NCBI GenBank assembly: GCA_022841825.1 | Contig: JALHQT010000008.1 | Coordinates: 1-64,000, forward strand | DNA length: 64,000 bases | Reading direction: 5' to 3' | Source of the DNA: Anaerolineae bacterium | Lineage (GTDB): Bacteria > Chloroflexota > Anaerolineae > Aggregatilineales > Phototrophicaceae | In this document: one piece after another, positions 1 through 64,000 of the stretch | Layout of the letters: every line of letters begins with the position of its first letter | Numbering within the stretch: position 1 is the stretch's first letter | Position numbers and translations under genes: made by a program | The notes under the pieces: model-generated | What the model was told of the DNA's origin: nothing | Seen by the model: the letters and a program-made list of their open reading frames with translations, nothing else | Database searches by the model: none

Positions 1-63
1 GCCAAATGCGCTGCCTTCAACTTTGGTCTTTGGCTCAATCATTTGCTGGAGCGCCCTTCTCAT
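1..63 (-). CDS. Possible 5' end of a gene running off the left edge
   Basis: An ATG at 63 on the minus strand opens 21 codons that stay open to the window edge and begin MRRALQQMIEPK. It follows the VirB6/TrbL-like gene on the same strand by 65 bases, so it could be the next gene of the same conjugation-type operon. A purine-rich GAGAG lies about 12 bases upstream. The fragment is too short to recognise and may be chance. Confidence 0.25.
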   Translation of the reverse strand, partial: MRRALQQMIEPKTKVEGSAFG

Positions 64-128
64 GCTTTTGCTACTCTCATCCTTTAGTATCGGACAAGCC
101 TATTTAGGGTGAGGGCTAACGCGCGGTA

Positions 129-2459
129 TCATCTTTCATTGCCTTTCTGGTTAATCTGCCCGTCCATTGCCCCACTTACTTCGATGTGCGTCGGGATGAG
201 GGCGGCGTAGCGTTCGAGGCGTTCGACGTTGGCGCTGGCAGTCGCGGACGATTGCCCCGCCGCGCGGAAGCCCTCGGCGATGGCGTCACGCAGCGCATCG
301 CTCATACGTCCGTCGGGCGACGCCTTGACCTCGCGAATGATCGTCTCCGCCTGCGCGCCGGAGATGCCGAGCCGCAGCGCCCCATCGGCGAACACGCCCA
401 GCCGCGTCAGGTCGGCGGTGATGGGCGGCTGTCCCGGCAGCGGCACGACGCCGAGCGCCCGCGCCAGCGCATCGGCGAGCGACAGGTGGTCGATGCCCGT
501 CGCGCCGCCGCGCCCTGCTTGAGTGATAGCAGCGCCCAGCGCGCCCGCAACATCGGCGATGCCGTCGATGCGCAGGGTGGTTGTTGTAGGGGATGCACCA
601 GCGGACGAGGCACGCCTCGTCCCTACAGAGTCCATTTGTTCGGCGATGTGCTGTTCCATCTCCTCGCCGCGCTGGTCATCGGCGAAGGATTCGCGGGCGA
701 TGAGGTCGTCAGCGCGAGAGGGGCGGCGGAAGGTGGCGAGCGGTTCGCCATCTTCATCTTCGATCGTCCACGTTTCGTCGGCGAGTGGGCGGCGCTTGGA
801 CTTGGCGGCGGCGGGCAGTGTCGTATCGTCGAGCAGGTCGCCGACGGCGGGGTTGAGCATCGGGCGGCTGAGGACGCGCCCACGCTCGTCCAATTGCGCC
901 GCCGCCGGATCGCGATCCGTCAGCAGCATAGCACCGACCGCCGGACCCGCCACGCCGCCGACGACAGGCAGATCGCGCGCCACGCGGCGGACGACCGCGC
1001 CTTCGACGAACTGCTCTGCCGCTTCACCGAGCGCTGTATCGCGCAAGCCCGGCAGATGCGCCAGCGTGCGCGCCGCGCTGGTCAATGTCTGATTGCCGCC
1101 GAAGGTCAGCCCGGCTGCCTGCGCCTGCGTCGCGCCCGCGTTGAGCGCGCTGATTCCTGCCAGCGCGTTGGCGCTTGTGCCCGCCGCGCTTCCCACGACA
1201 GCCGCCGCGCCACCCGCCCCCAGCGCAGCCCCGGCGGTCGCCGTGAGCGCCGCCGCGCCTGGGGTGACGATCACGCCGCCCGTCGCCTGCCCCAGCGCGA
1301 CGAACAGGCGGTTGAAGGCGTTCCAAACCGCCTTGACCCCTGACCAGAGCACGATCAGCATGAAGACCAGGCAGATCAAGCCGACGCCAAGCGCGACCAT
1401 CGCCCCGCCGCCCGCCGTAGAGGCAAGGAAGAGCGCCACCACCAGCGCCTGAATCAGCGCGATGACGACCGTCTGGATGAGCAGCTCGATCCACTGGTTG
1501 ATGATCGACTGCGCGATGGCTTCAGTGCGGCGGAAGAAGGCGAACAGGATGGCGATGCCGAACGAGACGAAGGTGATGCCCTGGGCGAGCGTGATGAGCA
1601 GGTAGACGAGCTGCTCGACCACGCCGAAGACGACCAGCGGCCACGCCGTCAGCAGGCGACCCTGCGCGGACGCCGCCATCGCCAGCACGCTCTGCCGCTC
1701 GGCGTCGGTCATGAGCGGGAAGGTCGGCGCGCTGCGAGTCACCTGGAAGAACGAGCCGGGGTTGAGCCACTCGGTGGGGATGGGTCCGGCGGTGTAGCGC
1801 CCGGTGAGGGCGTCCGGCGGGTGCGGCGGGCAGGTGAGACCGCGCCGCGCGGGGTGATAGCCCATCACGTCGATGCCATCGGCGCGCAGGTACGAGAGCG
1901 CGACATCCAGCCCGTCAATACGACCCCCGCCAGCGGGCAGGTAATCACCCAGGTGATCGCAGAGCGCGCCCATCGCCAGATCGCTGGTTTCGACGCTGCC
2001 GAGCGGCGCGAACGCCGTGCCAATGCTCCCTTGCAAGCCCGCCAGCGCGGAGACGTAGAAGCCCTCGCTGAGGGCGGCGCGGAAGTCGATCAACCCCAGG
2101 TAGAGCTGCGGTCCGAGCGAGTAGAACAGCACGCCCGCCAGGTACCAGGCGATGGCGGAGCGCGGGCGGACGACATCGAGACGGACGAAGGCGGCGAGCA
2201 GGTAGGTGATGCCCAGCACGAGCAGGGCGACGACGAAGGCGAGCGTGACGCCGACGCGCAGGCTGTCGTTGGTCAGCGCGATGAGCGGGGCGAAGGCGAC
2301 CTGCGCCAGCCAGCGGTTCATCAGCTCGACCGAGTAGCCCATGGTGACCAGCCCGCGCAGCAGACCCCAGTGCATCGCCGCGAGGTTGAGCAGCGTGTTG
2401 TACCAGAAGGCATCGATGGCGATGCGGAACTCGGCGAACAGGTCGATGGGCAGGGGCAT
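129..2459 (-). CDS. VirB6/TrbL-like multi-pass membrane protein, putative conjugation component
   Basis: A 776-residue protein. The N-terminal two thirds carry several long hydrophobic stretches, including about residues 65-90, 105-125, 275-310 and 325-375, followed by an Ala/Gly-rich segment at about 390-450. The C-terminal third is hydrophilic, with DNA-coded linkers and no membrane segment. This layout (polytopic core, small-residue-rich region, soluble tail) is that of VirB6/TrbL proteins, which form the inner-membrane channel of type IV secretion systems. No diagnostic motif is visible, so the family is inferred from architecture and from the island context. The start has a CGGAG ribosome site 8 bases upstream. 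A REP-like palindrome is embedded in frame in the tail (603-622) and codes for about VGTRRASSAG. Confidence 0.5.
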   Translation of the reverse strand: MPLPIDLFAEFRIAIDAFWYNTLLNLAAMHWGLLRGLVTMGYSVELMNRWLAQVAFAPLIALTNDSLRVGVTLAFVVALLVLGITYLLAAFVRLDVVRPRSAIAWYLAGVLFYSLGPQLYLGLIDFRAALSEGFYVSALAGLQGSIGTAFAPLGSVETSDLAMGALCDHLGDYLPAGGGRIDGLDVALSYLRADGIDVMGYHPARRGLTCPPHPPDALTGRYTAGPIPTEWLNPGSFFQVTRSAPTFPLMTDAERQSVLAMAASAQGRLLTAWPLVVFGVVEQLVYLLITLAQGITFVSFGIAILFAFFRRTEAIAQSIINQWIELLIQTVVIALIQALVVALFLASTAGGGAMVALGVGLICLVFMLIVLWSGVKAVWNAFNRLFVALGQATGGVIVTPGAAALTATAGAALGAGGAAAVVGSAAGTSANALAGISALNAGATQAQAAGLTFGGNQTLTSAARTLAHLPGLRDTALGEAAEQFVEGAVVRRVARDLPVVGGVAGPAVGAMLLTDRDPAAAQLDERGRVLSRPMLNPAVGDLLDDTTLPAAAKSKRRPLADETWTIEDEDGEPLATFRRPSRADDLIARESFADDQRGEEMEQHIAEQMDSVGTRRASSAGASPTTTTLRIDGIADVAGALGAAITQAGRGGATGIDHLSLADALARALGVVPLPGQPPITADLTRLGVFADGALRLGISGAQAETIIREVKASPDGRMSDALRDAIAEGFRAAGQSSATASANVERLERYAALIPTHIEVSGAMDGQINQKGNER
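603..622. repeat. REP-like palindrome inside a coding sequence
   Basis: An inverted repeat with half-site GGACGAGG, a 4-base loop and CCTCGTCC, followed by CTAC and preceded at 586 by GTAGGGG. It belongs to the same dispersed family as the elements at 2831, 3229, 8605, 30372, 33641, 39094 and 50272. Here it is read in frame within the VirB6-like gene. Confidence 0.75.
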
Positions 2460-2548
2460 GGCGGCGCTCCGGCGATTCGGCTCGTCACCAGCGTATCAGG
2501 GTGGAGGGAAGAGAATTGCGTAAATGTGACAGGGGGAGAGATGGAGGA

Positions 2549-3181
2549 TTACGGATGCTGCGGGAAGAACGTGTCCGCCTCCCACTGCGCGGGATTGTTC
2601 GCCACATACTCGCGGAAGCGCGTTAACTCACCCTCGCTGCGGATGACATGATCGTGATAGCGCGGTTGCCATAAGGCGATCCCATCTTCGATAACGCCCG
2701 TCGTTCGTGCGGCTCTTGTGACGCCCGCCTTGTACCCGCCGACGACATCACCCAAGGTGGGCGGGCGTTTCGGTGTGGCGGATGCGATGGATGGGATTTC
2801 GGATACGGCGGACGAGATTTCGGATGTGGCGGACGCCAAGAATGGCGTCCCTACGACCCGCGATCCTGTAGGGACGGGATTATTCCCGTCCGTTTGGTCA
2901 TTTCCCAATGTGTCGGAACCGCTATGGTTCACCACGATCGCATGCACATGGTTCGGCATCACGATCCAGGCGTCGATCTCCACATCCGCCCACCGCCGGG
3001 GAATGCTCGCCATTTCCTCGTAGGCGATGCGCCCTAAGGGCGACAGGTGCATGGTGCCATTGACGATCTCGCCGAAACATTCGGCGCGGTTGAGGGTGCA
3101 AATCGTGACAAAATACGCGCCCGACTGCCGATAATCGTATCCCTTCATGCGCGGCGATTTGCGATTGGGCAGGGGGTTCAT
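2549..3181 (-). CDS. REP-associated tyrosine transposase (RAYT, IS200-like Y1 family)
   Basis: A 210-residue protein. RAYTs are single-domain HUH endonucleases that nick and join single-stranded REP palindromes. Visible signatures are the N-terminal YDYRQSGAYFVTICT strand, the HUH motif in MPNHVHAIV, and the C-terminal WQPRYHDHVIR segment with the presumed nucleophilic Tyr, followed by FREYVANNPAQW. The ATG at 3181 was chosen because homology begins just after it; the longer upstream frame reads repeat DNA. A 45-residue low-complexity stretch between the HUH motif and PPTLGDVVGGYK is translated from a REP pair (2831-2891) plus a short tandem repeat of GGCGGACGAGATTTCGGAT type. This element therefore carries its own substrate inside the gene. 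Confidence 0.85.
   Translation of the reverse strand: MNPLPNRKSPRMKGYDYRQSGAYFVTICTLNRAECFGEIVNGTMHLSPLGRIAYEEMASIPRRWADVEIDAWIVMPNHVHAIVVNHSGSDTLGNDQTDGNNPVPTGSRVVGTPFLASATSEISSAVSEIPSIASATPKRPPTLGDVVGGYKAGVTRAARTTGVIEDGIALWQPRYHDHVIRSEGELTRFREYVANNPAQWEADTFFPQHP
2831..2891. repeat. REP pair inside the RAYT gene
   Basis: Two adjacent palindromes: GGACGCCA-AGAA-TGGCGTCC followed by CTAC (2831-2854), then GTAG followed by GGACGGGA-TTAT-TCCCGTCC (2872-2891). The CTAC and GTAG borders face each other. Almost the same pair occurs upstream of the gene at 3229-3289, in the same orientation. Confidence 0.85.
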
Positions 3182-3228
3182 GACAGAGGTTACCCAATTG
3201 GACAGGTAGGCGAGATTTCGGATGTGGC

Positions 3229-3289
3229 GGACGCCAAGAATGGCGTCCCTACAGGATCGTTGGTTGTAGGGACGGGATTTTTCCCGTCC
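3229..3289. repeat. REP pair upstream of the RAYT gene
   Basis: GGACGCCA-AGAA-TGGCGTCC plus CTAC at 3229-3252, then GTAG plus GGACGGGA with a T-rich loop and TCCCGTCC at 3270-3289. It is a near duplicate of 2831-2891 and lies in the 263-base gap between the RAYT start and the end of the TIR-NACHT gene. The rest of that gap shows no gene. Confidence 0.85.
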
Positions 3290-3444
3290 GCGAGACCTTC
3301 CTTCGTTTGATCGTAATACCACATTGCCCGATTCTCGAAAACCGATTCGCGCCTTCGGCGCAAAAATACAGTGATATGACCGAAAAATCTCATTTGGGGC
3401 TGGCGCTACGCGCCTGCGGCTACGCCGCACCGCCCCACCAGCGA

Positions 3445-6400
3445 TCAGCGCCCTTTGAGATGGGGGACGACCAACGCAGCCCGAAAACCGAGACTGCTGG
3501 AGCGAACGTCCGGGCCGCTGAGGTCGTAGTAGCGGCCGGCGGCACGCGCGCGGTCCCGATAGCTGAGCCACGACCCGCCACGCAGCGCCCGGCTAACGGT
3601 GCCGGTTAGATCAGTGTTGTCCTGATTTTCGTAGGTGTTCAGACACCACTCCCAGACGTTCCCGGTCATGTCGAATGCGCCGCAAGGTGAAATACCATCA
3701 GGAAAGATGCCAACGGCGCTGGTCTGACGAATGTTCGTCTCGCTCGTGTTGGCTTTTGCCGGGTCGAAATCGCCGCGATAACTGTAGGTGCGTCCATCGG
3801 TGCCGCGTGCAGCCACTTCCCATTCGTATTCGTGAGGAAGGCGGATCTCTGCCCTCACCCCCGACCCCTCTCCCGAAGGAGAGGGGAGAAGACCTGCCTC
3901 GAGATACCGATAGGTCAGCCACCGGCAGAACGCCACCGCCTGATACCAGTTGACGCGCTCCATCGGGTGGTTGTCATAGCGAAAGGCTGGTTCTGCGGGT
4001 CGTTTGTCGCTCTCGCTCGCCGCTAGTCCTTCCCACCACTCGGCGCAGGTGTAGCCGCGTTCGCTGTCGTCGTTCTGGAAAGCGAGATACTGCACCTGGG
4101 TGATGAGGTATTTCGAGACGCGGTAAGGACGTTTGATCTCGATTTCTCGCGGCGGGTTATCGCTCTGTTCAGTTTCGCCGATTGAGTACGTCCCTGGCTG
4201 AACTTCGTCCGCCCATGCGATGTCGGGCAGCCCGTTATCCGTGCGCAAACCGATGTATGGGCGATTGTCACGGATGGCGGCTAACGCACGCCCAATCTCC
4301 GCTCGCTGCTGTGCTGGCAGCCCAAGATCGATGACCAGCCTTGCGACTGTGTTTCGTAACCCATTGAGTACCGCTTGTTCTGCTGAGAACTCATCACATT
4401 CAATCTTTGGCAGACCGTGTTCAATGGCAACATCCAACGCAAGAATTGCTGCCTGCGCGGCAGAGCCGTCTTTCAGATAAGGCGAAAACCATCGCGGGAG
4501 CATCCGCCAGACGTCCGGTTCGCGGTCGGTATACATCAACTCGTCTGCCGCCAAACGTGCCACATTTCGCCACAAATCAGTGTTCTTCAGCACGCGCTCT
4601 GTTATTCCCTGCGGAAAGCGATCCGCCACAGCGATGTTCGCCAGGCGGACTCGATCATGTGTTGTGAGGTAGCATGCGGCAAGATGTTCCTGAAAGCTGC
4701 GATGCGCAAAACGGAAGTGCTCGTCGCGTCCGGAGACAAGGATGCCCGCGCGCTGCTCGAGATGTTTCCAGACTCGCCCTGGTCGGAGATCATCATCGAT
4801 ACGAAGGATGGCATCGCTGAGGAGGCTGCGATGAAATTCCGTTGTATCGCTGCCGTCCGACATCTCATGCACTTGTCGCGCTACATCTTCGAGTACCACT
4901 CGCAACTGCTTCTCGTCGAGGTCAAGCATGTCAGCGATTGAGCGTGACATTCCCTTACGTATCGTCCACTTCGCGAGCATCAGATCGAGCGCTTCCCGAT
5001 AGAGAGCGCCGCGCGTCTCTGGAAGCCGGTGCTCGCCAGGAGAACCGAGCCATATTGCGGCGAGGAGTGTGAAGAATAATGGGCTGCGCCTAAGATCCTC
5101 CGGCACGCTTTCGAGCGCCTCAAAAAACGCGTTTGCCTCCGCTTCCGCCTGCGCAGGTAATATCTGTTGAAATAGAGCCTTTGCCAGTTCTTGAAGTCGC
5201 CTCATATCAAGCGGTCTGAGTTCACAGCGCCAATAACCTGGAAGTGACCACTCGCCGAGCCGATAGGCGTAAGGACGACTGGTGACGATGCTGCGCGCTT
5301 TGCGATAAGAATCGAGCGCCTTCACTAGCGCTTTGACCTGTTCTCGTCGGCGCGAGTCCGAAGCATCGGGTATTTCATCAAGTCCATCCAACAGGACGAT
5401 TGCGTCGCCATCTTCCAAGCGTTTTCGTAGATCGGTTACGTAATTCCCCAGCGTTGCGCCCAGTACGTATTCACGCACGTATTTCCAGAAATGCTCGATC
5501 GTTGGCATCTCAACTGGCGAATCATTACTGGGTAGAGCCGGGAAAACACGAGACACAAGGTCGCGCAGCTCGATGTAGAGGGGCGTGTATGCGCCTAGAA
5601 GCCAATCGCGCAATGCAGGAAGCCCGGCGTTGCTTGGAACACTGTCGTCTCCCATGCCTCGCAGCAGCTCACCTGCCAGACACAGCGCCAGGTGACGCAC
5701 GAAGCTGCTCTTGCCGCTGCCTGCGTCGCCCACCAGAACCATACGAGGCTGCACACTGGCGGCGTCGTGGGCTTCCATATACCAATAATGTTCGCCATCG
5801 TCATAGTCTCTAAGTCGAATCTTGGTTCCTAGTCCATCTACAATTTGCTGCAGCGCAGACTCGCCAACGTTCAGACTCTGCCATTCTCGTAGGGAGTCAG
5901 GACGTGCTGCTTTGTCTGACGGAATGTCACCCTGTCCAGGATTATCCCGTCCGCACCACCAATCGATGATCTGTTTATCTTTGGTTTTCACAGTGATGCC
6001 AAAATCGACCGGTAGCGGCACATAAACATCGAGCAGGCTTACTCGTTCATTTCGAGTGGTGATGTCCGCTAGCGAGACATTTGCCCAGGGGCGCATAAAC
6101 CAACTTCGGAGATAGGCTTTCTGCCGCGTTGCTGCATCCACGGGATCCGGATGATGCCCGTAATTGATGACGATGCCCGTGGCGCTGCCATGCTCGACAT
6201 GCTGTTCGATTGAGATGGTGGCACCTTTGAGCGCGTCAGGTGTCGGGGTGGGCGTTTCGCCGGGGATTGCTCGCTTAAGAGCTGCATACCCACGTTCGCG
6301 CCCGAGCGTTTGAAAATCCACTGCCTGCAAGTCGTCTACGCCGATCTTGATCAAGTCAGCAGGGATCTCGAGGCGCGACATAATGAGCGGGACAATTCGC

Positions 6401-6648
6401 GTCTTTTTGTCGCGTGCAATAGCGATTTCTTTCTTCACCCATTCTGACTTCAGCGCTTGGACAGTGACAATAACGAGTAGAGCATCGGCGGCGTCGATCG
6501 CCTTCTCGATCGCGCGCTCCCAGACATCACCGCCTATGAGACCATCAACATCAATCCATGCCCGATAGCCGTCACGGATTAAGTCCGTGGCAATGCTTTC
6601 GGCAATATAACGATCATCATGGGAGTAACTTATGAAGACCTGCGGCAT
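3445..6648 (-). CDS. TIR-NACHT-FGE protein, NLR-like immune NTPase candidate
   Basis: A 1067-residue, three-part protein. Residues 1-125 are a TIR domain (FISYSHDD start; SEWVKKE places the presumed NADase glutamate at E74). Residues 300-600 are a NACHT STAND NTPase with Walker A GDAGSGKS at 307-314 and Walker B LLDGLDE near 419-425. Residues from about 815 on are a formylglycine-generating-enzyme-like (C-type lectin fold) domain with MTGNVWEW and RGGSW motifs. Bacterial TIR-NACHT proteins are known antiphage factors in which target sensing triggers NAD depletion; that role is inferred here. Residues 142-164 hold a short beta-rich motif shared with the divergent 152-residue protein. A 16-residue in-frame insertion (LLPSPSGEGSG) comes from repeat DNA. 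The ribosome site GAGGG lies 6 bases before the ATG. The C-terminal 40 residues resemble a diversity-generating retroelement variable region. Confidence 0.85.
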   Translation of the reverse strand: MPQVFISYSHDDRYIAESIATDLIRDGYRAWIDVDGLIGGDVWERAIEKAIDAADALLVIVTVQALKSEWVKKEIAIARDKKTRIVPLIMSRLEIPADLIKIGVDDLQAVDFQTLGRERGYAALKRAIPGETPTPTPDALKGATISIEQHVEHGSATGIVINYGHHPDPVDAATRQKAYLRSWFMRPWANVSLADITTRNERVSLLDVYVPLPVDFGITVKTKDKQIIDWWCGRDNPGQGDIPSDKAARPDSLREWQSLNVGESALQQIVDGLGTKIRLRDYDDGEHYWYMEAHDAASVQPRMVLVGDAGSGKSSFVRHLALCLAGELLRGMGDDSVPSNAGLPALRDWLLGAYTPLYIELRDLVSRVFPALPSNDSPVEMPTIEHFWKYVREYVLGATLGNYVTDLRKRLEDGDAIVLLDGLDEIPDASDSRRREQVKALVKALDSYRKARSIVTSRPYAYRLGEWSLPGYWRCELRPLDMRRLQELAKALFQQILPAQAEAEANAFFEALESVPEDLRRSPLFFTLLAAIWLGSPGEHRLPETRGALYREALDLMLAKWTIRKGMSRSIADMLDLDEKQLRVVLEDVARQVHEMSDGSDTTEFHRSLLSDAILRIDDDLRPGRVWKHLEQRAGILVSGRDEHFRFAHRSFQEHLAACYLTTHDRVRLANIAVADRFPQGITERVLKNTDLWRNVARLAADELMYTDREPDVWRMLPRWFSPYLKDGSAAQAAILALDVAIEHGLPKIECDEFSAEQAVLNGLRNTVARLVIDLGLPAQQRAEIGRALAAIRDNRPYIGLRTDNGLPDIAWADEVQPGTYSIGETEQSDNPPREIEIKRPYRVSKYLITQVQYLAFQNDDSERGYTCAEWWEGLAASESDKRPAEPAFRYDNHPMERVNWYQAVAFCRWLTYRYLEAGLLPSPSGEGSGVRAEIRLPHEYEWEVAARGTDGRTYSYRGDFDPAKANTSETNIRQTSAVGIFPDGISPCGAFDMTGNVWEWCLNTYENQDNTDLTGTVSRALRGGSWLSYRDRARAAGRYYDLSGPDVRSSSLGFRAALVVPHLKGR
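3851..3890. repeat. Dispersed GCCCTCACCC-type repeat inserted in frame
   Basis: It begins GCCCTCACCCCCGACC and continues into a CCCTCTCC / GGAGAGGG hairpin. Read on the minus strand it adds about PSPSGEGSGVRA to the FGE domain, just before its RLPHEYEWE motif. Related elements lie at 8236-8282 and 8523-8668. Confidence 0.7.
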
Positions 6649-6744
6649 TGCGTACCCTCAATTTCCGGGGAGCCTACGGTGCAGCTATGCTTTTCAAGTA
6701 TACTGTTATCAAAGAATGTTCAAAACAACTGGAGTTTGTATCCT

Positions 6745-7203
6745 ATGCAGCTCGACCCAGGTACCGCTGCCCTTGCAGCCACGACGCTTAGTCTCCTGGC
6801 TCCCTACCTACAGACAGGTGCGGAGGAATTCGCCAAGTCAGCGGGTAAATCCGCTTTTGAGCAGGTTCAGAAGTTGTTGGCTCGTATCCGCAAACAATTC
6901 GAACCCGACAGCGAAGCCAAAGAGAACCTGGCACGATTTGAAGACAAACCGAATCGTTACAGAGCAGTTGTAGAAGACATTCTGCGGGAGAAACTGTCAT
7001 CCGACGCGAAGTTTGCACAGGAACTCCGCGATTTGTTGCAGGCGATGGGCCCGACAATCAAAGTTGTCCAAGAGCTGGATGAAGTTACGCGAGTGACAGG
7101 CTTGAAAGCCAAGAGTATCAAGTCTGGTGATATCGACATTCACCAGACTGTCAAGAAAGGCGATGATGTGACTGGCGTAGAGCTTGATGGCGATATCGGT
7201 TAG
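6745..7203 (+). CDS. Small helical protein divergent from TIR-NACHT-FGE, putative partner
   Basis: A 152-residue protein of no firmly recognised family. The ATG at 6745 has GGAG 10 bases upstream; an in-frame ATG further up would extend into the divergent gene's leader. Residues 5-25 are hydrophobic and Ala/Leu-rich, residues 30-105 are charged and predicted helical, and the C-terminus (127-151) is a short beta-type segment, GDIDIHQTV followed by VTGVELDGD. The same pattern (I-x-I-x-Q-x-V-x2-G...TG) occurs in the TIR-NACHT protein at residues 142-164. The two genes are divergent with 96 bases between starts, which suggests shared control. An adaptor or regulator role is inferred. The end converges on the next gene. 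Confidence 0.65.
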   Translation: MQLDPGTAALAATTLSLLAPYLQTGAEEFAKSAGKSAFEQVQKLLARIRKQFEPDSEAKENLARFEDKPNRYRAVVEDILREKLSSDAKFAQELRDLLQAMGPTIKVVQELDEVTRVTGLKAKSIKSGDIDIHQTVKKGDDVTGVELDGDIG

Positions 7204-7246
7204 TCGGACTATCCCTTTGAGTTAACTCTTGGAGGACTGTTAGTAC

Positions 7247-8503
7247 TCACGGCACCACGCCTGGCTGGTTGCCCGCCCCCAAGACCAGCTCGAAGCTCGC
7301 CATGCCGTCGCGCGAGCGGGGGATCGTCCACACGCGCCCGAAGTAGGGCACGACCAGCCGCGCCGCGCCCGCGCTGGCGTAGGCGACCTCGGCATAGCCC
7401 GCCGCGTCGGTGGTGCCGCTCGCCAGCAGGCGGTTGCTCTCCGCCTCGACCACGCGCACCGGGATGCCGCTCACGCCCTCCGCCGGATCGACGGCGCGGT
7501 TGCCGTTCTCGTCGTAGCCGATGACGAGCGCGACGATCTGCGGCTGCGGCGCGCCGGGCGTGGCGGTCGGTTCGGGCGAGGGCGGCGCGGACAGCAGCTC
7601 GACGCGCGCGGGCATAGGCTCGGCGGTGGGCGATGCGGGCGTTAGCGGCGGCACGATCCGCGTGTGCGGGTCGCCGCGCCAGACCTGGATCGCGTCGAGG
7701 GCGACGGTGTAGCCCTCGCTCTGCGCGTGCTTCGTCCCGGCACTGCGCAGCACGACCGTGTGCTGCCCCGGCGCGAGCGCATAGACGTGTGTGCCGGGGA
7801 AGGCGATCTCCGGCACATACGCATCCACCGTGTCGATCACGACGCCATCGACGACGACCTGGAAGACGCCCATGTTGCGGGCGGCGACGTAGCGGATGCG
7901 CAGCCCCTCGCCCTCGAATGCGAAACGCACGCTTGAATAGACATCCTCCGTGCGGTGGTACTGCCCGCGGCTGGCGAGCGTGTGCAGCCGCCGTTCCCAG
8001 CGCGTGGCGTATATCACGTTGGGATGATCCGACTCGAAGCTGTACCAGCCGTAGTAGGGCGGCGCAGTCCGCGTCGCCTCCGCCAGCGGCTCATACGGAT
8101 TGGGCACGGCGGGGATGAGGGTCACATCCGGCGGGTACGGTGTGGCGCTCGGCGGCTGGTAGACGCCCGGCATGACGGCGACGATGTTGAGCAGCCGCGC
8201 GGAAAGCGTTGGGGTAGGGATCGGAGTCTCTGAAAGCCCTTCTCCTAGCGAAGCGGTCGGGAGGAGGGTTTGGGATGAGGGCAGTATCGGCGTTACGACC
8301 AGCGCGCCCGGCATCGGTTCGACCGAAGTGCTAATCGTAGGCGATGGCGTGAGCGTGGGCAGTGTTGCCAGTGTGGGCAGAATGGGCAGTGTGGGCAGTT
8401 TTTCGCGGCTGATCATGTCCGCTGCAAGGTACAGCACCAGCGCCCACATCGTCAGCATCGCCGCCGCCATCAGCCGCAAGATTGCCCGCTGCATTTTGGA
8501 CAT
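7247..8503 (-). CDS. Membrane-anchored Thr/Pro-rich secreted protein
   Basis: A 418-residue protein starting MSKMQRAIL with an ideal GGAGG 5 bases upstream of the ATG. A single N-terminal membrane segment (residues 8-27) acts as signal anchor. Residues 30-110 are a Thr/Pro/Leu-rich linker. Residues about 150-270 form a beta-rich domain ending DAIQVWRG, of the kind seen in carbohydrate- or ligand-binding modules. The last 90 residues (YDENGNRAVDPAEGVSGIPV) look like an SdrD B-type Ig-like repeat. The frame continues upstream into a repeat element, so the longer start is rejected. A short dispersed repeat (8236-8282) is read in frame in the linker. Surface adhesion or wall interaction is a guess. 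Confidence 0.7.
   Translation of the reverse strand: MSKMQRAILRLMAAAMLTMWALVLYLAADMISREKLPTLPILPTLATLPTLTPSPTISTSVEPMPGALVVTPILPSSQTLLPTASLGEGLSETPIPTPTLSARLLNIVAVMPGVYQPPSATPYPPDVTLIPAVPNPYEPLAEATRTAPPYYGWYSFESDHPNVIYATRWERRLHTLASRGQYHRTEDVYSSVRFAFEGEGLRIRYVAARNMGVFQVVVDGVVIDTVDAYVPEIAFPGTHVYALAPGQHTVVLRSAGTKHAQSEGYTVALDAIQVWRGDPHTRIVPPLTPASPTAEPMPARVELLSAPPSPEPTATPGAPQPQIVALVIGYDENGNRAVDPAEGVSGIPVRVVEAESNRLLASGTTDAAGYAEVAYASAGAARLVVPYFGRVWTIPRSRDGMASFELVLGAGNQPGVVP
8236..8282. repeat. Short dispersed repeat within coding sequence
   Basis: It starts GCCCTTCTCC and ends GGGATGAGGGC, with a GGGAGGAGGG segment inside. The ends are imperfect inverted copies, as in the elements at 3851 and 8523. 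It is translated in frame as part of the Thr/Pro-rich linker. Confidence 0.5.
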
Positions 8504-8522
8504 AATCGCCTCCTTATAGATA

Positions 8523-8668
8523 GCCCTCACCCCCGACCCGCCCCGCAGCCCCGCGCTGGGGCGTCCCAAACGGCGAGTACGCCTGGGCGAGGGGAGCCAG
8601 CGTAGGGACGAGGCATGCCTCGTCCGTCCGAGACGCCTGGATGCGTGCGACCGTTTTCGGGTGAGGGC
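8523..8668. repeat. MITE-like element with terminal inverted repeats
   Basis: The left end GCCCTCACCCCCGA and right end TTCGGGTGAGGGC form an inverted repeat about 146 bases apart. The interior contains a GC-rich CCCCGCGCTGGGG hairpin and a perfect 20-base REP palindrome (8605-8624). No coding capacity. It lies between the start of the secreted-protein gene and the end of the LuxR-like gene. Confidence 0.6.
8605..8624. repeat. REP palindrome nested in the MITE-like element
   Basis: A perfect 20-base palindrome with half-site GGACGAGGCA, preceded by GTAG. It is closely related to the one at 603-622. Confidence 0.8.
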
Positions 8669-8738
8669 GGATATGCGCAGCGTAGCAAAGCGATGTGGCG
8701 GGACATGCGTAGGATTACAGCGGCGGCGATGGAGGATT

Positions 8739-9374
8739 TCAGTCGGCGGTCAGGTAGCCGCCTTCGACTGCCCGGCGAATGAGCTGGGCGTTGGTCGCTG
8801 CGCCGAAGCGGTTGCGCAGCTTCTGCTGGAGCCAGTAGACGCGCCGCAGTGTCACCTCCAACTGGCGGGCGATCTCGTGCGTGTTCGCACCGTCGGTCAT
8901 CAGCCGCAACACCGCGCGCAGCTCCGGGTCGAGAAAGCGGTGCTTGTCGTTGTCCTGCAGCGCGATCAGATACTCGCTGTTGGCGGTCGGCGAGAGGTAG
9001 AGCTTGTCCTGCATGACGGCGGCGACCGCCAGCGGCAGGCACAGACACAGGTCGTCGCAGCGGTAGAGATAGCCGCGTACGCCGACCGTGAGCAGGTCTC
9101 GGATGAGCAGCCCATCGGCGCTGGCGCTCATGACGATCAGCTTCGCGCCTGGCGCGGCGCGCTGGAGCTGCGCGACGAGGACGAGGATGTCCGCTTCCGG
9201 CGAGGCGTCGTGGGTGAGGATGACATCGGGCTGATGCGTCTCGGCGGCGGTGAGCAGGTCGCGCAGCGAGCGGGCGGTGGCGACGACGCGAAAGCGGGCA
9301 TCACGTTCGAGCGTCACCTGCGCGCCGAGGATGACGAGGTCGGCGTCCTCACCGATGATGATGCGGTAGGTCAT
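8739..9374 (-). CDS. LuxR-type regulator with degenerate receiver domain
   Basis: A 211-residue protein. Residues 1-120 have the length and strand pattern of a response-regulator receiver (MTYRIIIGEDADLVILG, then DVILTHDASP), but the MP after the presumed phospho-acceptor is replaced and the acidic pocket is altered. Phosphorylation is therefore doubtful. Residues 145-205 are a LuxR/GerE helix-turn-helix (LRLMTDGANTHEIARQLEVTLRRVYW). ATG 9374 was chosen because GGAGG lies 8 bases upstream. It is a clear paralogue of the protein at 12008-12643, sharing LYLSP after the receiver and the same length. No histidine kinase is adjacent. It probably regulates island genes. Confidence 0.8.
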   Translation of the reverse strand: MTYRIIIGEDADLVILGAQVTLERDARFRVVATARSLRDLLTAAETHQPDVILTHDASPEADILVLVAQLQRAAPGAKLIVMSASADGLLIRDLLTVGVRGYLYRCDDLCLCLPLAVAAVMQDKLYLSPTANSEYLIALQDNDKHRFLDPELRAVLRLMTDGANTHEIARQLEVTLRRVYWLQQKLRNRFGAATNAQLIRRAVEGGYLTAD

Positions 9375-9486
9375 GGCGGAATCCTCCCTGATCGGCGACA
9401 GCATAAGCGTATGGCGGTCGCGGTCGCCGCGTAAGGGGAGGATTACCGGGCGAAGGTGGGAAAATTTTACGTGGCGAGGGGTAGAA

Positions 9487-9516
9487 TTACAGACGAGAGT
9501 ACATGTTAGCTATAAT
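9487..9516 (+). promoter_or_regulatory. Candidate promoter of the second NACHT gene
   Basis: A consensus TATAAT at 9511-9516 with a weak TTACAG 18 bases upstream. The leader to the ATG at 9598 would be about 75 bases and AT-rich compared with the surroundings. Confidence 0.45.
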
Positions 9517-9597
9517 CTGATGGTTTGGACTCTAAAGAATTGCGTTGCAGTTGCCGCGTACCTGTCTGTTGACTTTAGGGTAATATAAGGGTTATCG

Positions 9598-11901
9598 ATG
9601 GCTCGAAAGAAGATGTCAATCACTTCCACAGAGCAAGCAGTTAGAAAAGTTCTCCATGCGACACTATCTAGGGCTGCTGCTCATACGGAGCACGTTTACA
9701 TTTTGGCGACCCTTGCGTTGTTGGCCGCTAACCCTCAACCTGATTTGATTGCAACCTTGGGCCCAATCGTGAGTGGTATTGGGATCAACGCTATGTCGTC
9801 TCTGCTTCAGAGACTTTCTGAAGGAGAGCGCATCTCCAATCTAGCAAGAGAAGTAGGCACCATTGTTGCCAATAGCAACATAGAGACCGAGTTGAAAAAT
9901 GAGGTTGTGGTACAGGCTTTGGGCAAGGTGCTTCGCTCACAGAGACATCAGATTATTGCGCTTGATCAAGTAGACAAAGGAATTGCAGAGAGACTATCTG
10001 CTTTTACGGAGCGACTACAAGGTCAACTCGAAAACATAAGTTTGACAGGCGATCAAACGCTCGGTCTAGTAAAGGAAATTCATGCGTCAGTTGTGGTAGG
10101 CTCCCATGAAACAAGTCATTCTGACGAATCTTTCGCTGTTCAAGGCTACGCCCAGTTTATGCTTGAAGCCATCGCGGAGCGCAAAAGACGGCATATACCT
10201 TTGTTCGCGGAGCACAGGGAATTCTCGATGTTTGCCACTCGTGTTGACGATTCAAATGGCTCGCTCGTTCCTGTTGCTAGACTCTTTTCGGTTTCACCTC
10301 GATTAATACTGCTCGGTGAGTCTGGCGCGGGAAAGACTGACGCTCTGTGGAAAATGGTGGTAGATGTCTGTGAACGCTTGATAGGCGGCGGCGACGAGTT
10401 AATACCAGCTAAAGTAGACTTGCGAATGTGGAGTCCAAACTTCGACTTGCGCAATCTAGTTCAAGGGGCTTTCGCCAGTGTCAATGCCTCGGTAGCGACA
10501 GTTGATGATCTACTTCGGCAAGGGAAGTGTCTGTTGCTGGTTGATGGGCTAAATGAAATTTCTGCTGGAGAGACAGGAGGAAATCGTACTTCCGCTAAGC
10601 AAGACATCGAATTCTTCATGCGTAACTACCCGAACAATAGTTTTGTGTTCTCCTGCAGAACCGCTGACTACGACTCTGACATGGTCACGTGGCAAGAACA
10701 AGCCTTGCCTATCTATGAAATTCAGCGGCTGAATGCATCTCAAATCGAAGATTTTACTCAAAGATACTTTCTTGACGACCCGACTCTAGGAGTGAAGTTT
10801 CTTCACGAGATTGGGTTCTACTCTCCAGACCAATGGCACCATAAGGACTCACTACTTCACCTTGCTCGAATACCGTTGCACCTCCAAGTCATGATATCGA
10901 CGTACAGAGATACCCGTACACTTCCAAGGAGCAAAGGGAAGGTAATTGAGGTACTTGCTACTCATATGATGAAACAAGACAAACGGTTCAGAGTCATACA
11001 GGTTTCTCCAGAAACCAAGGGCCGAGTGCTTGGCAATCTGACCTTGCAGGCTATTCATGCAGGTTACTACCTTACACTTCCACGTAGTTTCGTTGAAGTG
11101 GAACTTATGGAGCACATTAATGCGACTCGTGCTGATTCCACACTACCAAATGGGGTGACCGCGCAGTCATTGTTGGAAGAACTGCTGTCCAACAACTTTC
11201 TTCTTCAGGTCACTTCAAGAAGTTGGGAAAACAACTTGGAATGGCTGCATCAGCTCATCCATGACTACTTTTTGGGAAAAGAAATTATCAGAGTCCTTTT
11301 ACTCACTGAGGGACAAGGAACTGATCGGCAAAGGCTGCGTAGTCAGCTGCGACAACATACGGCGCTATTCGATATCCCGTGTCAGATGGCATTAAGCCTC
11401 TTGGCACCGAGTCATGGAGCTAAGCTACTAGAAATGCTCCTTCAGATAAACGGTGAACTTGCCTACCGCGCGTTTGGAAATCAGGATCGTGAAATTGCAG
11501 AGCAGCTTGGGCCGAGATTTGCCGACCTAATTATGAATTTGGTGGAAAATTTCGAGTTAAGCCTTGAACGGGTTGGATTTCACATGCCGTTTGTCCCCAT
11601 TGTTGACAGCATCCTTGACCGATTTAAGCGCAGCGATGATGCGACCCGGCGGACAATTGCGAAATCGATGTTGGAAGTACCAATTAGGCATCAGGGGACT
11701 CCTGCCGCCAAAATTGTGCTTGACAAGTTTGAGTCCTGGACGGCGAATCGTGATGAGTTTGTGAAGTTTTACGCTGCCAAGGGGTTGTGGGGTAGAAATC
11801 CTGGGCGAGCCGCCCATGCACTTAAGGAAATTCTGGAGGGCGGCTCGCCCGAAGCAAGGAGACTTGTGAAGGATCTCAGGCAAGAATGGGGAATAGAGTA
11901 G
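9598..11901 (+). CDS. NACHT-domain STAND NTPase, predicted defence protein
   Basis: A 767-residue protein. Residues 1-165 are mostly helical with hydrophobic stretches and no recognised effector domain. Residues 235-480 are a NACHT NTPase with Walker A GESGAGKT at 240-247 and Walker B LLLVDGLNE at 312-320, followed by the SCRTADYDSD sensor region. The C-terminal 250 residues are helical and repeat-like, perhaps a sensor. NACHT proteins in bacteria are NLR relatives that act in antiphage defence; function here is inferred. The gene is visibly richer in A and T than its neighbours and stands alone on the plus strand between two paralogous minus-strand LuxR-type genes, which suggests separate acquisition. 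The start is preceded by AAGGG. Confidence 0.8.
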   Translation: MARKKMSITSTEQAVRKVLHATLSRAAAHTEHVYILATLALLAANPQPDLIATLGPIVSGIGINAMSSLLQRLSEGERISNLAREVGTIVANSNIETELKNEVVVQALGKVLRSQRHQIIALDQVDKGIAERLSAFTERLQGQLENISLTGDQTLGLVKEIHASVVVGSHETSHSDESFAVQGYAQFMLEAIAERKRRHIPLFAEHREFSMFATRVDDSNGSLVPVARLFSVSPRLILLGESGAGKTDALWKMVVDVCERLIGGGDELIPAKVDLRMWSPNFDLRNLVQGAFASVNASVATVDDLLRQGKCLLLVDGLNEISAGETGGNRTSAKQDIEFFMRNYPNNSFVFSCRTADYDSDMVTWQEQALPIYEIQRLNASQIEDFTQRYFLDDPTLGVKFLHEIGFYSPDQWHHKDSLLHLARIPLHLQVMISTYRDTRTLPRSKGKVIEVLATHMMKQDKRFRVIQVSPETKGRVLGNLTLQAIHAGYYLTLPRSFVEVELMEHINATRADSTLPNGVTAQSLLEELLSNNFLLQVTSRSWENNLEWLHQLIHDYFLGKEIIRVLLLTEGQGTDRQRLRSQLRQHTALFDIPCQMALSLLAPSHGAKLLEMLLQINGELAYRAFGNQDREIAEQLGPRFADLIMNLVENFELSLERVGFHMPFVPIVDSILDRFKRSDDATRRTIAKSMLEVPIRHQGTPAAKIVLDKFESWTANRDEFVKFYAAKGLWGRNPGRAAHALKEILEGGSPEARRLVKDLRQEWGIE

Positions 11902-12007
11902 ATGTTCTGAAGTGGCTTTGTGCAATACATATTTGACACGCGGTGGCGTCCAACCAATCACTGGCAGAGCGATCAGGATCATAAGGATTCTATGTAGAAG
12001 TTATTGC

Positions 12008-12643
12008 TTACCGCTCCGCCAGCAGCCCCGCCTGCATTGCTGCGCCGACGATCTGCTCGCTCGTCCGCACGCCTAGCGCGTGACGCAGATGCTCGCGAGC
12101 GCGATAGACCGCCCTCCGGCTGATCCCCAGGTCGGCGGCGATCTCTTCGACGGGCATATCCGCCGCCATTAGCCGCAGCACCTGGAGGTCACGATTGCTC
12201 AAGGGCGACGGCATGGTTGCCTGTGTGAACGGCAGCATGGAAGCGCGCGGCGAGAGGTAGAGTTCGCCGTTCAGGACAGTCGTCAGCGCAGTGTGGAGCT
12301 TGTCGGCGAGCTTGTCTTCGTAGACGACGAAGCCTCGGACCCCGCCCGCGATCAGCCGCTGGATGTACTCAAGCTGGAGCCGATGGCTGAGGACGATGAT
12401 TTTCGTCTTGCTGCTCAACCCACACAGCTTGCGCAGCAGGTGTGGCAGGTCGAGCACACGCGGCAGATCGTCCGAAATCAGCAGCACGTCCGCTGAGTGC
12501 GACTGAAGCCATGCCTCAAGTCCATCGACCGACGCGAAATCACTCACCACTTCGACGGGCAGCGCCATATTCTGAAGCAGCGCCTTGAGACCATGCCGAC
12601 CCACCTCGTTAGCCTCGACGATGACGATGCGCACTGGCTGCAT
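12008..12643 (-). CDS. LuxR-type regulator with receiver-like domain
   Basis: A 211-residue protein with GGAGA 8 bases upstream of its ATG. The N-terminus MQPVRIVIVEANEVGRHGLKALLQ is receiver-like, with ADVLLISDDLP at the phospho-acceptor strand. Residues 145-205 are a LuxR/GerE DNA-binding domain (LSNRDLQVLRLMAADMPVEEIAADLGISRRAVYR). It is a paralogue of the protein at 8739-9374 and is closer to a normal response regulator. It is divergent from the XRE gene at 12772, so it may control that promoter region. No partner kinase is nearby. Confidence 0.85.
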   Translation of the reverse strand: MQPVRIVIVEANEVGRHGLKALLQNMALPVEVVSDFASVDGLEAWLQSHSADVLLISDDLPRVLDLPHLLRKLCGLSSKTKIIVLSHRLQLEYIQRLIAGGVRGFVVYEDKLADKLHTALTTVLNGELYLSPRASMLPFTQATMPSPLSNRDLQVLRLMAADMPVEEIAADLGISRRAVYRAREHLRHALGVRTSEQIVGAAMQAGLLAER

Positions 12644-12670
12644 GATCTGCTCTCCTCAAGGATCAAATCG

Positions 12671-12700
12671 TTGTCAACGGACAGAGTCTTTTGGTATAAT
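12671..12700 (+). promoter_or_regulatory. Sigma70-type promoter of the XRE gene pair
   Basis: TTGTCA at 12671, an 18-base spacer and TATAAT at 12695-12700. GTCAAC occurs here, again near 12750 and again just after the ATG (12775), and could be a short operator repeat. The leader is AT-rich and lacks a good ribosome site before ATG 12772. Confidence 0.6.
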
Positions 12701-12771
12701 GCAATCATTACTTCAATTTCCATGAATTATAGACGAGTAGAATAAACTGTCAACATATTCGGTAAAGTGAA

Positions 12772-13218
12772 ATGGTCAACGAAACAGGCGGCTACCTCAC
12801 CTTTGCGGAGCAGCTGCGCATCCTGTTCGAGGTGCGCCAGCATCCGGAGCGGCGCACCTACACGCTGCTGGATGTCAGCCAGGAGACGGGTATCGCGCTG
12901 GCGACGCTAAGCCAAATGCGCACGGGCAAGATCCGCAACCCGCAGCTCAATACGGTGCGCGAAATCGCCCGCTTCTTCGCCGTGCCGCTGCGCTACTTCG
13001 AGACGATCAGCGCCGAGGAGTGCTATGCTATCCTCGCCGGCGGTGATGAAGGACCTGCACCTGCTCTGAATGAGATCGCGTTCCGCGCCACGCACCTCTC
13101 GCCGCAGGCGCAGCAGGACATCCTGCGCATTATCAAGTGGGTGCAGGTCGCCGAGCAGAATTTGGGTGAAGGCGAACAGCTTCCGCCGCTGCCGGGGCTG
13201 GGTCAAGGCATGGACTAG
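12772..13218 (+). CDS. XRE-family helix-turn-helix regulator
   Basis: A 148-residue protein. Residues 8-80 are an HTH_3-type domain (LTFAEQLRILFEV, then YTLLDVSQETGIALATLSQMRTGKIRNPQLNTVREIARFFAVPLRYFE in pieces). A C-terminal segment contains FRATHLSPQAQQDILRI, which is shared in pattern with the next gene. Domain order (HTH, then short LSPxA helix) matches SOS-responsive island regulators of ImmR type, whose partner is an ImmA/IrrE metalloprotease; one such gene lies at 17702-18181. It forms an operon with the gene at 13227, 8 bases downstream. Confidence 0.85.
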   Translation: MVNETGGYLTFAEQLRILFEVRQHPERRTYTLLDVSQETGIALATLSQMRTGKIRNPQLNTVREIARFFAVPLRYFETISAEECYAILAGGDEGPAPALNEIAFRATHLSPQAQQDILRIIKWVQVAEQNLGEGEQLPPLPGLGQGMD

Positions 13219-13226
13219 GGGGCAGG

Positions 13227-13610
13227 ATGACGGTCGCCGACTATATTGCGCTGCTGCTGCGCTACTTCCCGGACGCGGATGGGCAGCCCTACAGCGCCAA
13301 CCACCTCGCGCAGGCGCTGGAGATGTCGCCGCAGGCGCTGCTGAACCTGATCCAGGGCGATGCCGCTAATCCGCGCCTCGATACCGTGCGGCGTTTGTGC
13401 CGCTTCTTCGGCGTCTCGCTCGATTACTTCGGGCTGGAGTCGGCGGAAGCGTGCGAAGGGTACTTGCAGCGCCATCTCGTGCAGGTTGGTACCCCCATCG
13501 TCCACGCCATCCAGTCGCAGGCGGACGTCCTCTCCCCGCGCGCCGCCGCCAATGTGCTGGTGCTCATGTCGTGGGCAGAGCGGGGAGAAATGATCTTTGC
13601 GAGTCGTTGA
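13227..13610 (+). CDS. Second XRE-family helix-turn-helix regulator
   Basis: A 127-residue paralogue of the upstream regulator. The HTH region reads YSANHLAQALEMSPQALLNL and NPRLDTVRRLCRFFGVSLDYF; the C-terminal helix reads LSPRAAANVLVLMSWAERG. A GGGGCAGG ribosome site lies in the 8-base gap after the previous stop. A diverged copy of its last 47 codons, with a stop, lies at 15977-16120 beyond the VWA gene. Confidence 0.85.
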   Translation: MTVADYIALLLRYFPDADGQPYSANHLAQALEMSPQALLNLIQGDAANPRLDTVRRLCRFFGVSLDYFGLESAEACEGYLQRHLVQVGTPIVHAIQSQADVLSPRAAANVLVLMSWAERGEMIFASR

Positions 13611-14027
13611 GTAATCGAAGTTCAGAAAAATCTGGTGCATAGCCGCAGTCAGCTACCTCGGAAGGTGTGCATTCTAACCGCTTCCAATTGGAGTGGCGTT
13701 CGAAGTTGGAGCGTCAGAGAAGCCCGTCATCGTGGCGAGCTCCGCAATCCTGATACTACCCTTACTGCCAATAGCCAAGAGGTGCAGTGTCTGCGGCCTC
13801 CAAAGTACAATGACAGTGGGTGCCGATGCCCGAACAAAACCCAAGTAGCGTTGATTGAGTATGTCAATGGCAAAATCCTCAGAATAAGCACAGCTACCTT
13901 CTATTGAGCGCCTGAGTACCCTAATAGGGACACTCACTGGATGTTCTGATAGACAATCGATGAGTGGCGCTGAAAGGGAGCGCAGAGTAGCTTTAGAGAA
14001 ATTATGAATCACAGGAGAGACCGTTAC
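13611..14027. other. Gene-poor gap before the VWA gene
   Basis: A stretch of 417 bases with lower GC than the neighbours. It has an open 112-codon frame on the minus strand and a 90-codon frame on the plus strand. Neither has a recognisable domain or ribosome site, so no gene is called. The last 15 bases contain the AGGAG (14013-14017) that serves the VWA gene. Confidence 0.5.
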
Positions 14028-15974
14028 ATGTTCAAGTGCTGGTCAGCCCATACCATCCTGCTTGTTTTGTCCTTAAGCGCCACGCTCGTCACCGCACAGC
14101 AGTCAAACTCACGCCCGCCGACTATCGCTATCATCATGGATGCGTCTGGCTCGATGCAGGCACTGATTGGCAGCGGACGTTCGCGCGTCGCCGTCGCCAA
14201 AGAAGCGATCATCACCCTCAGCTCCGAACTGCCGCCCGATACTGACGCGACCCTATGGGTGTACGGTCACCGGCTCGACCAGACCAACGTGGCGGCGTCG
14301 TGCCAAGACATCGAGCAGGTGATCCCGCTCGGCAGGATCGACCCCGAGACCTACGCAGAAGCGGTGTCTCCGCTCACCGGCATCGGTTACACACCTATCG
14401 CCACGACTCTGCAAATGGCAGCCGACAGCCTGCCGCCGGACAGCCCAAAGCTGATCGTGCTGATGTCTGACGGCGAAGAATCCTGCGGCGGCGACCCGTG
14501 CGCGGTGGCACAGACCCTCGAAGCGGGCGGGTTTGACCTGGTCGTCAACACGATTGGTTTCGCCGCCGATGCCGAGACACGAGCGCAGCTTCAATGCATC
14601 GCCGATGTGACTGGCGGGACGTACTACGAAGCGCAGAATGCAGGCGCGTTAATCGACTCGCTCCGCGAGGCGAGTGCCCCGGTCATCCCGACCGATGTGC
14701 CAACCGTCGTGCCGCCGACGAGCACGCCGCTGCCGACAAATACACCCGCTCCGACCAGCATGCCACTGCCGACAAATACGCCCGTTCCGACCAGTACCCC
14801 GCTGCCGACAAATACACCCGCTCCGAGTAGCACTCCAGTGCCGACAAATACCTCCACTCCGACCAGCACGCCGCTGCCGACAAATTCGCCCACTCCGACC
14901 AGTACGCCTGAGCCGCTCGGTGAAGCGGAAGGCGAGCTACCCTTCACCGTCAGCCCCGATGCTATAGCCGACAGTCTTTCGGAACATCCGCAAGCTGTCA
15001 TTGACGGCAGCGGAAACCTGCATGTCGTCTGGTTGGAAACGGTCACGCGCGCCAATGGCACAGGTGACCTTCTGCACCGAGTCCGGTCGCCAGAGGGACT
15101 CTGGTCGCCGGTCACGAATCTGTCAGAGGTCTTCGGATCATGGCTTTCCAGCACCTACTCACTCTTGCGGCGAAACGATGGGGTAGTGTGTGTTTATATG
15201 GAGGGCGCACCTGTCGAAACCCAAGTCATTGCGGTGCAGCGCCGTTGTCTCATTGACGATACGTGGCTCGACCCTATTGCTGCACCAGAATTCACTGGTA
15301 CGAATGGAAACTACGCGCTGGCGTATGATGCCGCCGGAGCGCTGCAAGGTGTAGTCAACCGGAGCAACACCGTTTATACGGTCAGCACAAACGAGGCGCT
15401 CGGCAACGGCTATTATGGACCCACTGAGCAATTCGCCATCGACGCGGCGGGTGGATACCACGTGATCTGGTTGGGTATTGGCGGCATCAACTTCACGCTC
15501 CAGTACCGCTATTCACAGGATGGCGGCGTGACATGGACGCCTGAAGAAAGCTTGACCGAGAACCCCGAGATCCGGCAGGAGTTCGCTCCTCAGCTTGTCG
15601 CCGACGCGCAGGGCAATGTCCATCTGCTCTATACCGCTTCGGAAAGTGGTGACCGCATCGAGTACCGCAAGTGGACGCAGGAGGGCGGGTGGGACGAGCG
15701 GGTGGTGATCGCGCAAACCGGGTCGGAATCCCTGCCGGAGTTGGCGGTTGATACCGATGGATTGGCTTATGCTGCGTGGTACAACGTCGATGGCGTCTCC
15801 TACAGTTATCAGCGCCCGGACGGAACATGGACGATACCTGTACACGCCATTGAGGCGTTGATTGCCGGCTCAGGCGCTGCCCTCGTCGTGGACCGGAACG
15901 GGACGATTCATTTCGTGTGGGACGATGGCCTGGAAGATCGCATCCGCTATACGCAGTTTGAGCACGTCGAGTAG
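14028..15974 (+). CDS. Secreted VWA-domain protein with Thr/Pro linker and beta-propeller
   Basis: A 648-residue protein. The ATG at 14028 has AGGAG 10 bases upstream and gives a clean signal peptide (MFKCWSAHTILLVLSLSATLVTA). Residues 32-215 are a von Willebrand A domain with an intact MIDAS DASGS motif and LMSDGEESCGG. A linker of PTNTP-type repeats (about 222-290) is encoded by a 36-base tandem repeat. The C-terminal 330 residues show repeated blocks such as HVVWLE, HVIWLG, HLLYTA and HFVWDD, spaced like blades of a sialidase/BNR-type propeller. The protein is extracellular and probably metal-dependent in adhesion. It is flanked by two homologous XRE-gene ends. Confidence 0.8.
   Translation: MFKCWSAHTILLVLSLSATLVTAQQSNSRPPTIAIIMDASGSMQALIGSGRSRVAVAKEAIITLSSELPPDTDATLWVYGHRLDQTNVAASCQDIEQVIPLGRIDPETYAEAVSPLTGIGYTPIATTLQMAADSLPPDSPKLIVLMSDGEESCGGDPCAVAQTLEAGGFDLVVNTIGFAADAETRAQLQCIADVTGGTYYEAQNAGALIDSLREASAPVIPTDVPTVVPPTSTPLPTNTPAPTSMPLPTNTPVPTSTPLPTNTPAPSSTPVPTNTSTPTSTPLPTNSPTPTSTPEPLGEAEGELPFTVSPDAIADSLSEHPQAVIDGSGNLHVVWLETVTRANGTGDLLHRVRSPEGLWSPVTNLSEVFGSWLSSTYSLLRRNDGVVCVYMEGAPVETQVIAVQRRCLIDDTWLDPIAAPEFTGTNGNYALAYDAAGALQGVVNRSNTVYTVSTNEALGNGYYGPTEQFAIDAAGGYHVIWLGIGGINFTLQYRYSQDGGVTWTPEESLTENPEIRQEFAPQLVADAQGNVHLLYTASESGDRIEYRKWTQEGGWDERVVIAQTGSESLPELAVDTDGLAYAAWYNVDGVSYSYQRPDGTWTIPVHAIEALIAGSGAALVVDRNGTIHFVWDDGLEDRIRYTQFEHVE
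14715..14910 (+). repeat. 36-base tandem repeat coding the Thr/Pro linker
   Basis: About 5.4 units of period 36, each starting CCGACCAGCA or a close variant (14715, 14751, 14787, 14823, 14859, 14895). Each unit codes for 12 residues of the PTSTPLPTNTPA type. Unit number is likely to vary between strains. Confidence 0.85.
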
Positions 15975-15976
15975 CC

Positions 15977-16120
15977 CAGCGCCACCTTGTATAGGTCGGC
16001 ACCCCTACTGTCCACGCGATCCAGGCGCAGGCGGATGCGCTCTCACCGCGCGCCTCGGCCAATGTGCTGGTGCTGATCGCGTGGGCGGAACGAGGCGATC
16101 TCGCTTCAGTTGACCCCTAA
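15977..16120 (+). pseudogene. Remnant of an XRE regulator gene (3' end)
   Basis: The frame from 15977 reads QRHLV, a TAG stop at 15992-15994, then VGTPTVHAIQAQADALSPRA and LVLIAWAERG, ending at a TAA at 16118. It matches the last 47 codons of the intact gene at 13227-13610 almost residue for residue. No ribosome site or N-terminal half remains. It overlaps the 3' end of the minus-strand PAP2 gene by 4 bases. Confidence 0.8.
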
Positions 16121-16716
16121 AGCACCAGCGGAAACACGAGCAGCACCGACCCAGCGCCGACGAGAATGCCGAGCGCGACCTGCTGCAGCGTGTGATTGCT
16201 GTCGCTCACGCGCGCCCAGGCGACGAGGACGACAATCCCCAGCGCAATGAGTTGCAGCGGCAGCGTCGGCAGCTTGCCGAGCGCGAACAGCCCGGTCATG
16301 CAGCCTGCCGCCACGCCCGCATGGGTCGAAATCTTCGTCACATAGGTGTTGAACAAGAGCTGGACTGGCAGCCACAGCGCCAGGGCGAGCAGGCACGCGG
16401 TCAGTACGCGCGGAGCACCCAGCGCCGCCGTCAGCCCCGCCGCCGCGACGACGCTGCACCAGGCGGTGATATAGAGCGGCGTGCGCGTCTTGCGCTGGTA
16501 GGTATGCCGCCCGCGCGTGCGCAGGTAGGCGACCAGCAGGATGCCAGGCAGCAGGATGATCGGCAGCGTGATCGCACCCCAGCGCAGCGCTTCTGCCCAT
16601 CCCAGGTCGCTCAGGGCGATGACCAGCGTGGGGGTGGCGAGGACCGCCGGATGAAAGATGCGACCGATCAGGTTCGGGAGCGTTTTTGTCGAGTCTGGAA
16701 CAGGATCAAGCGTCAT
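16117..16716 (-). CDS. PAP2-superfamily-like membrane phosphatase
   Basis: A 199-residue, roughly six-span membrane protein. It shows the three spaced PAP2 motifs in divergent form: a basic YQRKTRTPLY, KISTHAGV in place of PSGH, and ARVSDSNHTLQQVALG, in which His is the nucleophile. PAP2 enzymes remove phosphate from lipids such as undecaprenyl pyrophosphate or phosphatidate. It is the last gene of a three-gene minus-strand operon. Its ATG overlaps the stop of the upstream membrane-protein gene (16713-16716). The role within that operon is unknown. Confidence 0.65.
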   Translation of the reverse strand: MTLDPVPDSTKTLPNLIGRIFHPAVLATPTLVIALSDLGWAEALRWGAITLPIILLPGILLVAYLRTRGRHTYQRKTRTPLYITAWCSVVAAAGLTAALGAPRVLTACLLALALWLPVQLLFNTYVTKISTHAGVAAGCMTGLFALGKLPTLPLQLIALGIVVLVAWARVSDSNHTLQQVALGILVGAGSVLLVFPLVL

Positions 16717-17690
16717 AGTTTTGCCAACTCTCTGGCAAGTTGATCATACTCCAGGTTTTCGCTCTGAAGCGCCTGGATCTGCATAGCCAGCGCGCTTCGT
16801 TGAGCCAACTGTGGTGAGTAGTCCATGATGTACACGACATCGCGATAGATCTGATCATCAAGCAGGTCCTGGTGTTGTATCAGCGTAACCCACGACAGCC
16901 GACTCAGCGGCTCTTGACCGGTCTCCACTGCAACGCGATTCGCGAGGCGATGCAAGCGATCGGCAACAGAGACCTGGGGCGTACGCCCGACGACTTCGAG
17001 TAGCTTTCGGGGCAGATACATGCAGATGAAGCAGATCACGCATATGTAGATCAATGGGTGAAACAGCGCCTGCGCCTGTGCGGCGAGTGGGGATTGCAGG
17101 CTGGCGAGGGCAAACACGATGATATTGCCCGCTGCAACGGGAAGATACGACGCACAGAATGCAACGCTTGCTGTGTGTCGAAACCGCATCACCCGATTGC
17201 TGTCCTCCTGTCGCATTCGCCACAAGATCGGCAGGAAGACGCGCACGATGTACTGCGCCAGCAGCATATCGCGAATGGCAATGACGGCGAGCCGCCCATA
17301 AGCACTCATCGTCCACCCCTCGATAGCAGCGATAAGCAGCAGAAGTGTTGCCAATCCCAAGGCGATAGGAGCAATCCAGCGAATGAGCGGAAGTTCAAGG
17401 ACGCGAGGATCGACCTTGGCGAGGATGTAGACATCGAGATGCGCGGCATAAATCAACGCATAGAACTTGATATAGACACCAATGGGCAGACCACCGAATC
17501 GTCGCTCGAGAGCCATGTCAACATAATCGCCCCAGAAGGTGAATGTCACGCAGCCGAGAAAGAAGATGACCCAGACGCGCCAAACACCCAGCAGCCGCTC
17601 GCGATGAAAGATCAGTCCGTAAACGAACTGAAAGAGGAAGACTGACCACAAAATCAGTGCAGCGACAAGTTGTCCGAGCGGATAGTGCAT
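16713..17690 (-). CDS. Multi-pass membrane protein, DUF6545/MAB_1171c-like
   Basis: A 325-residue protein with about seven hydrophobic segments in residues 5-235 and a soluble C-terminal helical tail of about 90 residues (RLHRLANRVAVETG). Topology and neighbourhood (next to an ImmA/IrrE-like protease and XRE regulators) recall the MAB_1171c/DUF6545 proteins of actinobacteria; this assignment is from memory of architecture and is tentative. It starts 11 bases after the protease stop and overlaps the PAP2 gene by 4 bases, so the three are co-transcribed. Confidence 0.6.
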   Translation of the reverse strand: MHYPLGQLVAALILWSVFLFQFVYGLIFHRERLLGVWRVWVIFFLGCVTFTFWGDYVDMALERRFGGLPIGVYIKFYALIYAAHLDVYILAKVDPRVLELPLIRWIAPIALGLATLLLLIAAIEGWTMSAYGRLAVIAIRDMLLAQYIVRVFLPILWRMRQEDSNRVMRFRHTASVAFCASYLPVAAGNIIVFALASLQSPLAAQAQALFHPLIYICVICFICMYLPRKLLEVVGRTPQVSVADRLHRLANRVAVETGQEPLSRLSWVTLIQHQDLLDDQIYRDVVYIMDYSPQLAQRSALAMQIQALQSENLEYDQLARELAKL

Positions 17691-17701
17691 AGTGTGATGG
17701 A

Positions 17702-18181
17702 TCAGAATCCGCTTTCCGCAACAGGACGAAGCGCATCAATCGTTGTTCCCGGTCCTTCTCGGTGATGTCGTCTTGCTTGCCTGATACACAAGCTGACCAG
17801 TTGGGCAAAGTCCTCTGCTTGCTGTTCTTCTAAACCGTCGGTGACAGAAGATTTCCTAATTGCCAACAATTGAAGCACCTCTGCTATGTCGGAGTCGTCC
17901 ATGCTGATGCCGCGATGACCGAGTAGAAGATGCCCCAGCTCATGCAGGATGCCGTGTGTCTGGAGCACCGGCGGGGCACTCTGCCGGACGAAGATGAAAT
18001 CATGCTTCTGACCACGAACCCACGCGGCTGTGATGGCTGCGTCAAACGCCCAGGGAAACAGAAGAACCGCACGCCGCTGCCGATGGGCAACAAAGCGCAC
18101 GAAAGAGTCGATGCTGAAGTCAAACCAATTGAAGTCAAGGCTTTCGACCAGCGCTGTGATAGGTTCCAATGTGCGCCCCAT
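17702..18181 (-). CDS. ImmA/IrrE-family metallopeptidase
   Basis: A 159-residue protein with the zinc-binding HExxH motif as HELGHLLLGH at about residues 82-91. ImmA/IrrE proteases cleave or relieve XRE-type repressors in mobile elements (ICEBs1 ImmA on ImmR) and in stress responses. The usual fused HTH is missing here; separate XRE genes lie at 12772 and 13227. It is the first gene of the operon with the membrane protein and the PAP2-like phosphatase. A link with excision control of the island is inferred. Confidence 0.85.
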   Translation of the reverse strand: MGRTLEPITALVESLDFNWFDFSIDSFVRFVAHRQRRAVLLFPWAFDAAITAAWVRGQKHDFIFVRQSAPPVLQTHGILHELGHLLLGHRGISMDDSDIAEVLQLLAIRKSSVTDGLEEQQAEDFAQLVSLCIRQARRHHREGPGTTIDALRPVAESGF

Positions 18182-18476
18182 GATGGGACATCTCCCGACA
18201 CTCCATTGACGAATTACGAAAAACGTAAAGGGACTCTAGTTCTTTATGTGTGCTTTACAAGGGTGTAGACCGTGTTTTGAGACTAAAGTATGGGGCTTGC
18301 CTTCAGAAGACAAGGCTTTACCCGGCAGAATCAACTCTGACCGGCAGGCACTTTCGCCATGCTGAGGAATCTTCCCGCGCAGCAGCGGCAATCGTCCCCT
18401 TCTCCCGCAATCCGAAAGCTTGCTACCCTCACGACATCGACAGCCGTTCAGTGTTGCCAGGTTTGAGAGGTGCGGC
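18182..18476. other. Intergenic region upstream of the protease operon
   Basis: A region of 295 bases with no supported gene. It must hold the minus-strand promoter of the 18181 operon and the plus-strand promoter for the small frame and recombinase. No clear consensus pair or terminator was seen. Confidence 0.4.
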
Positions 18477-18656
18477 ATGACCAACGACAGAGTGCAAAAC
18501 CTAGGAGAGCCATCAGAAGGCGTCGATGGGCGGGCGATGCTCGAACGCTTACTCAAGGTCGCAAGAGTCCTTGTCCACTACGCCGACGATGTGACGGGCG
18601 GCAGCCCGCGCAGCGTTTGTCTCGCAAAATCACCGCGACTCGAATCCGATCTATAG
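18477..18656 (+). CDS. Short hypothetical protein upstream of the recombinase
   Basis: A 59-codon frame starting MTNDRVQNLGEPSEG with GAGAGG 5 bases before the ATG. It ends 36 bases before the recombinase ATG on the same strand. No known family. Position suggests a co-expressed factor, but the frame may be chance. Confidence 0.35.
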   Translation: MTNDRVQNLGEPSEGVDGRAMLERLLKVARVLVHYADDVTGGSPRSVCLAKSPRLESDL

Positions 18657-18661
18657 TTGTT

Positions 18662-18687
18662 CGCTCAATCTTCCGAGTCATTGAGCG
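18662..18687. promoter_or_regulatory. Inverted repeat just upstream of the recombinase start
   Basis: CGCTCAAT (18662-18669) and ATTGAGCG (18680-18687) form a perfect 8-base inverted repeat with a 10-base spacer, 5 bases before the recombinase ATG. It could be an operator, a translation-blocking hairpin or part of a recombination site. Confidence 0.5.
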
Positions 18688-18692
18688 TGGTT

Positions 18693-20495
18693 ATGGCGAA
18701 GCGAAAGTCGAAAGTCACCGTCGCACCGCAACCTGGTTGGGCACTCTACCTGCGCGTGAGCGACGAGGAGGCGCAGAACCCGGATGCCTCGAAAGAGCGA
18801 CAGCGGTTCTACTTGCGCAAGGGCATCCTGGAGCGCTCTGAGCTGCCGGTGATCGAGGAGTATTCCGACCTGCTCACCGGACGCAACCCGCTGCGTAAGG
18901 ATTACCAGCGCATGCTCCAGGATGCGCGCCTGGGCAAGTTCTCGCATGTGGCGGTCGAGCGCGCGGATCGCTTCGGACGCAACGATACAGAGGCACTGCG
19001 TGCCATCGACGAGCTGCACGAGCTGGGGGTCGCCGTACGTTTTGCTAACCAACCCGACCTCGACCCGATGGACCCGGATGACCGCATCATCGTCACGCTG
19101 TCATTCACGCTCGCTCGCCGCGAGTCGATGCTGCTGGGGATGCGCGTGAAAAGCGCTGCGCAGGCAAAGCGCCAGGCAGGCGGATTCGTCGGGCGACCGC
19201 CCGATGGCTACATCAGCATTCAGGACGAGCAACCCAACCGAAAAAGCTATGCTAAACGTACTCACCATGTCGAGCTAGACGTAGAGCGAGCACCAATCTG
19301 GCGGTTGGCGTGGGACTTATTGTTGACAGACAAGCTGACATTGGCGGAAATATGCGAGGAGCTGCACATAAGAGGATATCGCTATCGGAGCGGGCGCGCG
19401 TTTGTGAGCATGCGTCGTAGTGGAAAGCGAGGTGCCAACTACGGCACACTTTCCCATATTTTCCATAATTGGGCATATGCGGGTTGGATTGTGGACGAAG
19501 ATAATGGCTATCCCCCGAAAACTCTGCGCGGAAACTGGGAACCGATTGTGACGACCGAGGAGTTCGAGCGAGGTTTGGCTATTCTGGAGCGGCGCTACGT
19601 TCAACGGCTTGCTAAACGAAAGCATGACTACCTTCTAAAAGGATTGATCTACTTTGAACTCGGTGGAGATCGCGAACTGGTCAAGCTTACAGGCTCAACC
19701 TCTAACGTTGGGAGAATAGGAGGCGGAACCGCTTACTACTGTATTCCAGGGAGTAACATCAACTTCTTGTGTCGCCAAGTTGAGGCTGAAGTGGCCAACC
19801 AAGTGACGCGAATCAATGTCGATAGCGAACTGCTGCCGACTATTCGCGCGGCATACACAAACGACATCGCTGATAAACTGGCAGTCGTATTGCCGGATGA
19901 GCGATTGAGGATCGAAACCGCACTTCGCACTCTTGAAGAAGAAGAAGCACGCACCTTGCGGCTATTCGCTGCGGGGAAAGTGACTGAGCACGTCTGGGAC
20001 AACCTGTGGAAGGAATGGCAGGAACGTAGACAGAAATTGCGCATTAGCCTCGAGCTTGCGGACGCAGAGCAAAGTCATTATGTCGAGAATTTGGAAGGTG
20101 CGCTGCAAATCATTGCAAAACTCGGGGTGTTGTATAATCAATTATCGCGCAGTGATCAGAAAGAACTGCTGCGGCTTGTGGTTGAGCGGGTTATCGTTGA
20201 CCCGGAGGGTTTTGTGAGGCTGGAATTGCGCGCGCCCTTTGCCTATCTAAAGCAGATAGCAAATGGAGTGTGCCAGGAATTGGCGGGAAAACAAAAGACC
20301 AGCACACATGCTGGTCAATGTTCGGACTGGACCTTAGATTGTGACTCCGGAAGGACTCGAACCTTCAACCTATTGATTAAGAGTCAACTGCTCTGCCAAT
20401 TGAGCTACGGAGCCATCACATCACGAGATTATAGCAGAGTGACAATGGGCGTCAAGGCGCGTTGCGCTTCGCTTTATCACCCATCATCTGCATGA
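18693..20495 (+). CDS. Large serine recombinase (integrase) reading into tRNA-Lys
   Basis: A 600-residue protein from ATG 18693. The N-terminal resolvase domain has YLRVS with the catalytic Ser at residue 23 and the arginine-rich ERADRFGRN. A recombinase domain follows (about 150-290). The usual zinc ribbon is degenerate: the first CxxC is replaced (GLIYFELGG) though later Cys remain. A coiled-coil segment (EEEARTLRLFAAGKV) precedes the end. From about residue 530 the frame reads through a tRNA terminator and the antisense of tRNA-Lys, so the native C-terminus was probably about 525-535 residues and the present stop comes from host DNA. It likely catalyses island integration and excision. Confidence 0.9.
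   Translation: MAKRKSKVTVAPQPGWALYLRVSDEEAQNPDASKERQRFYLRKGILERSELPVIEEYSDLLTGRNPLRKDYQRMLQDARLGKFSHVAVERADRFGRNDTEALRAIDELHELGVAVRFANQPDLDPMDPDDRIIVTLSFTLARRESMLLGMRVKSAAQAKRQAGGFVGRPPDGYISIQDEQPNRKSYAKRTHHVELDVERAPIWRLAWDLLLTDKLTLAEICEELHIRGYRYRSGRAFVSMRRSGKRGANYGTLSHIFHNWAYAGWIVDEDNGYPPKTLRGNWEPIVTTEEFERGLAILERRYVQRLAKRKHDYLLKGLIYFELGGDRELVKLTGSTSNVGRIGGGTAYYCIPGSNINFLCRQVEAEVANQVTRINVDSELLPTIRAAYTNDIADKLAVVLPDERLRIETALRTLEEEEARTLRLFAAGKVTEHVWDNLWKEWQERRQKLRISLELADAEQSHYVENLEGALQIIAKLGVLYNQLSRSDQKELLRLVVERVIVDPEGFVRLELRAPFAYLKQIANGVCQELAGKQKTSTHAGQCSDWTLDCDSGRTRTFNLLIKSQLLCQLSYGAITSRDYSRVTMGVKARCASLYHPSSA
20288..20316 (-). terminator. Intrinsic terminator of tRNA-Lys
   Basis: On the minus strand GACCAGCA, a 4-base loop and TGCTGGTC form a perfect 8-base stem, followed by TTTTGTTTT. 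It lies 25 bases past the tRNA 3' end and inside the plus-strand recombinase frame. Confidence 0.85.
20342..20414 (-). tRNA. tRNA-Lys(CTT)
   Basis: A 73-base cloverleaf. The acceptor stem GGCTCCG pairs with CGGAGTC (one G-U), discriminator A. The anticodon stem TTGA/TCAA encloses CTCTTAA, giving anticodon CTT. The T loop reads GGTTCGAGTCC. CCA is not encoded. The 3' end faces the recombinase, as is typical of a tRNA used as an integration site. Confidence 0.95.
20428..20455 (-). promoter_or_regulatory. Promoter of tRNA-Lys
   Basis: On the minus strand TTGACG, a 16-base spacer and TATAAT, with the -10 box 13 bases before the tRNA. It overlaps the last codon of the upstream DUF4013 gene. Confidence 0.8.
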
Positions 20496-21138
20496 CGTAC
20501 TGCCCGGTCAGCGCGCCGTTGACCGGAATGAGCAGCGCAGCACCCGCCAGCCAGCCAATGCACGGGATCGCGTTGATAACTCCGAAAATCAGGCTGACGA
20601 TCACCGTGCCGACGAGGTAGCCGATGACAACCTGACGCTGGCTGCGCAGCGCGTTGAACAGGCTGCTGAACTGGAAGAATACCCCGACGCTGGGGTTCTC
20701 TGTGAAGCGACCCAGCGCCAGCCCATACATGGGAATAAAGACCAGCATCAATGCGAACGCGATGGGCACGACACAGCACAGCGAAATCAGCGAAAAGAAG
20801 GCTGCGTTGTCGTCGCGCACAAAGACGAACCACCCACTGGCGATGCAGCCACTCAACAGGATCAGCGGCAGCAGATAGATGATGGCACCGACCAGCGCTT
20901 GACCGCCTGTCGTGAAATATTCGCTGATATCATCCCAGCGCGGCAGTGGATGCCGCAGCCCCGTGCGCATATTGCTGATCAGCGCAATCTGGTAGCCAAG
21001 CAGCACCGCCCAACCTGCCAGTCCGATCAACAGGGGCGTCGTCACCAATGCAAAGAGCGTGATGATGCCGCATATGATCAACTTGCTCACCCATTGCGGA
21101 TCATCAAAGATGTACTCAAAGGCGCGTGGGATGTTCAT
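20452..21138 (-). CDS. DUF4013 membrane protein
   Basis: A 228-residue polytopic protein with about five hydrophobic segments. The motif NMRTGLRHPLPRWDD is characteristic of DUF4013, a family of unknown function in bacteria and archaea. It lies 6 bases downstream of the surE stop region on the same strand and probably shares its transcript. First backbone gene right of the tRNA. Confidence 0.8.
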   Translation of the reverse strand: MNIPRAFEYIFDDPQWVSKLIICGIITLFALVTTPLLIGLAGWAVLLGYQIALISNMRTGLRHPLPRWDDISEYFTTGGQALVGAIIYLLPLILLSGCIASGWFVFVRDDNAAFFSLISLCCVVPIAFALMLVFIPMYGLALGRFTENPSVGVFFQFSSLFNALRSQRQVVIGYLVGTVIVSLIFGVINAIPCIGWLAGAALLIPVNGALTGQYVMQMMGDKAKRNAP

Positions 21139-21144
21139 GGTCGC

Positions 21145-21897
21145 TCAGACCTCCATGTCCCAGTTGATGATGTCCGCGATCAAACGATGTGCGGTCATGT
21201 CGAGGTGAATTGGGGTGACGCTGGCGTACCCGTGATGAACCGCCCACAGGTCTGTGCCGACCTCATCGAGCACGCCCGTCGGTGCCTGCCCCCCGATGGA
21301 ATAGTAGCCGTCATCCTTCACCAGTGCGTCGCGGTAAATGCTGATGCCCTGCCGTGTCACGCGCAGACCATTCACTCGCGGGACATTCGGGATATTCACA
21401 TTCAGCACGGTGAAGGGCGGCAAGCCAAATGCAAGGACATTGCGGACGACAACCTGCGCGACACGCGCCGCTTCACGGTAATCCTCAACGCTGTTGCCTT
21501 CGCGGTTGTCAAGCGAAACGGCGACCGCCGGCAGGCTCTGGATGGTCGATTCGAGCGCTGCGGAAACCGTGCCGCTGTAGGTCACATCCTGCCCGGTATT
21601 GGGACCCCGATTGATGCCGCTGACGACGATACTGGGCGGCCATTGCACCAACCCCAGCGCCGCCATCGCGATACAATCAGCCGGTGAACCGCCGACCGCG
21701 ACTGCCTTCGTCCCATCGTCCAGCGTTTCCTCGGTCACCTTGATGTTCTGATACAACGTCTTCTTATGCCCGACTGCGCTTTGGTTGGTGGCGGGCGCGA
21801 TCACCTGCACTTCGCCAAGTTCCCGCATCGCCTGCGCCAATGCCAGGATACCAGGGGCATGGACGCCGTCATCGTTGGTTACAACCAGGTATGTCAC
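21145..21897 (-). CDS. surE: 5'/3'-nucleotidase SurE
   Basis: SurE dephosphorylates nucleoside monophosphates and short polyphosphates using a divalent metal. The N-terminal VTNDDGVHAPG is the family's metal-binding NDDG motif; SGINRGPNTGQDVTYSGTVSAA follows in pieces and is equally typical. A GTG at 21897 was chosen: it has AGGAG 10 bases upstream and puts NDDG at the usual position; an ATG lies 6 codons earlier. The resulting 250 residues match the family's length. Upstream in-frame codons to 22023 are non-homologous. Confidence 0.9.
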   Translation of the reverse strand: MTYLVVTNDDGVHAPGILALAQAMRELGEVQVIAPATNQSAVGHKKTLYQNIKVTEETLDDGTKAVAVGGSPADCIAMAALGLVQWPPSIVVSGINRGPNTGQDVTYSGTVSAALESTIQSLPAVAVSLDNREGNSVEDYREAARVAQVVVRNVLAFGLPPFTVLNVNIPNVPRVNGLRVTRQGISIYRDALVKDDGYYSIGGQAPTGVLDEVGTDLWAVHHGYASVTPIHLDMTAHRLIADIINWDMEV

Positions 21898-22144
21898 AAT
21901 TGTACTGCTCCTCATGTCGGGCAAATCGGCTGGTCTGAGATCGGTTATTGTACCGCCGACTGTTGAAACCTGCGTTAAGCGGAAAACAGCACAAGCGTAA
22001 CCTGCGTTTGACAAACGCTTCATCGAGAGTCGTCAAAAATCGACGAAAAAGTAGGCTATGATCGGGTCATGCTAGCCACTATGCAGAGATGCACACTCGG
22101 TATAGACTGGCATAAGGCAAACGCGAATGGAGGTTCCTACGCCT

Positions 22145-23170
22145 ATGCCGAATGATCAGTATCAGGACACCAATTACGCCGAGGGGATCGGCATCTTTCA
22201 AGGCGCGCGCCTGCGCGCCTTCTGGCACGACTTTCTCAGTTTCCTGAGCGGCAAAAGCGCGGAGCTGTTGAGTTTCGATGCGATCCGCGCACGCCTGCGC
22301 CTGCGGGAAGAGAATTATCGCGGGTTGCAGGATGTTCCCCTGGAGCAGATCGCGGGCAGCGTCGGTCGTTATCGCGAGTTTAATGACCGGTTTCTCCCCC
22401 GCCGCCACAACATGCAGGAGCGTTGGAGCCGCGTTTACGCGCAGGCGACCGGAATGACCGGTCTGCCCCCTATCGAACTTTACAAAGTCGGCGATGTCTA
22501 CTTTGTACGCGACGGAAACCACCGCGTTTCCGTCGCACGCGAGATGGGGGCAAGCCATATTCAGGCGCACGTTACCGAGCTGCCGACCAACGTGCCCGTC
22601 TACCCCGGCATGTCTGAGAAGGAACTCGATGATGCGGCTGCGTACGCGGCGTTTCTTGACGAAACGTATCTCAGTAACACGCGCCCACACCATGTTTCGT
22701 TGCAACTGAGCGAAAAATCGCGTTACGCCGATCTGCTCGGACACACTTACCTGCATCGACAGATCATGGAGCAGTCTCATAAAGAGGAGATCTCCATCGA
22801 ATCTGCAACTGCGGACTGGTACGATAACGTCTTTCGCCCTGCCGTCACTTTGATCCGCAAGTACAACATTCTGGAACACCAGAAGGGGCGTACGGAGGCA
22901 GATCTGTACCTGTGGCTGGTAGAGCATCTGAGCGAAGTCAAGGCATTGTTTGGCGACGGCGCGCCGACCCGGGGTTTTGCCGACGCCATTGTCGATTTCC
23001 TGGTCGAGCGCGGGCTTCAGGTGCCAAAGGATCTGCTGGTCGAGAAAGACGATACGGTCGAAATCGCGCGACCACAGCTTGAAGCCGAACTGGAACGGAT
23101 GCGCGAGCAAATGAACGCACAGTTGTCAGACGATGCGCCGGCGCCTCAAGACGAAAGTGTCAACGAATAG
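22145..23170 (+). CDS. ParB/Srx-fold domain protein
   Basis: A 341-residue protein. ATG 22145 has GGAGG 11 bases upstream; the earlier in-frame ATG overlaps that site. Residues about 95-150 contain VYFVRDGNHRVSVAREMG, the DGNHR signature of ParB-like nuclease domains. The remainder is helical and charged, without an obvious HTH. Unlike chromosomal ParB it has no adjacent parA. A role in DNA or nucleotide binding is likely, but the specific function is unknown. The cofE start follows 7 bases after the stop. Confidence 0.6.
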   Translation: MPNDQYQDTNYAEGIGIFQGARLRAFWHDFLSFLSGKSAELLSFDAIRARLRLREENYRGLQDVPLEQIAGSVGRYREFNDRFLPRRHNMQERWSRVYAQATGMTGLPPIELYKVGDVYFVRDGNHRVSVAREMGASHIQAHVTELPTNVPVYPGMSEKELDDAAAYAAFLDETYLSNTRPHHVSLQLSEKSRYADLLGHTYLHRQIMEQSHKEEISIESATADWYDNVFRPAVTLIRKYNILEHQKGRTEADLYLWLVEHLSEVKALFGDGAPTRGFADAIVDFLVERGLQVPKDLLVEKDDTVEIARPQLEAELERMREQMNAQLSDDAPAPQDESVNE

Positions 23171-23177
23171 GACAATC

Positions 23178-23987
23178 ATGCCTCACGAACCTCTGATGGT
23201 GTATCCTGCTGCTGCTCCCGTGCAGCAGTCGGTCTTCGATCTGTATCAGGTCATGTTTGAGAGCTTAAGCGCTGCCACAATCGACCTGCGGGAGGGCGAT
23301 GTCATTGCCGTGTCGAGCAAGTATGCCGCCATCAGCGAAGGGCGTATCGTCACACTCGACGACGTCGTCGTCACGCCGGAGGCGGCAGCGCTCGCCGAAC
23401 GCTATCGCATGAACCCCCGTATTGCTCAGTTGGTCGTCTCGGAAGCGGATCATCTGTTTGGCGGTATTCCGGGGTTCATGCTGACGCACAAAGACGGCAT
23501 TATCTCGCCCAACGCCGGGATCGACCGGTCGAATATCCCCAACGGTTACGCAGTGCTGTTCCCGGTCGATCCGTATGCGACCGCGCGCAATATCGTGGCA
23601 GAAGTGCAGGCGCGCACTGGGCTGCGAGTCGGCGTCATCCTGACCGATAGCTGGCTGATGCCGGGGAGACTGGGCACGACCGGAGTAGCGCTTGCCACAG
23701 CAGGCTTCCGCCCCTTGCAGGACGAGCGTGGCAAAGCCGACCTTTTCGGCAACCCCATGCAGGTCACCGTACGCGGAGTAGCCGATCAGATTTGCGCGGC
23801 GGCGCAGCTTGTGATGGGAGAGCGTGACGAGGCGACTCCATTCGCTGTGGTGCGCAATGCGGGCATCGTGATCACCAATGATATCATCACGGTTGCCGAT
23901 GTCGGCATTGACTGGCGGCAGTGCATCTATGTCGAGTCGCTCACCGACGGTCTCCTCGAAAGCAGCAGGCTCAATTTGCGCACGTAA
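23178..23987 (+). CDS. cofE: Coenzyme F420:L-glutamate ligase CofE
   Basis: A 269-residue protein. CofE adds gamma-linked glutamates to F420-0 using GTP. The N-terminus GDVIAVSSKYAAISEGR, the ILTDSWLMPGRLGTTGVALATAG segment (in pieces) and the DLFGNPMQVT motif are characteristic. It is the only F420 gene in the window; fbiA/cofD and fbiC would be elsewhere. It is probably co-transcribed with the ParB-like gene. A short in-frame extension upstream lacks homology. Confidence 0.85.
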   Translation: MPHEPLMVYPAAAPVQQSVFDLYQVMFESLSAATIDLREGDVIAVSSKYAAISEGRIVTLDDVVVTPEAAALAERYRMNPRIAQLVVSEADHLFGGIPGFMLTHKDGIISPNAGIDRSNIPNGYAVLFPVDPYATARNIVAEVQARTGLRVGVILTDSWLMPGRLGTTGVALATAGFRPLQDERGKADLFGNPMQVTVRGVADQICAAAQLVMGERDEATPFAVVRNAGIVITNDIITVADVGIDWRQCIYVESLTDGLLESSRLNLRT

Positions 23988-24037
23988 TGTTATCGCGTAC
24001 AGTAGAGTCGTACACCTTATCTTCAGGAGGATACGAT

Positions 24038-24793
24038 ATGCGTATGTTGAAAGTCTTGTTTGCTTTGCTGATCATCGGTGCGACGGTGTTTCCCGCGTTG
24101 GCGCAGGATACAGTGTTGGAATTTGGGCAGGCGGTCACGGGCGAAATCTCGGACCGCGAGTTTGAATTCGAGTACAGTTTTGCAGGGGAAGAAGGACAGC
24201 TTATTTCCATCCAGATGTCCCCCGCCGATGATAGCGAGCTTGATCCGGAAGTCTATCTTTACTCATCGGACAACGAACTTCTAGCTGCCAACGATGACTT
24301 TCCCTTCCCGACTTCACTCATTCTTTATCGCTTGCCTGCCGCCGGAGAATACCTGATTGTTGCCACACGCAATGACGGGCGTTCCGGATCGAGTTCGGGC
24401 GAATTCTCGCTTGAAGTTAGTCTGGCGGAGTCAACGCCGTTCGGAACGACCATCGAAGCGACCTACTCGACGGATTTCTTCAGCGGTGTTTCGCCCACCT
24501 ACCTGCTGGCACCCGAAGCAGATGGGACCGTCACGTTGACCTACACTCAGGACAACAGCGAAACGTATGCCGGTCTTCGCATCGCGGCAGTGCCCGATTG
24601 GAGCGTTGACCCAGAGTTCAGCTTCTATGAGGATGTCTTCTGGCTTGGGAATTCAGAATTGAGCAGTTCAGGCAGCGTAACGCTCGACCTGATCGGCGGG
24701 CGACTCTATATTCTGCGTGTTGAATTTGGCGGATACGGACAGAATTCGAGCTTTAACGCAGACGAAGGCGTGGTCTCGATCACTATCGAGTAA
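24038..24793 (+). CDS. Secreted PPC-domain-like protein
   Basis: A 251-residue protein with AGGAGG 7 bases before ATG 24038 and a clear signal peptide (MRMLKVLFALLIIGATVFPALA). Residues about 25-130 have the beta-sandwich pattern of bacterial pre-peptidase C-terminal domains (GEISDREFEFEYSF, GQLISIQMSP, AAGEYLIVATR). The second half is a further beta-rich domain. No catalytic domain is present. It probably binds other surface proteins or carbohydrate. A terminator follows. Confidence 0.7.
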   Translation: MRMLKVLFALLIIGATVFPALAQDTVLEFGQAVTGEISDREFEFEYSFAGEEGQLISIQMSPADDSELDPEVYLYSSDNELLAANDDFPFPTSLILYRLPAAGEYLIVATRNDGRSGSSSGEFSLEVSLAESTPFGTTIEATYSTDFFSGVSPTYLLAPEADGTVTLTYTQDNSETYAGLRIAAVPDWSVDPEFSFYEDVFWLGNSELSSSGSVTLDLIGGRLYILRVEFGGYGQNSSFNADEGVVSITIE

Positions 24794-24815
24794 CCGATAC
24801 TGTTGTGACTACTAG

Positions 24816-24843
24816 AAGGCGTGCCAGACTGCACGCCTTTTTG
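24816..24843 (+). terminator. Intrinsic terminator
   Basis: AAGGCGTGC and GCACGCCTT form a 9-base stem with a 6-base loop, followed by TTTTTG. It ends the PPC-domain gene and may also serve the convergent membrane-protein gene. Confidence 0.85.
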
Positions 24844-24855
24844 TTTCGTTGTGCG

Positions 24856-25860
24856 TTAGAGGCGCAGCGCACGCACATCCCGCCGGAGAGCGCGCCAGCC
24901 GTAGACCAAAGCGACAGTCGGCAGCCAGACCAACCCAAACGCCGTGAAGAACGTGCCGACGATGGCGACCGGGTCGCCTGAACCTGCACCACGCGGCATC
25001 AACCAGCCCAGCGCCGCGCCGAGCGCGACCACGCTGATCCAGCCCACCACCCGCACGGGCGGCGCGAGGCTAATGCCAGGCTTAACGCCCTCCCAGCGCG
25101 TGAGATGCCCGGCGAAGGTGTCCCCTTTCGCCTTGCGCTGGAACCACAGGATCACGAGACAGAGCATGATCAGCGTCAGCGCAATCGCCCCCGTGAGTGG
25201 TTCGGGCAAGCGTGCATCGGTGCGCCCGCTGACCGAGGCGATTAGCAGCCCCAGCGTGGCGAGCGCTTCCGGGGGTGTCAGGCGCAGCGTGGCTGCTGGC
25301 AGCGCGGCACCCTGTCGGGCGACCTGGGCAGCAGCGATCCACAGCAGCGCTGCGACGCCCAGCCCCAACCCACCCTCAGAGGTTGGAGCCGCCTCATATG
25401 GCATCCAGCGTGCCCACAGCCCCGCCACGATGGACGCCGGCAAGACCCACGCGAGTAAGCGCCAGCGCCCTGCCCGAGCTACCCAGAGCAGCGATGACAG
25501 CATCAGCAGCGCGAACACCGTATAAGCGCCCAAGCCGCGTGACGCGAGGGCGAGAAAAATATCTTCCGGAGGTCGCATATCAAGCAGCGTGAACGCGAGC
25601 AGTCCGCCAATGCCCATCACAAGCAGCGCCGCGAACGCATCTCTGACCATGAACCGTTCCAGCAGGTCGAGCAGCAGTGCCGCCACCGCCAGACATCCAA
25701 GCAGGATAGCGAGCAGATCGATGATGTCGCGCTGGAAAACCGCACGCCCCAGAATCAACTGCCAGCCCGAAAACAGCAGCAGCGCAAATGCCCCGCGCAA
25801 GAACCAGGGTGCGAGCAGGCGTTCAATGGCGGTGGGTCTGTGTGAGGGTGGGATGGTCAT
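24856..25860 (-). CDS. Multi-pass membrane protein of unknown function
   Basis: A 334-residue protein made almost entirely of hydrophobic segments (about nine), with short Arg-rich loops. No family is recognised. Its ATG overlaps the stop of the upstream 166-residue gene (25857-25860), so the two are translationally coupled. They probably act together at the membrane. Confidence 0.65.
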   Translation of the reverse strand: MTIPPSHRPTAIERLLAPWFLRGAFALLLFSGWQLILGRAVFQRDIIDLLAILLGCLAVAALLLDLLERFMVRDAFAALLVMGIGGLLAFTLLDMRPPEDIFLALASRGLGAYTVFALLMLSSLLWVARAGRWRLLAWVLPASIVAGLWARWMPYEAAPTSEGGLGLGVAALLWIAAAQVARQGAALPAATLRLTPPEALATLGLLIASVSGRTDARLPEPLTGAIALTLIMLCLVILWFQRKAKGDTFAGHLTRWEGVKPGISLAPPVRVVGWISVVALGAALGWLMPRGAGSGDPVAIVGTFFTAFGLVWLPTVALVYGWRALRRDVRALRL

Positions 25861-26357
25861 CTGACAAGTTCTGCTGTCAGGAGCGCGCCCGTGCGCTTTG
25901 CGCGATAGAGGCGATAATAGCCACCGTCCGTCATCGCATTGAAGACATCTTTGCTGACCACAATCTCACCCCCGTCCAGCGTGAGCACATAGACTGGCAG
26001 TCGCCCAAAGATGCGGACCGTTCGTTTGATGTTGCCTTCGACCTTCTCGACTGCCCCGCGTCGCAGGTCTTCTTCCGTCCGCAGCCAGGTTTGTACTGCC
26101 CGCGCCATGATCACGGCGTTAACCAGTGTGAGCGCAATCCCGACGAGCAACGCGATCTGTGAACCGCCGCGCTGTGCGAGAAAGAGCAAGCCGCTGGCGA
26201 CAACCGCAATGAGCGCCAGCGCCGATCCGCTGACAAGCAGCGCGCGTCCGCGCGCTCTGCGCAACCTTTCCACCTGCCGCGCGCTCAACATGCCCGCACG
26301 GTTGGTCGTAAGATCCTCGGCATCAAATTCCAGATGCTCCATCAGGGCGTGCTGCAT
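25857..26357 (-). CDS. Two-span membrane protein of unknown function
   Basis: A 166-residue protein. An N-terminal cytoplasmic stretch with a charged helix (LSARQVERLRRARGRALL) is followed by two membrane spans (about 40-60 and 66-88), then a soluble tail with VYVLTLDGGEIVVSKDVFNAM. No known domain. It starts 3 bases after the upstream lipoprotein stop in a run of tightly spaced minus-strand genes. Confidence 0.65.
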   Translation of the reverse strand: MQHALMEHLEFDAEDLTTNRAGMLSARQVERLRRARGRALLVSGSALALIAVVASGLLFLAQRGGSQIALLVGIALTLVNAVIMARAVQTWLRTEEDLRRGAVEKVEGNIKRTVRIFGRLPVYVLTLDGGEIVVSKDVFNAMTDGGYYRLYRAKRTGALLTAELVR

Positions 26358-26360
26358 TGT

Positions 26361-27152
26361 TCAGCCCTGTGCCGCTGGCGAATAGCGTGTCACGCGCGGC
26401 ACTTCAAGCGTGATCTGGAGCATCTTATCGCCTTCCAGCATTCGGAAACCCGACGGGGATGTGCGGATCAGATTCCACAGGATGCGGACATTGTTGTCGC
26501 TTATCCAGCGGCGCTCGCCAGTAGCGGCGATCTCCGCGAGGCTCAACCCGGCAGCCGCTGCCTCCCACGGATAGGACGGAAACTCAAAGCTGAACAGTAC
26601 CTCCTGTGCAGAAATCCAGCCTGCGGTGGGTTCATAGAGGACTGGAGTCTGGCTGATATTCTTACAGCGTTCGAGGACAGTACGGAAGTAATCAGCGGGC
26701 CAGCCCGCAAATGCATCGCTGACGAACGAACGCCCGGCGACATTCATGGATAGCTGCTCATAGACGGGAACGGTCGAACTGGGAAGCTGGACGCTGGCGC
26801 GCTCCGGGTAGTTGTAGATGCGGTCAACGATGGTCACATAGTCGATGAACTGGCGAAGTGCTTCGTCCGTCACCTGGTCGAACAGGACCTGGGTGCGGAA
26901 GTCGCCCAGATCGTTGACCCATACAACGCGGTTGTCGCCATAGACGGTGCAAGGCGCGATGTCGTTGCGCGACAGGAAGTCTTGCTCGCGATTGCCGCCT
27001 GTGATCTCCGCGCGAAAAACGATGCTATCCGGGTCGCGATCCCAGATGACCGCCGGGTTTGCGCCAAATTCTGGCGTTTGGGCGACATTGGCACCGGCTC
27101 CACAAGCGGTGATGAGCAGCGCTAGCAGCGCGAAAAGGGCATATCGGGGCAT
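26361..27152 (-). CDS. Lipoprotein of unknown function
   Basis: A 263-residue protein with a lipoprotein signal peptide (MPRYALFALLALLITACG), the lipobox cysteine being residue 17. The mature part is soluble and contains no recognised domain; GGNREQDFLSRNDIAPCTVYGDN lies near its start. It is anchored on the outer face of the membrane. First gene of the coupled set that includes the two membrane proteins downstream. Confidence 0.7.
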   Translation of the reverse strand: MPRYALFALLALLITACGAGANVAQTPEFGANPAVIWDRDPDSIVFRAEITGGNREQDFLSRNDIAPCTVYGDNRVVWVNDLGDFRTQVLFDQVTDEALRQFIDYVTIVDRIYNYPERASVQLPSSTVPVYEQLSMNVAGRSFVSDAFAGWPADYFRTVLERCKNISQTPVLYEPTAGWISAQEVLFSFEFPSYPWEAAAAGLSLAEIAATGERRWISDNNVRILWNLIRTSPSGFRMLEGDKMLQITLEVPRVTRYSPAAQG

Positions 27153-27254
27153 GGCGCTTCCTCGTCATGATGATCACAGGGAGGTTGTGTTTGCAGACAC
27201 AACCTCATACCCCGATTCTAAACCAAACTCGCCCCTTCGACATGGGCGAAATCG

Positions 27255-28658
27255 CTAGGGCAGATTGATGAAGCAGCGCTGGTCACCTGCCCGACAGAAA
27301 ATCGCGGGCTGACCATTGATGCTCGCCGTGAAATCGACCTGCCACAGGGCGCGATCGGGTGTCAGGAAAGTCGTGCTGACAAAGACACACCCGCCGGGTG
27401 CGCTGACCAGCGAACGATTGACCGTGATCAGGACGCAGTCACGCTGCCCAAGAGAATTGAGCGTGCCGCGCAGGAACTGTGCATTGAGGTTCGCAAACCG
27501 CACCGAGCGCGCACCGTCGCTGAGAACGACCCCGGTGATGTCCACGCCCGCGCTGGTTGGGATGATGGTCAGCGTCTGTTGGGTGTAGATGAGCGTCACC
27601 GAGCGCGGTGAAGGCGTGATGATGCCGCCATAAAGCAGGTTGAGCGGTGTCGCCGACGGCGGGATGGCGGTAGGCGGCGCGATTGTGGGCGGGATGGGCG
27701 ACGGCAGTGTGAAGGGCGTGGGCGTTGGGATGGCTGCCGTGAGGAATGGCGTATTGGTCGCAAACGGGATGGAAGCTGCGTTCGCGGGCGTGTTGGTCAT
27801 GATCGGGACAGCAGTGGGTTGGGCTGCGACGACCAGCTCGCCAGGGGAGCTTGACGACCACGAGTCGGAATACTGTGGCAGCAGCACTTCTGCTGGACTC
27901 AGACTGGAGGTCGTCGTGACTTCCTGCGCACCACTGCGATAGTCGATGGTGAGCGCGCTGCCCAGGTCGCTGCCAATTGAGATTTGGGCGCGCCAAGGCT
28001 GCCAGTCGCTGATGATACGCCCGGTGGCGTCGCGCACGCGGTATTCGTTTGCGCTGCGCAACCAGTTGCCATTCCCCCCGCTGAAGCCTTCGTTGGTCAG
28101 ATACAGTGTGCCGCCGCGTGGGTCGGCGAAGGCGGTCAGGATGTTGGGGCGGCTGCCCAGAACGACGATAAACAGCCAGCCGTTGCGTGTCCGCAGCGCC
28201 GCAGCGCCGATCTCGCGGTAGGAGCCATTGGAGACCGAACGGGTATGCAGCGCGGAGTTTTGCCACCAGCCGACCGCCCGGTTAGCGTTCGGCTGCGCGG
28301 CGGCGATCTCGGTCAGGTTGACGCGAAAGCGGTCGCCGTAGAAAGGCCAGTTGTAGGGTGGGTTGACGGCGCGGACGCGCGGGTCGTTGCCGCTGGCGTC
28401 AATGTGGATGTCGCCGCCCGCTGGGATCTGCGGCAGTGACATAACATGCTGTGCCTGCGCCAGCGCCATCCGCATCAGCGTAGGGTTCGCCTGGAGCGGC
28501 GGCAGCCCGATTTGCAGCCGCCAGGCGTTGATCGCGGCGATCACCGCGCGCTCTTGCATCGGGTCTGAGGCGGGCTGCGCCCAGGCAGGTAAAACGACCA
28601 GTAAGAACACTGCAAGAATAATCGGCAGTGGGAGCAAACGACTGAGCGGGCGCATCAT
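27255..28658 (-). CDS. Secreted CAP-domain protein
   Basis: A 467-residue protein with a signal peptide ending LPAWA. Residues 35-170 are a CAP (SCP/PR1-like) domain: ERAVIAAINAWRLQIGLPPLQ, HIDASGNDPRVRA, NLTEIAAA and VGWWQNSALHTRSV give the usual His/Glu-rich cavity. The middle has a Thr/Pro-rich linker (about 280-345). The C-terminal 110 residues have two Cys pairs and look like a small folded domain. CAP proteins are extracellular and bind lipids or other proteins; the target here is unknown. GGAG lies 5 bases before the first ATG. Confidence 0.8.
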   Translation of the reverse strand: MMRPLSRLLPLPIILAVFLLVVLPAWAQPASDPMQERAVIAAINAWRLQIGLPPLQANPTLMRMALAQAQHVMSLPQIPAGGDIHIDASGNDPRVRAVNPPYNWPFYGDRFRVNLTEIAAAQPNANRAVGWWQNSALHTRSVSNGSYREIGAAALRTRNGWLFIVVLGSRPNILTAFADPRGGTLYLTNEGFSGGNGNWLRSANEYRVRDATGRIISDWQPWRAQISIGSDLGSALTIDYRSGAQEVTTTSSLSPAEVLLPQYSDSWSSSSPGELVVAAQPTAVPIMTNTPANAASIPFATNTPFLTAAIPTPTPFTLPSPIPPTIAPPTAIPPSATPLNLLYGGIITPSPRSVTLIYTQQTLTIIPTSAGVDITGVVLSDGARSVRFANLNAQFLRGTLNSLGQRDCVLITVNRSLVSAPGGCVFVSTTFLTPDRALWQVDFTASINGQPAIFCRAGDQRCFINLP

Positions 28659-28727
28659 GGAAACTCCACACAGAAAACAAAAAGTCTAGTACTGGAGTCA
28701 TGATAGCACGGAATTCCTTGCGTCGAA

Positions 28728-30254
28728 CTATCCCAAACCCGCGCTCGTCAGGTCGCTTTCGCGCAGCGGCATCCGTCCGCCATCCGGCAGGCGAACGTAG
28801 TAGAACCACTCGTCCATGTGAGTGTCGAAGTAGGCATTCTCGATCACGACAACCGTCCCCTCCGCGAGCATGCCAAAGGTGTTTGCCAGGCGGATGCGCC
28901 CCTGCGCCGTCCCAAAAAGCGGCACTCCCTCCTCACGAACAGGGACAACCAGCGCGCTTTCTGCTGGCAAAAGCTGAATGTCGCGTACGGTTTCCACACG
29001 CCCGATGAAATCTCGAACCCGATACTGTACGCTGCCATCCGTTTGCATTCCAAGGTCTGCCTGGATATGGACCAGCGTTCCCTCATGGATGCTTCCAACC
29101 ATCTCGGCGAGCGCCAGCGGCATCCTCCAGTCCCAGTTCTCACGGCTGTAGACACCAAATACTGGTGATGTCGTTGGCTGCGGCAGCGGCGCGACCTGAT
29201 CTTCTGAACGCAAGAAGGTGATGCCGTCGTGCGTACGCAGCTCGTAAATCCAGGTATAGCCTGACAAATAGTAGTCGTTGATCCAGAATTCCGTGTAAGG
29301 CTGAAGCGACGGATCAAGATTTGCGACCTGCACCTGCTGGTTGATGCTGAAGCGCGGAGGCAGTGATCCCGCCGGGAAAGGCGCGTTTGCATCCCAGGTC
29401 GGCGATGGTGGTACAAACGGCGGCTGCACATTGCCGATACGGGGCAAAGTTGGAAGCGTGCTGAAGATCAGCCACGCAGCGGCGAAGGTGACGGCACCCG
29501 TCGCGGCGATGATGCGATAAGGCAGAGCGAGCGTGGGCGCGGGATAGGACTTTGGGACGCCTTTGGGCTTCTCTTTCGGCGCATCAATGACGGTCAGCGT
29601 TTCGCCTGCCGCTTCCCAGGCGAGTTGGTCGCCTGTTACGGCAGTGTTCTCATCTGCAAATGCCGCTCGGATGCGGCGGGTGAGCAAGCTGCCACTCAGC
29701 CATCCGCCCAGCGCGCCCGCGAGGATACCTGGAACTAGCGCGAAAAAGGGCATGGATGCGCTCGGCATGCTAGGAACAAACCATGCTGTAGCCGCACCCA
29801 TCAGTAGCCCAAAGAGCCAAAAACCGGGCGCGAAGGTCAATGCACCCCAGAAAAAGCCCGGACGTCCTCGGTCATCTGTGAACTCCCCCGCCTTGACGAT
29901 CAGCCTGCGCGCCTGTGCCCCACAGATCATGGCGACAAGCGGCGGCAGCACGAACGCCGTGTAGGCGACCGAGACAATATTGTGCTGATTGAGCGTGATA
30001 GCGATGAAGAGGGTGGCGAAGAAGCCCGCCGCGACAATGCCGCTCATTTTGGCGATATCTGTTGTGCTGAAGGTGGGGAGCAGCGAGCGCGCCGCCAGCC
30101 CGACCGCGCCGCCGTAAATTGCGCCCGCCAGCGCGTACCAGCCGTAGAAGACGACCGGGCTGATGAGCGGCGAGGCGAAGAAGGCGACAGTCACGATGAG
30201 CCCTGCAATTCCGCCAGCCAGCGTTTGCAAGGGGATGGGATTGGATAGGCGCAT
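28728..30254 (-). CDS. Membrane protein with extracytoplasmic SH3-like tail
   Basis: A 508-residue protein. Residues 10-215 hold about six membrane spans, a soluble loop follows, then a seventh span near 250-270. The C-terminal 230 residues are soluble and contain repeated patterns (GTLVHIQADL, GTVVIENAYFDTHMDEWFYYVRLPDGG) like bacterial SH3 repeats that bind cell wall. GGAGG precedes the ATG. Family unknown. It belongs to the minus-strand envelope cluster. Confidence 0.65.
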   Translation of the reverse strand: MRLSNPIPLQTLAGGIAGLIVTVAFFASPLISPVVFYGWYALAGAIYGGAVGLAARSLLPTFSTTDIAKMSGIVAAGFFATLFIAITLNQHNIVSVAYTAFVLPPLVAMICGAQARRLIVKAGEFTDDRGRPGFFWGALTFAPGFWLFGLLMGAATAWFVPSMPSASMPFFALVPGILAGALGGWLSGSLLTRRIRAAFADENTAVTGDQLAWEAAGETLTVIDAPKEKPKGVPKSYPAPTLALPYRIIAATGAVTFAAAWLIFSTLPTLPRIGNVQPPFVPPSPTWDANAPFPAGSLPPRFSINQQVQVANLDPSLQPYTEFWINDYYLSGYTWIYELRTHDGITFLRSEDQVAPLPQPTTSPVFGVYSRENWDWRMPLALAEMVGSIHEGTLVHIQADLGMQTDGSVQYRVRDFIGRVETVRDIQLLPAESALVVPVREEGVPLFGTAQGRIRLANTFGMLAEGTVVVIENAYFDTHMDEWFYYVRLPDGGRMPLRESDLTSAGLG

Positions 30255-30371
30255 TAGTTTCCTCCTGTCGTCTATCGATCAGGAGGATAACGGGGAATGT
30301 GCGGCTTTGCCCGACGGCTGCCCGACGAAGCGTTTAAGGTTGTACCGGGTCGGGATGGGCACGGACGAGCG

Positions 30372-30397
30372 TAGGGGCGACCCATGGGTCGCCCCTA
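30372..30397. repeat. Perfect 26-base REP-like palindrome
   Basis: Half-site TAGGGGCGACCCA, extended by G on the left. It lies 20 bases beyond the stop of the P-type ATPase gene and can fold as a strong hairpin in either transcript, so it may double as a terminator. Confidence 0.85.
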
Positions 30398-30416
30398 TGC
30401 AGCACCGCGTTGGATT

Positions 30417-32822
30417 TTACGGCTTCGCCAACAGCCAGATCGGCTTGACGACCTTGCGGTCGCGCATGGCGATCTCGATGATCAGCAGGACGATCAGGAA
30501 TACCGTGCTGACGACAATCCATTCGGTGGGCCCGGGGGTCGTCCACTCCAGGATGTCCGGCACGATCCAACCCGCAAGCAGCGTCAGGATCGCCAGGATG
30601 ATGCCAGCACCGAACAGGCGCGGATGCTGTCCGATGGTCTTGGGCTGCGTGACGTACAAGCCGTTGACATTCCAAAGCACCAGAACGCCCATATAGGTAA
30701 AGAAGATCATGATGCTGCTGCGCGCGATGTCTACGTTGCCGTTGTTGTTCAGGAAGGTGAAGGCGTAGACAAGCGCCATGCCCGCCGCGCTGACGACGCC
30801 TGCCGTGATGACGTAGTCGAGTACGTCGTAGCGGAAGGTCTTCATGTGGATGGGCTTGATGACTCGCAGCGCGATCAACCCCGCCGGAATGTTGATGATG
30901 CCAAAAGTCACCCAACTGATCTGGATCGGGCTGATGGGGAAAGGCATTGCCATGAAGCCCGCAAAGATGAAAAAGAGCAGGCTGTAGATGTTCTTGACGA
31001 GGAATATCTTGCAGGTGGCGAAGATGGTTTGGGTGATGATGCGCCCCTCGTGGAACGCTTTCGGAAGCGTAGACATAGCGTTGTTGAGCAGCACGATGTC
31101 CGCCACATCCTTGGCGATCTGCGCGCCATCGTTCATGACGACCGCAAGCTGCGCCTCCTTGAGCGCAGGGACATCGTTGACGCCGTCGCCGACCATCGCC
31201 ACGTATTCACCCCGTTTTTTGAGCGCCGCGATAATCTGGCGCTTGGTATCCGGCTCGATGCGGGCGAACAGCGACCCATGCGCGGCGGCAGCCTCAAAGT
31301 CTTCCTGGCTCATCGCCCTCAGGTCGTCGCCGGTGTAGGCAGGTTCTGTCGGCAGACCGCTCTCGTGTGCGATCTCCTTGACTGTTTCGAGGTTGTCGCC
31401 GGAAATGACCTTGAGATGGACATTCTGATCGCGGAACGCCTGGAGCGTGCTCTGAATGTCTTCGCGCACCTGGTCACTCAGGATGATCAGCGCCAGCGCT
31501 TCGCGTTCTGCGGGCAGCGTCCCATCCGCCAGCGCGCCCGACAAACGCGCGAACGCGAGCACGCGCAGCCCCTGGCGCGCGTAATCGCGGGCGACCGCGG
31601 CGACGCTTTCGTCATGCGCGACGATGCGCTCTGGCGCACCCATCACCAGCGTCTGGTCATCAAAGATGATCGCGCCCCATTTGCGCGCGGAATTAAAGGG
31701 GAGTTCCCGCAGTTTCGCGCGCTTTGGCGGATGCTGGACACCGTCGCCATTCGTGTAATGGGCAATGGCGGCGGCAGTCCGGTTGAGATGACCGAGATTA
31801 TTGATGTAGAGATGGAGCGCGTCGCTTACCTGCCCCTCGCTGACACCGCTGATGGGCTGAATCTGAGTGACGGCGAGCTTGTTATGTGTCAGGGTGCCGG
31901 TCTTATCGAAGCACAGAGTCGTCACATTTGCCATCGATTCGACCGCGTTGACACGCTGTACGAGCGTCTGAAAGCGGCTGATTGAGAGCGCGCCAATCGT
32001 GAGCGAGAGGATCGCCGTCAGGACAAGCCCCTGCGGGACAAGACTGGTGGTGAAGACGACGGCGTTGCGGAAGACTTCCAGCGTCGGCACCAGCTCGCCC
32101 GTATCCCGATAGCCCTTGATGAAGATCATCGGCACGCAGATCGCCATGATGACGACCGAGATTTGGACAATGGCTTCCAGCTTCTGCTGCGTTGGCGTCA
32201 GGACGCGCTTATACTGCTTGGCGATGGTCGAGAGCTGGTTGATCGCGCTATCTTTGCCAACTTTGGTCGCCTGCATGACGCCCGTCCCGGCTATGACGAA
32301 CGAGCCGGAGGTAATCTTGTCGCGCGACTCTTTCAGGACGGCGTCGCTTTCTCCCGTGAGCTGCGATTCGTCCATCTCCAGGGCGTCCGTCTCCAACAGC
32401 ACGCCATCCACGACCATGCGGTCGCCGGGTTCGATGGGCAGCACGTCGTCTTTGACGAGATCGGGGATCCTGACCTCGATCAACGCGCCATCGCGGAAGA
32501 CCCGGACGTTGTGAGCGGCAAGCGCAGCAAGCTTATCCAGCTTGCGCTTGGCATCGATCTCCTGAAACATGCCCAGGATCGAGTTCCAGACCACGCTGAA
32601 GCCCGCGAAGATGACGGTCGCATAGTCGCCCTGAAGCAGGACGATCACCAGCAGCGTGAAGAGGACGACGTTGAAAAGGTTGAAGACATTATCACGGATG
32701 ATTTCCCAGTAACTTCGCCCAACACGCGCTTTGAAGCGGTTGGTTTCGCCGCGCCGTATGCGGTCTGCGACTTCTGCTGCGGTCAATCCGCGCCCTGCGC
32801 GAGGGGAAGCTGTCAAAAGCAT
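30417..32822 (-). CDS. P-type cation-transporting ATPase, CtpE-like
   Basis: An 801-residue integral membrane pump. It has the actuator TGES at 156-159, the phosphorylation motif DKTGT with D306, the hinge MVGDGVNDVPALK and about ten spans. The fourth-span motif is PQGL rather than PEGL or PEAL, as I recall for the CtpE group of proposed calcium pumps; substrate is therefore tentative. It lacks N-terminal heavy-metal-binding domains. It is a single gene with its promoter in the 320-base gap upstream, and a REP palindrome follows its stop. Confidence 0.85.
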   Translation of the reverse strand: MLLTASPRAGRGLTAAEVADRIRRGETNRFKARVGRSYWEIIRDNVFNLFNVVLFTLLVIVLLQGDYATVIFAGFSVVWNSILGMFQEIDAKRKLDKLAALAAHNVRVFRDGALIEVRIPDLVKDDVLPIEPGDRMVVDGVLLETDALEMDESQLTGESDAVLKESRDKITSGSFVIAGTGVMQATKVGKDSAINQLSTIAKQYKRVLTPTQQKLEAIVQISVVIMAICVPMIFIKGYRDTGELVPTLEVFRNAVVFTTSLVPQGLVLTAILSLTIGALSISRFQTLVQRVNAVESMANVTTLCFDKTGTLTHNKLAVTQIQPISGVSEGQVSDALHLYINNLGHLNRTAAAIAHYTNGDGVQHPPKRAKLRELPFNSARKWGAIIFDDQTLVMGAPERIVAHDESVAAVARDYARQGLRVLAFARLSGALADGTLPAEREALALIILSDQVREDIQSTLQAFRDQNVHLKVISGDNLETVKEIAHESGLPTEPAYTGDDLRAMSQEDFEAAAAHGSLFARIEPDTKRQIIAALKKRGEYVAMVGDGVNDVPALKEAQLAVVMNDGAQIAKDVADIVLLNNAMSTLPKAFHEGRIITQTIFATCKIFLVKNIYSLLFFIFAGFMAMPFPISPIQISWVTFGIINIPAGLIALRVIKPIHMKTFRYDVLDYVITAGVVSAAGMALVYAFTFLNNNGNVDIARSSIMIFFTYMGVLVLWNVNGLYVTQPKTIGQHPRLFGAGIILAILTLLAGWIVPDILEWTTPGPTEWIVVSTVFLIVLLIIEIAMRDRKVVKPIWLLAKP

Positions 32823-33142
32823 TTGCTCCGTTTGTTCTAGTGATGGGCGATGAAGTATGAGTGATGAGCCGATGCGTGCGCTGGGGACGCTTAACCATCA
32901 AAAATCACGCATTGCGGTCGGGTCGCTGCCGTCTCGATACATCACCGATGTGAAATCTGCGTTAAGTGTAACAAAAAACTCGTGTCGCCTGTAGTGAGGC
33001 TTTCTCGTAAGATGTTGTAATCTTTTCCTTACGCAAAGATTGCTTGACAACCGCGCGGCTTTTGCCCTATGCTGCACAATATGAAGTGATAAAACCATTG
33101 CAGCAGGCAGCGGGCTGCAATTATTTGGGGTATTGATGAACT
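32823..33142. promoter_or_regulatory. Divergent promoter region
   Basis: A 320-base gap between divergent genes. On the plus strand TTGACA (33044-33049), an 18-base spacer and TATGCT (33068-33073) would start the short gene at 33143. The part near 32840-32880 contains repeated GATG units (TGATGGGCGATGAAG) resembling other GATG-rich repeats in the window. No gene is seen. Confidence 0.6.
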
Positions 33143-33589
33143 ATGGTGGTTCGGATTCCGAAACATATCTGGATTGAGTGGCATGATCTGAACGAGCCGG
33201 AAGCCCGTGATGTCATCCTTGAGATGGAAGATGGGGCGATGTACACCGCCCTGTATGTCACGTTTGGGTACCTGGAACGACAGATGATGTTGAGCCACGA
33301 CCTGAGCCGCCAGGTGCCGGACGCGCCGCAGGTCTACCATGCCGTACTCGATACGCCCCATGTGATCGTCCCGAACCTGGAACGTGACACCATCGAAGAC
33401 AGTATCGACAACCTGCTCGCGCTGGAGACGTTCGAAAGCGTCTTTACGCTGGTCACCGAGTCGGAAGCTGAGGCGCAGGCACCCGCACAGTCCCCGACGA
33501 CGGGCAGGCGGGCGACCCAGGAGATCGCTGCGGTCTTCCTCAACAGCGTGCTGCTGGTCGAGGACGACGACACGACAACTGTCGCCTAG
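33143..33589 (+). CDS. Hypothetical protein
   Basis: A 148-residue acidic protein. The first 75 residues look like a compact alpha/beta domain (IPKHIWIEWHDLNEPEARD, MYTALYVTFGYLERQMML). A middle motif reads HVIVPNLERDTIEDSIDNLLALE. The tail is low in complexity. No family is recognised. It has its own promoter and no obvious partner. Confidence 0.6.
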   Translation: MVVRIPKHIWIEWHDLNEPEARDVILEMEDGAMYTALYVTFGYLERQMMLSHDLSRQVPDAPQVYHAVLDTPHVIVPNLERDTIEDSIDNLLALETFESVFTLVTESEAEAQAPAQSPTTGRRATQEIAAVFLNSVLLVEDDDTTTVA

Positions 33590-33640
33590 CGCGACGATTA
33601 CATACCCCCCGATTCCACGACAACTGACGAATACGCGGAT

Positions 33641-33660
33641 GGACGCCCCTCGGGGTGTCC
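33641..33660. repeat. REP-like palindrome
   Basis: GGACGCCCC and GGGGTGTCC around a 2-base centre, followed by CTAC. Located between the hypothetical gene and thrS, where it may end upstream transcription. Confidence 0.7.
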
Positions 33661-33744
33661 CTACCGCGTTCGCCTGGAGTCCGGCGCGAAATATCGCCGA
33701 CTCCTCGTTATAATGTCTATCTCTTCACACAGGGAGTGAGTTTC

Positions 33745-35550
33745 ATGCCCGAACGCTATCAGGACAGCCGGTTGTTTCGTATCCGGCATTCGACGGCGCA
33801 CATCATGGCGCAAGCACTGCTTGAATATCTTCCGGAGGCGAAGATCGCGATTGGTCCGCCGATTGAAGATGGCTTCTATTACGACTTTGATCTGCCACGC
33901 GCGCTGAACGCCGATGATCTCAAGCAGATCGAAACCCGCATGAAGCAAATCATGCGCGAAGACCACGCTTTCAATGTGCGCGAAGTGTCGGCGGACGAAG
34001 CGCGCGCCTTCTTCAAGGATCAGCCGTACAAGATCGAGCTGATCGACGATCTCGTCAACGGGCGCGTGGATGACAATGGCAACAAGATCGCCGAGCCTGC
34101 CAGCAGCCTGACGCTGTGGACGCAGGACAGCTTCACGGATTTGTGCCGGGGTCCGCACGTCGAAAATACCAACACGATCAATCCCGACGCCTTCAGCATC
34201 TCGTTCAAGATGCCAGCAGGCGCGTACTGGCGCGGCGATGAAAAGCGCCAGCAGCTCACGCGCATTTATGGCACGGCGTGGGAGACCAAAGAGGAACTGG
34301 ACGAATACCTGCATATTCTCGAAGAAGCGAAGCGCCGCGATCACCGTGTGATTGGCGAAAAGCTCGGCTTGTTCACGATTGTGCCGATGGTCGGCAAGGG
34401 GCTGCCGCTCTGGAAGCCGAACGGCGCGATCATGCGCGACACGCTGGAACGCTGGCTGCGTCAGGTGCAGATCGACAACGGCTACCAGCCCGTCGTGACG
34501 CCGCACATCGGCAACATCGAACTGTATAAGACGAGCGGGCACTACCCGTATTACAAGGACAGCCAGTTCGCGCCGATCCAGTCGGACGACGAAGAGTTCC
34601 TGCTCAAGCCGATGAACTGCCCGCATCACATCATGATCTACAAGAGCGAGATGCGTTCGTACCGCGACCTGCCCGTGCGTTACGCCGAATTCGGCACGGT
34701 CTATCGCTACGAGCAGAGCGGCGAGCTGAACGGGCTGACGCGCGTGCGCGGCTTCACGGTCGATGACGCGCATCTGTTTGTGACGCCTGAGCAGTTGGTC
34801 GAGGAGTTCGTCAACGTCGTCAAGCTGATCCAGTATGTATTCGCCACGCTGGGGCTGGACGACTTCAGCGCGCGCGTCGGCATCCGCGACCCCAAGAGCG
34901 ACAAGTACACGGGCGACGATGCATTGTGGGAGCAGGCGACGGCGGCGATCATCCAGGCGTGCCAGCAGTTGGGACTGCCTCACACGGTCGAAGAGGGCGA
35001 GGCAGCGTTCTATGGTCCCAAGCTCGACTTCATCTTCCGCGATGTGCTCAAGCGCAGATGGCAGCTCGGCACGGTGCAGGTCGATTACAACCTGCCGCAG
35101 CGCTTCGATCTGGAATATGTAGCGGCGGATGGGACGCGCCAACGCCCGGTCATGATCCACCGCGCGCCGTTTGGCTCGCTGGAACGCTTCACGGGCATCC
35201 TGATCGAGCATTTCGGCGGCGCATTCCCGGCATGGCTGTCGCCTGTGCAGGCGCTGCTGGTGCCGATCACGGATAAGCATGTCGAGTACGCGCAGAGCGT
35301 GGCGGCGACGCTGCGCGCTGCGGGGCTGCGCGTCGAGATCGACAGCAGTCGGGAGCGGATGCAGAAGAAGATCGCGGCGGCGCGCGAACGGCTGATCCCC
35401 TGGCTGCTGGTGATGGGCGACCGCGACCGCGAGGCGAACGCCGTCAGCGTGCGCCTGCGGACGGACGAAGATCTCGGTCAGATGCCGCTATCCCAGTTTG
35501 TCGAGATGGCGAGCAGCATCGTGGGCGAGAAGCGCATGGAGTTGAAGTAG
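33745..35550 (+). CDS. thrS: Threonyl-tRNA synthetase without TGS domain
   Basis: A 601-residue class II synthetase that charges tRNA-Thr. AGGGAG lies 8 bases before ATG 33745, and TATAAT at 33719-33724 is a likely -10 box. The protein begins directly with the editing domain (HSTAHIMAQALLEYLP; CRGPHV holds its second zinc-type motif). The catalytic core has MNCPHHIMIY, the motif 2 loop RYEQSGELNGLTRVRGFT, and motif 3 HRAPFGSLERF. The C-terminal anticodon-binding domain runs from about 500. Most bacterial ThrRS have a further N-terminal TGS domain of about 60 residues, absent here. No T-box leader is visible. Confidence 0.95.
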   Translation: MPERYQDSRLFRIRHSTAHIMAQALLEYLPEAKIAIGPPIEDGFYYDFDLPRALNADDLKQIETRMKQIMREDHAFNVREVSADEARAFFKDQPYKIELIDDLVNGRVDDNGNKIAEPASSLTLWTQDSFTDLCRGPHVENTNTINPDAFSISFKMPAGAYWRGDEKRQQLTRIYGTAWETKEELDEYLHILEEAKRRDHRVIGEKLGLFTIVPMVGKGLPLWKPNGAIMRDTLERWLRQVQIDNGYQPVVTPHIGNIELYKTSGHYPYYKDSQFAPIQSDDEEFLLKPMNCPHHIMIYKSEMRSYRDLPVRYAEFGTVYRYEQSGELNGLTRVRGFTVDDAHLFVTPEQLVEEFVNVVKLIQYVFATLGLDDFSARVGIRDPKSDKYTGDDALWEQATAAIIQACQQLGLPHTVEEGEAAFYGPKLDFIFRDVLKRRWQLGTVQVDYNLPQRFDLEYVAADGTRQRPVMIHRAPFGSLERFTGILIEHFGGAFPAWLSPVQALLVPITDKHVEYAQSVAATLRAAGLRVEIDSSRERMQKKIAAARERLIPWLLVMGDRDREANAVSVRLRTDEDLGQMPLSQFVEMASSIVGEKRMELK

Positions 35551-35690
35551 AACGGAACATAGGCGGAAAGATGCGATGTGAGCGTGGTGATTGCGCCTTG
35601 CTCACATCAGAACCACTGTCCTTTATGCCCCCGACTGTCCAGTAGAGTGTAAAGTACCTTCTCGTTCATTATGGGGAGCACTTAACGACT

Positions 35691-36626
35691 ATGAGCAGTA
35701 TCGCAGCGGAGCTAGCAAAGTTCGAGTTTGAAACAACCGTTGATGTTGCGGGGCTAAGTTCGATTGCACCGCTGATTCAGCCAAGTGAACGCTGTGGTAT
35801 TTATGTCCTGCACTTCGCAAATGGCGAACACTACGCCGGTTTAGCAATTAATGTTGCCCGTCGTTACGGTCAGCATCGCAAAACGCATCTCGACATTGAC
35901 CGACTCAGTTTCAAACAAGTCGCGCCGCACAAGCTCCGCGCGGTCGAGAAAACGATCATCACCTCGCTTGAGAAGGCTGGATTTCATCTTCGCAATATCG
36001 AAGGCACAAGTCGCACTTATGCCCCCTCACCCTTCGACGATGAGATCATGACGCACGAAGATCAGGCGTTGTGGGAACGGGATATGCAGTGGCAGGACGT
36101 GTCGGGCGAGCGCGTCGAGGATGACGCGCTTCGTCAGCAGTATCGAAGGCGATTCGGCACGTTTATTGCTCTGCCCTATGCAGAGGTTGCGATTTCCGTT
36201 CTTCGTGCCTATGTGTGGGCGTGTATTCCTGCACCACTCCTCACGGAAAAATACTATTGGAGTTGTTCGCTGCCACTAGAAAGACGACCAGATAATGTAC
36301 TGGTCTATCTTCGTGTAAACATCAATGGTCAAGAGGTGTTTACAATTTATACGCAGCACGGAGAAGTATACTTCGGATGGCATGTCACCAAGAGCGTATT
36401 GGCGAATGCCCCACGTTGGATGTATTTAGAGAATCATATGTATCAGACAGGTGGTTCGGATCAAATCTACATCGGTGCAACTGGTATGTATACGGCTAGA
36501 AGAGTCCTCGCGCACCCGCGAGCGGTTGCAGCGATGCGCACCTTCAATCTTAGGCTGATGCGAAAGGGTCCGACCCGCTTCTATCGCTACCACGTCTTTG
36601 ATCTGGCGGACAAACTACTCACGTAG
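35691..36626 (+). CDS. GIY-YIG nuclease-domain protein
   Basis: A 311-residue protein. Residues 35-100 are a GIY-YIG domain: GIYVLHFANGEHYAG (the YIG is YAG), an Arg in ARRYGQH, and a Glu in AVEKTIITSLEKAG. The remaining two thirds are unknown and rich in aromatic residues. Codon use and base composition are more AT-rich than in thrS and ppa, so this looks acquired. It could be a nuclease of a defence or mobile system. The adjacent XisI-like gene is convergent. Confidence 0.75.
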   Translation: MSSIAAELAKFEFETTVDVAGLSSIAPLIQPSERCGIYVLHFANGEHYAGLAINVARRYGQHRKTHLDIDRLSFKQVAPHKLRAVEKTIITSLEKAGFHLRNIEGTSRTYAPSPFDDEIMTHEDQALWERDMQWQDVSGERVEDDALRQQYRRRFGTFIALPYAEVAISVLRAYVWACIPAPLLTEKYYWSCSLPLERRPDNVLVYLRVNINGQEVFTIYTQHGEVYFGWHVTKSVLANAPRWMYLENHMYQTGGSDQIYIGATGMYTARRVLAHPRAVAAMRTFNLRLMRKGPTRFYRYHVFDLADKLLT

Positions 36627-36640
36627 GGGCACAACTTTCC

Positions 36641-36961
36641 CTATCCCGCTGCCGCTTCATTTCGTTTATCCAGATACGCCAGCACGATCTTATCGCGCGG
36701 GACGCCTGCTTCTTGCAGCGCGAGCGAGAGCGGTCGGTCGGTGATGTCTTCGTCGATGACAACTTGGTCACCATCAATGTGCGCCATGACGACGACAATG
36801 GGGTGCTTGAGGTCTTTGCGCTGCTCATCAGGAACCGCAATGACACTGTATGTTTGGCGCACGAGATCGGACAGGATGTAATCCTGTGTGTGCCAGCCTG
36901 CCGCCGCATACGCTTCCACGGCACGTTGGACGATCTCGACCAAGTTTATTGTCACATCCAT
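36641..36961 (-). CDS. XisI-like protein
   Basis: A 106-residue protein. The segment HIDGDQVVIDEDITDRPLSLALQEAGVPRDKIVL (in pieces) matches in pattern the conserved C-terminal half of XisI, one of two factors (with XisH) needed for fdxN-element excision in heterocystous cyanobacteria. ATG 36961 gives the XisI length and has GGAG 11 bases upstream; another ATG lies 13 codons earlier. No XisH gene is next to it. XisH is a nuclease-fold protein, so the solo XisI may have another partner. Confidence 0.75.
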   Translation of the reverse strand: MDVTINLVEIVQRAVEAYAAAGWHTQDYILSDLVRQTYSVIAVPDEQRKDLKHPIVVVMAHIDGDQVVIDEDITDRPLSLALQEAGVPRDKIVLAYLDKRNEAAAG

Positions 36962-37093
36962 TGCGTCACCCGCTCCCTCTCTAGCGTTGATGATCATCAT
37001 ATTAACCCTCTACTCGCTTCATACACATAACATCCCGCGATAGGCGGCTGTACGGCAGATTCCAGTATCGTGTGCACATTGTTTGCACGCCTC

Positions 37094-37102
37094 TGCTATA
37101 CT
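37094..37102 (+). promoter_or_regulatory. Extended -10 promoter of ppa
   Basis: TGCTATACT is an extended -10 element. Transcription would start near 37109, giving a leader of about 12 bases to the ATG at 37121 or 42 bases to the ATG at 37151. Confidence 0.5.
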
Positions 37103-37150
37103 GGAGTCATCCATCCGCCTATGTTCGCACCTATGCTGGATACACTACCT

Positions 37151-37696
37151 ATGGTTCAACATCTCTGGCACAACCTCGCTCCGGGTCCGAATGCGCCTGA
37201 TACCGTTTACGCGGTGGTCGAGGTGCCAAAAGGCAGCCGCAATAAGTACGAGTACAGCAAGAGCGCGGGCGTGATCAAACTCGACCGTGTGCTTTACAGC
37301 CCGCTGCACTACCCTGGCGATTACGGCTTCATCCCGCAGTCATACTATGGCGATGGTGACCCCCTCGACATCCTGGTCATGATGAGCGAAGCGACCTTCC
37401 CCGGCTGTGTCATCGAGGCGCGCCCCATCGCAATGCTCAGGCTGCTCGATAAGGGCGAAAGCGACGACAAGATCCTCGCCGTGCCCGCGACCGACCCGCA
37501 GTTCGAAGAGATCCATGATCTCGCGGATCTCTCGCGCCACTTCCCCGCGGAAGTCGAACACTTCTTTGTCACCTACAAGCAGCTTGAAGGCAAAAAGGTC
37601 GAGAGCGGCGGCTGGGTCGGCGCAAAGGAAGCCCGCGAAGCGATCAACTTTGCCCTGAAGCACTACCGCGATACCTTCCCGCCGCAGAGAGTATAG
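37151..37696 (+). CDS. ppa: Inorganic pyrophosphatase
   Basis: A family I soluble pyrophosphatase of 181 residues that hydrolyses PPi to drive biosynthesis. The signature YGDGDPLDILV carries the metal-binding aspartates; VVEVPKGSRNKYEYSK and LYSPLHYPGDYGFIPQ are equally typical. The ATG at 37151 was chosen because LWHNLAPGPNAPD follows at once, as in relatives; ATGs at 37121 and 37136 are alternatives and no start has a good ribosome site. Confidence 0.95.
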   Translation: MVQHLWHNLAPGPNAPDTVYAVVEVPKGSRNKYEYSKSAGVIKLDRVLYSPLHYPGDYGFIPQSYYGDGDPLDILVMMSEATFPGCVIEARPIAMLRLLDKGESDDKILAVPATDPQFEEIHDLADLSRHFPAEVEHFFVTYKQLEGKKVESGGWVGAKEAREAINFALKHYRDTFPPQRV

Positions 37697-37813
37697 TGAA
37701 TGTGATGAGGTCATGAGGCAGAAGGCGATGAGGAATCGGATGCGACTTCTCAACGCCACACTCATCACCTCATCATCTCAAGCCGCATCACCTCGTACAG
37801 AATTTACATTCAC
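37696..37813. repeat. Inverted-repeat element between ppa and htrA
   Basis: Ends GTGAATGT (37696-37703) and ACATTCAC (37806-37813) are exact inverted copies. The interior has GATGAGG-rich DNA on the left and CCTCATC-rich DNA on the right, giving a long imperfect hairpin. It starts at the last base of ppa's stop codon. No coding capacity. Confidence 0.65.
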
Positions 37814-37896
37814 TTTACAACCCTCTAAGATGGCATTTACACCAGGGGCGTAGGCTGAAGGTGTTGTGTCTCGACTTGAGAGGGAATTTGGATTCA

Positions 37897-39078
37897 ATGA
37901 GCGCATTTCTTAAACGCTTATCTGCTGTGGTCGTCGTTGGGCTGCTTATGGCAGTATCGTTCGTCGTGGGCACCATGGTGATCTCGTCGCAGGCTGGTGC
38001 ACCAGTTCAGTGGCAGCAGGCTGTTCCGACCGCCGTCCTGCTCCCCGCCAGCGCGACCAGCGGTGAGCAACAGTTGGCGGACATCTTCAACCGCCTCAGC
38101 CCATCGGTCGTTGCGATCAACACGATCTCAAGTGTCGCCGACATTCCCCAGCATGAGGGACTTGCGCCCGATACGTTTGACGAATTCGCAGCAGGCACCG
38201 GAACAGGCTTCGTGATCGACGCGAACGGTCACATTGTGACGAACGCGCATGTCGTCGATGGTGCAGAGTTTATCGAAGTCAACTTCATTGATGGCACGCT
38301 GGTGCGCGGCGAGATTGTCGGCATCGACCTCGCCAGCGATCTGGCGGTGATTCGCGTCGACTTGCCCGCCGAACAGCTTCGTCCGGTCACGCTGGGCGAT
38401 TCGAGCGGGCTGTTCATCGGGCAGTCCACCGTCGCCATCGGCAGCCCGTTTGGACAAAACTGGACGATGACGACAGGCATCGTCAGCGCCCTCAACCGCA
38501 CGCTCCAGGGGCTGACGGTCTTCAGCATCGGCGAAGTCATCCAGACCGATGCGGCGATCAATCCCGGTAACAGCGGAGGTCCCCTGCTCAATCTGCAAGG
38601 CGAGGTGATCGGCGTGAATTCGCAGATCATCAGTCGTTCCCGCAGCAACTCAGGCGTTGGCTTCGCCATCCCCAGCAATCTGGTGCGCCGCGTCGCCAGT
38701 GCGCTGATCGAGAAGGGTGTGGTCGATTACAGCTACATCGGCATCGAAGGGGGAGAGCTGGGCTTGTTACAAATGGAAGCGCTCAACCTGCCTAACAATG
38801 CGCGTGGCGTGCTGGTGGGCAGCGTTCTGCCCGGCAGCCCTGCTGATCGAGGCGGGCTGCGCGGTGGGAGTAACGTTCAAACGCTCGACGGCGTGCGGGT
38901 TTATGGGGCGGCAGACCTCATCACAAACATCGACGGGATTCCGCTTTCAGGTATGCCGAGCCTGATCTCGTACCTGGCGAGTGAGACCGTCCCCGGTCAA
39001 ACCGTCGTGTTGACTGTCGTTAGAAATGGGCGCGAGCAGATCGACTTGACGGTCACGCTGGGCGCTCGTCCCCAGTAA
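37897..39078 (+). CDS. HtrA/DegP-type serine protease with PDZ domain
   Basis: A 393-residue membrane-anchored S1C protease for envelope quality control. One N-terminal span (residues 9-30) is followed by the trypsin-like domain with triad H118 (TNAHVV), D148 (SDLAVI) and S226 (GNSGGP). A single PDZ domain occupies about 275-393 (GVLVGSVLPGSPADRGGL). ATG 37897 starts the usual anchor; the earlier frame start adds 12 residues without a better ribosome site. Single gene. Confidence 0.9.
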   Translation: MSAFLKRLSAVVVVGLLMAVSFVVGTMVISSQAGAPVQWQQAVPTAVLLPASATSGEQQLADIFNRLSPSVVAINTISSVADIPQHEGLAPDTFDEFAAGTGTGFVIDANGHIVTNAHVVDGAEFIEVNFIDGTLVRGEIVGIDLASDLAVIRVDLPAEQLRPVTLGDSSGLFIGQSTVAIGSPFGQNWTMTTGIVSALNRTLQGLTVFSIGEVIQTDAAINPGNSGGPLLNLQGEVIGVNSQIISRSRSNSGVGFAIPSNLVRRVASALIEKGVVDYSYIGIEGGELGLLQMEALNLPNNARGVLVGSVLPGSPADRGGLRGGSNVQTLDGVRVYGAADLITNIDGIPLSGMPSLISYLASETVPGQTVVLTVVRNGREQIDLTVTLGARPQ

Positions 39079-39093
39079 TCTGCGCACATGAGA

Positions 39094-39119
39094 TAGGGGC
39101 AGGACACATCCCGCCCCTA
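39094..39119. repeat. REP-like palindrome overlapping a stop codon
   Basis: TAGGGGCAGGA and TCCCGCCCCTA pair with one mismatch around a 4-base loop. It lies between the convergent htrA-type and glycosyltransferase genes. The right arm supplies the TAG stop codon (39117-39119) of the minus-strand gene, so the element probably altered that C-terminus and may serve as a bidirectional terminator. Confidence 0.8.
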
Positions 39120-41507
39120 CGGTCCTCCCACGATTATTCGCGGCTCCAAGACCGCGATCACACCCTCCCGAACCTCGCCGCCGGACGCAGGCAAGTCCAG
39201 CGCGCTGAAGTCTTCGTTGAACCCGTAAACCTTCAACCAGAGCTGATACTCCCCCAATGGAATTCCGATGGGCAGGCGGAGTGCGCGGTTGTCCCACAGC
39301 GCGTCGCCCGCCTGCCAGCGCGACGTTGGCGCGAAGCCCCACGCGGGCATGGCATCTTGCTGCGCGATGGCGCTCCCATCCGCAGCGCGCAGGTAGACCC
39401 CGACCACATAATCGCCGTCCATTGCCTGCGCGCCTTCCCAATAGAGGGATAGCGGCACAGTGTCACCGGGGCGATACGTCTCGCCGCCCGGCAGGTCGTA
39501 GCCGAGCAGCCGAATACTCTCGCCAAATGCGAAGCTGCTAGTGTACTGCGGAGCATAAAACCCGAACGGGTCGGGTGCTGGCGTGGTGTCGAACTCGATC
39601 AGGCGAACCTGTGGACTCAGCTCGATGGTGCGGATCGGGTAGTAATACGCCGCGAGAAAGCGCTCGACCGGGCGCACGCTCCAGGTCAATGCGGGACCGA
39701 AGTTTTCGATCAGGTAAAGATGATCTCGCGTATTGGCAAGGGCATGAATGAGCGGGATGCTCTCTTTGAGGACGAGGATCTCCGGGTTCGCGCTCTCGAT
39801 GCGCGGCGGCTGCTCCAGGCTGGGTCGGTCGCCGGGATGATCGGGAAGGCTGATGATGCGCGCCGCATCGTGCAGCTTGCCATAATTCATGAAGAAGCTG
39901 ACATAGGCAGGATTGCTCAACAGGGCGACATCGCCGTCATGCGTCTCGTTTGCCAGGGTCGTGACCAGTGTGTGGAGCGCGCTATCGCCTGCGCGATAGT
40001 ACGGATCGCGGTCGTGAAAGAGCCGTAGCCCGACGAAGGCGAAGATCAGGAGGGTCGCGCCAAGCGCCGCTGTCAGCCGCCCCGCGCGCCGCGCTTTCCA
40101 GATGCCCCACCCCAGCCAGTAAGTGCAAACCGCCAGGATAAGCCCGCCCGCAGCCGCCCACAGCGGAACATCCGCGCGCACCCACGCCAGGTCGAGCGGG
40201 ATGCGCCCCCAGAGCTGCGGGATGATCACCCAGCGCAGGTATTCGATCTGGTTGAGACCAGGAAGCCATTCCACCGTCCCCAGCGCCTCTGACGGCAGCC
40301 CCAGCACGTAATCCTCCCATCGCATCGAAACCGCAGTCAGTTGTATCCACAGTCCATAGCCACACAGCAGCAGGAAACCTATCAAAGCCAGTGCCCGCTC
40401 GCGCTTTCGAGCAGTGGGGTCGATGGCGAGGCTGACGACTGGAAGGGTGCCGAGTATCAGAACTGGAATTGTGGCGATCAGGAAGCGCGGCGGCCAGGAT
40501 AAACCACCGAACCAATGCGAATCGGTGAAATTTGCGTAGCCGAAGGTATAGGCGAAGATAAGGAGCGGCGGCACAAGCGCGTGCTGCCACTGCCTGCGCC
40601 GCCACAGCAGAACGCAGCCGGGAATCGCCAGCAGCAGAACGGGAGAGGTGCCCCAGATACTGCCGCCGACGCTCAGGAGATAGCTGTGTAAGGCGGTCTC
40701 GACATAATTACGGTCAATGGATAGGCGGGCGAGAATATTGTAGCGTGTCCCTCCCAGCGCATTCCCAAGCACGAAAATCACGACCGCTGCCAGCACCGCC
40801 AGGATGACTGCGATCATCGCTTTTCGGGATAGTAGACCATCTCTGCGCAGGCGGATCGAGGGCAGCAGCAGGATGACCAGCGCAGGGAGCGCGAACACAC
40901 TGGAGGCACGGGTGGCGAGCATGATTGCGACGGAAGCCGCCAGCAGGACAACCCAAACCGGGCGGTAGTGAGATGCACGCGCTTTGTCCGCTGCCAGGAA
41001 GCTGGTCAGCACCGTGAGTGCGCTCAGTGGCTCGCGGAAGAATGATTTGCTGTAAGGCAGCGCAGCAGTACACAACCCGAATGCCAGCGCGACCGCCAGC
41101 GACGAACGCTCCGCATAACCGAGGGTACGCCCAAAGACATAGACCATACAGGCGGTCGCCGCGGTGACAAGGATGTTGAACAACCAGGTCGTATGTGCCA
41201 GCCCGATCCCTGGAACTACATCGGCTATCGCATAGAGCGGCAGCGCGGCAAGCGAGTGCAGCGGTTCTACTTCCAGGTCGCGGAGCGGATAATCGGAGTT
41301 TGGGTGAGAAAGCGGGAGGACTGGGCGCTGCTGATCGGCGTTGAGATCCATCCGTGTGTCGCCAAAGCGATACAGGCTGGCGGTCAGATTGAAAAGCGAC
41401 CGACTATCGCCGCTTTCGAGTGTGCCGCTGTACGCGAGGAGATAGGCGCACGTCAGAAGCGCGAAAAGCGCCCACAGAAGGGGCGCATAACGTATCTTGC
41501 TATCCAT
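39117..41507 (-). CDS. Integral membrane glycosyltransferase (GT39/ArnT-like)
   Basis: A 796-residue protein with about 11-12 spans in the first 450 residues and a large extracytoplasmic C-terminal part. The first loop (YSGTLESGDSRSLFNLTASL) carries the acidic residue expected of polyprenyl-phosphate-sugar transferases. The C-terminal domain has two beta-sandwich-like blocks (GGETYRPGDTVPLSLYWEG, GIPLGEYQLWLKVYG). Such enzymes move a sugar from a lipid carrier onto protein or lipid. The assignment is by topology. The stop codon lies in a REP palindrome. Confidence 0.65.
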   Translation of the reverse strand: MDSKIRYAPLLWALFALLTCAYLLAYSGTLESGDSRSLFNLTASLYRFGDTRMDLNADQQRPVLPLSHPNSDYPLRDLEVEPLHSLAALPLYAIADVVPGIGLAHTTWLFNILVTAATACMVYVFGRTLGYAERSSLAVALAFGLCTAALPYSKSFFREPLSALTVLTSFLAADKARASHYRPVWVVLLAASVAIMLATRASSVFALPALVILLLPSIRLRRDGLLSRKAMIAVILAVLAAVVIFVLGNALGGTRYNILARLSIDRNYVETALHSYLLSVGGSIWGTSPVLLLAIPGCVLLWRRRQWQHALVPPLLIFAYTFGYANFTDSHWFGGLSWPPRFLIATIPVLILGTLPVVSLAIDPTARKRERALALIGFLLLCGYGLWIQLTAVSMRWEDYVLGLPSEALGTVEWLPGLNQIEYLRWVIIPQLWGRIPLDLAWVRADVPLWAAAGGLILAVCTYWLGWGIWKARRAGRLTAALGATLLIFAFVGLRLFHDRDPYYRAGDSALHTLVTTLANETHDGDVALLSNPAYVSFFMNYGKLHDAARIISLPDHPGDRPSLEQPPRIESANPEILVLKESIPLIHALANTRDHLYLIENFGPALTWSVRPVERFLAAYYYPIRTIELSPQVRLIEFDTTPAPDPFGFYAPQYTSSFAFGESIRLLGYDLPGGETYRPGDTVPLSLYWEGAQAMDGDYVVGVYLRAADGSAIAQQDAMPAWGFAPTSRWQAGDALWDNRALRLPIGIPLGEYQLWLKVYGFNEDFSALDLPASGGEVREGVIAVLEPRIIVGGP

Positions 41508-41551
41508 ATCTCAATTGGAACGCAAGTGAGCGTGTTTCGCAATCGTCGGCT

Positions 41552-42085
41552 TCAGCCGCCGAGCAGCTTGTTGCGCATGCCGATCAGTCCCTTGAGGACT
41601 TTCTGGCTGGCGCTCAACTGTCCAATGTTGTCCAAGCCGACTTCATAGGTCGCGGCACCTGCCATCAACTTGCCTTCTTTGACCTGTAAGTCGCCCATCG
41701 CCAGGAGGGTCTCGCCGTAGAGCTTGTTCTCACCCATCTCCTGGAAGACATCGGCGGCACTGCGATAGCAATTGTACGCCTGTTCACGGTCGCCGAGCGC
41801 CAAGTAGACACGCCCCATGTTGCCCAGGACTTTCGCAGCGCGCAGGGCATCTTCCATCTCCTGGAAGGTGGCGAGCGCGGACTGCATCTGGTCAAGCGCC
41901 TGTTGATTTTCGCCGAGCGCGCAGTGAACCAAGCCAAGGTTGGTTTGCATCTCGCCAACCATGTCACGCTTGCCTTCGGTTTCATAGGCGTCAGCAGCCT
42001 GCTGGAAAACCCGTGCAGCCGCCTCGTAGTCTTTCTGCATAAACAGCTTTACGCCCTGCGCCTGAAAATCCGTTGCCATCATCAT
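41552..42085 (-). CDS. TPR-repeat protein
   Basis: A 177-residue soluble protein with three to four tetratricopeptide units (QTNLGLVHCALGENQQALD, GNMGRVYLALGDREQAYN, ETLLAMGDLQVKEGKLMAG). TPR arrays bind partner proteins. It is 35 bases downstream of the double-HTH regulator, and the two may form a regulatory pair. Confidence 0.85.
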   Translation of the reverse strand: MMMATDFQAQGVKLFMQKDYEAAARVFQQAADAYETEGKRDMVGEMQTNLGLVHCALGENQQALDQMQSALATFQEMEDALRAAKVLGNMGRVYLALGDREQAYNCYRSAADVFQEMGENKLYGETLLAMGDLQVKEGKLMAGAATYEVGLDNIGQLSASQKVLKGLIGMRNKLLGG

Positions 42086-42120
42086 TCTTACCCCTTACTC
42101 GTCTTCATACGTGGTGAACC

Positions 42121-42864
42121 TTACATGGTGATGTCGAGAAATGCCTCGCCAACTTTTCGCAGCTTATCGGCAGGCATCTCGCTAAACATACGCGCAATTT
42201 CTATGAACCCGGCATTGAGCGGATTAGCCACGAACGTGCGCAGTTCCGGCGGCATCTGTGCAAACTGGCGATAGGACTCACGCAGAGCGAGCAGCCCACC
42301 AATGGCACCGCTGGTCTCCAGGAAATAGCTTAGATTCTTGTTGACACCGCCCGCCAGCACTGTAAGCACATGCATGGGGACGGGGCTGTCACCGAACTCG
42401 TAGGCGTCGAGCTGTACGGCACTCAGCCCGCTCCGCTCCGCCAGCGCTTCCTGGGTCATGCCCATATCCTCGCGCGCCTGTCGGAGCAGGGCACCCACCA
42501 TACGGTCGCGCAGCGCCAGATACTCGCGCTGGGTTGGCGTGTGTTGTTCGCCTTCATCAGAAAGCGTGGTCCCGCTCCAGAACTGACTGACCGGCACATC
42601 CAGGTAGGTTGCCAGCAGCTCAAGTTGCGGCAGGGAGGGCACACCTTCCCCATACTCCCAACCCTCCATCTGGGATGGATCGATACTCAGCAATCGCGCG
42701 CATTCCTCGAGACTGCGCCTCGCATGTTGGCGCGCATCTCGGAGTAAGACGCCAACCATCCTGGCACGCACACGATACGACTCTTCGATGTCGTACGCAG
42801 GGACTTCTGCGGTGGTCGCCTCGTGCTGTTTGCGCATCCGTGCACTAATCTCGGAGAAGCTCAT
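42121..42864 (-). CDS. Regulator with two XRE-type helix-turn-helix domains
   Basis: A 247-residue protein. The first HTH is at about 34-92 (VGVLLRDARQHARRSLEECARLL) and the second at about 120-178 (VGALLRQAREDMGMTQEALAERSGLS). A C-terminal segment of 60 residues (FAQMPPELRTFVANPLNAGFIEIA) follows. Duplicate XRE domains suggest binding of an inverted site as a pseudo-dimer. It is in an operon with the TPR protein and divergent from the histidine kinase at 43088. Confidence 0.85.
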   Translation of the reverse strand: MSFSEISARMRKQHEATTAEVPAYDIEESYRVRARMVGVLLRDARQHARRSLEECARLLSIDPSQMEGWEYGEGVPSLPQLELLATYLDVPVSQFWSGTTLSDEGEQHTPTQREYLALRDRMVGALLRQAREDMGMTQEALAERSGLSAVQLDAYEFGDSPVPMHVLTVLAGGVNKNLSYFLETSGAIGGLLALRESYRQFAQMPPELRTFVANPLNAGFIEIARMFSEMPADKLRKVGEAFLDITM

Positions 42865-43087
42865 GTCCTGCCTCCAGGCGCGTGCGCTATGCTCCTGCGG
42901 GAGAGCAGAAACGCATTGCTTTCATCATATAATCGGTTTGCCCGCACGAATCCTTGACGGTTTTCACGGCGATTTTGATCTTTCACCCAAACAGCGTCAA
43001 GGATTACGGAGGGCATTATAGGTTACAATAAACAATACTGCATGAGGCAGTGTCAGATTCGTCAAATCCTACAGTACAGGATATGCC

Positions 43088-45184
43088 ATGACTGCTGCAA
43101 GAACAGTGGCGCGCAAAACACCTGCGACCGAGACAGCGTTAGAGCTGAATACCCTGCATACCAACGCTGCCAACGCTCTGACCCTGCGCCTGGGCGCACA
43201 ACTCGACCTGATGGTTCTGGTGACCGAACTCGTCACCGCCATGAGTGAGACGACGCGACTCGGAAGTGTGGCATTACTCCTCATGGATGATGACGCTGCC
43301 GCGCTCAAGTTCCAGACTGCCAATAAGCCGGACGTCACTGCTTTGCTCCGGAACCAGCTTTATATCTCACTGAGATCGGGCGGGCACCCGGATGGAGATG
43401 CGGGTCTGGAACGCGGACGCTGCACAATCGTCAGACCGGACTCTCTGCCCGCCGACTCGGTGTTCCAAAGAGCTGCCTCACTTATCAGTCAGCCATTTCT
43501 GGTCGCCCCACTGCTCGTCGGCAGCCATTTGCAAGGCGCATTCCTGCTGTGGGGGCAAGAGACGGATGCCCCCCTGGACGAGTCGACTCTGGCGCTGGTG
43601 GAGACCCTGGCACCGACAGCGGCGATTGCGCTGGGGAATGCGCGCACCCACAGTGAGACGGTGGCAGAACTTGCGGACAAGATGAATGAACTCCGCATAC
43701 TGCGCCGCATCGACCGCGAGTTGATGGACACGATTGAACTTGAGCCTGTCTTCCTCCTCACGTTGGATTGGGCGATGCGTTTTACCAGCGCACAGGCTGC
43801 TTCGCTGGCACTGTATGACCAGGAATTGGATGAGCTGTACGGTTTTGTCGACAATGGTTACGATGTGCCGCAGGAGCAGATCAACCTCTTGCGCAGCACC
43901 TATGGCGGTGGTATCGCCCATCGTGCTGCGCGCAGCGGGCACGGCGAAATCGTGCCGGATGTCTCGCTCGACAACGACTATGTGCCTGTGTCTGCCAACA
44001 TGCGCTCGATGATGGCGGTCCCGGTCATGCGCAATGACAGGGTGATCGCGGTCATCACGATTGAAAGCCGTCGCCTGAACGGTTTTACCGATGCGCATGT
44101 CGAATTTGTCGAGAAACTCGCTTCTCGCGCGGGGGTAGCGATTGACAATGCGCGCCTCTATACCGATACATGGCGGGAACGCGAAAAGCTCTCTCGCATT
44201 CTCAGCGCGATTGCCGACCCAGTGATTGTGTTTGCTGCCGATGATCGGCTGGCGATGATCAACCAGTCGGCGCTGAATGTCTTCAAGCTGGCACCAGAGC
44301 AGCGCTATGAAGGGCGTTCGCTGGTAGAAGTGTTTGGCGTGGACGAATTTTGCAGCATGTTCCAACGCGCGAAAAGCGTGGGCGGGAGCAGCGAAGAGCT
44401 GAAGATGCAGGACGGGCGCACGTTCTACATTAACACCTCGTTGCACGAAGGGGTTGGCTGGGTTGTGGTCATGCACGACATTACACCGCTGAAACTGACC
44501 GATCAGCTCAAGACCGAGCTGGTGCAGACAGTCTCTCATGACCTGAAGCAGCCGCTTGGCGTGATGAACGGATATGTTGAATTGCTGCTTCTCCAGAACA
44601 AGCTGGATGCGACTGGCGAGACGTACGCGAACATGATTCTTCGTTCGATTGGTGCCATGCGCCAGCTTATCGACGACTTGCTCGACCTTGCGAAAATCGA
44701 GAGCGGCGTCAAGCTTGAACTGCATCCGACCCCGATTGCGACCATCATCTCGGAAAGTATCGATGCGACACGACTGATGGCTGAGAAGAACCATACGAAC
44801 GTCATCAACGACATCCGTGCCGATCTGCCGCCGGTTGCTGGGGATGCGCCTCGCCTGACACAGATCTTCAATAATCTGATTGGGAATGCCATTAAATACA
44901 GCCCGCCGCACAGCACCGTTCGCCTGAGTGCGCTCGTCACAGACAGCGCGCTGCGCATTGCCGTGCGTGATAATGGCATCGGCATTGCGCCGGAAGACCA
45001 GGCGCGAATCTTCGACCGCTTTTATCGCGTGCGTCGTTCAGAAACGAAGGACATCGAGGGCACAGGTTTAGGGCTGGCTATCGTCAAGCGATTGGTCGAA
45101 GCGCATGGCGGGCAAATAGGGATCGAAAGCCACCTGGGCGAAGGCACAACCTTCCATGTCAGCCTGCCGTTTGCCACAGGATGA
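43088..45184 (+). CDS. GAF-GAF-PAS sensor histidine kinase
   Basis: A 698-residue cytoplasmic kinase with no membrane span. Order: GAF (about 20-170), GAF (about 190-350), PAS (about 355-465), HisKA with phospho-acceptor H483 (VSHDLKQPLG) and HATPase_c with N box NNLIGNAIKYS, G1 DNGIGIAPED and G2 GTGLGLAIV. Gln replaces the usual Thr after the acceptor His-region HDLKQPL, an accepted variant. No response regulator is adjacent, so it is an orphan. The signal is probably a small molecule or chromophore bound by GAF. Confidence 0.9.
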   Translation: MTAARTVARKTPATETALELNTLHTNAANALTLRLGAQLDLMVLVTELVTAMSETTRLGSVALLLMDDDAAALKFQTANKPDVTALLRNQLYISLRSGGHPDGDAGLERGRCTIVRPDSLPADSVFQRAASLISQPFLVAPLLVGSHLQGAFLLWGQETDAPLDESTLALVETLAPTAAIALGNARTHSETVAELADKMNELRILRRIDRELMDTIELEPVFLLTLDWAMRFTSAQAASLALYDQELDELYGFVDNGYDVPQEQINLLRSTYGGGIAHRAARSGHGEIVPDVSLDNDYVPVSANMRSMMAVPVMRNDRVIAVITIESRRLNGFTDAHVEFVEKLASRAGVAIDNARLYTDTWREREKLSRILSAIADPVIVFAADDRLAMINQSALNVFKLAPEQRYEGRSLVEVFGVDEFCSMFQRAKSVGGSSEELKMQDGRTFYINTSLHEGVGWVVVMHDITPLKLTDQLKTELVQTVSHDLKQPLGVMNGYVELLLLQNKLDATGETYANMILRSIGAMRQLIDDLLDLAKIESGVKLELHPTPIATIISESIDATRLMAEKNHTNVINDIRADLPPVAGDAPRLTQIFNNLIGNAIKYSPPHSTVRLSALVTDSALRIAVRDNGIGIAPEDQARIFDRFYRVRRSETKDIEGTGLGLAIVKRLVEAHGGQIGIESHLGEGTTFHVSLPFATG

Positions 45185-45198
45185 CGCAGGGTTTGCCC

Positions 45199-45226
45199 TT
45201 GACGGTGCAGGAATCTTTGCTAGTAT
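45199..45226 (+). promoter_or_regulatory. Promoter of tRNA-Leu
   Basis: TTGACG, a 16-base spacer and TAGTAT (45221-45226), with TGC before the -10 box. The tRNA begins 14 bases downstream. Confidence 0.75.
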
Positions 45227-45239
45227 GAACACACTCCAT

Positions 45240-45323
45240 GCCGACGTGGCGGAATTGGCAGACGCGCTACGTTCAGGGCGTAGTTCTCGCAAGGGAGTGT
45301 GGGTTCGACTCCCACCGTCGGCA
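45240..45323 (+). tRNA. tRNA-Leu(CAG)
   Basis: An 84-base class II tRNA with a long variable arm. The acceptor stem GCCGACG pairs with CGTCGGC, discriminator A. The anticodon stem CTACG/CGTAG encloses TTCAGGG, giving CAG. The T arm reads GTGGGTTCGACTCCCAC. CCA is not encoded. Confidence 0.95.
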
Positions 45324-45326
45324 CAA

Positions 45327-45352
45327 AAGCTCAGGTTTTCCTGGGCTTTTTC
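45327..45352 (+). terminator. Terminator of tRNA-Leu
   Basis: AAGCTCAGG, a TTTT loop and CCTGGGCTT followed by TTTCG. It starts 4 bases after the tRNA. Confidence 0.8.
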
Positions 45353-45407
45353 GTTTCGCGGGAGGTGTGGCATAGGCGTCTTGGCATTAGCAGGGTAAAA
45401 TGCCCTC

Positions 45408-45887
45408 ATGACACTCGCGAATAGCCCCGTCCCACCCAAGAAGACCTCGCGCGCGAATGACCCCCGCAAGGCAACAGCGCTGCGCTCACCCTCCAGCCTC
45501 CAGTTTCTCTTCGCGGCGATCATCGCCATTGCGTTGATTCTTGCCATCAACTTCAGCAGCAGGATTGCTTCCGGGCAGCCGCTTCAGCAAACCTATGATC
45601 AGGTGAATGCTGAATTGTCTGAACTGCGCCAGCAGCAGTTGGCGCTTACGCAGGAGCGTGATTACGTACGGAGCGACGCTTATGTCGAACGATGGGCGCG
45701 GAGCGAAGGCAAGCTGATACGCCCCGGCGAAGTGCTCTATGTGCCCGTGCCGGCGGCGGCGAGCCAGGGAGCAGAGCAGGCGGGGAATGAGAGTCTGGGG
45801 ATTGAGGTCGAGACCACACCGCGCGAGCCTGATCCCTGGTTAATTTGGTGGCGTCTGTTCTTTGACATGGCACCGCCGGAATTCTAA
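45408..45887 (+). CDS. FtsB/DivIC-like septum protein
   Basis: A 159-residue bitopic protein. A basic cytoplasmic tail of about 30 residues is followed by one span (about 33-50), then a coiled coil (QQTYDQVNAELSELRQQQLALTQE) and the YVERWARSEGKLIRPGEVLY motif typical of the FtsB/DivIC family. FtsB/DivIC links FtsL and FtsQ/DivIB in the divisome. The tail is longer than usual. The glycosyltransferase gene follows on the same strand. Confidence 0.8.
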   Translation: MTLANSPVPPKKTSRANDPRKATALRSPSSLQFLFAAIIAIALILAINFSSRIASGQPLQQTYDQVNAELSELRQQQLALTQERDYVRSDAYVERWARSEGKLIRPGEVLYVPVPAAASQGAEQAGNESLGIEVETTPREPDPWLIWWRLFFDMAPPEF

Positions 45888-45955
45888 CGTGACTCTCTTC
45901 CCACTTCCGTGTTGTATATAGCGTTCGGACTCCCCTCACCTGGAGTGGTTTCTTC

Positions 45956-47089
45956 ATGCGCGTTGCGCTCTTCACTGAGACTTTTTTGCCCAAGACAGAC
46001 GGTATCGTCACCATCATCTGCCTGCTTCTCGACCATCTGACCAAGCGGAATGTCGAAACGGTCATCGTGGCACCCAAGATGGGGATCGAGCGCTATCACG
46101 AAACGCGCGTGATCGGTGTCCCCGGCGTGACATTTCCGTTGTACCCCGAGCTTCGCGTGGGTCCACCGACCTTAAGCACGTATCACGAGGTCAAGCGCTT
46201 TCAGCCGGATGTCGTGCACCTCATCCACCCCGCCCTGATCGGCATCCCGGGTTTGTGGATGGGGCGACATCTCAAAGTGCCGGTGCTGGCGTCGTTTCAT
46301 CTCGACCTGGCGCGCATGGCGCACCACTTCAACATTGGGTTCGTCGAGCCAGCGGTCGATTATCTGACCAAGGCTGTCTTCAATGCTGCGGATTATTCGT
46401 TAGCACCGTCGCGTCCTGTCTACGACTATATGACCAACATTGGCATTCAGAATGTTGGACTGTGGAAACGTGGGGTGGATGCGGCGAAGTTCAATCCACG
46501 ATTTCGTAATGCAGAGATGCGACGCAAACTGGCAGATGGACACGATAACGATGTGCTGCTGCTGTACGTCGGACGCTTGTCGAACGAGAAACAGCTTGAT
46601 CATCTGAAGCCCGTGCTGGAACAGGTGCCGGGGGTCCGGTTGGCGCTGGTCGGTGATGGTCCCGCGCGCGATGATCTGAAGTCCCTGTTCAGCGGGCTTC
46701 CTGTCAACTTCGTGGGATACCTGCGTGGAGAGGCACTTTCACAAGCTTATGCAAGTGCTGACATGTTCGTCTTCCCGTCGGCGATGGAGACATTTGGGCT
46801 GGTCGTGGTGGAAGCCATGGCTGCTGGGCTTCCGGTGGTCGCCTCGCGCGTCGGCGGCGTGCGTGATGTCATCACGGAGGGATTAAACGGCTATTCTTAC
46901 AACAGTGGCGATATCCCTGCGCTGGTTGAAGGCGTCAGGCGAATTGCTGCGGATCGCAGTCGTATGGCACAGATGGGGCTGGCAGCACGCGCATTTGCGG
47001 AAACACAGACCTGGGACAGCATGATGGATGAGGTCATCACGCGCTATCAGCACCTCATCCACCATCAGCGCGCGACTTTGAGCGCCTAG
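45956..47089 (+). CDS. GT4-family glycosyltransferase
   Basis: A 377-residue GT-B fold enzyme. The N-terminus MRVALFTETFLPKTDGIV and the C-terminal E-x7-E region (PSAMETFGLVVVEAMAAGLPVVAS) are those of retaining GT4 enzymes of the MgtA/PimB/SQDG-synthase type, which add sugars to lipid acceptors. LLYVGRLSNEKQLD is the nucleotide-binding strand. It probably makes a membrane glycolipid; donor and acceptor cannot be read from sequence. Confidence 0.85.
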   Translation: MRVALFTETFLPKTDGIVTIICLLLDHLTKRNVETVIVAPKMGIERYHETRVIGVPGVTFPLYPELRVGPPTLSTYHEVKRFQPDVVHLIHPALIGIPGLWMGRHLKVPVLASFHLDLARMAHHFNIGFVEPAVDYLTKAVFNAADYSLAPSRPVYDYMTNIGIQNVGLWKRGVDAAKFNPRFRNAEMRRKLADGHDNDVLLLYVGRLSNEKQLDHLKPVLEQVPGVRLALVGDGPARDDLKSLFSGLPVNFVGYLRGEALSQAYASADMFVFPSAMETFGLVVVEAMAAGLPVVASRVGGVRDVITEGLNGYSYNSGDIPALVEGVRRIAADRSRMAQMGLAARAFAETQTWDSMMDEVITRYQHLIHHQRATLSA

Positions 47090-47111
47090 CGAACGCCATA
47101 TTCGGCATCCC

Positions 47112-48251
47112 CTACTGATCGCCGCCCAGTACGTCCATCAGCCGGTCGAAGAAGCCTTTGCCATTGCGCTGAGGATGAACCTCACTGCCGAAGGTCTGGG
47201 CGAGCTGCTCGAACAACCGACGTTGGTCGTCGGTCAGGCGCGCCGGAATTTCGACATTGATGAAGACAATCTGATCGCCCCGCCCGCTGGTCGTTCCATC
47301 CGTGCGCAGACGGGGGATACCTTTACCACGAACGCGGAACTGTTTGCCCGTTTGGGTTCCCGGAGGGACGAGCAGCTCGGCAGTGCCATCGACTGTTGGC
47401 ACATCAATGCGATCGCCCAGGGCTGCCTGGGCGACGTTGATATTGACATCCAGAATGATGTCATTGTCTTTGCGCTTGAAGTATTCATGATTTTCGACAT
47501 GCAGGACGGCATACAAGTTGCCTTTCGGCGCTCCTGCGTCACCCGCGTCGCCTTCACCGCGAATCTGGATTTGCAGCCCTTCTCGTACGCCAGGGGGAAT
47601 GGGCAGCGTGTAGGTGATGGTATTGCGCACGCGACCATTGCCTCGGCAGGTGTGACACGGGCTTTGGACGACTTCTCCGCGTCCCTGGCAGCGCGTACAA
47701 GTCTGTACCTGGATCATCGTCCCCAGCATGGTTTGCGTCGGGCGGCGGATTTCGCCCGTCCCGCTGCATTCAGGGCAGCGTGTCAGAGATGTGCCCGGCT
47801 CCGCACCATTGCCGCTGCATGTGCCGCACGTCTCCAGCCGCTCGAAAGAGACCTCTTTTTCGACCCCGAACACCGACTCTGTAAATGTAATGTGGACATC
47901 TACCCGGCGATCTTGTCCGGGTCGTGGACCCTTGCGGCGTGAAGAACGCGAATTGGTGAAAGCACCGAAGAATTCCTCAAAGATTTCCTCAAAACCCGCG
48001 AAACCCGCTCCAGCACCGCCATAACCTGCGCCACCCACCCCGGCATGACCGAAGCGGTCATAGCGCGCGCGCTGGTCATCGTCACTGAGTACTTGATAGG
48101 CTTCGTTAATCTCTTGGAACTTTTGATGCGCTTCCTGGCTTTTGTTCACGTCCGGGTGCCACTCGCGCGCGAGTTTGCGAAACGCCTGCTTGATGTCATC
48201 TTTGCCAGCGCTGCGCTGAACGCCCAGTATCTCGTAGTAGTCGCGTGCCAT
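47112..48251 (-). CDS. dnaJ: Chaperone DnaJ
   Basis: A 379-residue type I Hsp40. The J domain has [13 protein letters not shown] and the HPD motif (REWHPDVN). A Gly/Phe region (about 75-105) and four CxxCxGxG zinc motifs ([32 protein letters not shown]) precede the C-terminal substrate domains. The start at 48251 is fixed by the J domain; the frame extends upstream without homology. It delivers clients to DnaK, whose gene lies 2 kb away on the same strand beyond a plus-strand kinase gene. Confidence 0.95.
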
Positions 48252-48458
48252 GGCTGTTCCAGGGTGAATCAGAAAATCAATGCAATAATCATAGTCTCGC
48301 ATCGATCTGCCCTCGCGTCCAGAGGTCGGGCGAATTTCTGATGACCCTCTTACATGCGCAGTTGCTGAATCCATGACACATGTCTATACGCAGATTTTGG
48401 TCAGCCTATGTTAAATTAGCTATTGGCGTGAAATCTATATATCGGTAGTACAGACGGA

Positions 48459-50261
48459 ATGGCACACGCTGAGTTTTTCGATCTCTCAACCGACTTTCTC
48501 TGCGAACTGAACCCAGACGGCGAATTCTTGGATGTCAACCAGAGTTGCCTGCGTATACTCGGTTTGGAGCGATCGGACTTGTTGGGGAAGCGCCTGAGCG
48601 ATTTTGTGGAAGCGACAGATGGCAGCATCATCGAACACGCACTTCGCCGTCTGGTGACCGAAACGAAATCACAATGTGATGTAACGCTGCTTCAACGCGG
48701 TGGCAAGAAGAACCTCATCAACTGGTCGTTCTACGCGCGCGAGTCAGGGCGAATTCTGGCGGTCGGCGAAGACCGAGGTCTTGAGGATGCGCTGGGGAAA
48801 GTGCTCCAGGCGACCATAGAAAAGTCCGCCTCGCTTTTGGAAGCGATCAGCGACGGTTTCATGATTGTCGACGGCGAAGGATATGTCATCGACATCAACT
48901 CCGAGGGCGAACGAATCCTTCAACGATCGTATAGTCGCCTCGTCGGCAAACGACTGATTTCGGACATACCAGATGTCGTTGACACCAACACCTATATCGC
49001 GTACATGGCGGCTTTCCGCGAAGACAAGCCCTTTACAGTTACGGAGTATTATTCGTTCCTGAATGCGTGGCTGCAAGTACGCGGGTACCCCACTGAAGAA
49101 GGCTATGCCATCTACTTCAAGGACGTGACCGCGCAGGTTGAGGCGGAAGAGAAACTCCGCCAAAGTGAGGAGCGTTATCGCGGGATCGTGGACAGCCAGG
49201 TAGACCTGGTGTGCCGCTATTTGCCGGATACCACGTTGACCTTCGTCAATGATGCCTATTGTCAATTCTTCGGCAAGACGCGCGATGATCTCCTGGGTGC
49301 AAGTTTTCTGCCGCTGTCCGCCGCATCCCATTACGAGCGCATCATGTCACGAATTGACGACCTGATGCGGGGCGCGAAACCGGGCGTAAGTGAAGTGCCG
49401 ACGGTGAATTCGGATGGCGCTGCTCGCTGGATTGAGTGGGTCGATCACGGGATTACCGACGAGCGCGGCAACGTGATCGCAATTCAGGCGGTCGGGCGCG
49501 ACATCACACGGGCGAAGAAAGCGGAAGAAGAGCGCATGTATGTGCAGTCGCTCGAAGTGGAACTGGCGAAAGAACGCGAGTTGCGGGAGTTTAAGGATCG
49601 ATTCGTCTCGCTGGTTTCGCACGAGTTTCGCACGCCGCTCTCGATCATACGGACATCAACCGAGATTCTCTCGCGGTACATTGACAAACTCTCGCCAGAA
49701 CGGATTAAGGAAAAGCTGGCGAGCGTCGAAGAGCAGGTCATGCGGATGTTCAGTCTGATGGACGACGTGCTGCTCATCAGCAAGGGCAGCGCAAAGAAGA
49801 TTGCATTCCAACCAGAGCCGCTCAATATTCTGGAATTCTGTGAGCGTATCATCGAAAACATGCGTATGTCTGACCAGGGACGGCACACATTCGCCTTGGC
49901 GACTCAGGGCTTGAATGGCAACTTGCCATTGGACCGCCGTCTTCTGGAGCATATTCTGATTAACCTGCTCTCAAATGCTGCCAAGTATTCTTCAGAAGGA
50001 ATGCCAATTTCGCTGGATGTCGACAAAAACGAGCAATGCCTGAGCTTTCGCGTCAGCGATCACGGCATCGGTATTCCGTTGGCTGACAGTGAGCGCCTGT
50101 TTGAGGCGTTTCATCGTGCGAGTAACGTGGGCGATATCAGCGGCACAGGTCTGGGGCTAACCATCGTGCGGCAGAGTGTGGAAGCGCATGGCGGGACAAT
50201 TGCCTTTGAAACGGAAGTCGGCAAGGGGACGACCTTTGTCGTGACGATCCCCCTATCATGA
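48459..50261 (+). CDS. Multi-PAS sensor histidine kinase
   Basis: A 600-residue cytoplasmic kinase. Three PAS domains are visible (about 1-110, 125-230 and 235-355), followed by HisKA with H388 (SLVSHEFRTPLS) and HATPase_c (NLLSNAAKYS, DHGIGIPLAD, GTGLGLTIV). It has no receiver domain and no adjacent response regulator. It is inserted between dnaJ and grpE-dnaK on the opposite strand. Confidence 0.9.
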   Translation: MAHAEFFDLSTDFLCELNPDGEFLDVNQSCLRILGLERSDLLGKRLSDFVEATDGSIIEHALRRLVTETKSQCDVTLLQRGGKKNLINWSFYARESGRILAVGEDRGLEDALGKVLQATIEKSASLLEAISDGFMIVDGEGYVIDINSEGERILQRSYSRLVGKRLISDIPDVVDTNTYIAYMAAFREDKPFTVTEYYSFLNAWLQVRGYPTEEGYAIYFKDVTAQVEAEEKLRQSEERYRGIVDSQVDLVCRYLPDTTLTFVNDAYCQFFGKTRDDLLGASFLPLSAASHYERIMSRIDDLMRGAKPGVSEVPTVNSDGAARWIEWVDHGITDERGNVIAIQAVGRDITRAKKAEEERMYVQSLEVELAKERELREFKDRFVSLVSHEFRTPLSIIRTSTEILSRYIDKLSPERIKEKLASVEEQVMRMFSLMDDVLLISKGSAKKIAFQPEPLNILEFCERIIENMRMSDQGRHTFALATQGLNGNLPLDRRLLEHILINLLSNAAKYSSEGMPISLDVDKNEQCLSFRVSDHGIGIPLADSERLFEAFHRASNVGDISGTGLGLTIVRQSVEAHGGTIAFETEVGKGTTFVVTIPLS

Positions 50262-50271
50262 CGAAGGGGTC

Positions 50272-50291
50272 GGGCGGACACACGTCCGCCC
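50272..50291. repeat. REP-like palindrome
   Basis: GGGCGGAC, a 4-base ACAC loop and GTCCGCCC. It lies between the convergent kinase and dnaK genes and can act as a hairpin in both transcripts. Confidence 0.75.
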
Positions 50292-50313
50292 TTACCCTCG
50301 CCGCTATCGGCAA

Positions 50314-52197
50314 TTATGCCTCGCGGAATTCACCTTCGACGACATCTTCGTTCGGCTTGCCGCCGTTGGGCTGCGCTTCACCGGGCTGGGCGGTCTCTTC
50401 ATAGAGCTTGCCGCCGAGCGTCTGGACGTGGTTCATCAGCGCCTGCGTTGCCGCGTTCAGGCGATCCAGGTCTTCGCCGCCTTCAGCATCACGCACGTCC
50501 TTGATCAGCTCCTCAGTCCGCTGCTTGGCGTCTGCCGGGAGGCGGTCGTTGAAGTCGCGCAGGAACTTTTCGGCGGTGAAGATGGCGCTTTCCGCCTGGT
50601 TGCGCGTTTCGACCTGCTGCTTCTTCTTCTCGTCTTCCGCCGCGTGCGACTGCGCTTCCTTGACCATGCGCTGGATCTCGGCTTCGCTCAGACCGCTGCT
50701 GGCGGTAATGGTGATGCGCTGTTCGCGCCCGGTCGCCTTATCGCGCGCGCTGACGTTGATGATGCCGTTGGCGTCGATGTCAAAGGTGACTTCGACCTGC
50801 GGGATGCCGCGCGGCGCGGGCGGGATACCGTCGAGGATGAACTTGCCGAGCGACTTGTTATCCGCCGCCATCGGGCGTTCGCCCTGAACGACGTGGATTT
50901 CGACCTGCGTCTGATTATCCGCTGCGGTCGAGAAGACCTGGCTCTTCTTGGTCGGGATGGTCGTATTGCGCTCGATGAGCGGGGTCGCCACGCCGCCAAG
51001 CGTCTCGACGCTCAGGGAGAGCGGTGTCACGTCGAGCAGCAGAATGTCCTTGACATCGCCGCGCAGCACGCCCGCCTGGATGGCGGCTCCGACGCCCACG
51101 ACTTCATCCGGATTGACGCCCTTGTTCGGCTCTTTGCCGAAGAACGCTTTGACGGCTTCCTGCACGGCAGGCATACGGGTCATACCACCGACGAGGACGA
51201 CCGCATTGATGTCCTTGATGTCCACGCCCGCATCCTTGATCGCCGCCTTGCATGGGTCGATGCTGCGCTGGATCATGTGCGCGACCATGCTCTCCATCTT
51301 GGCGCGGCTCAACTGCATGTTGAGGTGCTTGGGACCCGACGCATCCGCCGTGATGAACGGCAGGTTGATCTCGGTCGTCAGCACGCTCGACAGCTCGATC
51401 TTGGCGCGCTCTGCCGCCTCCTTAAGACGCTGAAGCGCCTGGCGGTCGTTGCGCAGGTCGATGCCCTGGTCTTTCTTGAACTCTTCGGCGATCCAGTTGA
51501 TGATGACTTCGTCGAAGTTATCGCCACCCAGGTAGGTGTCGCCGTTGGTGCTGCGGACTTCAAAGACGCCATCGCCGACTTCGAGGACTGAGATGTCGAA
51601 GGTGCCGCCGCCGAGGTCATAGACCGCGATCAGCTCGTTCTTGCGCTCGCCGAGACCATACGCCAGCGAAGAGGCGGTCGGCTCGTTGATGATGCGCAGC
51701 ACGTCCAAGCCCGCGATACGACCCGCGTCCTTGGTGGCGTTGCGCTGCGCGTCGTTGAAGTACGCCGGGACGGTGATGACCGCCTGATCGACCGTTTCGC
51801 CGAGGTATGCCTCGGCGTCCGCCTTGATCTTCTGAAGGATCATGGCGCTGACTTCCGGCGGGCTGTATTCCTTGCCGCCCATGTGAACGCGCACATCGCC
51901 ATTCGGCGCAGCGCTCACCTTATAGGGCACGAACTTGATGGCGCGTTGGACTTCCGGGTCGTCGAACTTGCGACCCATGAAGCGCTTGACGGAGAAAACG
52001 GTGTTCTCCGGGTTAATGACTGCCTGGTTACGAGCGACCTTGCCGACCAGGCGCTCCCCCGTCTTGGGGTTGATGGCGACCACCGAGGGGATCAGCCGTC
52101 CGCCTTCCGCCGAAGGGATGACCGTCGGCTCGCCGCCTTCCATCACGGCGACGACCGAGTTGGTCGTGCCGAGGTCAATTCCGATAATACGTCCCAT
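50314..52197 (-). CDS. dnaK: Chaperone DnaK (Hsp70)
   Basis: A 627-residue Hsp70. Nucleotide-binding motifs [33 protein letters not shown] and [14 protein letters not shown] are intact, as is the substrate-binding domain ([18 protein letters not shown]). The C-terminus ends in an acidic [11 protein letters not shown], like the conserved EEVD-type tail of bacterial DnaK. It folds proteins with DnaJ and GrpE. It is downstream of grpE with an 88-base gap. No CIRCE element was found, so heat control is unclear. Confidence 0.97.
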
Positions 52198-52285
52198 GTT
52201 TGCCTATGCTCCTCTAGTCGTGACAGGTGGAAAGTGAAGGGTTAGAAGTGAAGGCGGTCTGATTCGCCATGCCAACATGAGACTT

Positions 52286-52828
52286 CTAACTCTTGACTCG
52301 GACAAGTGCTGGTCTCAGAACTCTGTCGCCAATCAGGTAACCGCGCTGCATGGTGACTGTGACCTGCCCGCTTGGCGCGTCGCCGGCGTCATCGCTGCCG
52401 ATCGCCTCGTGGCGATTGGGGTCGAACATCTCGCCGACCGGATCGAAGCTGGTGACGCCGTTGTCTTCCAGCATCTTGTAGAGTTTGCGCTGCACCATCG
52501 ACACGCCGCCGACCCAGGGGTTATCCTTGATGTCGTCGGGGATGCTGGTCAGCGCGCGGTCGAAGTCGTCGATGATCGGCAGCACATTCTTGAGCGCCAA
52601 GCCCATCGAGACCTCGCGGTTTTCCTGAATCTCGCGTTCGATGCGTTTCTTATAGTTGGTGAATTCCGCACGGGCGCGCTGCCAACCTTCGAGATACTCC
52701 TGCGCCTGCTTCTGCGCGGCTTCGAGCTGCGTCCGCGCCGAGTCATCACCGACGACCGGGGCAGCCCCCTGCGCAGGCGTATCGCCCGTTTCCACAGCGT
52801 CGTTGACCGTTGTTTCGTCTGCGCTCAC
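52286..52828 (-). CDS. grpE: Nucleotide exchange factor GrpE
   Basis: A 180-residue protein that releases ADP from DnaK. A GTG start at 52828 follows AGGAAGGG by 4-5 bases; upstream codons lack homology. An acidic N-terminal stretch precedes the long helix (EYLEGWQRARAEFTNYKKRIERE) and the beta domain FDPNRHEAIG, the family signature. It is the first gene of the grpE-dnaK pair. Confidence 0.93.
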   Translation of the reverse strand: MSADETTVNDAVETGDTPAQGAAPVVGDDSARTQLEAAQKQAQEYLEGWQRARAEFTNYKKRIEREIQENREVSMGLALKNVLPIIDDFDRALTSIPDDIKDNPWVGGVSMVQRKLYKMLEDNGVTSFDPVGEMFDPNRHEAIGSDDAGDAPSGQVTVTMQRGYLIGDRVLRPALVRVKS

Positions 52829-53004
52829 ACGTAACCCTTCCTGAAATCTCGAATGATGACCAATACAAAAACTCCACAAGCGTGAATACCATGAAGTGTA
52901 GCGACGCTGCAATAGAATCATGTTAACAACGTCTCAATTGTGTGTTGGTAGTGGGGGAAAAATTGGCATCAGGCGAAGCGATCTCCGCCCGAAACGCGTA
53001 GACG

Positions 53005-53547
53005 TTATGGAGAAGTCAAAACCTCTGCCCCCGCCGCCAGCGCCTGCTTGTTCGGCGCGAGGAGATGGCGGTGGCGCTCCGGCAGGTGCGCGTCGAGCGC
53101 CCGCTCGATGGCGGGCAGCGGCAGCAGCGGGCGCGCGGTCAGCGCCGCGCCCAGCAGTACCATGTTCGCCAGATGCGTGTCGCCAAGCTGGCTGGCGATC
53201 TGCGTCGCGTCCACGCGAACATGGGTCAGGTTGGCGCGCGTGCTGCTGCGTGGCACGAGCGAGCTGTTGACGACCAGCAGCCCGCCTGCTGCCACGAGCG
53301 GCTCGTACTTGTCGAATGAAGGTCCGTTAAAGACGATGGCGACCTGCGGGTGCATGACGACCGGTGAGCCAATCGGGTGATCGGCGATGACGACGAGGCA
53401 GTGCGCCGTGCCGCCGCGCATCTCTGGTCCGTAGGACGGAATCCAGGTCACGTCCAGCCCGGCATCCATCGCCGCGTAAGCCAGCAACTGCCCGGCGAAC
53501 ATCACGCCCTGCCCGCCAAACCCGGAAAACAAGCACTCGACCTTCAT
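53005..53547 (-). CDS. 2-oxoacid:ferredoxin oxidoreductase gamma subunit
   Basis: A 180-residue protein with the family N-terminus CLFSGFGGQGVMFAGQLLAYAA and SYGPEMRGGTAHC. In VorABCD/KorABCD enzymes this subunit binds the CoA end of the reaction. It is the last gene of a four-gene operon, 4 bases after the beta-subunit stop. The complex oxidatively decarboxylates a 2-oxoacid to acyl-CoA with reduction of ferredoxin; whether the substrate is branched-chain 2-oxoacid or 2-oxoglutarate cannot be read here. Confidence 0.9.
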   Translation of the reverse strand: MKVECLFSGFGGQGVMFAGQLLAYAAMDAGLDVTWIPSYGPEMRGGTAHCLVVIADHPIGSPVVMHPQVAIVFNGPSFDKYEPLVAAGGLLVVNSSLVPRSSTRANLTHVRVDATQIASQLGDTHLANMVLLGAALTARPLLPLPAIERALDAHLPERHRHLLAPNKQALAAGAEVLTSP

Positions 53548-53551
53548 GCGT

Positions 53552-54349
53552 TTATCCCGCCTTTTCCAGCGCCTTCGCCTCGTCCGTCACCTTGTAGTCG
53601 CCGAGCGGGTACTGCGGGATGAGCTTCGTCTCGATCCATCCCATCGCCTGTTCCGGCGTCAGCCCCCAGTTGGTCGGGCAGCTTGAGAGCAGTTCGACCA
53701 TGCCGAAGCCCAGCCCCGCCATCTGCACCCTGAGCGCCGTCGTTATCGCTTTCTTCGCCTGGCGGATGTGGCGCACGTCGTGCAGCGAGCGCCGCACAAT
53801 GTAGGTGCTGCCCTGTAGCCCCGACAGCAGCTCGCACATGTGCAGCGGATAACCCGTGAGCGTCGCCATGCGCCCGGCGGGTGACGACGTGGTTTTCTGC
53901 CCCAGGAGCGAGGTCGGTGCCATCTGACCGCCCGTCATGCCGTAGACGGCGTTGTTGACGAAGATCGTCGTGATGCGCTCGCCGCGCGCCGCCGCGTGCA
54001 GGATTTCGGCTGCGCCAATCGAAGCGAGGTCGCCATCGCCCTGATAGGTGATGACCAGGTTTTCTGGACAACTGCGCTTGATGCCGGTCGCCATCGCCGG
54101 GGCGCGCCCATGCGCCGCCTCGCAACCATCGACCTCGAAATACTCGTAGGCGAAGACCGCGCAGCCGACCGGCGCGACCAGGATCACCCGCTCGCGGATG
54201 CCCAGTTCGTCAATCGCTTCCGCCAGCAGTCGGTGTGCGATTCCGTGCGTGCAACCAGGGCAATAATGCGTGCGGCACTCAGAAAGCGCGGCGGGGTGCT
54301 GGTAGATCACTTCCATTTCGGCAGTCGGTTCACGTAAGGCTTGCATCAT
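53552..54349 (-). CDS. 2-oxoacid:ferredoxin oxidoreductase beta subunit (TPP-binding)
   Basis: A 265-residue protein. The thiamine diphosphate motif [13 protein letters not shown]...NN is present, as is the YCPGCTHG motif near the N-terminus that contributes to a cluster or substrate site. [11 protein letters not shown] is typical. It is placed between the alpha and gamma genes, 15 bases after alpha. The length fits the VorA/KorB group. Confidence 0.92.
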
Positions 54350-54364
54350 TTCTTTTGTCCAAAT

Positions 54365-55432
54365 CTATACAACGGCTGCGTGCAGGGCATACGCCTCCTC
54401 GATGGCAGTCAGCACGTCGTCGGGCATCGGCACCATGCCGCCCATCCGCCCGTAGAAGCGCACGGGGATACGCCCCGCCACCGCCAGCCGCACATCCTCG
54501 ATCATCTGTCCGGCATTCATCTCGACGACCAGGCAAGAGCGCATCTGCCGTGCGAGCCGCGACAACCGATCTTCCGGGAAGGGATAGAGTGTCTGCGGGC
54601 GCAGCAGCCCGACCTTCAGACCCTTGGCGCGCGCCGCTTCGACCGCACTGTACGCGATGCGCCCCGCCGTGCCAAAGCCGATGACGAGCAGCTCCGCATC
54701 GTCGGTCGCATATTCGGTTGACCGCTGTTCGTTTGCACAGATCGTCAGCAGGCGTGCCTGGATGCGCTGATTGGCGATCTCCTCTTCTTCCGCCCGCAGA
54801 TGCAGCGATGAGATGATATTCTTGCCACGCCCACGAGCGCCGGTCAGCGCCCAGACGGGGCGTTCTTCCGCGACAGGCAGGAGCGGGGGCAGTTCTGCGG
54901 GTTCCATCATCTGCCCCACCTGCCCATCCGCCGCTAGAATCACCAAATGGCGATACTGCTCCGCCAGCGTGAATGCGAGCAAGGTGAAGTCGATTGCTTC
55001 CTGCACCGAGGCGGGCGCGAGGACGATGGGGTGGTAATCACCGTGCCCAGCGGAGCGCGTCATCTGGAAGTAATCGCCCTGCGATGGCTGGATGTTGCCC
55101 AGACCGGGACCGCCGCGCATCATGTTGACCACCACACAGGGCAGGTCGGACGCCGCGATGTACGATAACCCTTCCTGCATCAGACTGTAACCGGGGCTGG
55201 AGGTCGAGGTCATGGCACGTACGCCCGTGCAGGCGGCACCGTAGACCATATGAATGGCAGCAATTTCGCTTTCTGCCTGGAGAAATGTGCGCCCAAGTTC
55301 GGGCATTCGCGCGGAGAGATATTCGAGCAGTTCAGTTTGTGGGGTGATCGGGTAGCCAAAGTAAGCCTGCATCCCCGCCCGCACCGCAGCCTCGGCGATG
55401 GCGATGTTGCCCTTGAGCAGTTCCTTAGGCAT
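54365..55432 (-). CDS. 2-oxoacid:ferredoxin oxidoreductase alpha subunit
   Basis: A 355-residue protein. The N-terminal pyrimidine-binding domain reads [32 protein letters not shown], and [20 protein letters not shown] is the conserved substrate segment. The C-terminal domain (about 230-355) is transketolase-C-like. It overlaps the ferredoxin-type gene by 8 bases, which implies coupled translation. Confidence 0.93.
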
Positions 55433-55676
55433 CCTTTCCGCCCCCCTGCTTGGCGCGCGCCTCGCGGTAGACCGTGATGCAGGCGTCGGGGCAGATCACC
55501 GCGCAGATGGCGCAGCCCGTGCAGCGCCCTGCTGGGTCTGCCAGGTGTGCCGGGTGATAGCCCCTGTCATTGAGCGTTTGTGTGTCGATCTCAAGGATTT
55601 GCTGCGGGCAGGCGGTGGTGCAAAGCGCGCAGCCTTTACAGTGCGCTTCATCAACAATAATCATTCCATGTGCCAT
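55425..55676 (-). CDS. 2x[4Fe-4S] ferredoxin-type delta subunit
   Basis: An 83-residue protein with two CxxCxxCxxxC(P) motifs ([12 protein letters not shown] and [12 protein letters not shown]). In the VorABCD layout this small subunit carries electrons from the TPP site to external ferredoxin. It is the first gene of the operon delta-alpha-beta-gamma and ends inside the alpha start. Confidence 0.93.
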
Positions 55677-55838
55677 AATCCAGCTCCTGAATGCTGGTGT
55701 AGTATTGCTTCCAGCGTAACTGCTTCGCCGTGCCCTGACCAGTCCACAAGGTCACAGACAGGCGGTGTTAGATGTCATCTTTTCGCAGCGCGGGGTCAGC
55801 CGCACTATAGTATTGGAAACAAGCAAGGGGATACCTCC

Positions 55839-56336
55839 ATGAATGTGTTGGAAGCGATTCAGCAGCGGCGGGCGGTGCGCCTTTTCAGCGAGCAACCTGT
55901 GCCGACAGACGTGATTGAGCAGATCCTGCGCGCCGGGATGCGTGCGCAAAGCAGCAAGAACACGCAGCCCTGGCTGTTCGTCGTCGTCCGCGAGCGCGAG
56001 ACTCTGGCAGCGCTTTCCAAACTCGGCAAGTTTGCGGGGCATGTTGCGGGTGCCAACTTCGCCGTCTGTTACGTCGGCACCAAGCAGGCGACCTGGAACA
56101 GCTTCGACCTGGGGCAGGCGGCGGCGCAGATGCAGCTTGCGGCGCATGAACTCGGCGTCGGCTCATGCATCGCGGCGATGTATGATGAGGCGGGGGCGAA
56201 GGCACTCCTGGGCGTGCCGGACGATCACAACTTCTTCTGTGTCATCTCGTTCGGCTATCCGTCGCCAGAGCATGAGCCGCTGGTGATGGGTGGGCGGAAA
56301 CCGCTTGACGAGGCGGTGCGTTGGGAAAAGTTCTAA
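55839..56336 (+). CDS. Nitroreductase-family flavoprotein
   Basis: A 165-residue FMN-dependent oxidoreductase. The N-terminus MNVLEAIQQRRAVRLFSEQPVP and the RAQSSKNTQPW motif contact FMN in this family, and LAAHELGVGSCIAAMYDE is also typical. ATG 55839 is preceded by GGGG about 9 bases away; the frame extends upstream without homology. The substrate is unknown. The SGNH hydrolase gene starts 3 bases after the stop. Confidence 0.9.
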   Translation: MNVLEAIQQRRAVRLFSEQPVPTDVIEQILRAGMRAQSSKNTQPWLFVVVRERETLAALSKLGKFAGHVAGANFAVCYVGTKQATWNSFDLGQAAAQMQLAAHELGVGSCIAAMYDEAGAKALLGVPDDHNFFCVISFGYPSPEHEPLVMGGRKPLDEAVRWEKF

Positions 56337-56339
56337 TTT

Positions 56340-57338
56340 ATGAATGCAGCATCCTCCGTCGTTCGCAAACCGTTCCGCATCCTTGCCCTCGGCGACAGCG
56401 TCATGTGGGGGCAGGGGCTGCACCGCCACGAGAAGATGCACCAGCTTGTCGCCGATGCCATCCAGCAGGCGAACCCGCATCTACGCGTGCGCGCTGACCT
56501 GATGGCGCACTCCGGCTCGATCATTGGTGACCTCAACGAAGAGCAGACGGGCGAGCGCCTGGCAGGCGAGTACAGCCGCGAAGTGCCAATCCCCTATCCA
56601 ACCGTCCTTCAGCAGATCGAGCGCGTGCTGCGCCGCCAGCGCCGCAGCTACGCCTACGATTTGATCCTCGTCTGTGCAGGGATCAACGACGTGCATCTCA
56701 AGCATCTGCTCAACCCGGCAGATAACACAGTCGAGCAGCGGATGGTCGAACGCTATTACCTGCGCATGAAGGCGCTGCTGGAAAGGCTGGCGATCAGCTT
56801 TCCCAATGCGCAAATCATCACTTGTGGATACTACCCGTTCTTCAGCGCGGCGTCGCAGCGCGAGCTGATCGCGCTGGGGATGGCGGCACTGGGCTTCGCG
56901 GTCGGCGGTGTGGTCGGGGCGCTTGGCGGCTTCGTGCTCAACATGCTGACGGTGGATGAAATTATCGGGCGTGCGGAGTGGTTTTGCGCGTCGGTCAACA
57001 ATGCCGTGCCCGCCGCCATTCACGAACTGGCGTCGTACTCGCCGGAGTGGGGCGCGCGCATGTACTACGCCAACCCGGGCTTCGCGCCCGAAAACGCAAT
57101 GTTCGCCGCCAAGCCTTACTTGTTCGGCATCAACGTCGATCTGTCACCTCAGGACCCGGAGGAGATCGTCAAAGGGCGTAATGCCGCCTGCGACGAGCAC
57201 GCCGCCAAACTCGACCCGCTGGAACGCTTCGGCTGTCCGCGCGCCTCAGTCGGGCATCCCAACCCGGAGGGCGCAGCGCGCTACGCCGAAGCGATCCTGG
57301 CGCAGGCGCGATTGGCGCTGCCCGCCCTGCTGCCGTAA
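56340..57338 (+). CDS. SGNH/GDSL-type hydrolase
   Basis: A 332-residue protein. Block I is [12 protein letters not shown] with nucleophile S20; a GIND block III and a C-terminal [13 protein letters not shown] block V with catalytic His are present. A hydrophobic helix ([18 protein letters not shown]) at about 181-200 is unusual and could contact the membrane. No signal peptide. Probably an esterase of lipid or cell-wall material. Coupled to the nitroreductase gene. Confidence 0.8.
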
Positions 57339-57343
57339 TACCC

Positions 57344-57372
57344 TTGATACCCCGCGTCCGCATCGCTATAAT
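57344..57372 (+). promoter_or_regulatory. Sigma70 promoter of rplS
   Basis: TTGATA (57344-57349), a 17-base spacer and consensus TATAAT (57367-57372). It starts 6 bases past the hydrolase stop. Transcription would begin near 57379. Confidence 0.85.
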
Positions 57373-57394
57373 GCCCACAACTGTCGCACACATT

Positions 57395-57421
57395 CATACC
57401 CCGCGCAGGGGTATGTTTTTT
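57395..57421 (+). terminator. Terminator-like hairpin in the rplS leader
   Basis: CATACCCC and GGGGTATG form a perfect 8-base stem with a 5-base loop, followed by six T. It lies between the promoter and the ribosome site (GGGAAGGA) of rplS, so it has the form of a leader attenuator. Regulation by L19 is possible but unproven. Confidence 0.75.
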
Positions 57422-57439
57422 ATGGGAAGGAATGGCATC

Positions 57440-57781
57440 ATGCATGAACTCATTAAGGCGCTACAGACGCCCATCCCGGCGTACCCCGAATTCGGCGCCG
57501 GTGATACGATCAAGGTTCACGCCAAAGTTGTCGAAGGCGACCGCGAACGTATCCAGGTTTTCCAGGGTATCGTCATTCGTTATCGCGGCGGCGGCAACGA
57601 GAAGAACTTCACGGTGCGCCGCGTGGCATCGCACGGTGTAGGCGTCGAGCGAACCTTCCTCTTCAACAGCCCACGCATCGACAAGATCGAAGTCGTGCGC
57701 CGTGCCAAGGTGCGCCGTGCCCAGCTCTATTACATGCGCGAGCTGCGTGGCAAGGCTGCCCGACTGAAGGAACGCCGCTAA
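57440..57781 (+). CDS. rplS: Large ribosomal subunit protein bL19
   Basis: A 113-residue protein at the 30S-50S interface. [26 protein letters not shown] and [20 protein letters not shown] (in pieces) are signature parts; the basic C-terminus [25 protein letters not shown] is typical. The start at 57440 has a GGAAGGA ribosome site; earlier in-frame ATGs fall in the leader hairpin. Own promoter and leader. Confidence 0.96.
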
Positions 57782-57784
57782 ATC

Positions 57785-58522
57785 GTGCAACCGCTCATTG
57801 GCATCACCTCGGCGGAGTGGGTGCGCCCAGACACGGGTTGGGTCTATAACCGGATGTATCAACCCATCGCGTTGGGCGTCGCCCGCGCGGGTGGTTTGCC
57901 GGTCTTGATCCCGACGCGCCTGGACGAGACCTCCCTCCGCGCCATTTATGATCGTCTCGACGGCGTCCTGATCCCAGGCGGCGTCGATGTCGATCCGGCG
58001 CACTATGGTGAAGCACCCAACCCTCATCTGGGCAGCGTTGATGCGCCGCGAGATGCGCTGGAGCTGCCGCTTGTGCGCTGGGCAGTCGCCGATGATCTGC
58101 CCGTGTTCGGCATCTGCCGAGGGCATCAGGTGCTCAATGTCGCCCTCGGCGGAACGCTGGTGCAGGACATTCCCTCACAGCTTGAGACGCCCATCGACCA
58201 TAACCAGACCGATGATGTGCCGCGTGGACGCCATGCCCATCCTGTCGAGATTGACCCTACCAGCCGTCTTGCTCAGGTCATGGGCACGACCCGCGCTGAG
58301 GTGAACAGCCTGCATCATCAGAGTGTCGGACAGGCAGCGCCAGGCTTGTGCGTGACGGCGCTGTCGCCCGATGGCATCGTCGAGGCGCTGGAGCATCCGG
58401 GTAAGACCTTCGTGCTGTCCGTCCAGTGGCATCCCGAAGACATGGCGACGAATGAAGAGGCGATGCAGCGCCTGTTCGATGCATTCGTCGCTGCTGCGCG
58501 CGACAGAATGCGCAGCACCTGA
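57785..58522 (+). CDS. Class I glutamine amidotransferase, peptidase C26 (PuuD-like)
   Basis: A 245-residue protein with a GTG start 3 bases after rplS. The nucleophile Cys is in FGICRGHQVLNVALGG, and the catalytic His and Glu are in SVQWHPED. VLIPGGVDVDPAHYGE is typical of the gamma-glutamyl-GABA hydrolase group, which cleaves gamma-glutamyl bonds. No synthetase domain is attached. The actual substrate is uncertain; polyamine genes are not nearby. Confidence 0.88.
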   Translation: MQPLIGITSAEWVRPDTGWVYNRMYQPIALGVARAGGLPVLIPTRLDETSLRAIYDRLDGVLIPGGVDVDPAHYGEAPNPHLGSVDAPRDALELPLVRWAVADDLPVFGICRGHQVLNVALGGTLVQDIPSQLETPIDHNQTDDVPRGRHAHPVEIDPTSRLAQVMGTTRAEVNSLHHQSVGQAAPGLCVTALSPDGIVEALEHPGKTFVLSVQWHPEDMATNEEAMQRLFDAFVAAARDRMRST

Positions 58523-58547
58523 CCCATCTCGTTTAGGGCAGCTTTCT

Positions 58548-58624
58548 GTGCGTGGTGCGAGGTGCGTAGTGCGTACAAACTTTGAGGCGCTATTTCGCAC
58601 CCCGCACTGCGCACCCCGCACCTC
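58548..58624. repeat. Imperfect GTGCG / CGCAC inverted-repeat element
   Basis: Left arm GTGCGTGGTGCGAGGTGCG and right arm with CGCACCCCGCAC units fold into a long imperfect stem. It is followed (58630-58660) by ACTCGTTACCCATCACTCGT-like short direct repeats. It lies between the amidotransferase and murI genes and has no coding capacity. Confidence 0.6.
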
Positions 58625-58660
58625 TTTGGCTCGTTACTCGTTACCCATCACTCGTCACTT

Positions 58661-59452
58661 ATGACTGTAATTGGCGTCCTCGATTCTGGCGTGGGTGGTC
58701 TTTCTGTTCTGCGCGAAATCCACGCCCAACATCCACAGCTTTCGACGCTCTATTTCGCAGATCAGGCGCATCTGCCGTATGGACCTCGTGAACCGGCGCA
58801 GGTGCGCGGATTCGTCAAGCAGATCACCCGCTTCCTGCTCGACCGCGGCGCGCAAGGCATCGTCATCCCCTGCCATACCGCGTGCGCGGCGGGGCTGCAC
58901 AGCCTGCGCGACCTGCACCCGGATCTGCCCATCGTCGGGCTGGAACCCGCCGTCAAACCCGCGGCAATTGCAACACAGACCGGCGTGATCGGCGTCCTGA
59001 CGACCGAGGCAACGGCGAAGAGCAGCATGTACGCCAGCCTGATCGAGCGTTTTGCCCAGGGCGTGCAGGTGATGACAACGCCCGCGCCGGAGCTGGTGCT
59101 GCTGGCGGAAGCGGGCGCGCCGGATACGGATGCCAGCCGAGCGCGTGTCGCTGCCCATATCGAGCCAATGCTGGCGGCGGGAGCGGATCAGATCGTGCTC
59201 GCCTGCACGCACTTCCCTTTTCTCACCCCCCTGCTGCGACCCCTCATCGCTGGACGCGCCGTGCTGGTCGATCCGTCGTCGGCGGTGGCGCGCCAGGTCG
59301 GGCGAGTGATGTTGCGCTCGTCTCAACTTCCTGGTGGCTCTGCCCCCTTCCGCCAATACTACACGACAGGCGACGCAGAGCGGTTTTCTGCGCTGGCAGC
59401 GCACTGGATGGGCGACACCGTGCGTGCGGAGCATATCCCACCGCTGCCTTGA
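58661..59452 (+). CDS. murI: Glutamate racemase
   Basis: A 263-residue cofactor-free racemase that makes D-glutamate for peptidoglycan. IGVLDSGVGGLSVLREI, the first catalytic Cys in VIPCHTACAAG and the second in LACTHFPFL are all present. The start ATG 58661 sits directly after a repeat-rich spacer and lacks a clear ribosome site. Confidence 0.95.
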   Translation: MTVIGVLDSGVGGLSVLREIHAQHPQLSTLYFADQAHLPYGPREPAQVRGFVKQITRFLLDRGAQGIVIPCHTACAAGLHSLRDLHPDLPIVGLEPAVKPAAIATQTGVIGVLTTEATAKSSMYASLIERFAQGVQVMTTPAPELVLLAEAGAPDTDASRARVAAHIEPMLAAGADQIVLACTHFPFLTPLLRPLIAGRAVLVDPSSAVARQVGRVMLRSSQLPGGSAPFRQYYTTGDAERFSALAAHWMGDTVRAEHIPPLP

Positions 59453-59537
59453 TTGCGCTCGCAGCCTGTTCGCCCCTTTCACGCCTAATTGTCGATAAAT
59501 GATGGGCTGCGTTGAAGTGACGTGGTCAATCTGCGCA

Positions 59538-59566
59538 TTGACGACTAAGAACATAAGTGCTAAAAT
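59538..59566 (+). promoter_or_regulatory. recA promoter with possible LexA box in the spacer
   Basis: TTGACG (59538-59543), a 17-base spacer and TAAAAT (59561-59566). The spacer contains GAACATAAGTGC (59549-59560), one mismatch from the Gram-positive LexA/DinR consensus GAAC-N4-GTTC. A repressor there would block polymerase. Confidence 0.7.
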
Positions 59567-59652
59567 TGTTTGTCTCACATGAGGTGACAATTCGCCTTAT
59601 GTTGACTACACTGATCATGAACTTAGCACTTCAGAAGACAAAGGACGACGCC

Positions 59653-60717
59653 ATGCCCCCGCGTAAATCGAGCAAAGAAAAAGACACCTCGCTGCAAGAG
59701 GGACTGCCGCTGGATGAGGGACGGCAGAAGGCACTTGAGTCTACGTTGACCGACCTGACCAAGCGCTTTGGCGACGGCACGGTCATGCGCCTGGGCGACT
59801 CGAAGCATCTGGTCGTCGAGGTCATCCCGACGGGCTCGCTAACGACCGACATCGCTGTTGGCGTCGGGGGCATTCCACGCGGGCGTGTGACTGAGATTTA
59901 CGGTCCGGAAAGCTCTGGCAAGACGACCATCTGCCTCCACGTCATTGCCGAGGCGCAAAAGCGCGGCGGGTTATGCGCGTTTGTCGATATGGAGCACGCG
60001 CTCGACCCCAGCTATGCCGCGAAGATCGGCGTGAATATCGACAACCTGTATGTCGCGCAGCCGGATACGGCGGAACAGGCGCTGGAGATCACCGAGGCGT
60101 TTGTGCGCTCTGGGGCGATGGACGTGATCGTCCTGGACAGCGTGGCGGCATTGGTGCCGCGCGTCGAAATCGAAGGCGAGATGGGCGAAAGCCATGTCGG
60201 TGTCCAGGCACGACTGATGAGTCAGGCGCTGCGCAAGCTGGCGGGTGCGATCAAGTCGTCGAACGTCGCCGTGCTCTTCACCAACCAGCTCCGCGAGAAG
60301 ATTGGCGTGATGTACGGAAGCCCAGAGACCACCAGCGGCGGGCGCGCGCTCAAGTTCTATGCCAGCATTCGTCTCGATGTTCGTAAGCTGGAGTCGATTA
60401 AGGCGAGCGGCGGCGAAGTCATCGGCAGTCGAACCCGCGTGCGCGTGACCAAAAACAAAGTCGCCGCCCCTTTCCGCGAGGCGGAATTCGATATTTCCTT
60501 CGCGGAAGGCGGCATCAGCAAGCTGGGCGAGATCATTGACCTGGCGACAGAACTCGGCATCATCGAAAAGCGCGGCGCGTTCTTCCGCTACAACGATGGC
60601 TTGCTCGGGCAGGGGCGCGAGAACGCCAAGCAGTTCCTGAGCGAAAACACAGCCGTGCGCGACGAACTCGAAGATGCCGTGCGCGCGCACTACAACCTGC
60701 CGCTGCTGCGGGGATGA
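59653..60717 (+). CDS. recA: Recombinase RecA
   Basis: A 354-residue DNA strand-exchange ATPase. The Walker A is GPESSGKTT; Walker [13 protein letters not shown], the L2 region [29 protein letters not shown] (in pieces) and [15 protein letters not shown] are conserved. ATG 59653 ([10 protein letters not shown]) was chosen for usual length and an AGGA about 9 bases before it; in-frame ATGs at 59599 and 59617 would add 12-18 residues. A strong promoter lies at 59538-59566. Confidence 0.97.
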
Positions 60718-60741
60718 TGAATCGTACTGAGGTCTGATTGG

Positions 60742-60808
60742 ACCGCCAGGACGCGATGAACGCCAGGAATTGAAACCACTGGCGTTCTTTGTGTCCTGGC
60801 GGTTTTTG
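60742..60808 (+). terminator. Two-stem inverted repeat and T tract after recA
   Basis: ACCGCCAGGAC (60742-60752) pairs with GTCCTGGCGGT (60793-60803), and GAACGCCAG (60758-60766) pairs with CTGGCGTTC (60779-60787), followed by TTTTT. It forms a long stem with an internal bulge and probably ends the recA transcript; it may itself be a dispersed repeat. Confidence 0.7.
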
Positions 60809-60888
60809 ATTCCCTACTCTGAGGGATGCTCTGATCGGCACGCAGCATGTATGCTCGTTTTGTATCATAGTACTGGCGAGCATCCTTC

Positions 60889-62652
60889 ATGATCAAATTC
60901 TCTCCTCCACAAACGACACCTGAAAATGCTGGGCGCATGACGCGCATCGGCATGGCGACGCTGCTGGTCATCACACATGGAACGGTCGGCGTCTTTACGC
61001 TGATGGTTTTGACCGCGCTTGCCGATTGGCACTTTCTGCTGCAACTGCCCACGGTCATGATCGTCGGCGGCGCGCTTGGCGCAGCCCTCACCTATGGCGT
61101 CCTCAACGATCTCCAGCGCGTCGAAACCGCGCTCTACCGCCTTGGGCAAGGGGTACGTGTCGAAACGCTGCCCACCAAGCATCGCGAACCCATGCGCTTC
61201 ATAATGGAGCACGTCAATACGCTGATCGACCGTGAGCGCGAGCTGACGATGCTGCGCCATCAGTTGAGCGGGCAGATCGGCGAGGCGGCGGCGCAGGAGG
61301 AGCGCAGCCGCCTCGCGCGCGACCTGCACGACTCGATCAAACAGCAGATCTTCAGCATCAGCGTGAGTGCAGCGGCAGCGCAGGTGCGCTGGGAGCAGGA
61401 CGCGCCGGGTGCGCAGAAGGCGCTCGCCGACGTGCGCAGGAGTGCCCAGGAAGCGATGGTCGAAATGCGGGCGATGCTCCAGCAGCTCGCACCCGCACCA
61501 CTGGAAAAGGTCGGCTTAACGCAGGCGCTGCGCGACCAGTGCGAGGCGCTCGAATACCGCAGTGGCGCTAAAGTGACATGCGAGATCGGCGATCTGCCGT
61601 CGGATGATCGCCTTCCCCCAGGTGCGCAGGAGGCGATCTTCCGCATTGCACAGGAGGCGCTGACCAACATCGCCCGCCATGCCCGCGCGTCGCAGGTTCA
61701 ACTGCGCCTTCATACAGACGAGGGCGGCATAAAGCTTGAAATCGCCGACGACGGGCAGGGCTTTGATCGAGATACCGCCGCAAAAGGGATGGGCTTGGTG
61801 AATATGGGGGCACGAGCGCAGAGCGTGGACGCGCAGCTCCATCTCGACAGTGAAGTTGGAAAAGGGACCAAACTCACGATGAACGTACCGTATGTGAAGC
61901 CAATGATCGTGGCGGAGACGCCGCAGAACATTTTGAGTGCTGCAGCGCAGCGATATTTTGCCGATGCCAAGCGTCGTTTTCAGCATACCGCGCCCGCTCT
62001 GTTTGTCGCTCTGACAATGTTGTTCGTCTTCGCACTGGTGATCGTGCGAGACAATAGAGCGGGATGGGAGATGGCGCTGGGCATGGCATTCGGTGGCATT
62101 GGCACAATAGTGTGCTTTGTGAGTGGACGAGCACTGCTGCGTGGGATGCGCGACATGCGCGCGCTGCGCGATGAAGTTGGCAACGATGCTCCCCAAATCC
62201 TGATAGCACGTTACAACCTGTGGCTTGGCGTGTGTCTCCTGCCGCTCTTTGTCTTCATTTTTGTCCCAGAAGTCGTCATCAGAGCCTTTGGCAGCGACAC
62301 AGCCATGCTTGTCGGAGTGATCGGGATCGCAGGGGCGATCTTCACTTTTGCGCGTGCGTTCCGGCTGTACCATCGCTACATCATGAAGCTGTCGCCCGGC
62401 GCGCTGCGGGCAATCATGCGCGAAGATTTCCCGGAGAGCACATGGAGTCGCTTTAGCTGGGTCTGGGCGCTGCCGATGTTGATGAATCTGCTCTTTGACT
62501 TTCCGCCGCAGTTTCCCCCGCTGGAACGTGGCGACTGGCTGGATTTGTCGCTGCCGGCGACGGGGGTAATCTTTTTAGCCGCAGGCTTCACTTACTGGCG
62601 CTATCATCGCAACATCAGCCGCCGCATTGAGGCTGAAGGAGGTGCATCATGA
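60889..62652 (+). CDS. NarL/LiaS-type histidine kinase with extra C-terminal membrane domain
   Basis: A 587-residue kinase. Two N-terminal spans (about 23-70) and a HAMP-like segment lead to a HisKA_3 domain with H147 (RSRLARDLHDSIKQQ) and a HATPase_c domain (IAQEALTNIARHA, DDGQGFD, GMGLVNMGARA). After the ATPase domain (ending about residue 335) a further 250 residues hold four or five spans (about 365-390, 400-420, 445-465, 470-490 and 540-565) and a basic tail. Such a C-terminal membrane part is unusual. Its stop overlaps the ATG of the response regulator by 4 bases (ATGA). Confidence 0.88.
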   Translation: MIKFSPPQTTPENAGRMTRIGMATLLVITHGTVGVFTLMVLTALADWHFLLQLPTVMIVGGALGAALTYGVLNDLQRVETALYRLGQGVRVETLPTKHREPMRFIMEHVNTLIDRERELTMLRHQLSGQIGEAAAQEERSRLARDLHDSIKQQIFSISVSAAAAQVRWEQDAPGAQKALADVRRSAQEAMVEMRAMLQQLAPAPLEKVGLTQALRDQCEALEYRSGAKVTCEIGDLPSDDRLPPGAQEAIFRIAQEALTNIARHARASQVQLRLHTDEGGIKLEIADDGQGFDRDTAAKGMGLVNMGARAQSVDAQLHLDSEVGKGTKLTMNVPYVKPMIVAETPQNILSAAAQRYFADAKRRFQHTAPALFVALTMLFVFALVIVRDNRAGWEMALGMAFGGIGTIVCFVSGRALLRGMRDMRALRDEVGNDAPQILIARYNLWLGVCLLPLFVFIFVPEVVIRAFGSDTAMLVGVIGIAGAIFTFARAFRLYHRYIMKLSPGALRAIMREDFPESTWSRFSWVWALPMLMNLLFDFPPQFPPLERGDWLDLSLPATGVIFLAAGFTYWRYHRNISRRIEAEGGAS

Positions 62653-63302
62653 GCAAGATACGTGTCGCATTGGTCGATGATCATCGCGTTGTGCGACAGG
62701 GGCTGCGCTCTTACTTCGAGGCGTTCGGCGACATCCAGATCATCGGCGAGGCAAGCAGCGGCGAAGAAGCGACGCGCGAATTAGAGCGCTGGCTGCCAGA
62801 TGTCGTGGTGATGGATCTGCTGATGCCGGGCGGTATCGATGGGATCGAGACGACGCGGCGAATCCGCGTGCTTTCGCCGCACACGCAGGTGGTCGTCCTG
62901 ACCGCATACGCGGATGACGCGCGCGTGGTGGCAGCGCTACGAGCGGGCGCCATTGGCTACATCCGCAAAGAAGCGGAGCCGGAAATCCTGCTCGGCGCGG
63001 TGCGGGCGGCGGCGCGGGGGCAAAGCGTGCTCGACCCGTCGATTGCGGGCAGTGTGCTGCAAGACCTAGTGCGTGGCAGGCTCCCGGGCAGCGAGCTGAC
63101 CGAGCGTGAGATGGATGTGCTGCGTCAGCTCGCCAACGGGCGCACCAACAAGCAGATCGCCGAGGCGCTGGTCGTCGGCGAGGAGACGGTCAAGACGCAC
63201 GTCGGCAACATCCTCGCCAAGCTCCAGCTTGCGCATCGCGGGCAGGCGATCATCTACGCGCTCAAGCAAGGTGTCATCACGTTGGAGGAGTTGGAATTGT
63301 AG
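62649..63302 (+). CDS. NarL/LiaR-type response regulator
   Basis: A 217-residue protein. The receiver has acidic pocket DD at 10-11, phospho-acceptor D56 (VVVMDLLMPGG), T in VVLTAYADD and K in YIRKEAEPE. The LuxR/GerE DNA-binding domain follows (LTEREMDVLRQLANGRTNKQIAEALVVGEETVKTHV). It is coupled to the histidine kinase and is its cognate regulator. Confidence 0.95.
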   Translation: MSKIRVALVDDHRVVRQGLRSYFEAFGDIQIIGEASSGEEATRELERWLPDVVVMDLLMPGGIDGIETTRRIRVLSPHTQVVVLTAYADDARVVAALRAGAIGYIRKEAEPEILLGAVRAAARGQSVLDPSIAGSVLQDLVRGRLPGSELTEREMDVLRQLANGRTNKQIAEALVVGEETVKTHVGNILAKLQLAHRGQAIIYALKQGVITLEELEL

Positions 63303-63382
63303 GAGCGAGTTGAGCTTTACATGACAAGCCTGCCCTCGAGAAATGGGGTGTCTGGTAAAACGTGCGATGCACCTACGTATCA

Positions 63383-63826
63383 TTAATTCTCGCACGTGAT
63401 ATCGGGCAGCGCGTCGAGCTGCTCGCGCAGGCTGTCGTCGTCCTGCTCCGTCCAGAGCGCTTCGATCTTGCCGTCGCGCACACGAACGGTCGTCACGCCA
63501 TTCCAGCGCAGCTTGCGCCCAATCGAGATCAAGACGCCTTTCCTGCCGATCAAGCCACCTGGATGCGTCGCCTCCGCCGTCCATTCGACAGTGACGCGCG
63601 ATCCGTGTACCTCGACCGTCTCGGGTGTATACGTGAGGTCGGGATACTGGATGAACATGACCATCATCATTTGCTGAAAGCCTTTGATGGTGTTGGGGAT
63701 GCCTGCCATCTGTGGGTAAAAGATGAAGTCGGGGGCGACATAAGTCGCGATTGAGTGCAGATTGTGGGCGTTCAACGCCTCAAGAAAGAATGTTTCAAGC
63801 AGTCGTTGATTACTTTTGGCGAGCAT
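63383..63826 (-). CDS. SnoaL-like / NTF2-fold protein
   Basis: A 147-residue protein. The pattern of an N-terminal helix (NQRLLETFFLEALNAHNLHSI), a cone-shaped sheet with YVAPDFIFYP, and GFQQMMMVMFIQYPDLTYTPE is that of SnoaL-like ester-cyclase or NTF2-fold proteins, which bind small hydrophobic ligands. ATG 63826 has AAAGGA 7 bases upstream; a GTG 8 codons earlier is possible. Convergent with the response regulator. The rest of the window to 64000 shows no gene. Confidence 0.75.
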   Translation of the reverse strand: MLAKSNQRLLETFFLEALNAHNLHSIATYVAPDFIFYPQMAGIPNTIKGFQQMMMVMFIQYPDLTYTPETVEVHGSRVTVEWTAEATHPGGLIGRKGVLISIGRKLRWNGVTTVRVRDGKIEALWTEQDDDSLREQLDALPDITCEN

Positions 63827-64000
63827 CACGGGTCCTTTCAAAAGCGTCACAAAGGATTCTTGACAGCATAGAGCAGAGTTCTATTCAGGCTGAAGTTCAA
63901 AAGCTGCTCACTTCTGTGATGACATTATGCAGAAGCATAGAGAAACTTCGACAGAAGCACATCCTCCGATGGTCGCAGATTGGCACTGAGTCTTCAGTCG

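What the first reader, a model, noticed from the sequence alone, without database searches (positions are those of the whole stretch)
3445..3565. C-terminus of the TIR-NACHT-FGE gene looks like a DGR variable region
The last 40 residues follow the RGGSW...GFR pattern of CLec-fold targets of diversity-generating retroelements. In the codons after RGGSW many variable positions have the form NNC or NNT (ctc agc tat, gac, tac tac gac ctc agc, tcc agc agt ctc), as expected if AAC/AAT codons of a template were mutated at adenines. An immune sensor that is hypermutated in this way would be an adaptive element.
Basis: partly seen in the sequence, partly recalled or inferred. Interest (0 to 1): 0.7.

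Follow-up and report, generated by a model that had tools for sequence, protein, structure and literature searches.

The report
Hypermutation target without its machinery
The end of this bacterial immune-sensor gene carries the marks of a region rewritten by a targeted mutation machine (a diversity-generating retroelement), but the assembled genome shows neither the machine nor its template, so the sensor looks like a frozen or borrowed receptor.

Summary
The gene at 3445-6648(-) encodes TIR-NACHT-FGE. Of 29 codons after RGGSW, 25 end in C or T, the maximum of 1039 windows in the gene; other FGE genes come close, so this alone proves nothing.

Comparative evidence decides. In the same genus and order, TIR-NACHT-FGE genes carry real template/variable repeat pairs. 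Against the G006 template the window differs at 23/32 A but 17/96 other bases. GGTTTTCGG...CGTCCCCCATCT occurs five times in 101 genomes: three template-backed variable regions, one more genus-mate gene, and this gene. The noncoding fold downstream is 84-86% identical to proven targets, the FGE body 58-59%.

Yet this assembly (95.7% complete, 21 contigs) shows no DGR reverse transcriptase, no Avd over cut-off and no template. A RAYT-like gene lies where relatives keep the template.

Best reading: an orphan DGR target, frozen after loss of its machinery or acquired without it. Machinery missing only from the assembly is not excluded. Ongoing hypermutation is not shown.

The parts
3445..6648 (-). 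TIR-NACHT-FGE gene, 1067 aa, intact
6301..6639 (-). TIR_2 domain (aa 4-116)
5170..5742 (-). NACHT domain (aa 303-493)
3475..4203 (-). FGE-sulfatase (C-type-lectin-like) domain (aa 816-1058)
3458..3592 (-). stretch aligned to the G006 template repeat (23 of 32 template A, 17 of 96 other bases changed)
3481..3567 (-). variable region codons after RGGSW through GFR, 25 of 29 NNY
3458..3469 (-). homing (IMH-like) motif CGTCCCCCATCT, identical in variable regions of G006 and G085
3396..3436 (-). cruciform-like fold: outer stem carrying two hairpins with GTA loops, shared with DGR targets L188, L199, L193
2549..3181 (-). RAYT-like (REP-associated tyrosine transposase) gene where relatives keep template and RT; below the curated cut-off

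Best explanation
An orphan DGR target. The gene encodes a STAND-type immune sensor: ligand binding by the C-terminal FGE/C-type-lectin domain is presumed to drive NACHT oligomerisation and activate the TIR effector (inferred from the domains). The tip of the lectin domain was rewritten in the past by a DGR of the kind that still sits beside TIR-NACHT-FGE genes in genus-mates: error-prone reverse transcription of an AAC/AAT-rich template, homing at the GTCCCCCATCT site, helped by the downstream fold (target-side features shown by comparison; past action inferred). Template, reverse transcriptase and Avd are not in the assembled genome. Most likely this lineage lost them or received the gene without them, leaving one fixed, intact receptor variant that could be served again if a matching DGR entered the cell (inferred).
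For: TR/VR pairs in TIR-NACHT-FGE genes of G006, G007, G085 and Ca. Chlorohelix. A-specific divergence from the G006 template, 23/32 against 17/96, and first two against third codon positions 17/24 against 2/12. Homing motif found five times in 101 genomes, reversed control 0. Cis module: five strong hits outside this genome, all at FGE 3' ends. Module more conserved than the coding FGE body, and 3 of 16 pairs with changes on both sides. No RT other than intron type, no Avd over cut-off, no template in the assembly. A second gene of this genome (L030) also fits relatives' templates without one of its own.
Against: 4% of the genome may be missing and the gene is 3.4 kb from a contig end, so absence is not proven. 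Intact motif and fold suggest recent or continuing use. No strain variation could be seen. The window needs two extra codons against the templates. The A-specific test is given for the best-fitting of five templates tried (two of the five aligned only at the 3' end) and is not corrected for that choice. L205 has the motif but not this fold.
Confidence: 0.6

Rival explanations
1. Active remote target: the organism carries RT, Avd and template on a stretch or mobile element missing from this assembly, and the sensor is still being diversified in trans.
For: Assembly 95.7% complete. Homing motif and paired fold are intact. Remote targets are documented (PMC7517822). In G017 a template and variable region sit on a 5.9-kb contig in a genome without a Brt match, so cassettes do get cut off by assembly.
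Against: 21 contigs only; RVT_1, BPP-1 Brt and a genus-mate DGR RT find nothing but two intron loci; template-like pattern 0 hits (a pattern that misses some templates, such as that of L192).
Confidence: 0.3
2. Ordinary FGE C-terminus with no DGR history: the family signature and its codon usage mimic a variable region.
For: RGGSW...GFR is family-wide; other FGE genes of the genome reach 0.79-0.85 NNY; no template or RT in the assembly; some tails without known template rank close to the window in fit to templates.
Against: Homing motif and noncoding fold shared with proven targets and, among strong hits, only with FGE 3' ends; third codon positions conserved while first and second differ.
Confidence: 0.06
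3. The downstream hairpins are a REP element of the neighbouring RAYT and have nothing to do with a DGR.
For: A RAYT-like gene starts about 215 bp downstream; REP elements are hairpins with GTAG-type motifs (recalled, no call).
Against: One match to the 86-nt module in this genome (21 candidates, 9 scored); the five strong hits in 100 relatives are all at FGE 3' ends, three with a template in the same locus. The 16 weaker listed hits were not examined.
Confidence: 0.04

Closest known systems
DGR-diversified STAND/NACHT sensors of multicellular bacteria (Dore et al. 2024, PMC10907252; passages)
   Same: C-terminal FGE/CLec domain carrying the variable region on a NACHT or other STAND protein, some with TIR; filamentous Chloroflexi are among the hosts named
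   Different: Those have RT and template; here neither is in the assembled genome
Remote variable proteins of cyanobacterial DGRs (PMC7517822; passages)
   Same: CLec variable genes away from an RT, IS200/IS605 transposases near some, one case (all3226) with remnant TR-VR homology and no RT nearby; removal of components after selection suggested
   Different: Passages describe remote targets assigned to a DGR of the same genome; here no DGR is seen in the genome
BPP-1 DGR target site (Guo et al. 2011, PMC3240598; passages)
   Same: Homing site at the 3' end of the variable region followed by a GC-rich hairpin/cruciform
   Different: BPP-1 type: one 7-10 bp stem with a GRNA tetraloop; here an outer stem carrying two hairpins with GTA triloops. 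Triloop (GRA) hairpins are reported for nanoarchaeal DGRs (PMC4372165, passages)
TIR-NACHT-FGE gene of Ca. Chlorohelix allophototropha plasmid (L183)
   Same: Same domains, 32% identity over 96% of the protein, nearest FGE body in the tree
   Different: Has a template 343 bp after its variable region; no RT among the 24 features listed in 21 kb (that gene table is incomplete)

Membership tests
Diversity-generating retroelement (complete element) | DGR-type reverse transcriptase | tested here: not met
   RVT_1 finds two loci, of which the one scanned is a group II intron protein; Brt 0 matches at E<=1e-5; genus-mate DGR RT finds only those two loci. Assembly 95.7% complete.
Diversity-generating retroelement (complete element) | Template repeat with A at the variable positions | tested here: not met
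Diversity-generating retroelement (complete element) | Accessory protein Avd | tested here: not met
   best bAvd match 25.5 bits, cut-off 40, a small protein beside sugar-metabolism-like genes
DGR target gene (variable protein) | Variable region near the 3' end, in a CLec/FGE fold | tested here: met
DGR target gene (variable protein) | Differences from a template concentrated at template A | tested here: inconclusive
   no own template; against the template of a genus-mate 23/32 A and 17/96 other bases differ
DGR target gene (variable protein) | Homing (IMH) motif at the 3' end of the variable region | tested here: met
DGR target gene (variable protein) | Hairpin/cruciform shortly downstream of the variable region | tested here: met
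   form differs from the BPP-1 type
DGR target gene (variable protein) | A-site variation between strains or reads | not testable with these tools
   one genome per species held; no read data or metagenome scan
TIR-STAND (NACHT) conflict/immune protein | TIR effector plus NACHT domain | tested here: met
   in PADLOC nearly all matches are of the TIR part alone
TIR-STAND (NACHT) conflict/immune protein | Anti-phage activity | not testable with these tools
   needs experiment

The most novel reading that the evidence does not exclude
Variable region, homing motif and cruciform form a portable DNA cassette that has moved onto TIR-NACHT-FGE sensors of different descent, and genomes can carry such sensors without any DGR of their own, as frozen receptor variants or as ready targets for a DGR that arrives in trans. 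The window's cassette resembles those of G006 and G085 while its FGE body groups with Ca. Chlorohelix.
Probability: 0.4. Interest if true: 0.7.

Novelty: new variant of a known kind. Interest (0 to 1): 0.55.

Why it matters
DGR-rewritten immune sensors are among the closest things bacteria have to diversified immune receptors. A target that keeps its homing signals but shows no machinery in its genome makes testable whether hosts fix a useful receptor and drop the mutator, or borrow the mutator from other elements. It also shows how such targets can be found: surveys that start from the reverse transcriptase miss targets that do not lie next to it (noted for metagenomes in PMC8144416, passages), while a search for homing motif plus fold finds them.

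Tried and rejected
Rejected: a template or near copy in this genome (for a second gene). Rejected: the bAvd-like protein on C5 as Avd (25.5 bits, cut-off 40; no RVT_1 match on that contig).

Considered, not used as proof: the NNY fraction alone (other FGE genes reach 0.79-0.85). The ranking by fit to foreign templates puts the window 11 of 95. My pattern did not catch the G007, G085 and first G006 variable regions as rows, since their motif is not GNVWEW; several tails without known template score nearly as high or higher (L206, L094), and some template-backed ones score lower (L081, L149). The first tree (44 rows) lacked those genes too; the second (42 rows, without L200 and the Bacteroidota-like rows) has many weak forks, an unsettled bootstrap, and the G085 row fills 48% of columns.

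No remnant of a cassette downstream: beyond the fold, window 1-3395 has only weak matches (E>=0.099) to nine loci of relatives. Phage records hold only weak FGE-like matches (10 records).

Papers on DGR targets in genomes without a DGR: the search listings showed none that I recognised by title or abstract start; six papers were seen as passages only. The library lacks most subscription papers.

Not done: strain or read variation, viral-contig scans, mapping of variable residues on the model, family scan of the second intron RT locus.

Full report
What was claimed.

The observation. The gene is at 3445-6648(-), 1067 aa, with TIR_2, NACHT and FGE-sulfatase domains over their Pfam cut-offs. After RGGSW 25 of 29 codons end in a pyrimidine against 583/1068 in the gene, the maximum of 1039 windows (ties overlap it), binomial 3.3e-4. 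Neither sign is diagnostic: RGG and GFR are conserved in FGE-family proteins, and 12 other FGE tails of this genome have 0.48-0.85 NNY.

Machinery in this genome (5.9 Mb, 21 contigs, 95.7% complete). RVT_1 finds two loci, both 607-aa frames. The one scanned has RVT_1, intron maturase and HNH domains; it fits the group II intron RT model best, just under its cut-off (291 against 300 bits). The BPP-1 reverse transcriptase has no match here at E<=1e-5. It matches in 23 of 101 genomes, in 11 of them at E<1e-20, four of these among the 14 genus-mates. The DGR RT of genus-mate G007 finds only the two intron loci; RVT_1 detects that RT at 48 bits, so one search should have seen one. bAvd has three matches, all below cut-off. 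blastn of 3350-3720 finds other FGE genes at the GNVWEW stretch; within the variable region the best other hit has E 0.55. The G006 template has no significant match (best E 0.056). A template-like pattern has 0 hits here and 19 in 16 of 101 genomes, reversed control 0. One of the 19 lies in a G006 variable region, not all were checked to be templates, and the pattern misses some known ones such as that of L192.

Relatives supply the kind. A self-comparison for near-repeats differing at A recovers the BPP-1 pair, 12 of 16 loci fetched around relatives' DGR RTs, 1 of 15 homologue loci, the Ca. Chlorohelix plasmid locus (18 of 23 mismatches at A) and 6 of 79 genome-contig loci; in the window none. 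It can miss pairs: L197 gave none there but has a template-like hit. Apart from BPP-1 and L200 the variable regions end FGE-type genes. The targets of G006 (L188), G007 (L189), G085 (L199) and Ca. Chlorohelix (L183) are TIR-NACHT-FGE. So this architecture is a DGR target in this genus, in line with Dore et al. 2024 (PMC10907252, passages); Kaur et al. 2020 link FGE-type domains of conflict systems to DGRs (PMC7159879, passages).

The window against those templates. I aligned five templates from the genus, family and order. The G006 template aligns along its whole length, with one gap of two codons: 23 of 32 A and 17 of 96 other bases differ (Fisher 3.7e-8). At 12 AAY codons the first two positions differ 17/24 times and the third 2/12 (p 0.003). 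These are for the best-fitting template, uncorrected. The G007 template gives 23 of 35 mismatches at A, that of G029 (L193) 12 of 26; those of G009 and G085 aligned only in short stretches. In an ordinary gene third positions would vary most. Extra codons in a variable region against its own template also occur in L190 and L195. Ranked by fit to foreign templates the window is 11 of 95; seven of the ten above it have a template. Supporting evidence only.

The homing module. GGTTTTCGG-N(9-15)-CGTCCCCCATCT occurs five times in 101 genomes: both variable regions of G006, that of G085, one in G005 (L205, TIR-NACHT-FGE; G005 has no Brt match, no template-like hit, 86% complete) and the window; reversed control 0. 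The G006 and G085 templates end CCCACACCT and CCCACATCT, like the IMH/IMH* difference of DGRs (PMC4372165, passages). After the stop codon lies a fold, 3396-3436: an outer stem with two GTA-loop hairpins. In a hand alignment of window, L188, L199 and L193, 60 of 61 pair cells are kept and 3 of 16 pairs change on both sides. From GFR to the end of the fold identity to L188 and L199 is 84% and 86%; for 600 bases of coding FGE body upstream 59% and 58%; for the next 300 bases 53% and 56%, near shuffled (52%). As an 86-base query the module matches 20 of 101 genomes at E<=0.01 (at most 9 candidates scored per genome). The five hits under 1e-9 outside this genome lie at FGE 3' ends: L199 and L247 (G085), L248 (G052), L188 (G006), L249 (G017). 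L199, L188 and L249 have a template in the locus; L247 against the L199 template has 22 of 34 mismatches at A; L248 has a 54-base template-like piece. The 16 weaker listed hits were not examined. L205 has the motif but not this fold.

Descent. The FGE body of the window pairs with Ca. Chlorohelix (95/90, 91/90), while G006, G007, G085 and G029 (L193) form another clade (100/99). The window's 3' module resembles G006 and G085. The module thus seems to have moved between sensors (inference).

Where the cassette should be. In G006 and G007 template and RT lie directly downstream of a target. Here a RAYT-like gene follows (58 bits, cut-off 80), then a 776-aa protein without family match, then the contig end. 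IS200/IS605 transposases near variable genes are noted in cyanobacteria (PMC7517822, passages).

Structure. The 292-aa C-terminal part models at mean pLDDT 90. Its matches are mostly FGE-type enzymes, with the DGR variable protein TvpA (2y3c) at rank 15, E 2.6e-14; by sequence TvpA is the second-best PDB match.

More candidates in this genome. The 3' ends of all 19 FGE genes were compared with 18 loci of relatives. L030 (C2:544273) aligns over its variable stretch with the template of G016 (74% over 130 bases) and has no near copy in the genome. L040 and L027 resemble a G007 gene (L202), L040 also past its stop; L202 has no template in its locus. L035, L038 and L039 have weaker matches (E about 1e-4). 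The other 12 have none of 60 bases or more.

Verdict. A DGR target by the target-side tests that could be run, not a complete DGR. Whether the machinery is lost or unassembled cannot be decided here; I favour loss, or transfer without it (0.6), over an unassembled active element (0.3). The architecture is known; unusual are the absence of machinery in the assembled genome, the two-hairpin triloop fold and the apparent mobility of the 3' module.

Noticed in passing
G000:C2:544273-544941 (L030): A second FGE gene of this genome whose variable stretch aligns with template repeats of relatives (74% over 130 bases to G016) but has no template here.
   Followed up: partly
G000:C4:556841-557308 (L040) and C1:1457781-1458416 (L027): Two more FGE genes resembling a G007 gene (L202) across the variable stretch, L040 also past the stop codon; no template found beside L202.
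   Followed up: partly
L189 8219-12079(-), L199 160-4386(+): DGR-targeted TIR-NACHT-FGE proteins with a DUF559 nuclease-like domain inserted inside the FGE domain.
   Followed up: no
L183 12028-12145 and 12371-12488: Ca. Chlorohelix plasmid TIR-NACHT-FGE gene with a variable region and a template 226 bp further on, no RT among the features listed in 21 kb.
   Followed up: partly
window 2549-3181 (-) and 3220-3290: RAYT-like gene; an about 60-base stretch (ggacgccaagaatggcgtccctac...) near 2828-2891 inside it recurs near 3227-3290 (seen).
   Followed up: no
window 9598-11898 (+): A second NACHT protein, 767 aa, 3 kb from the sensor.
   Followed up: no
window 18657-20492 (+): Serine recombinase (Resolvase and Recombinase domains), possibly of a mobile element.
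   Followed up: no
G000:C1:1394658-1395461 and C2:401036-401839: Two 607-aa reverse transcriptase frames of group II intron type with almost equal scores, likely two copies of one intron.
   Followed up: no
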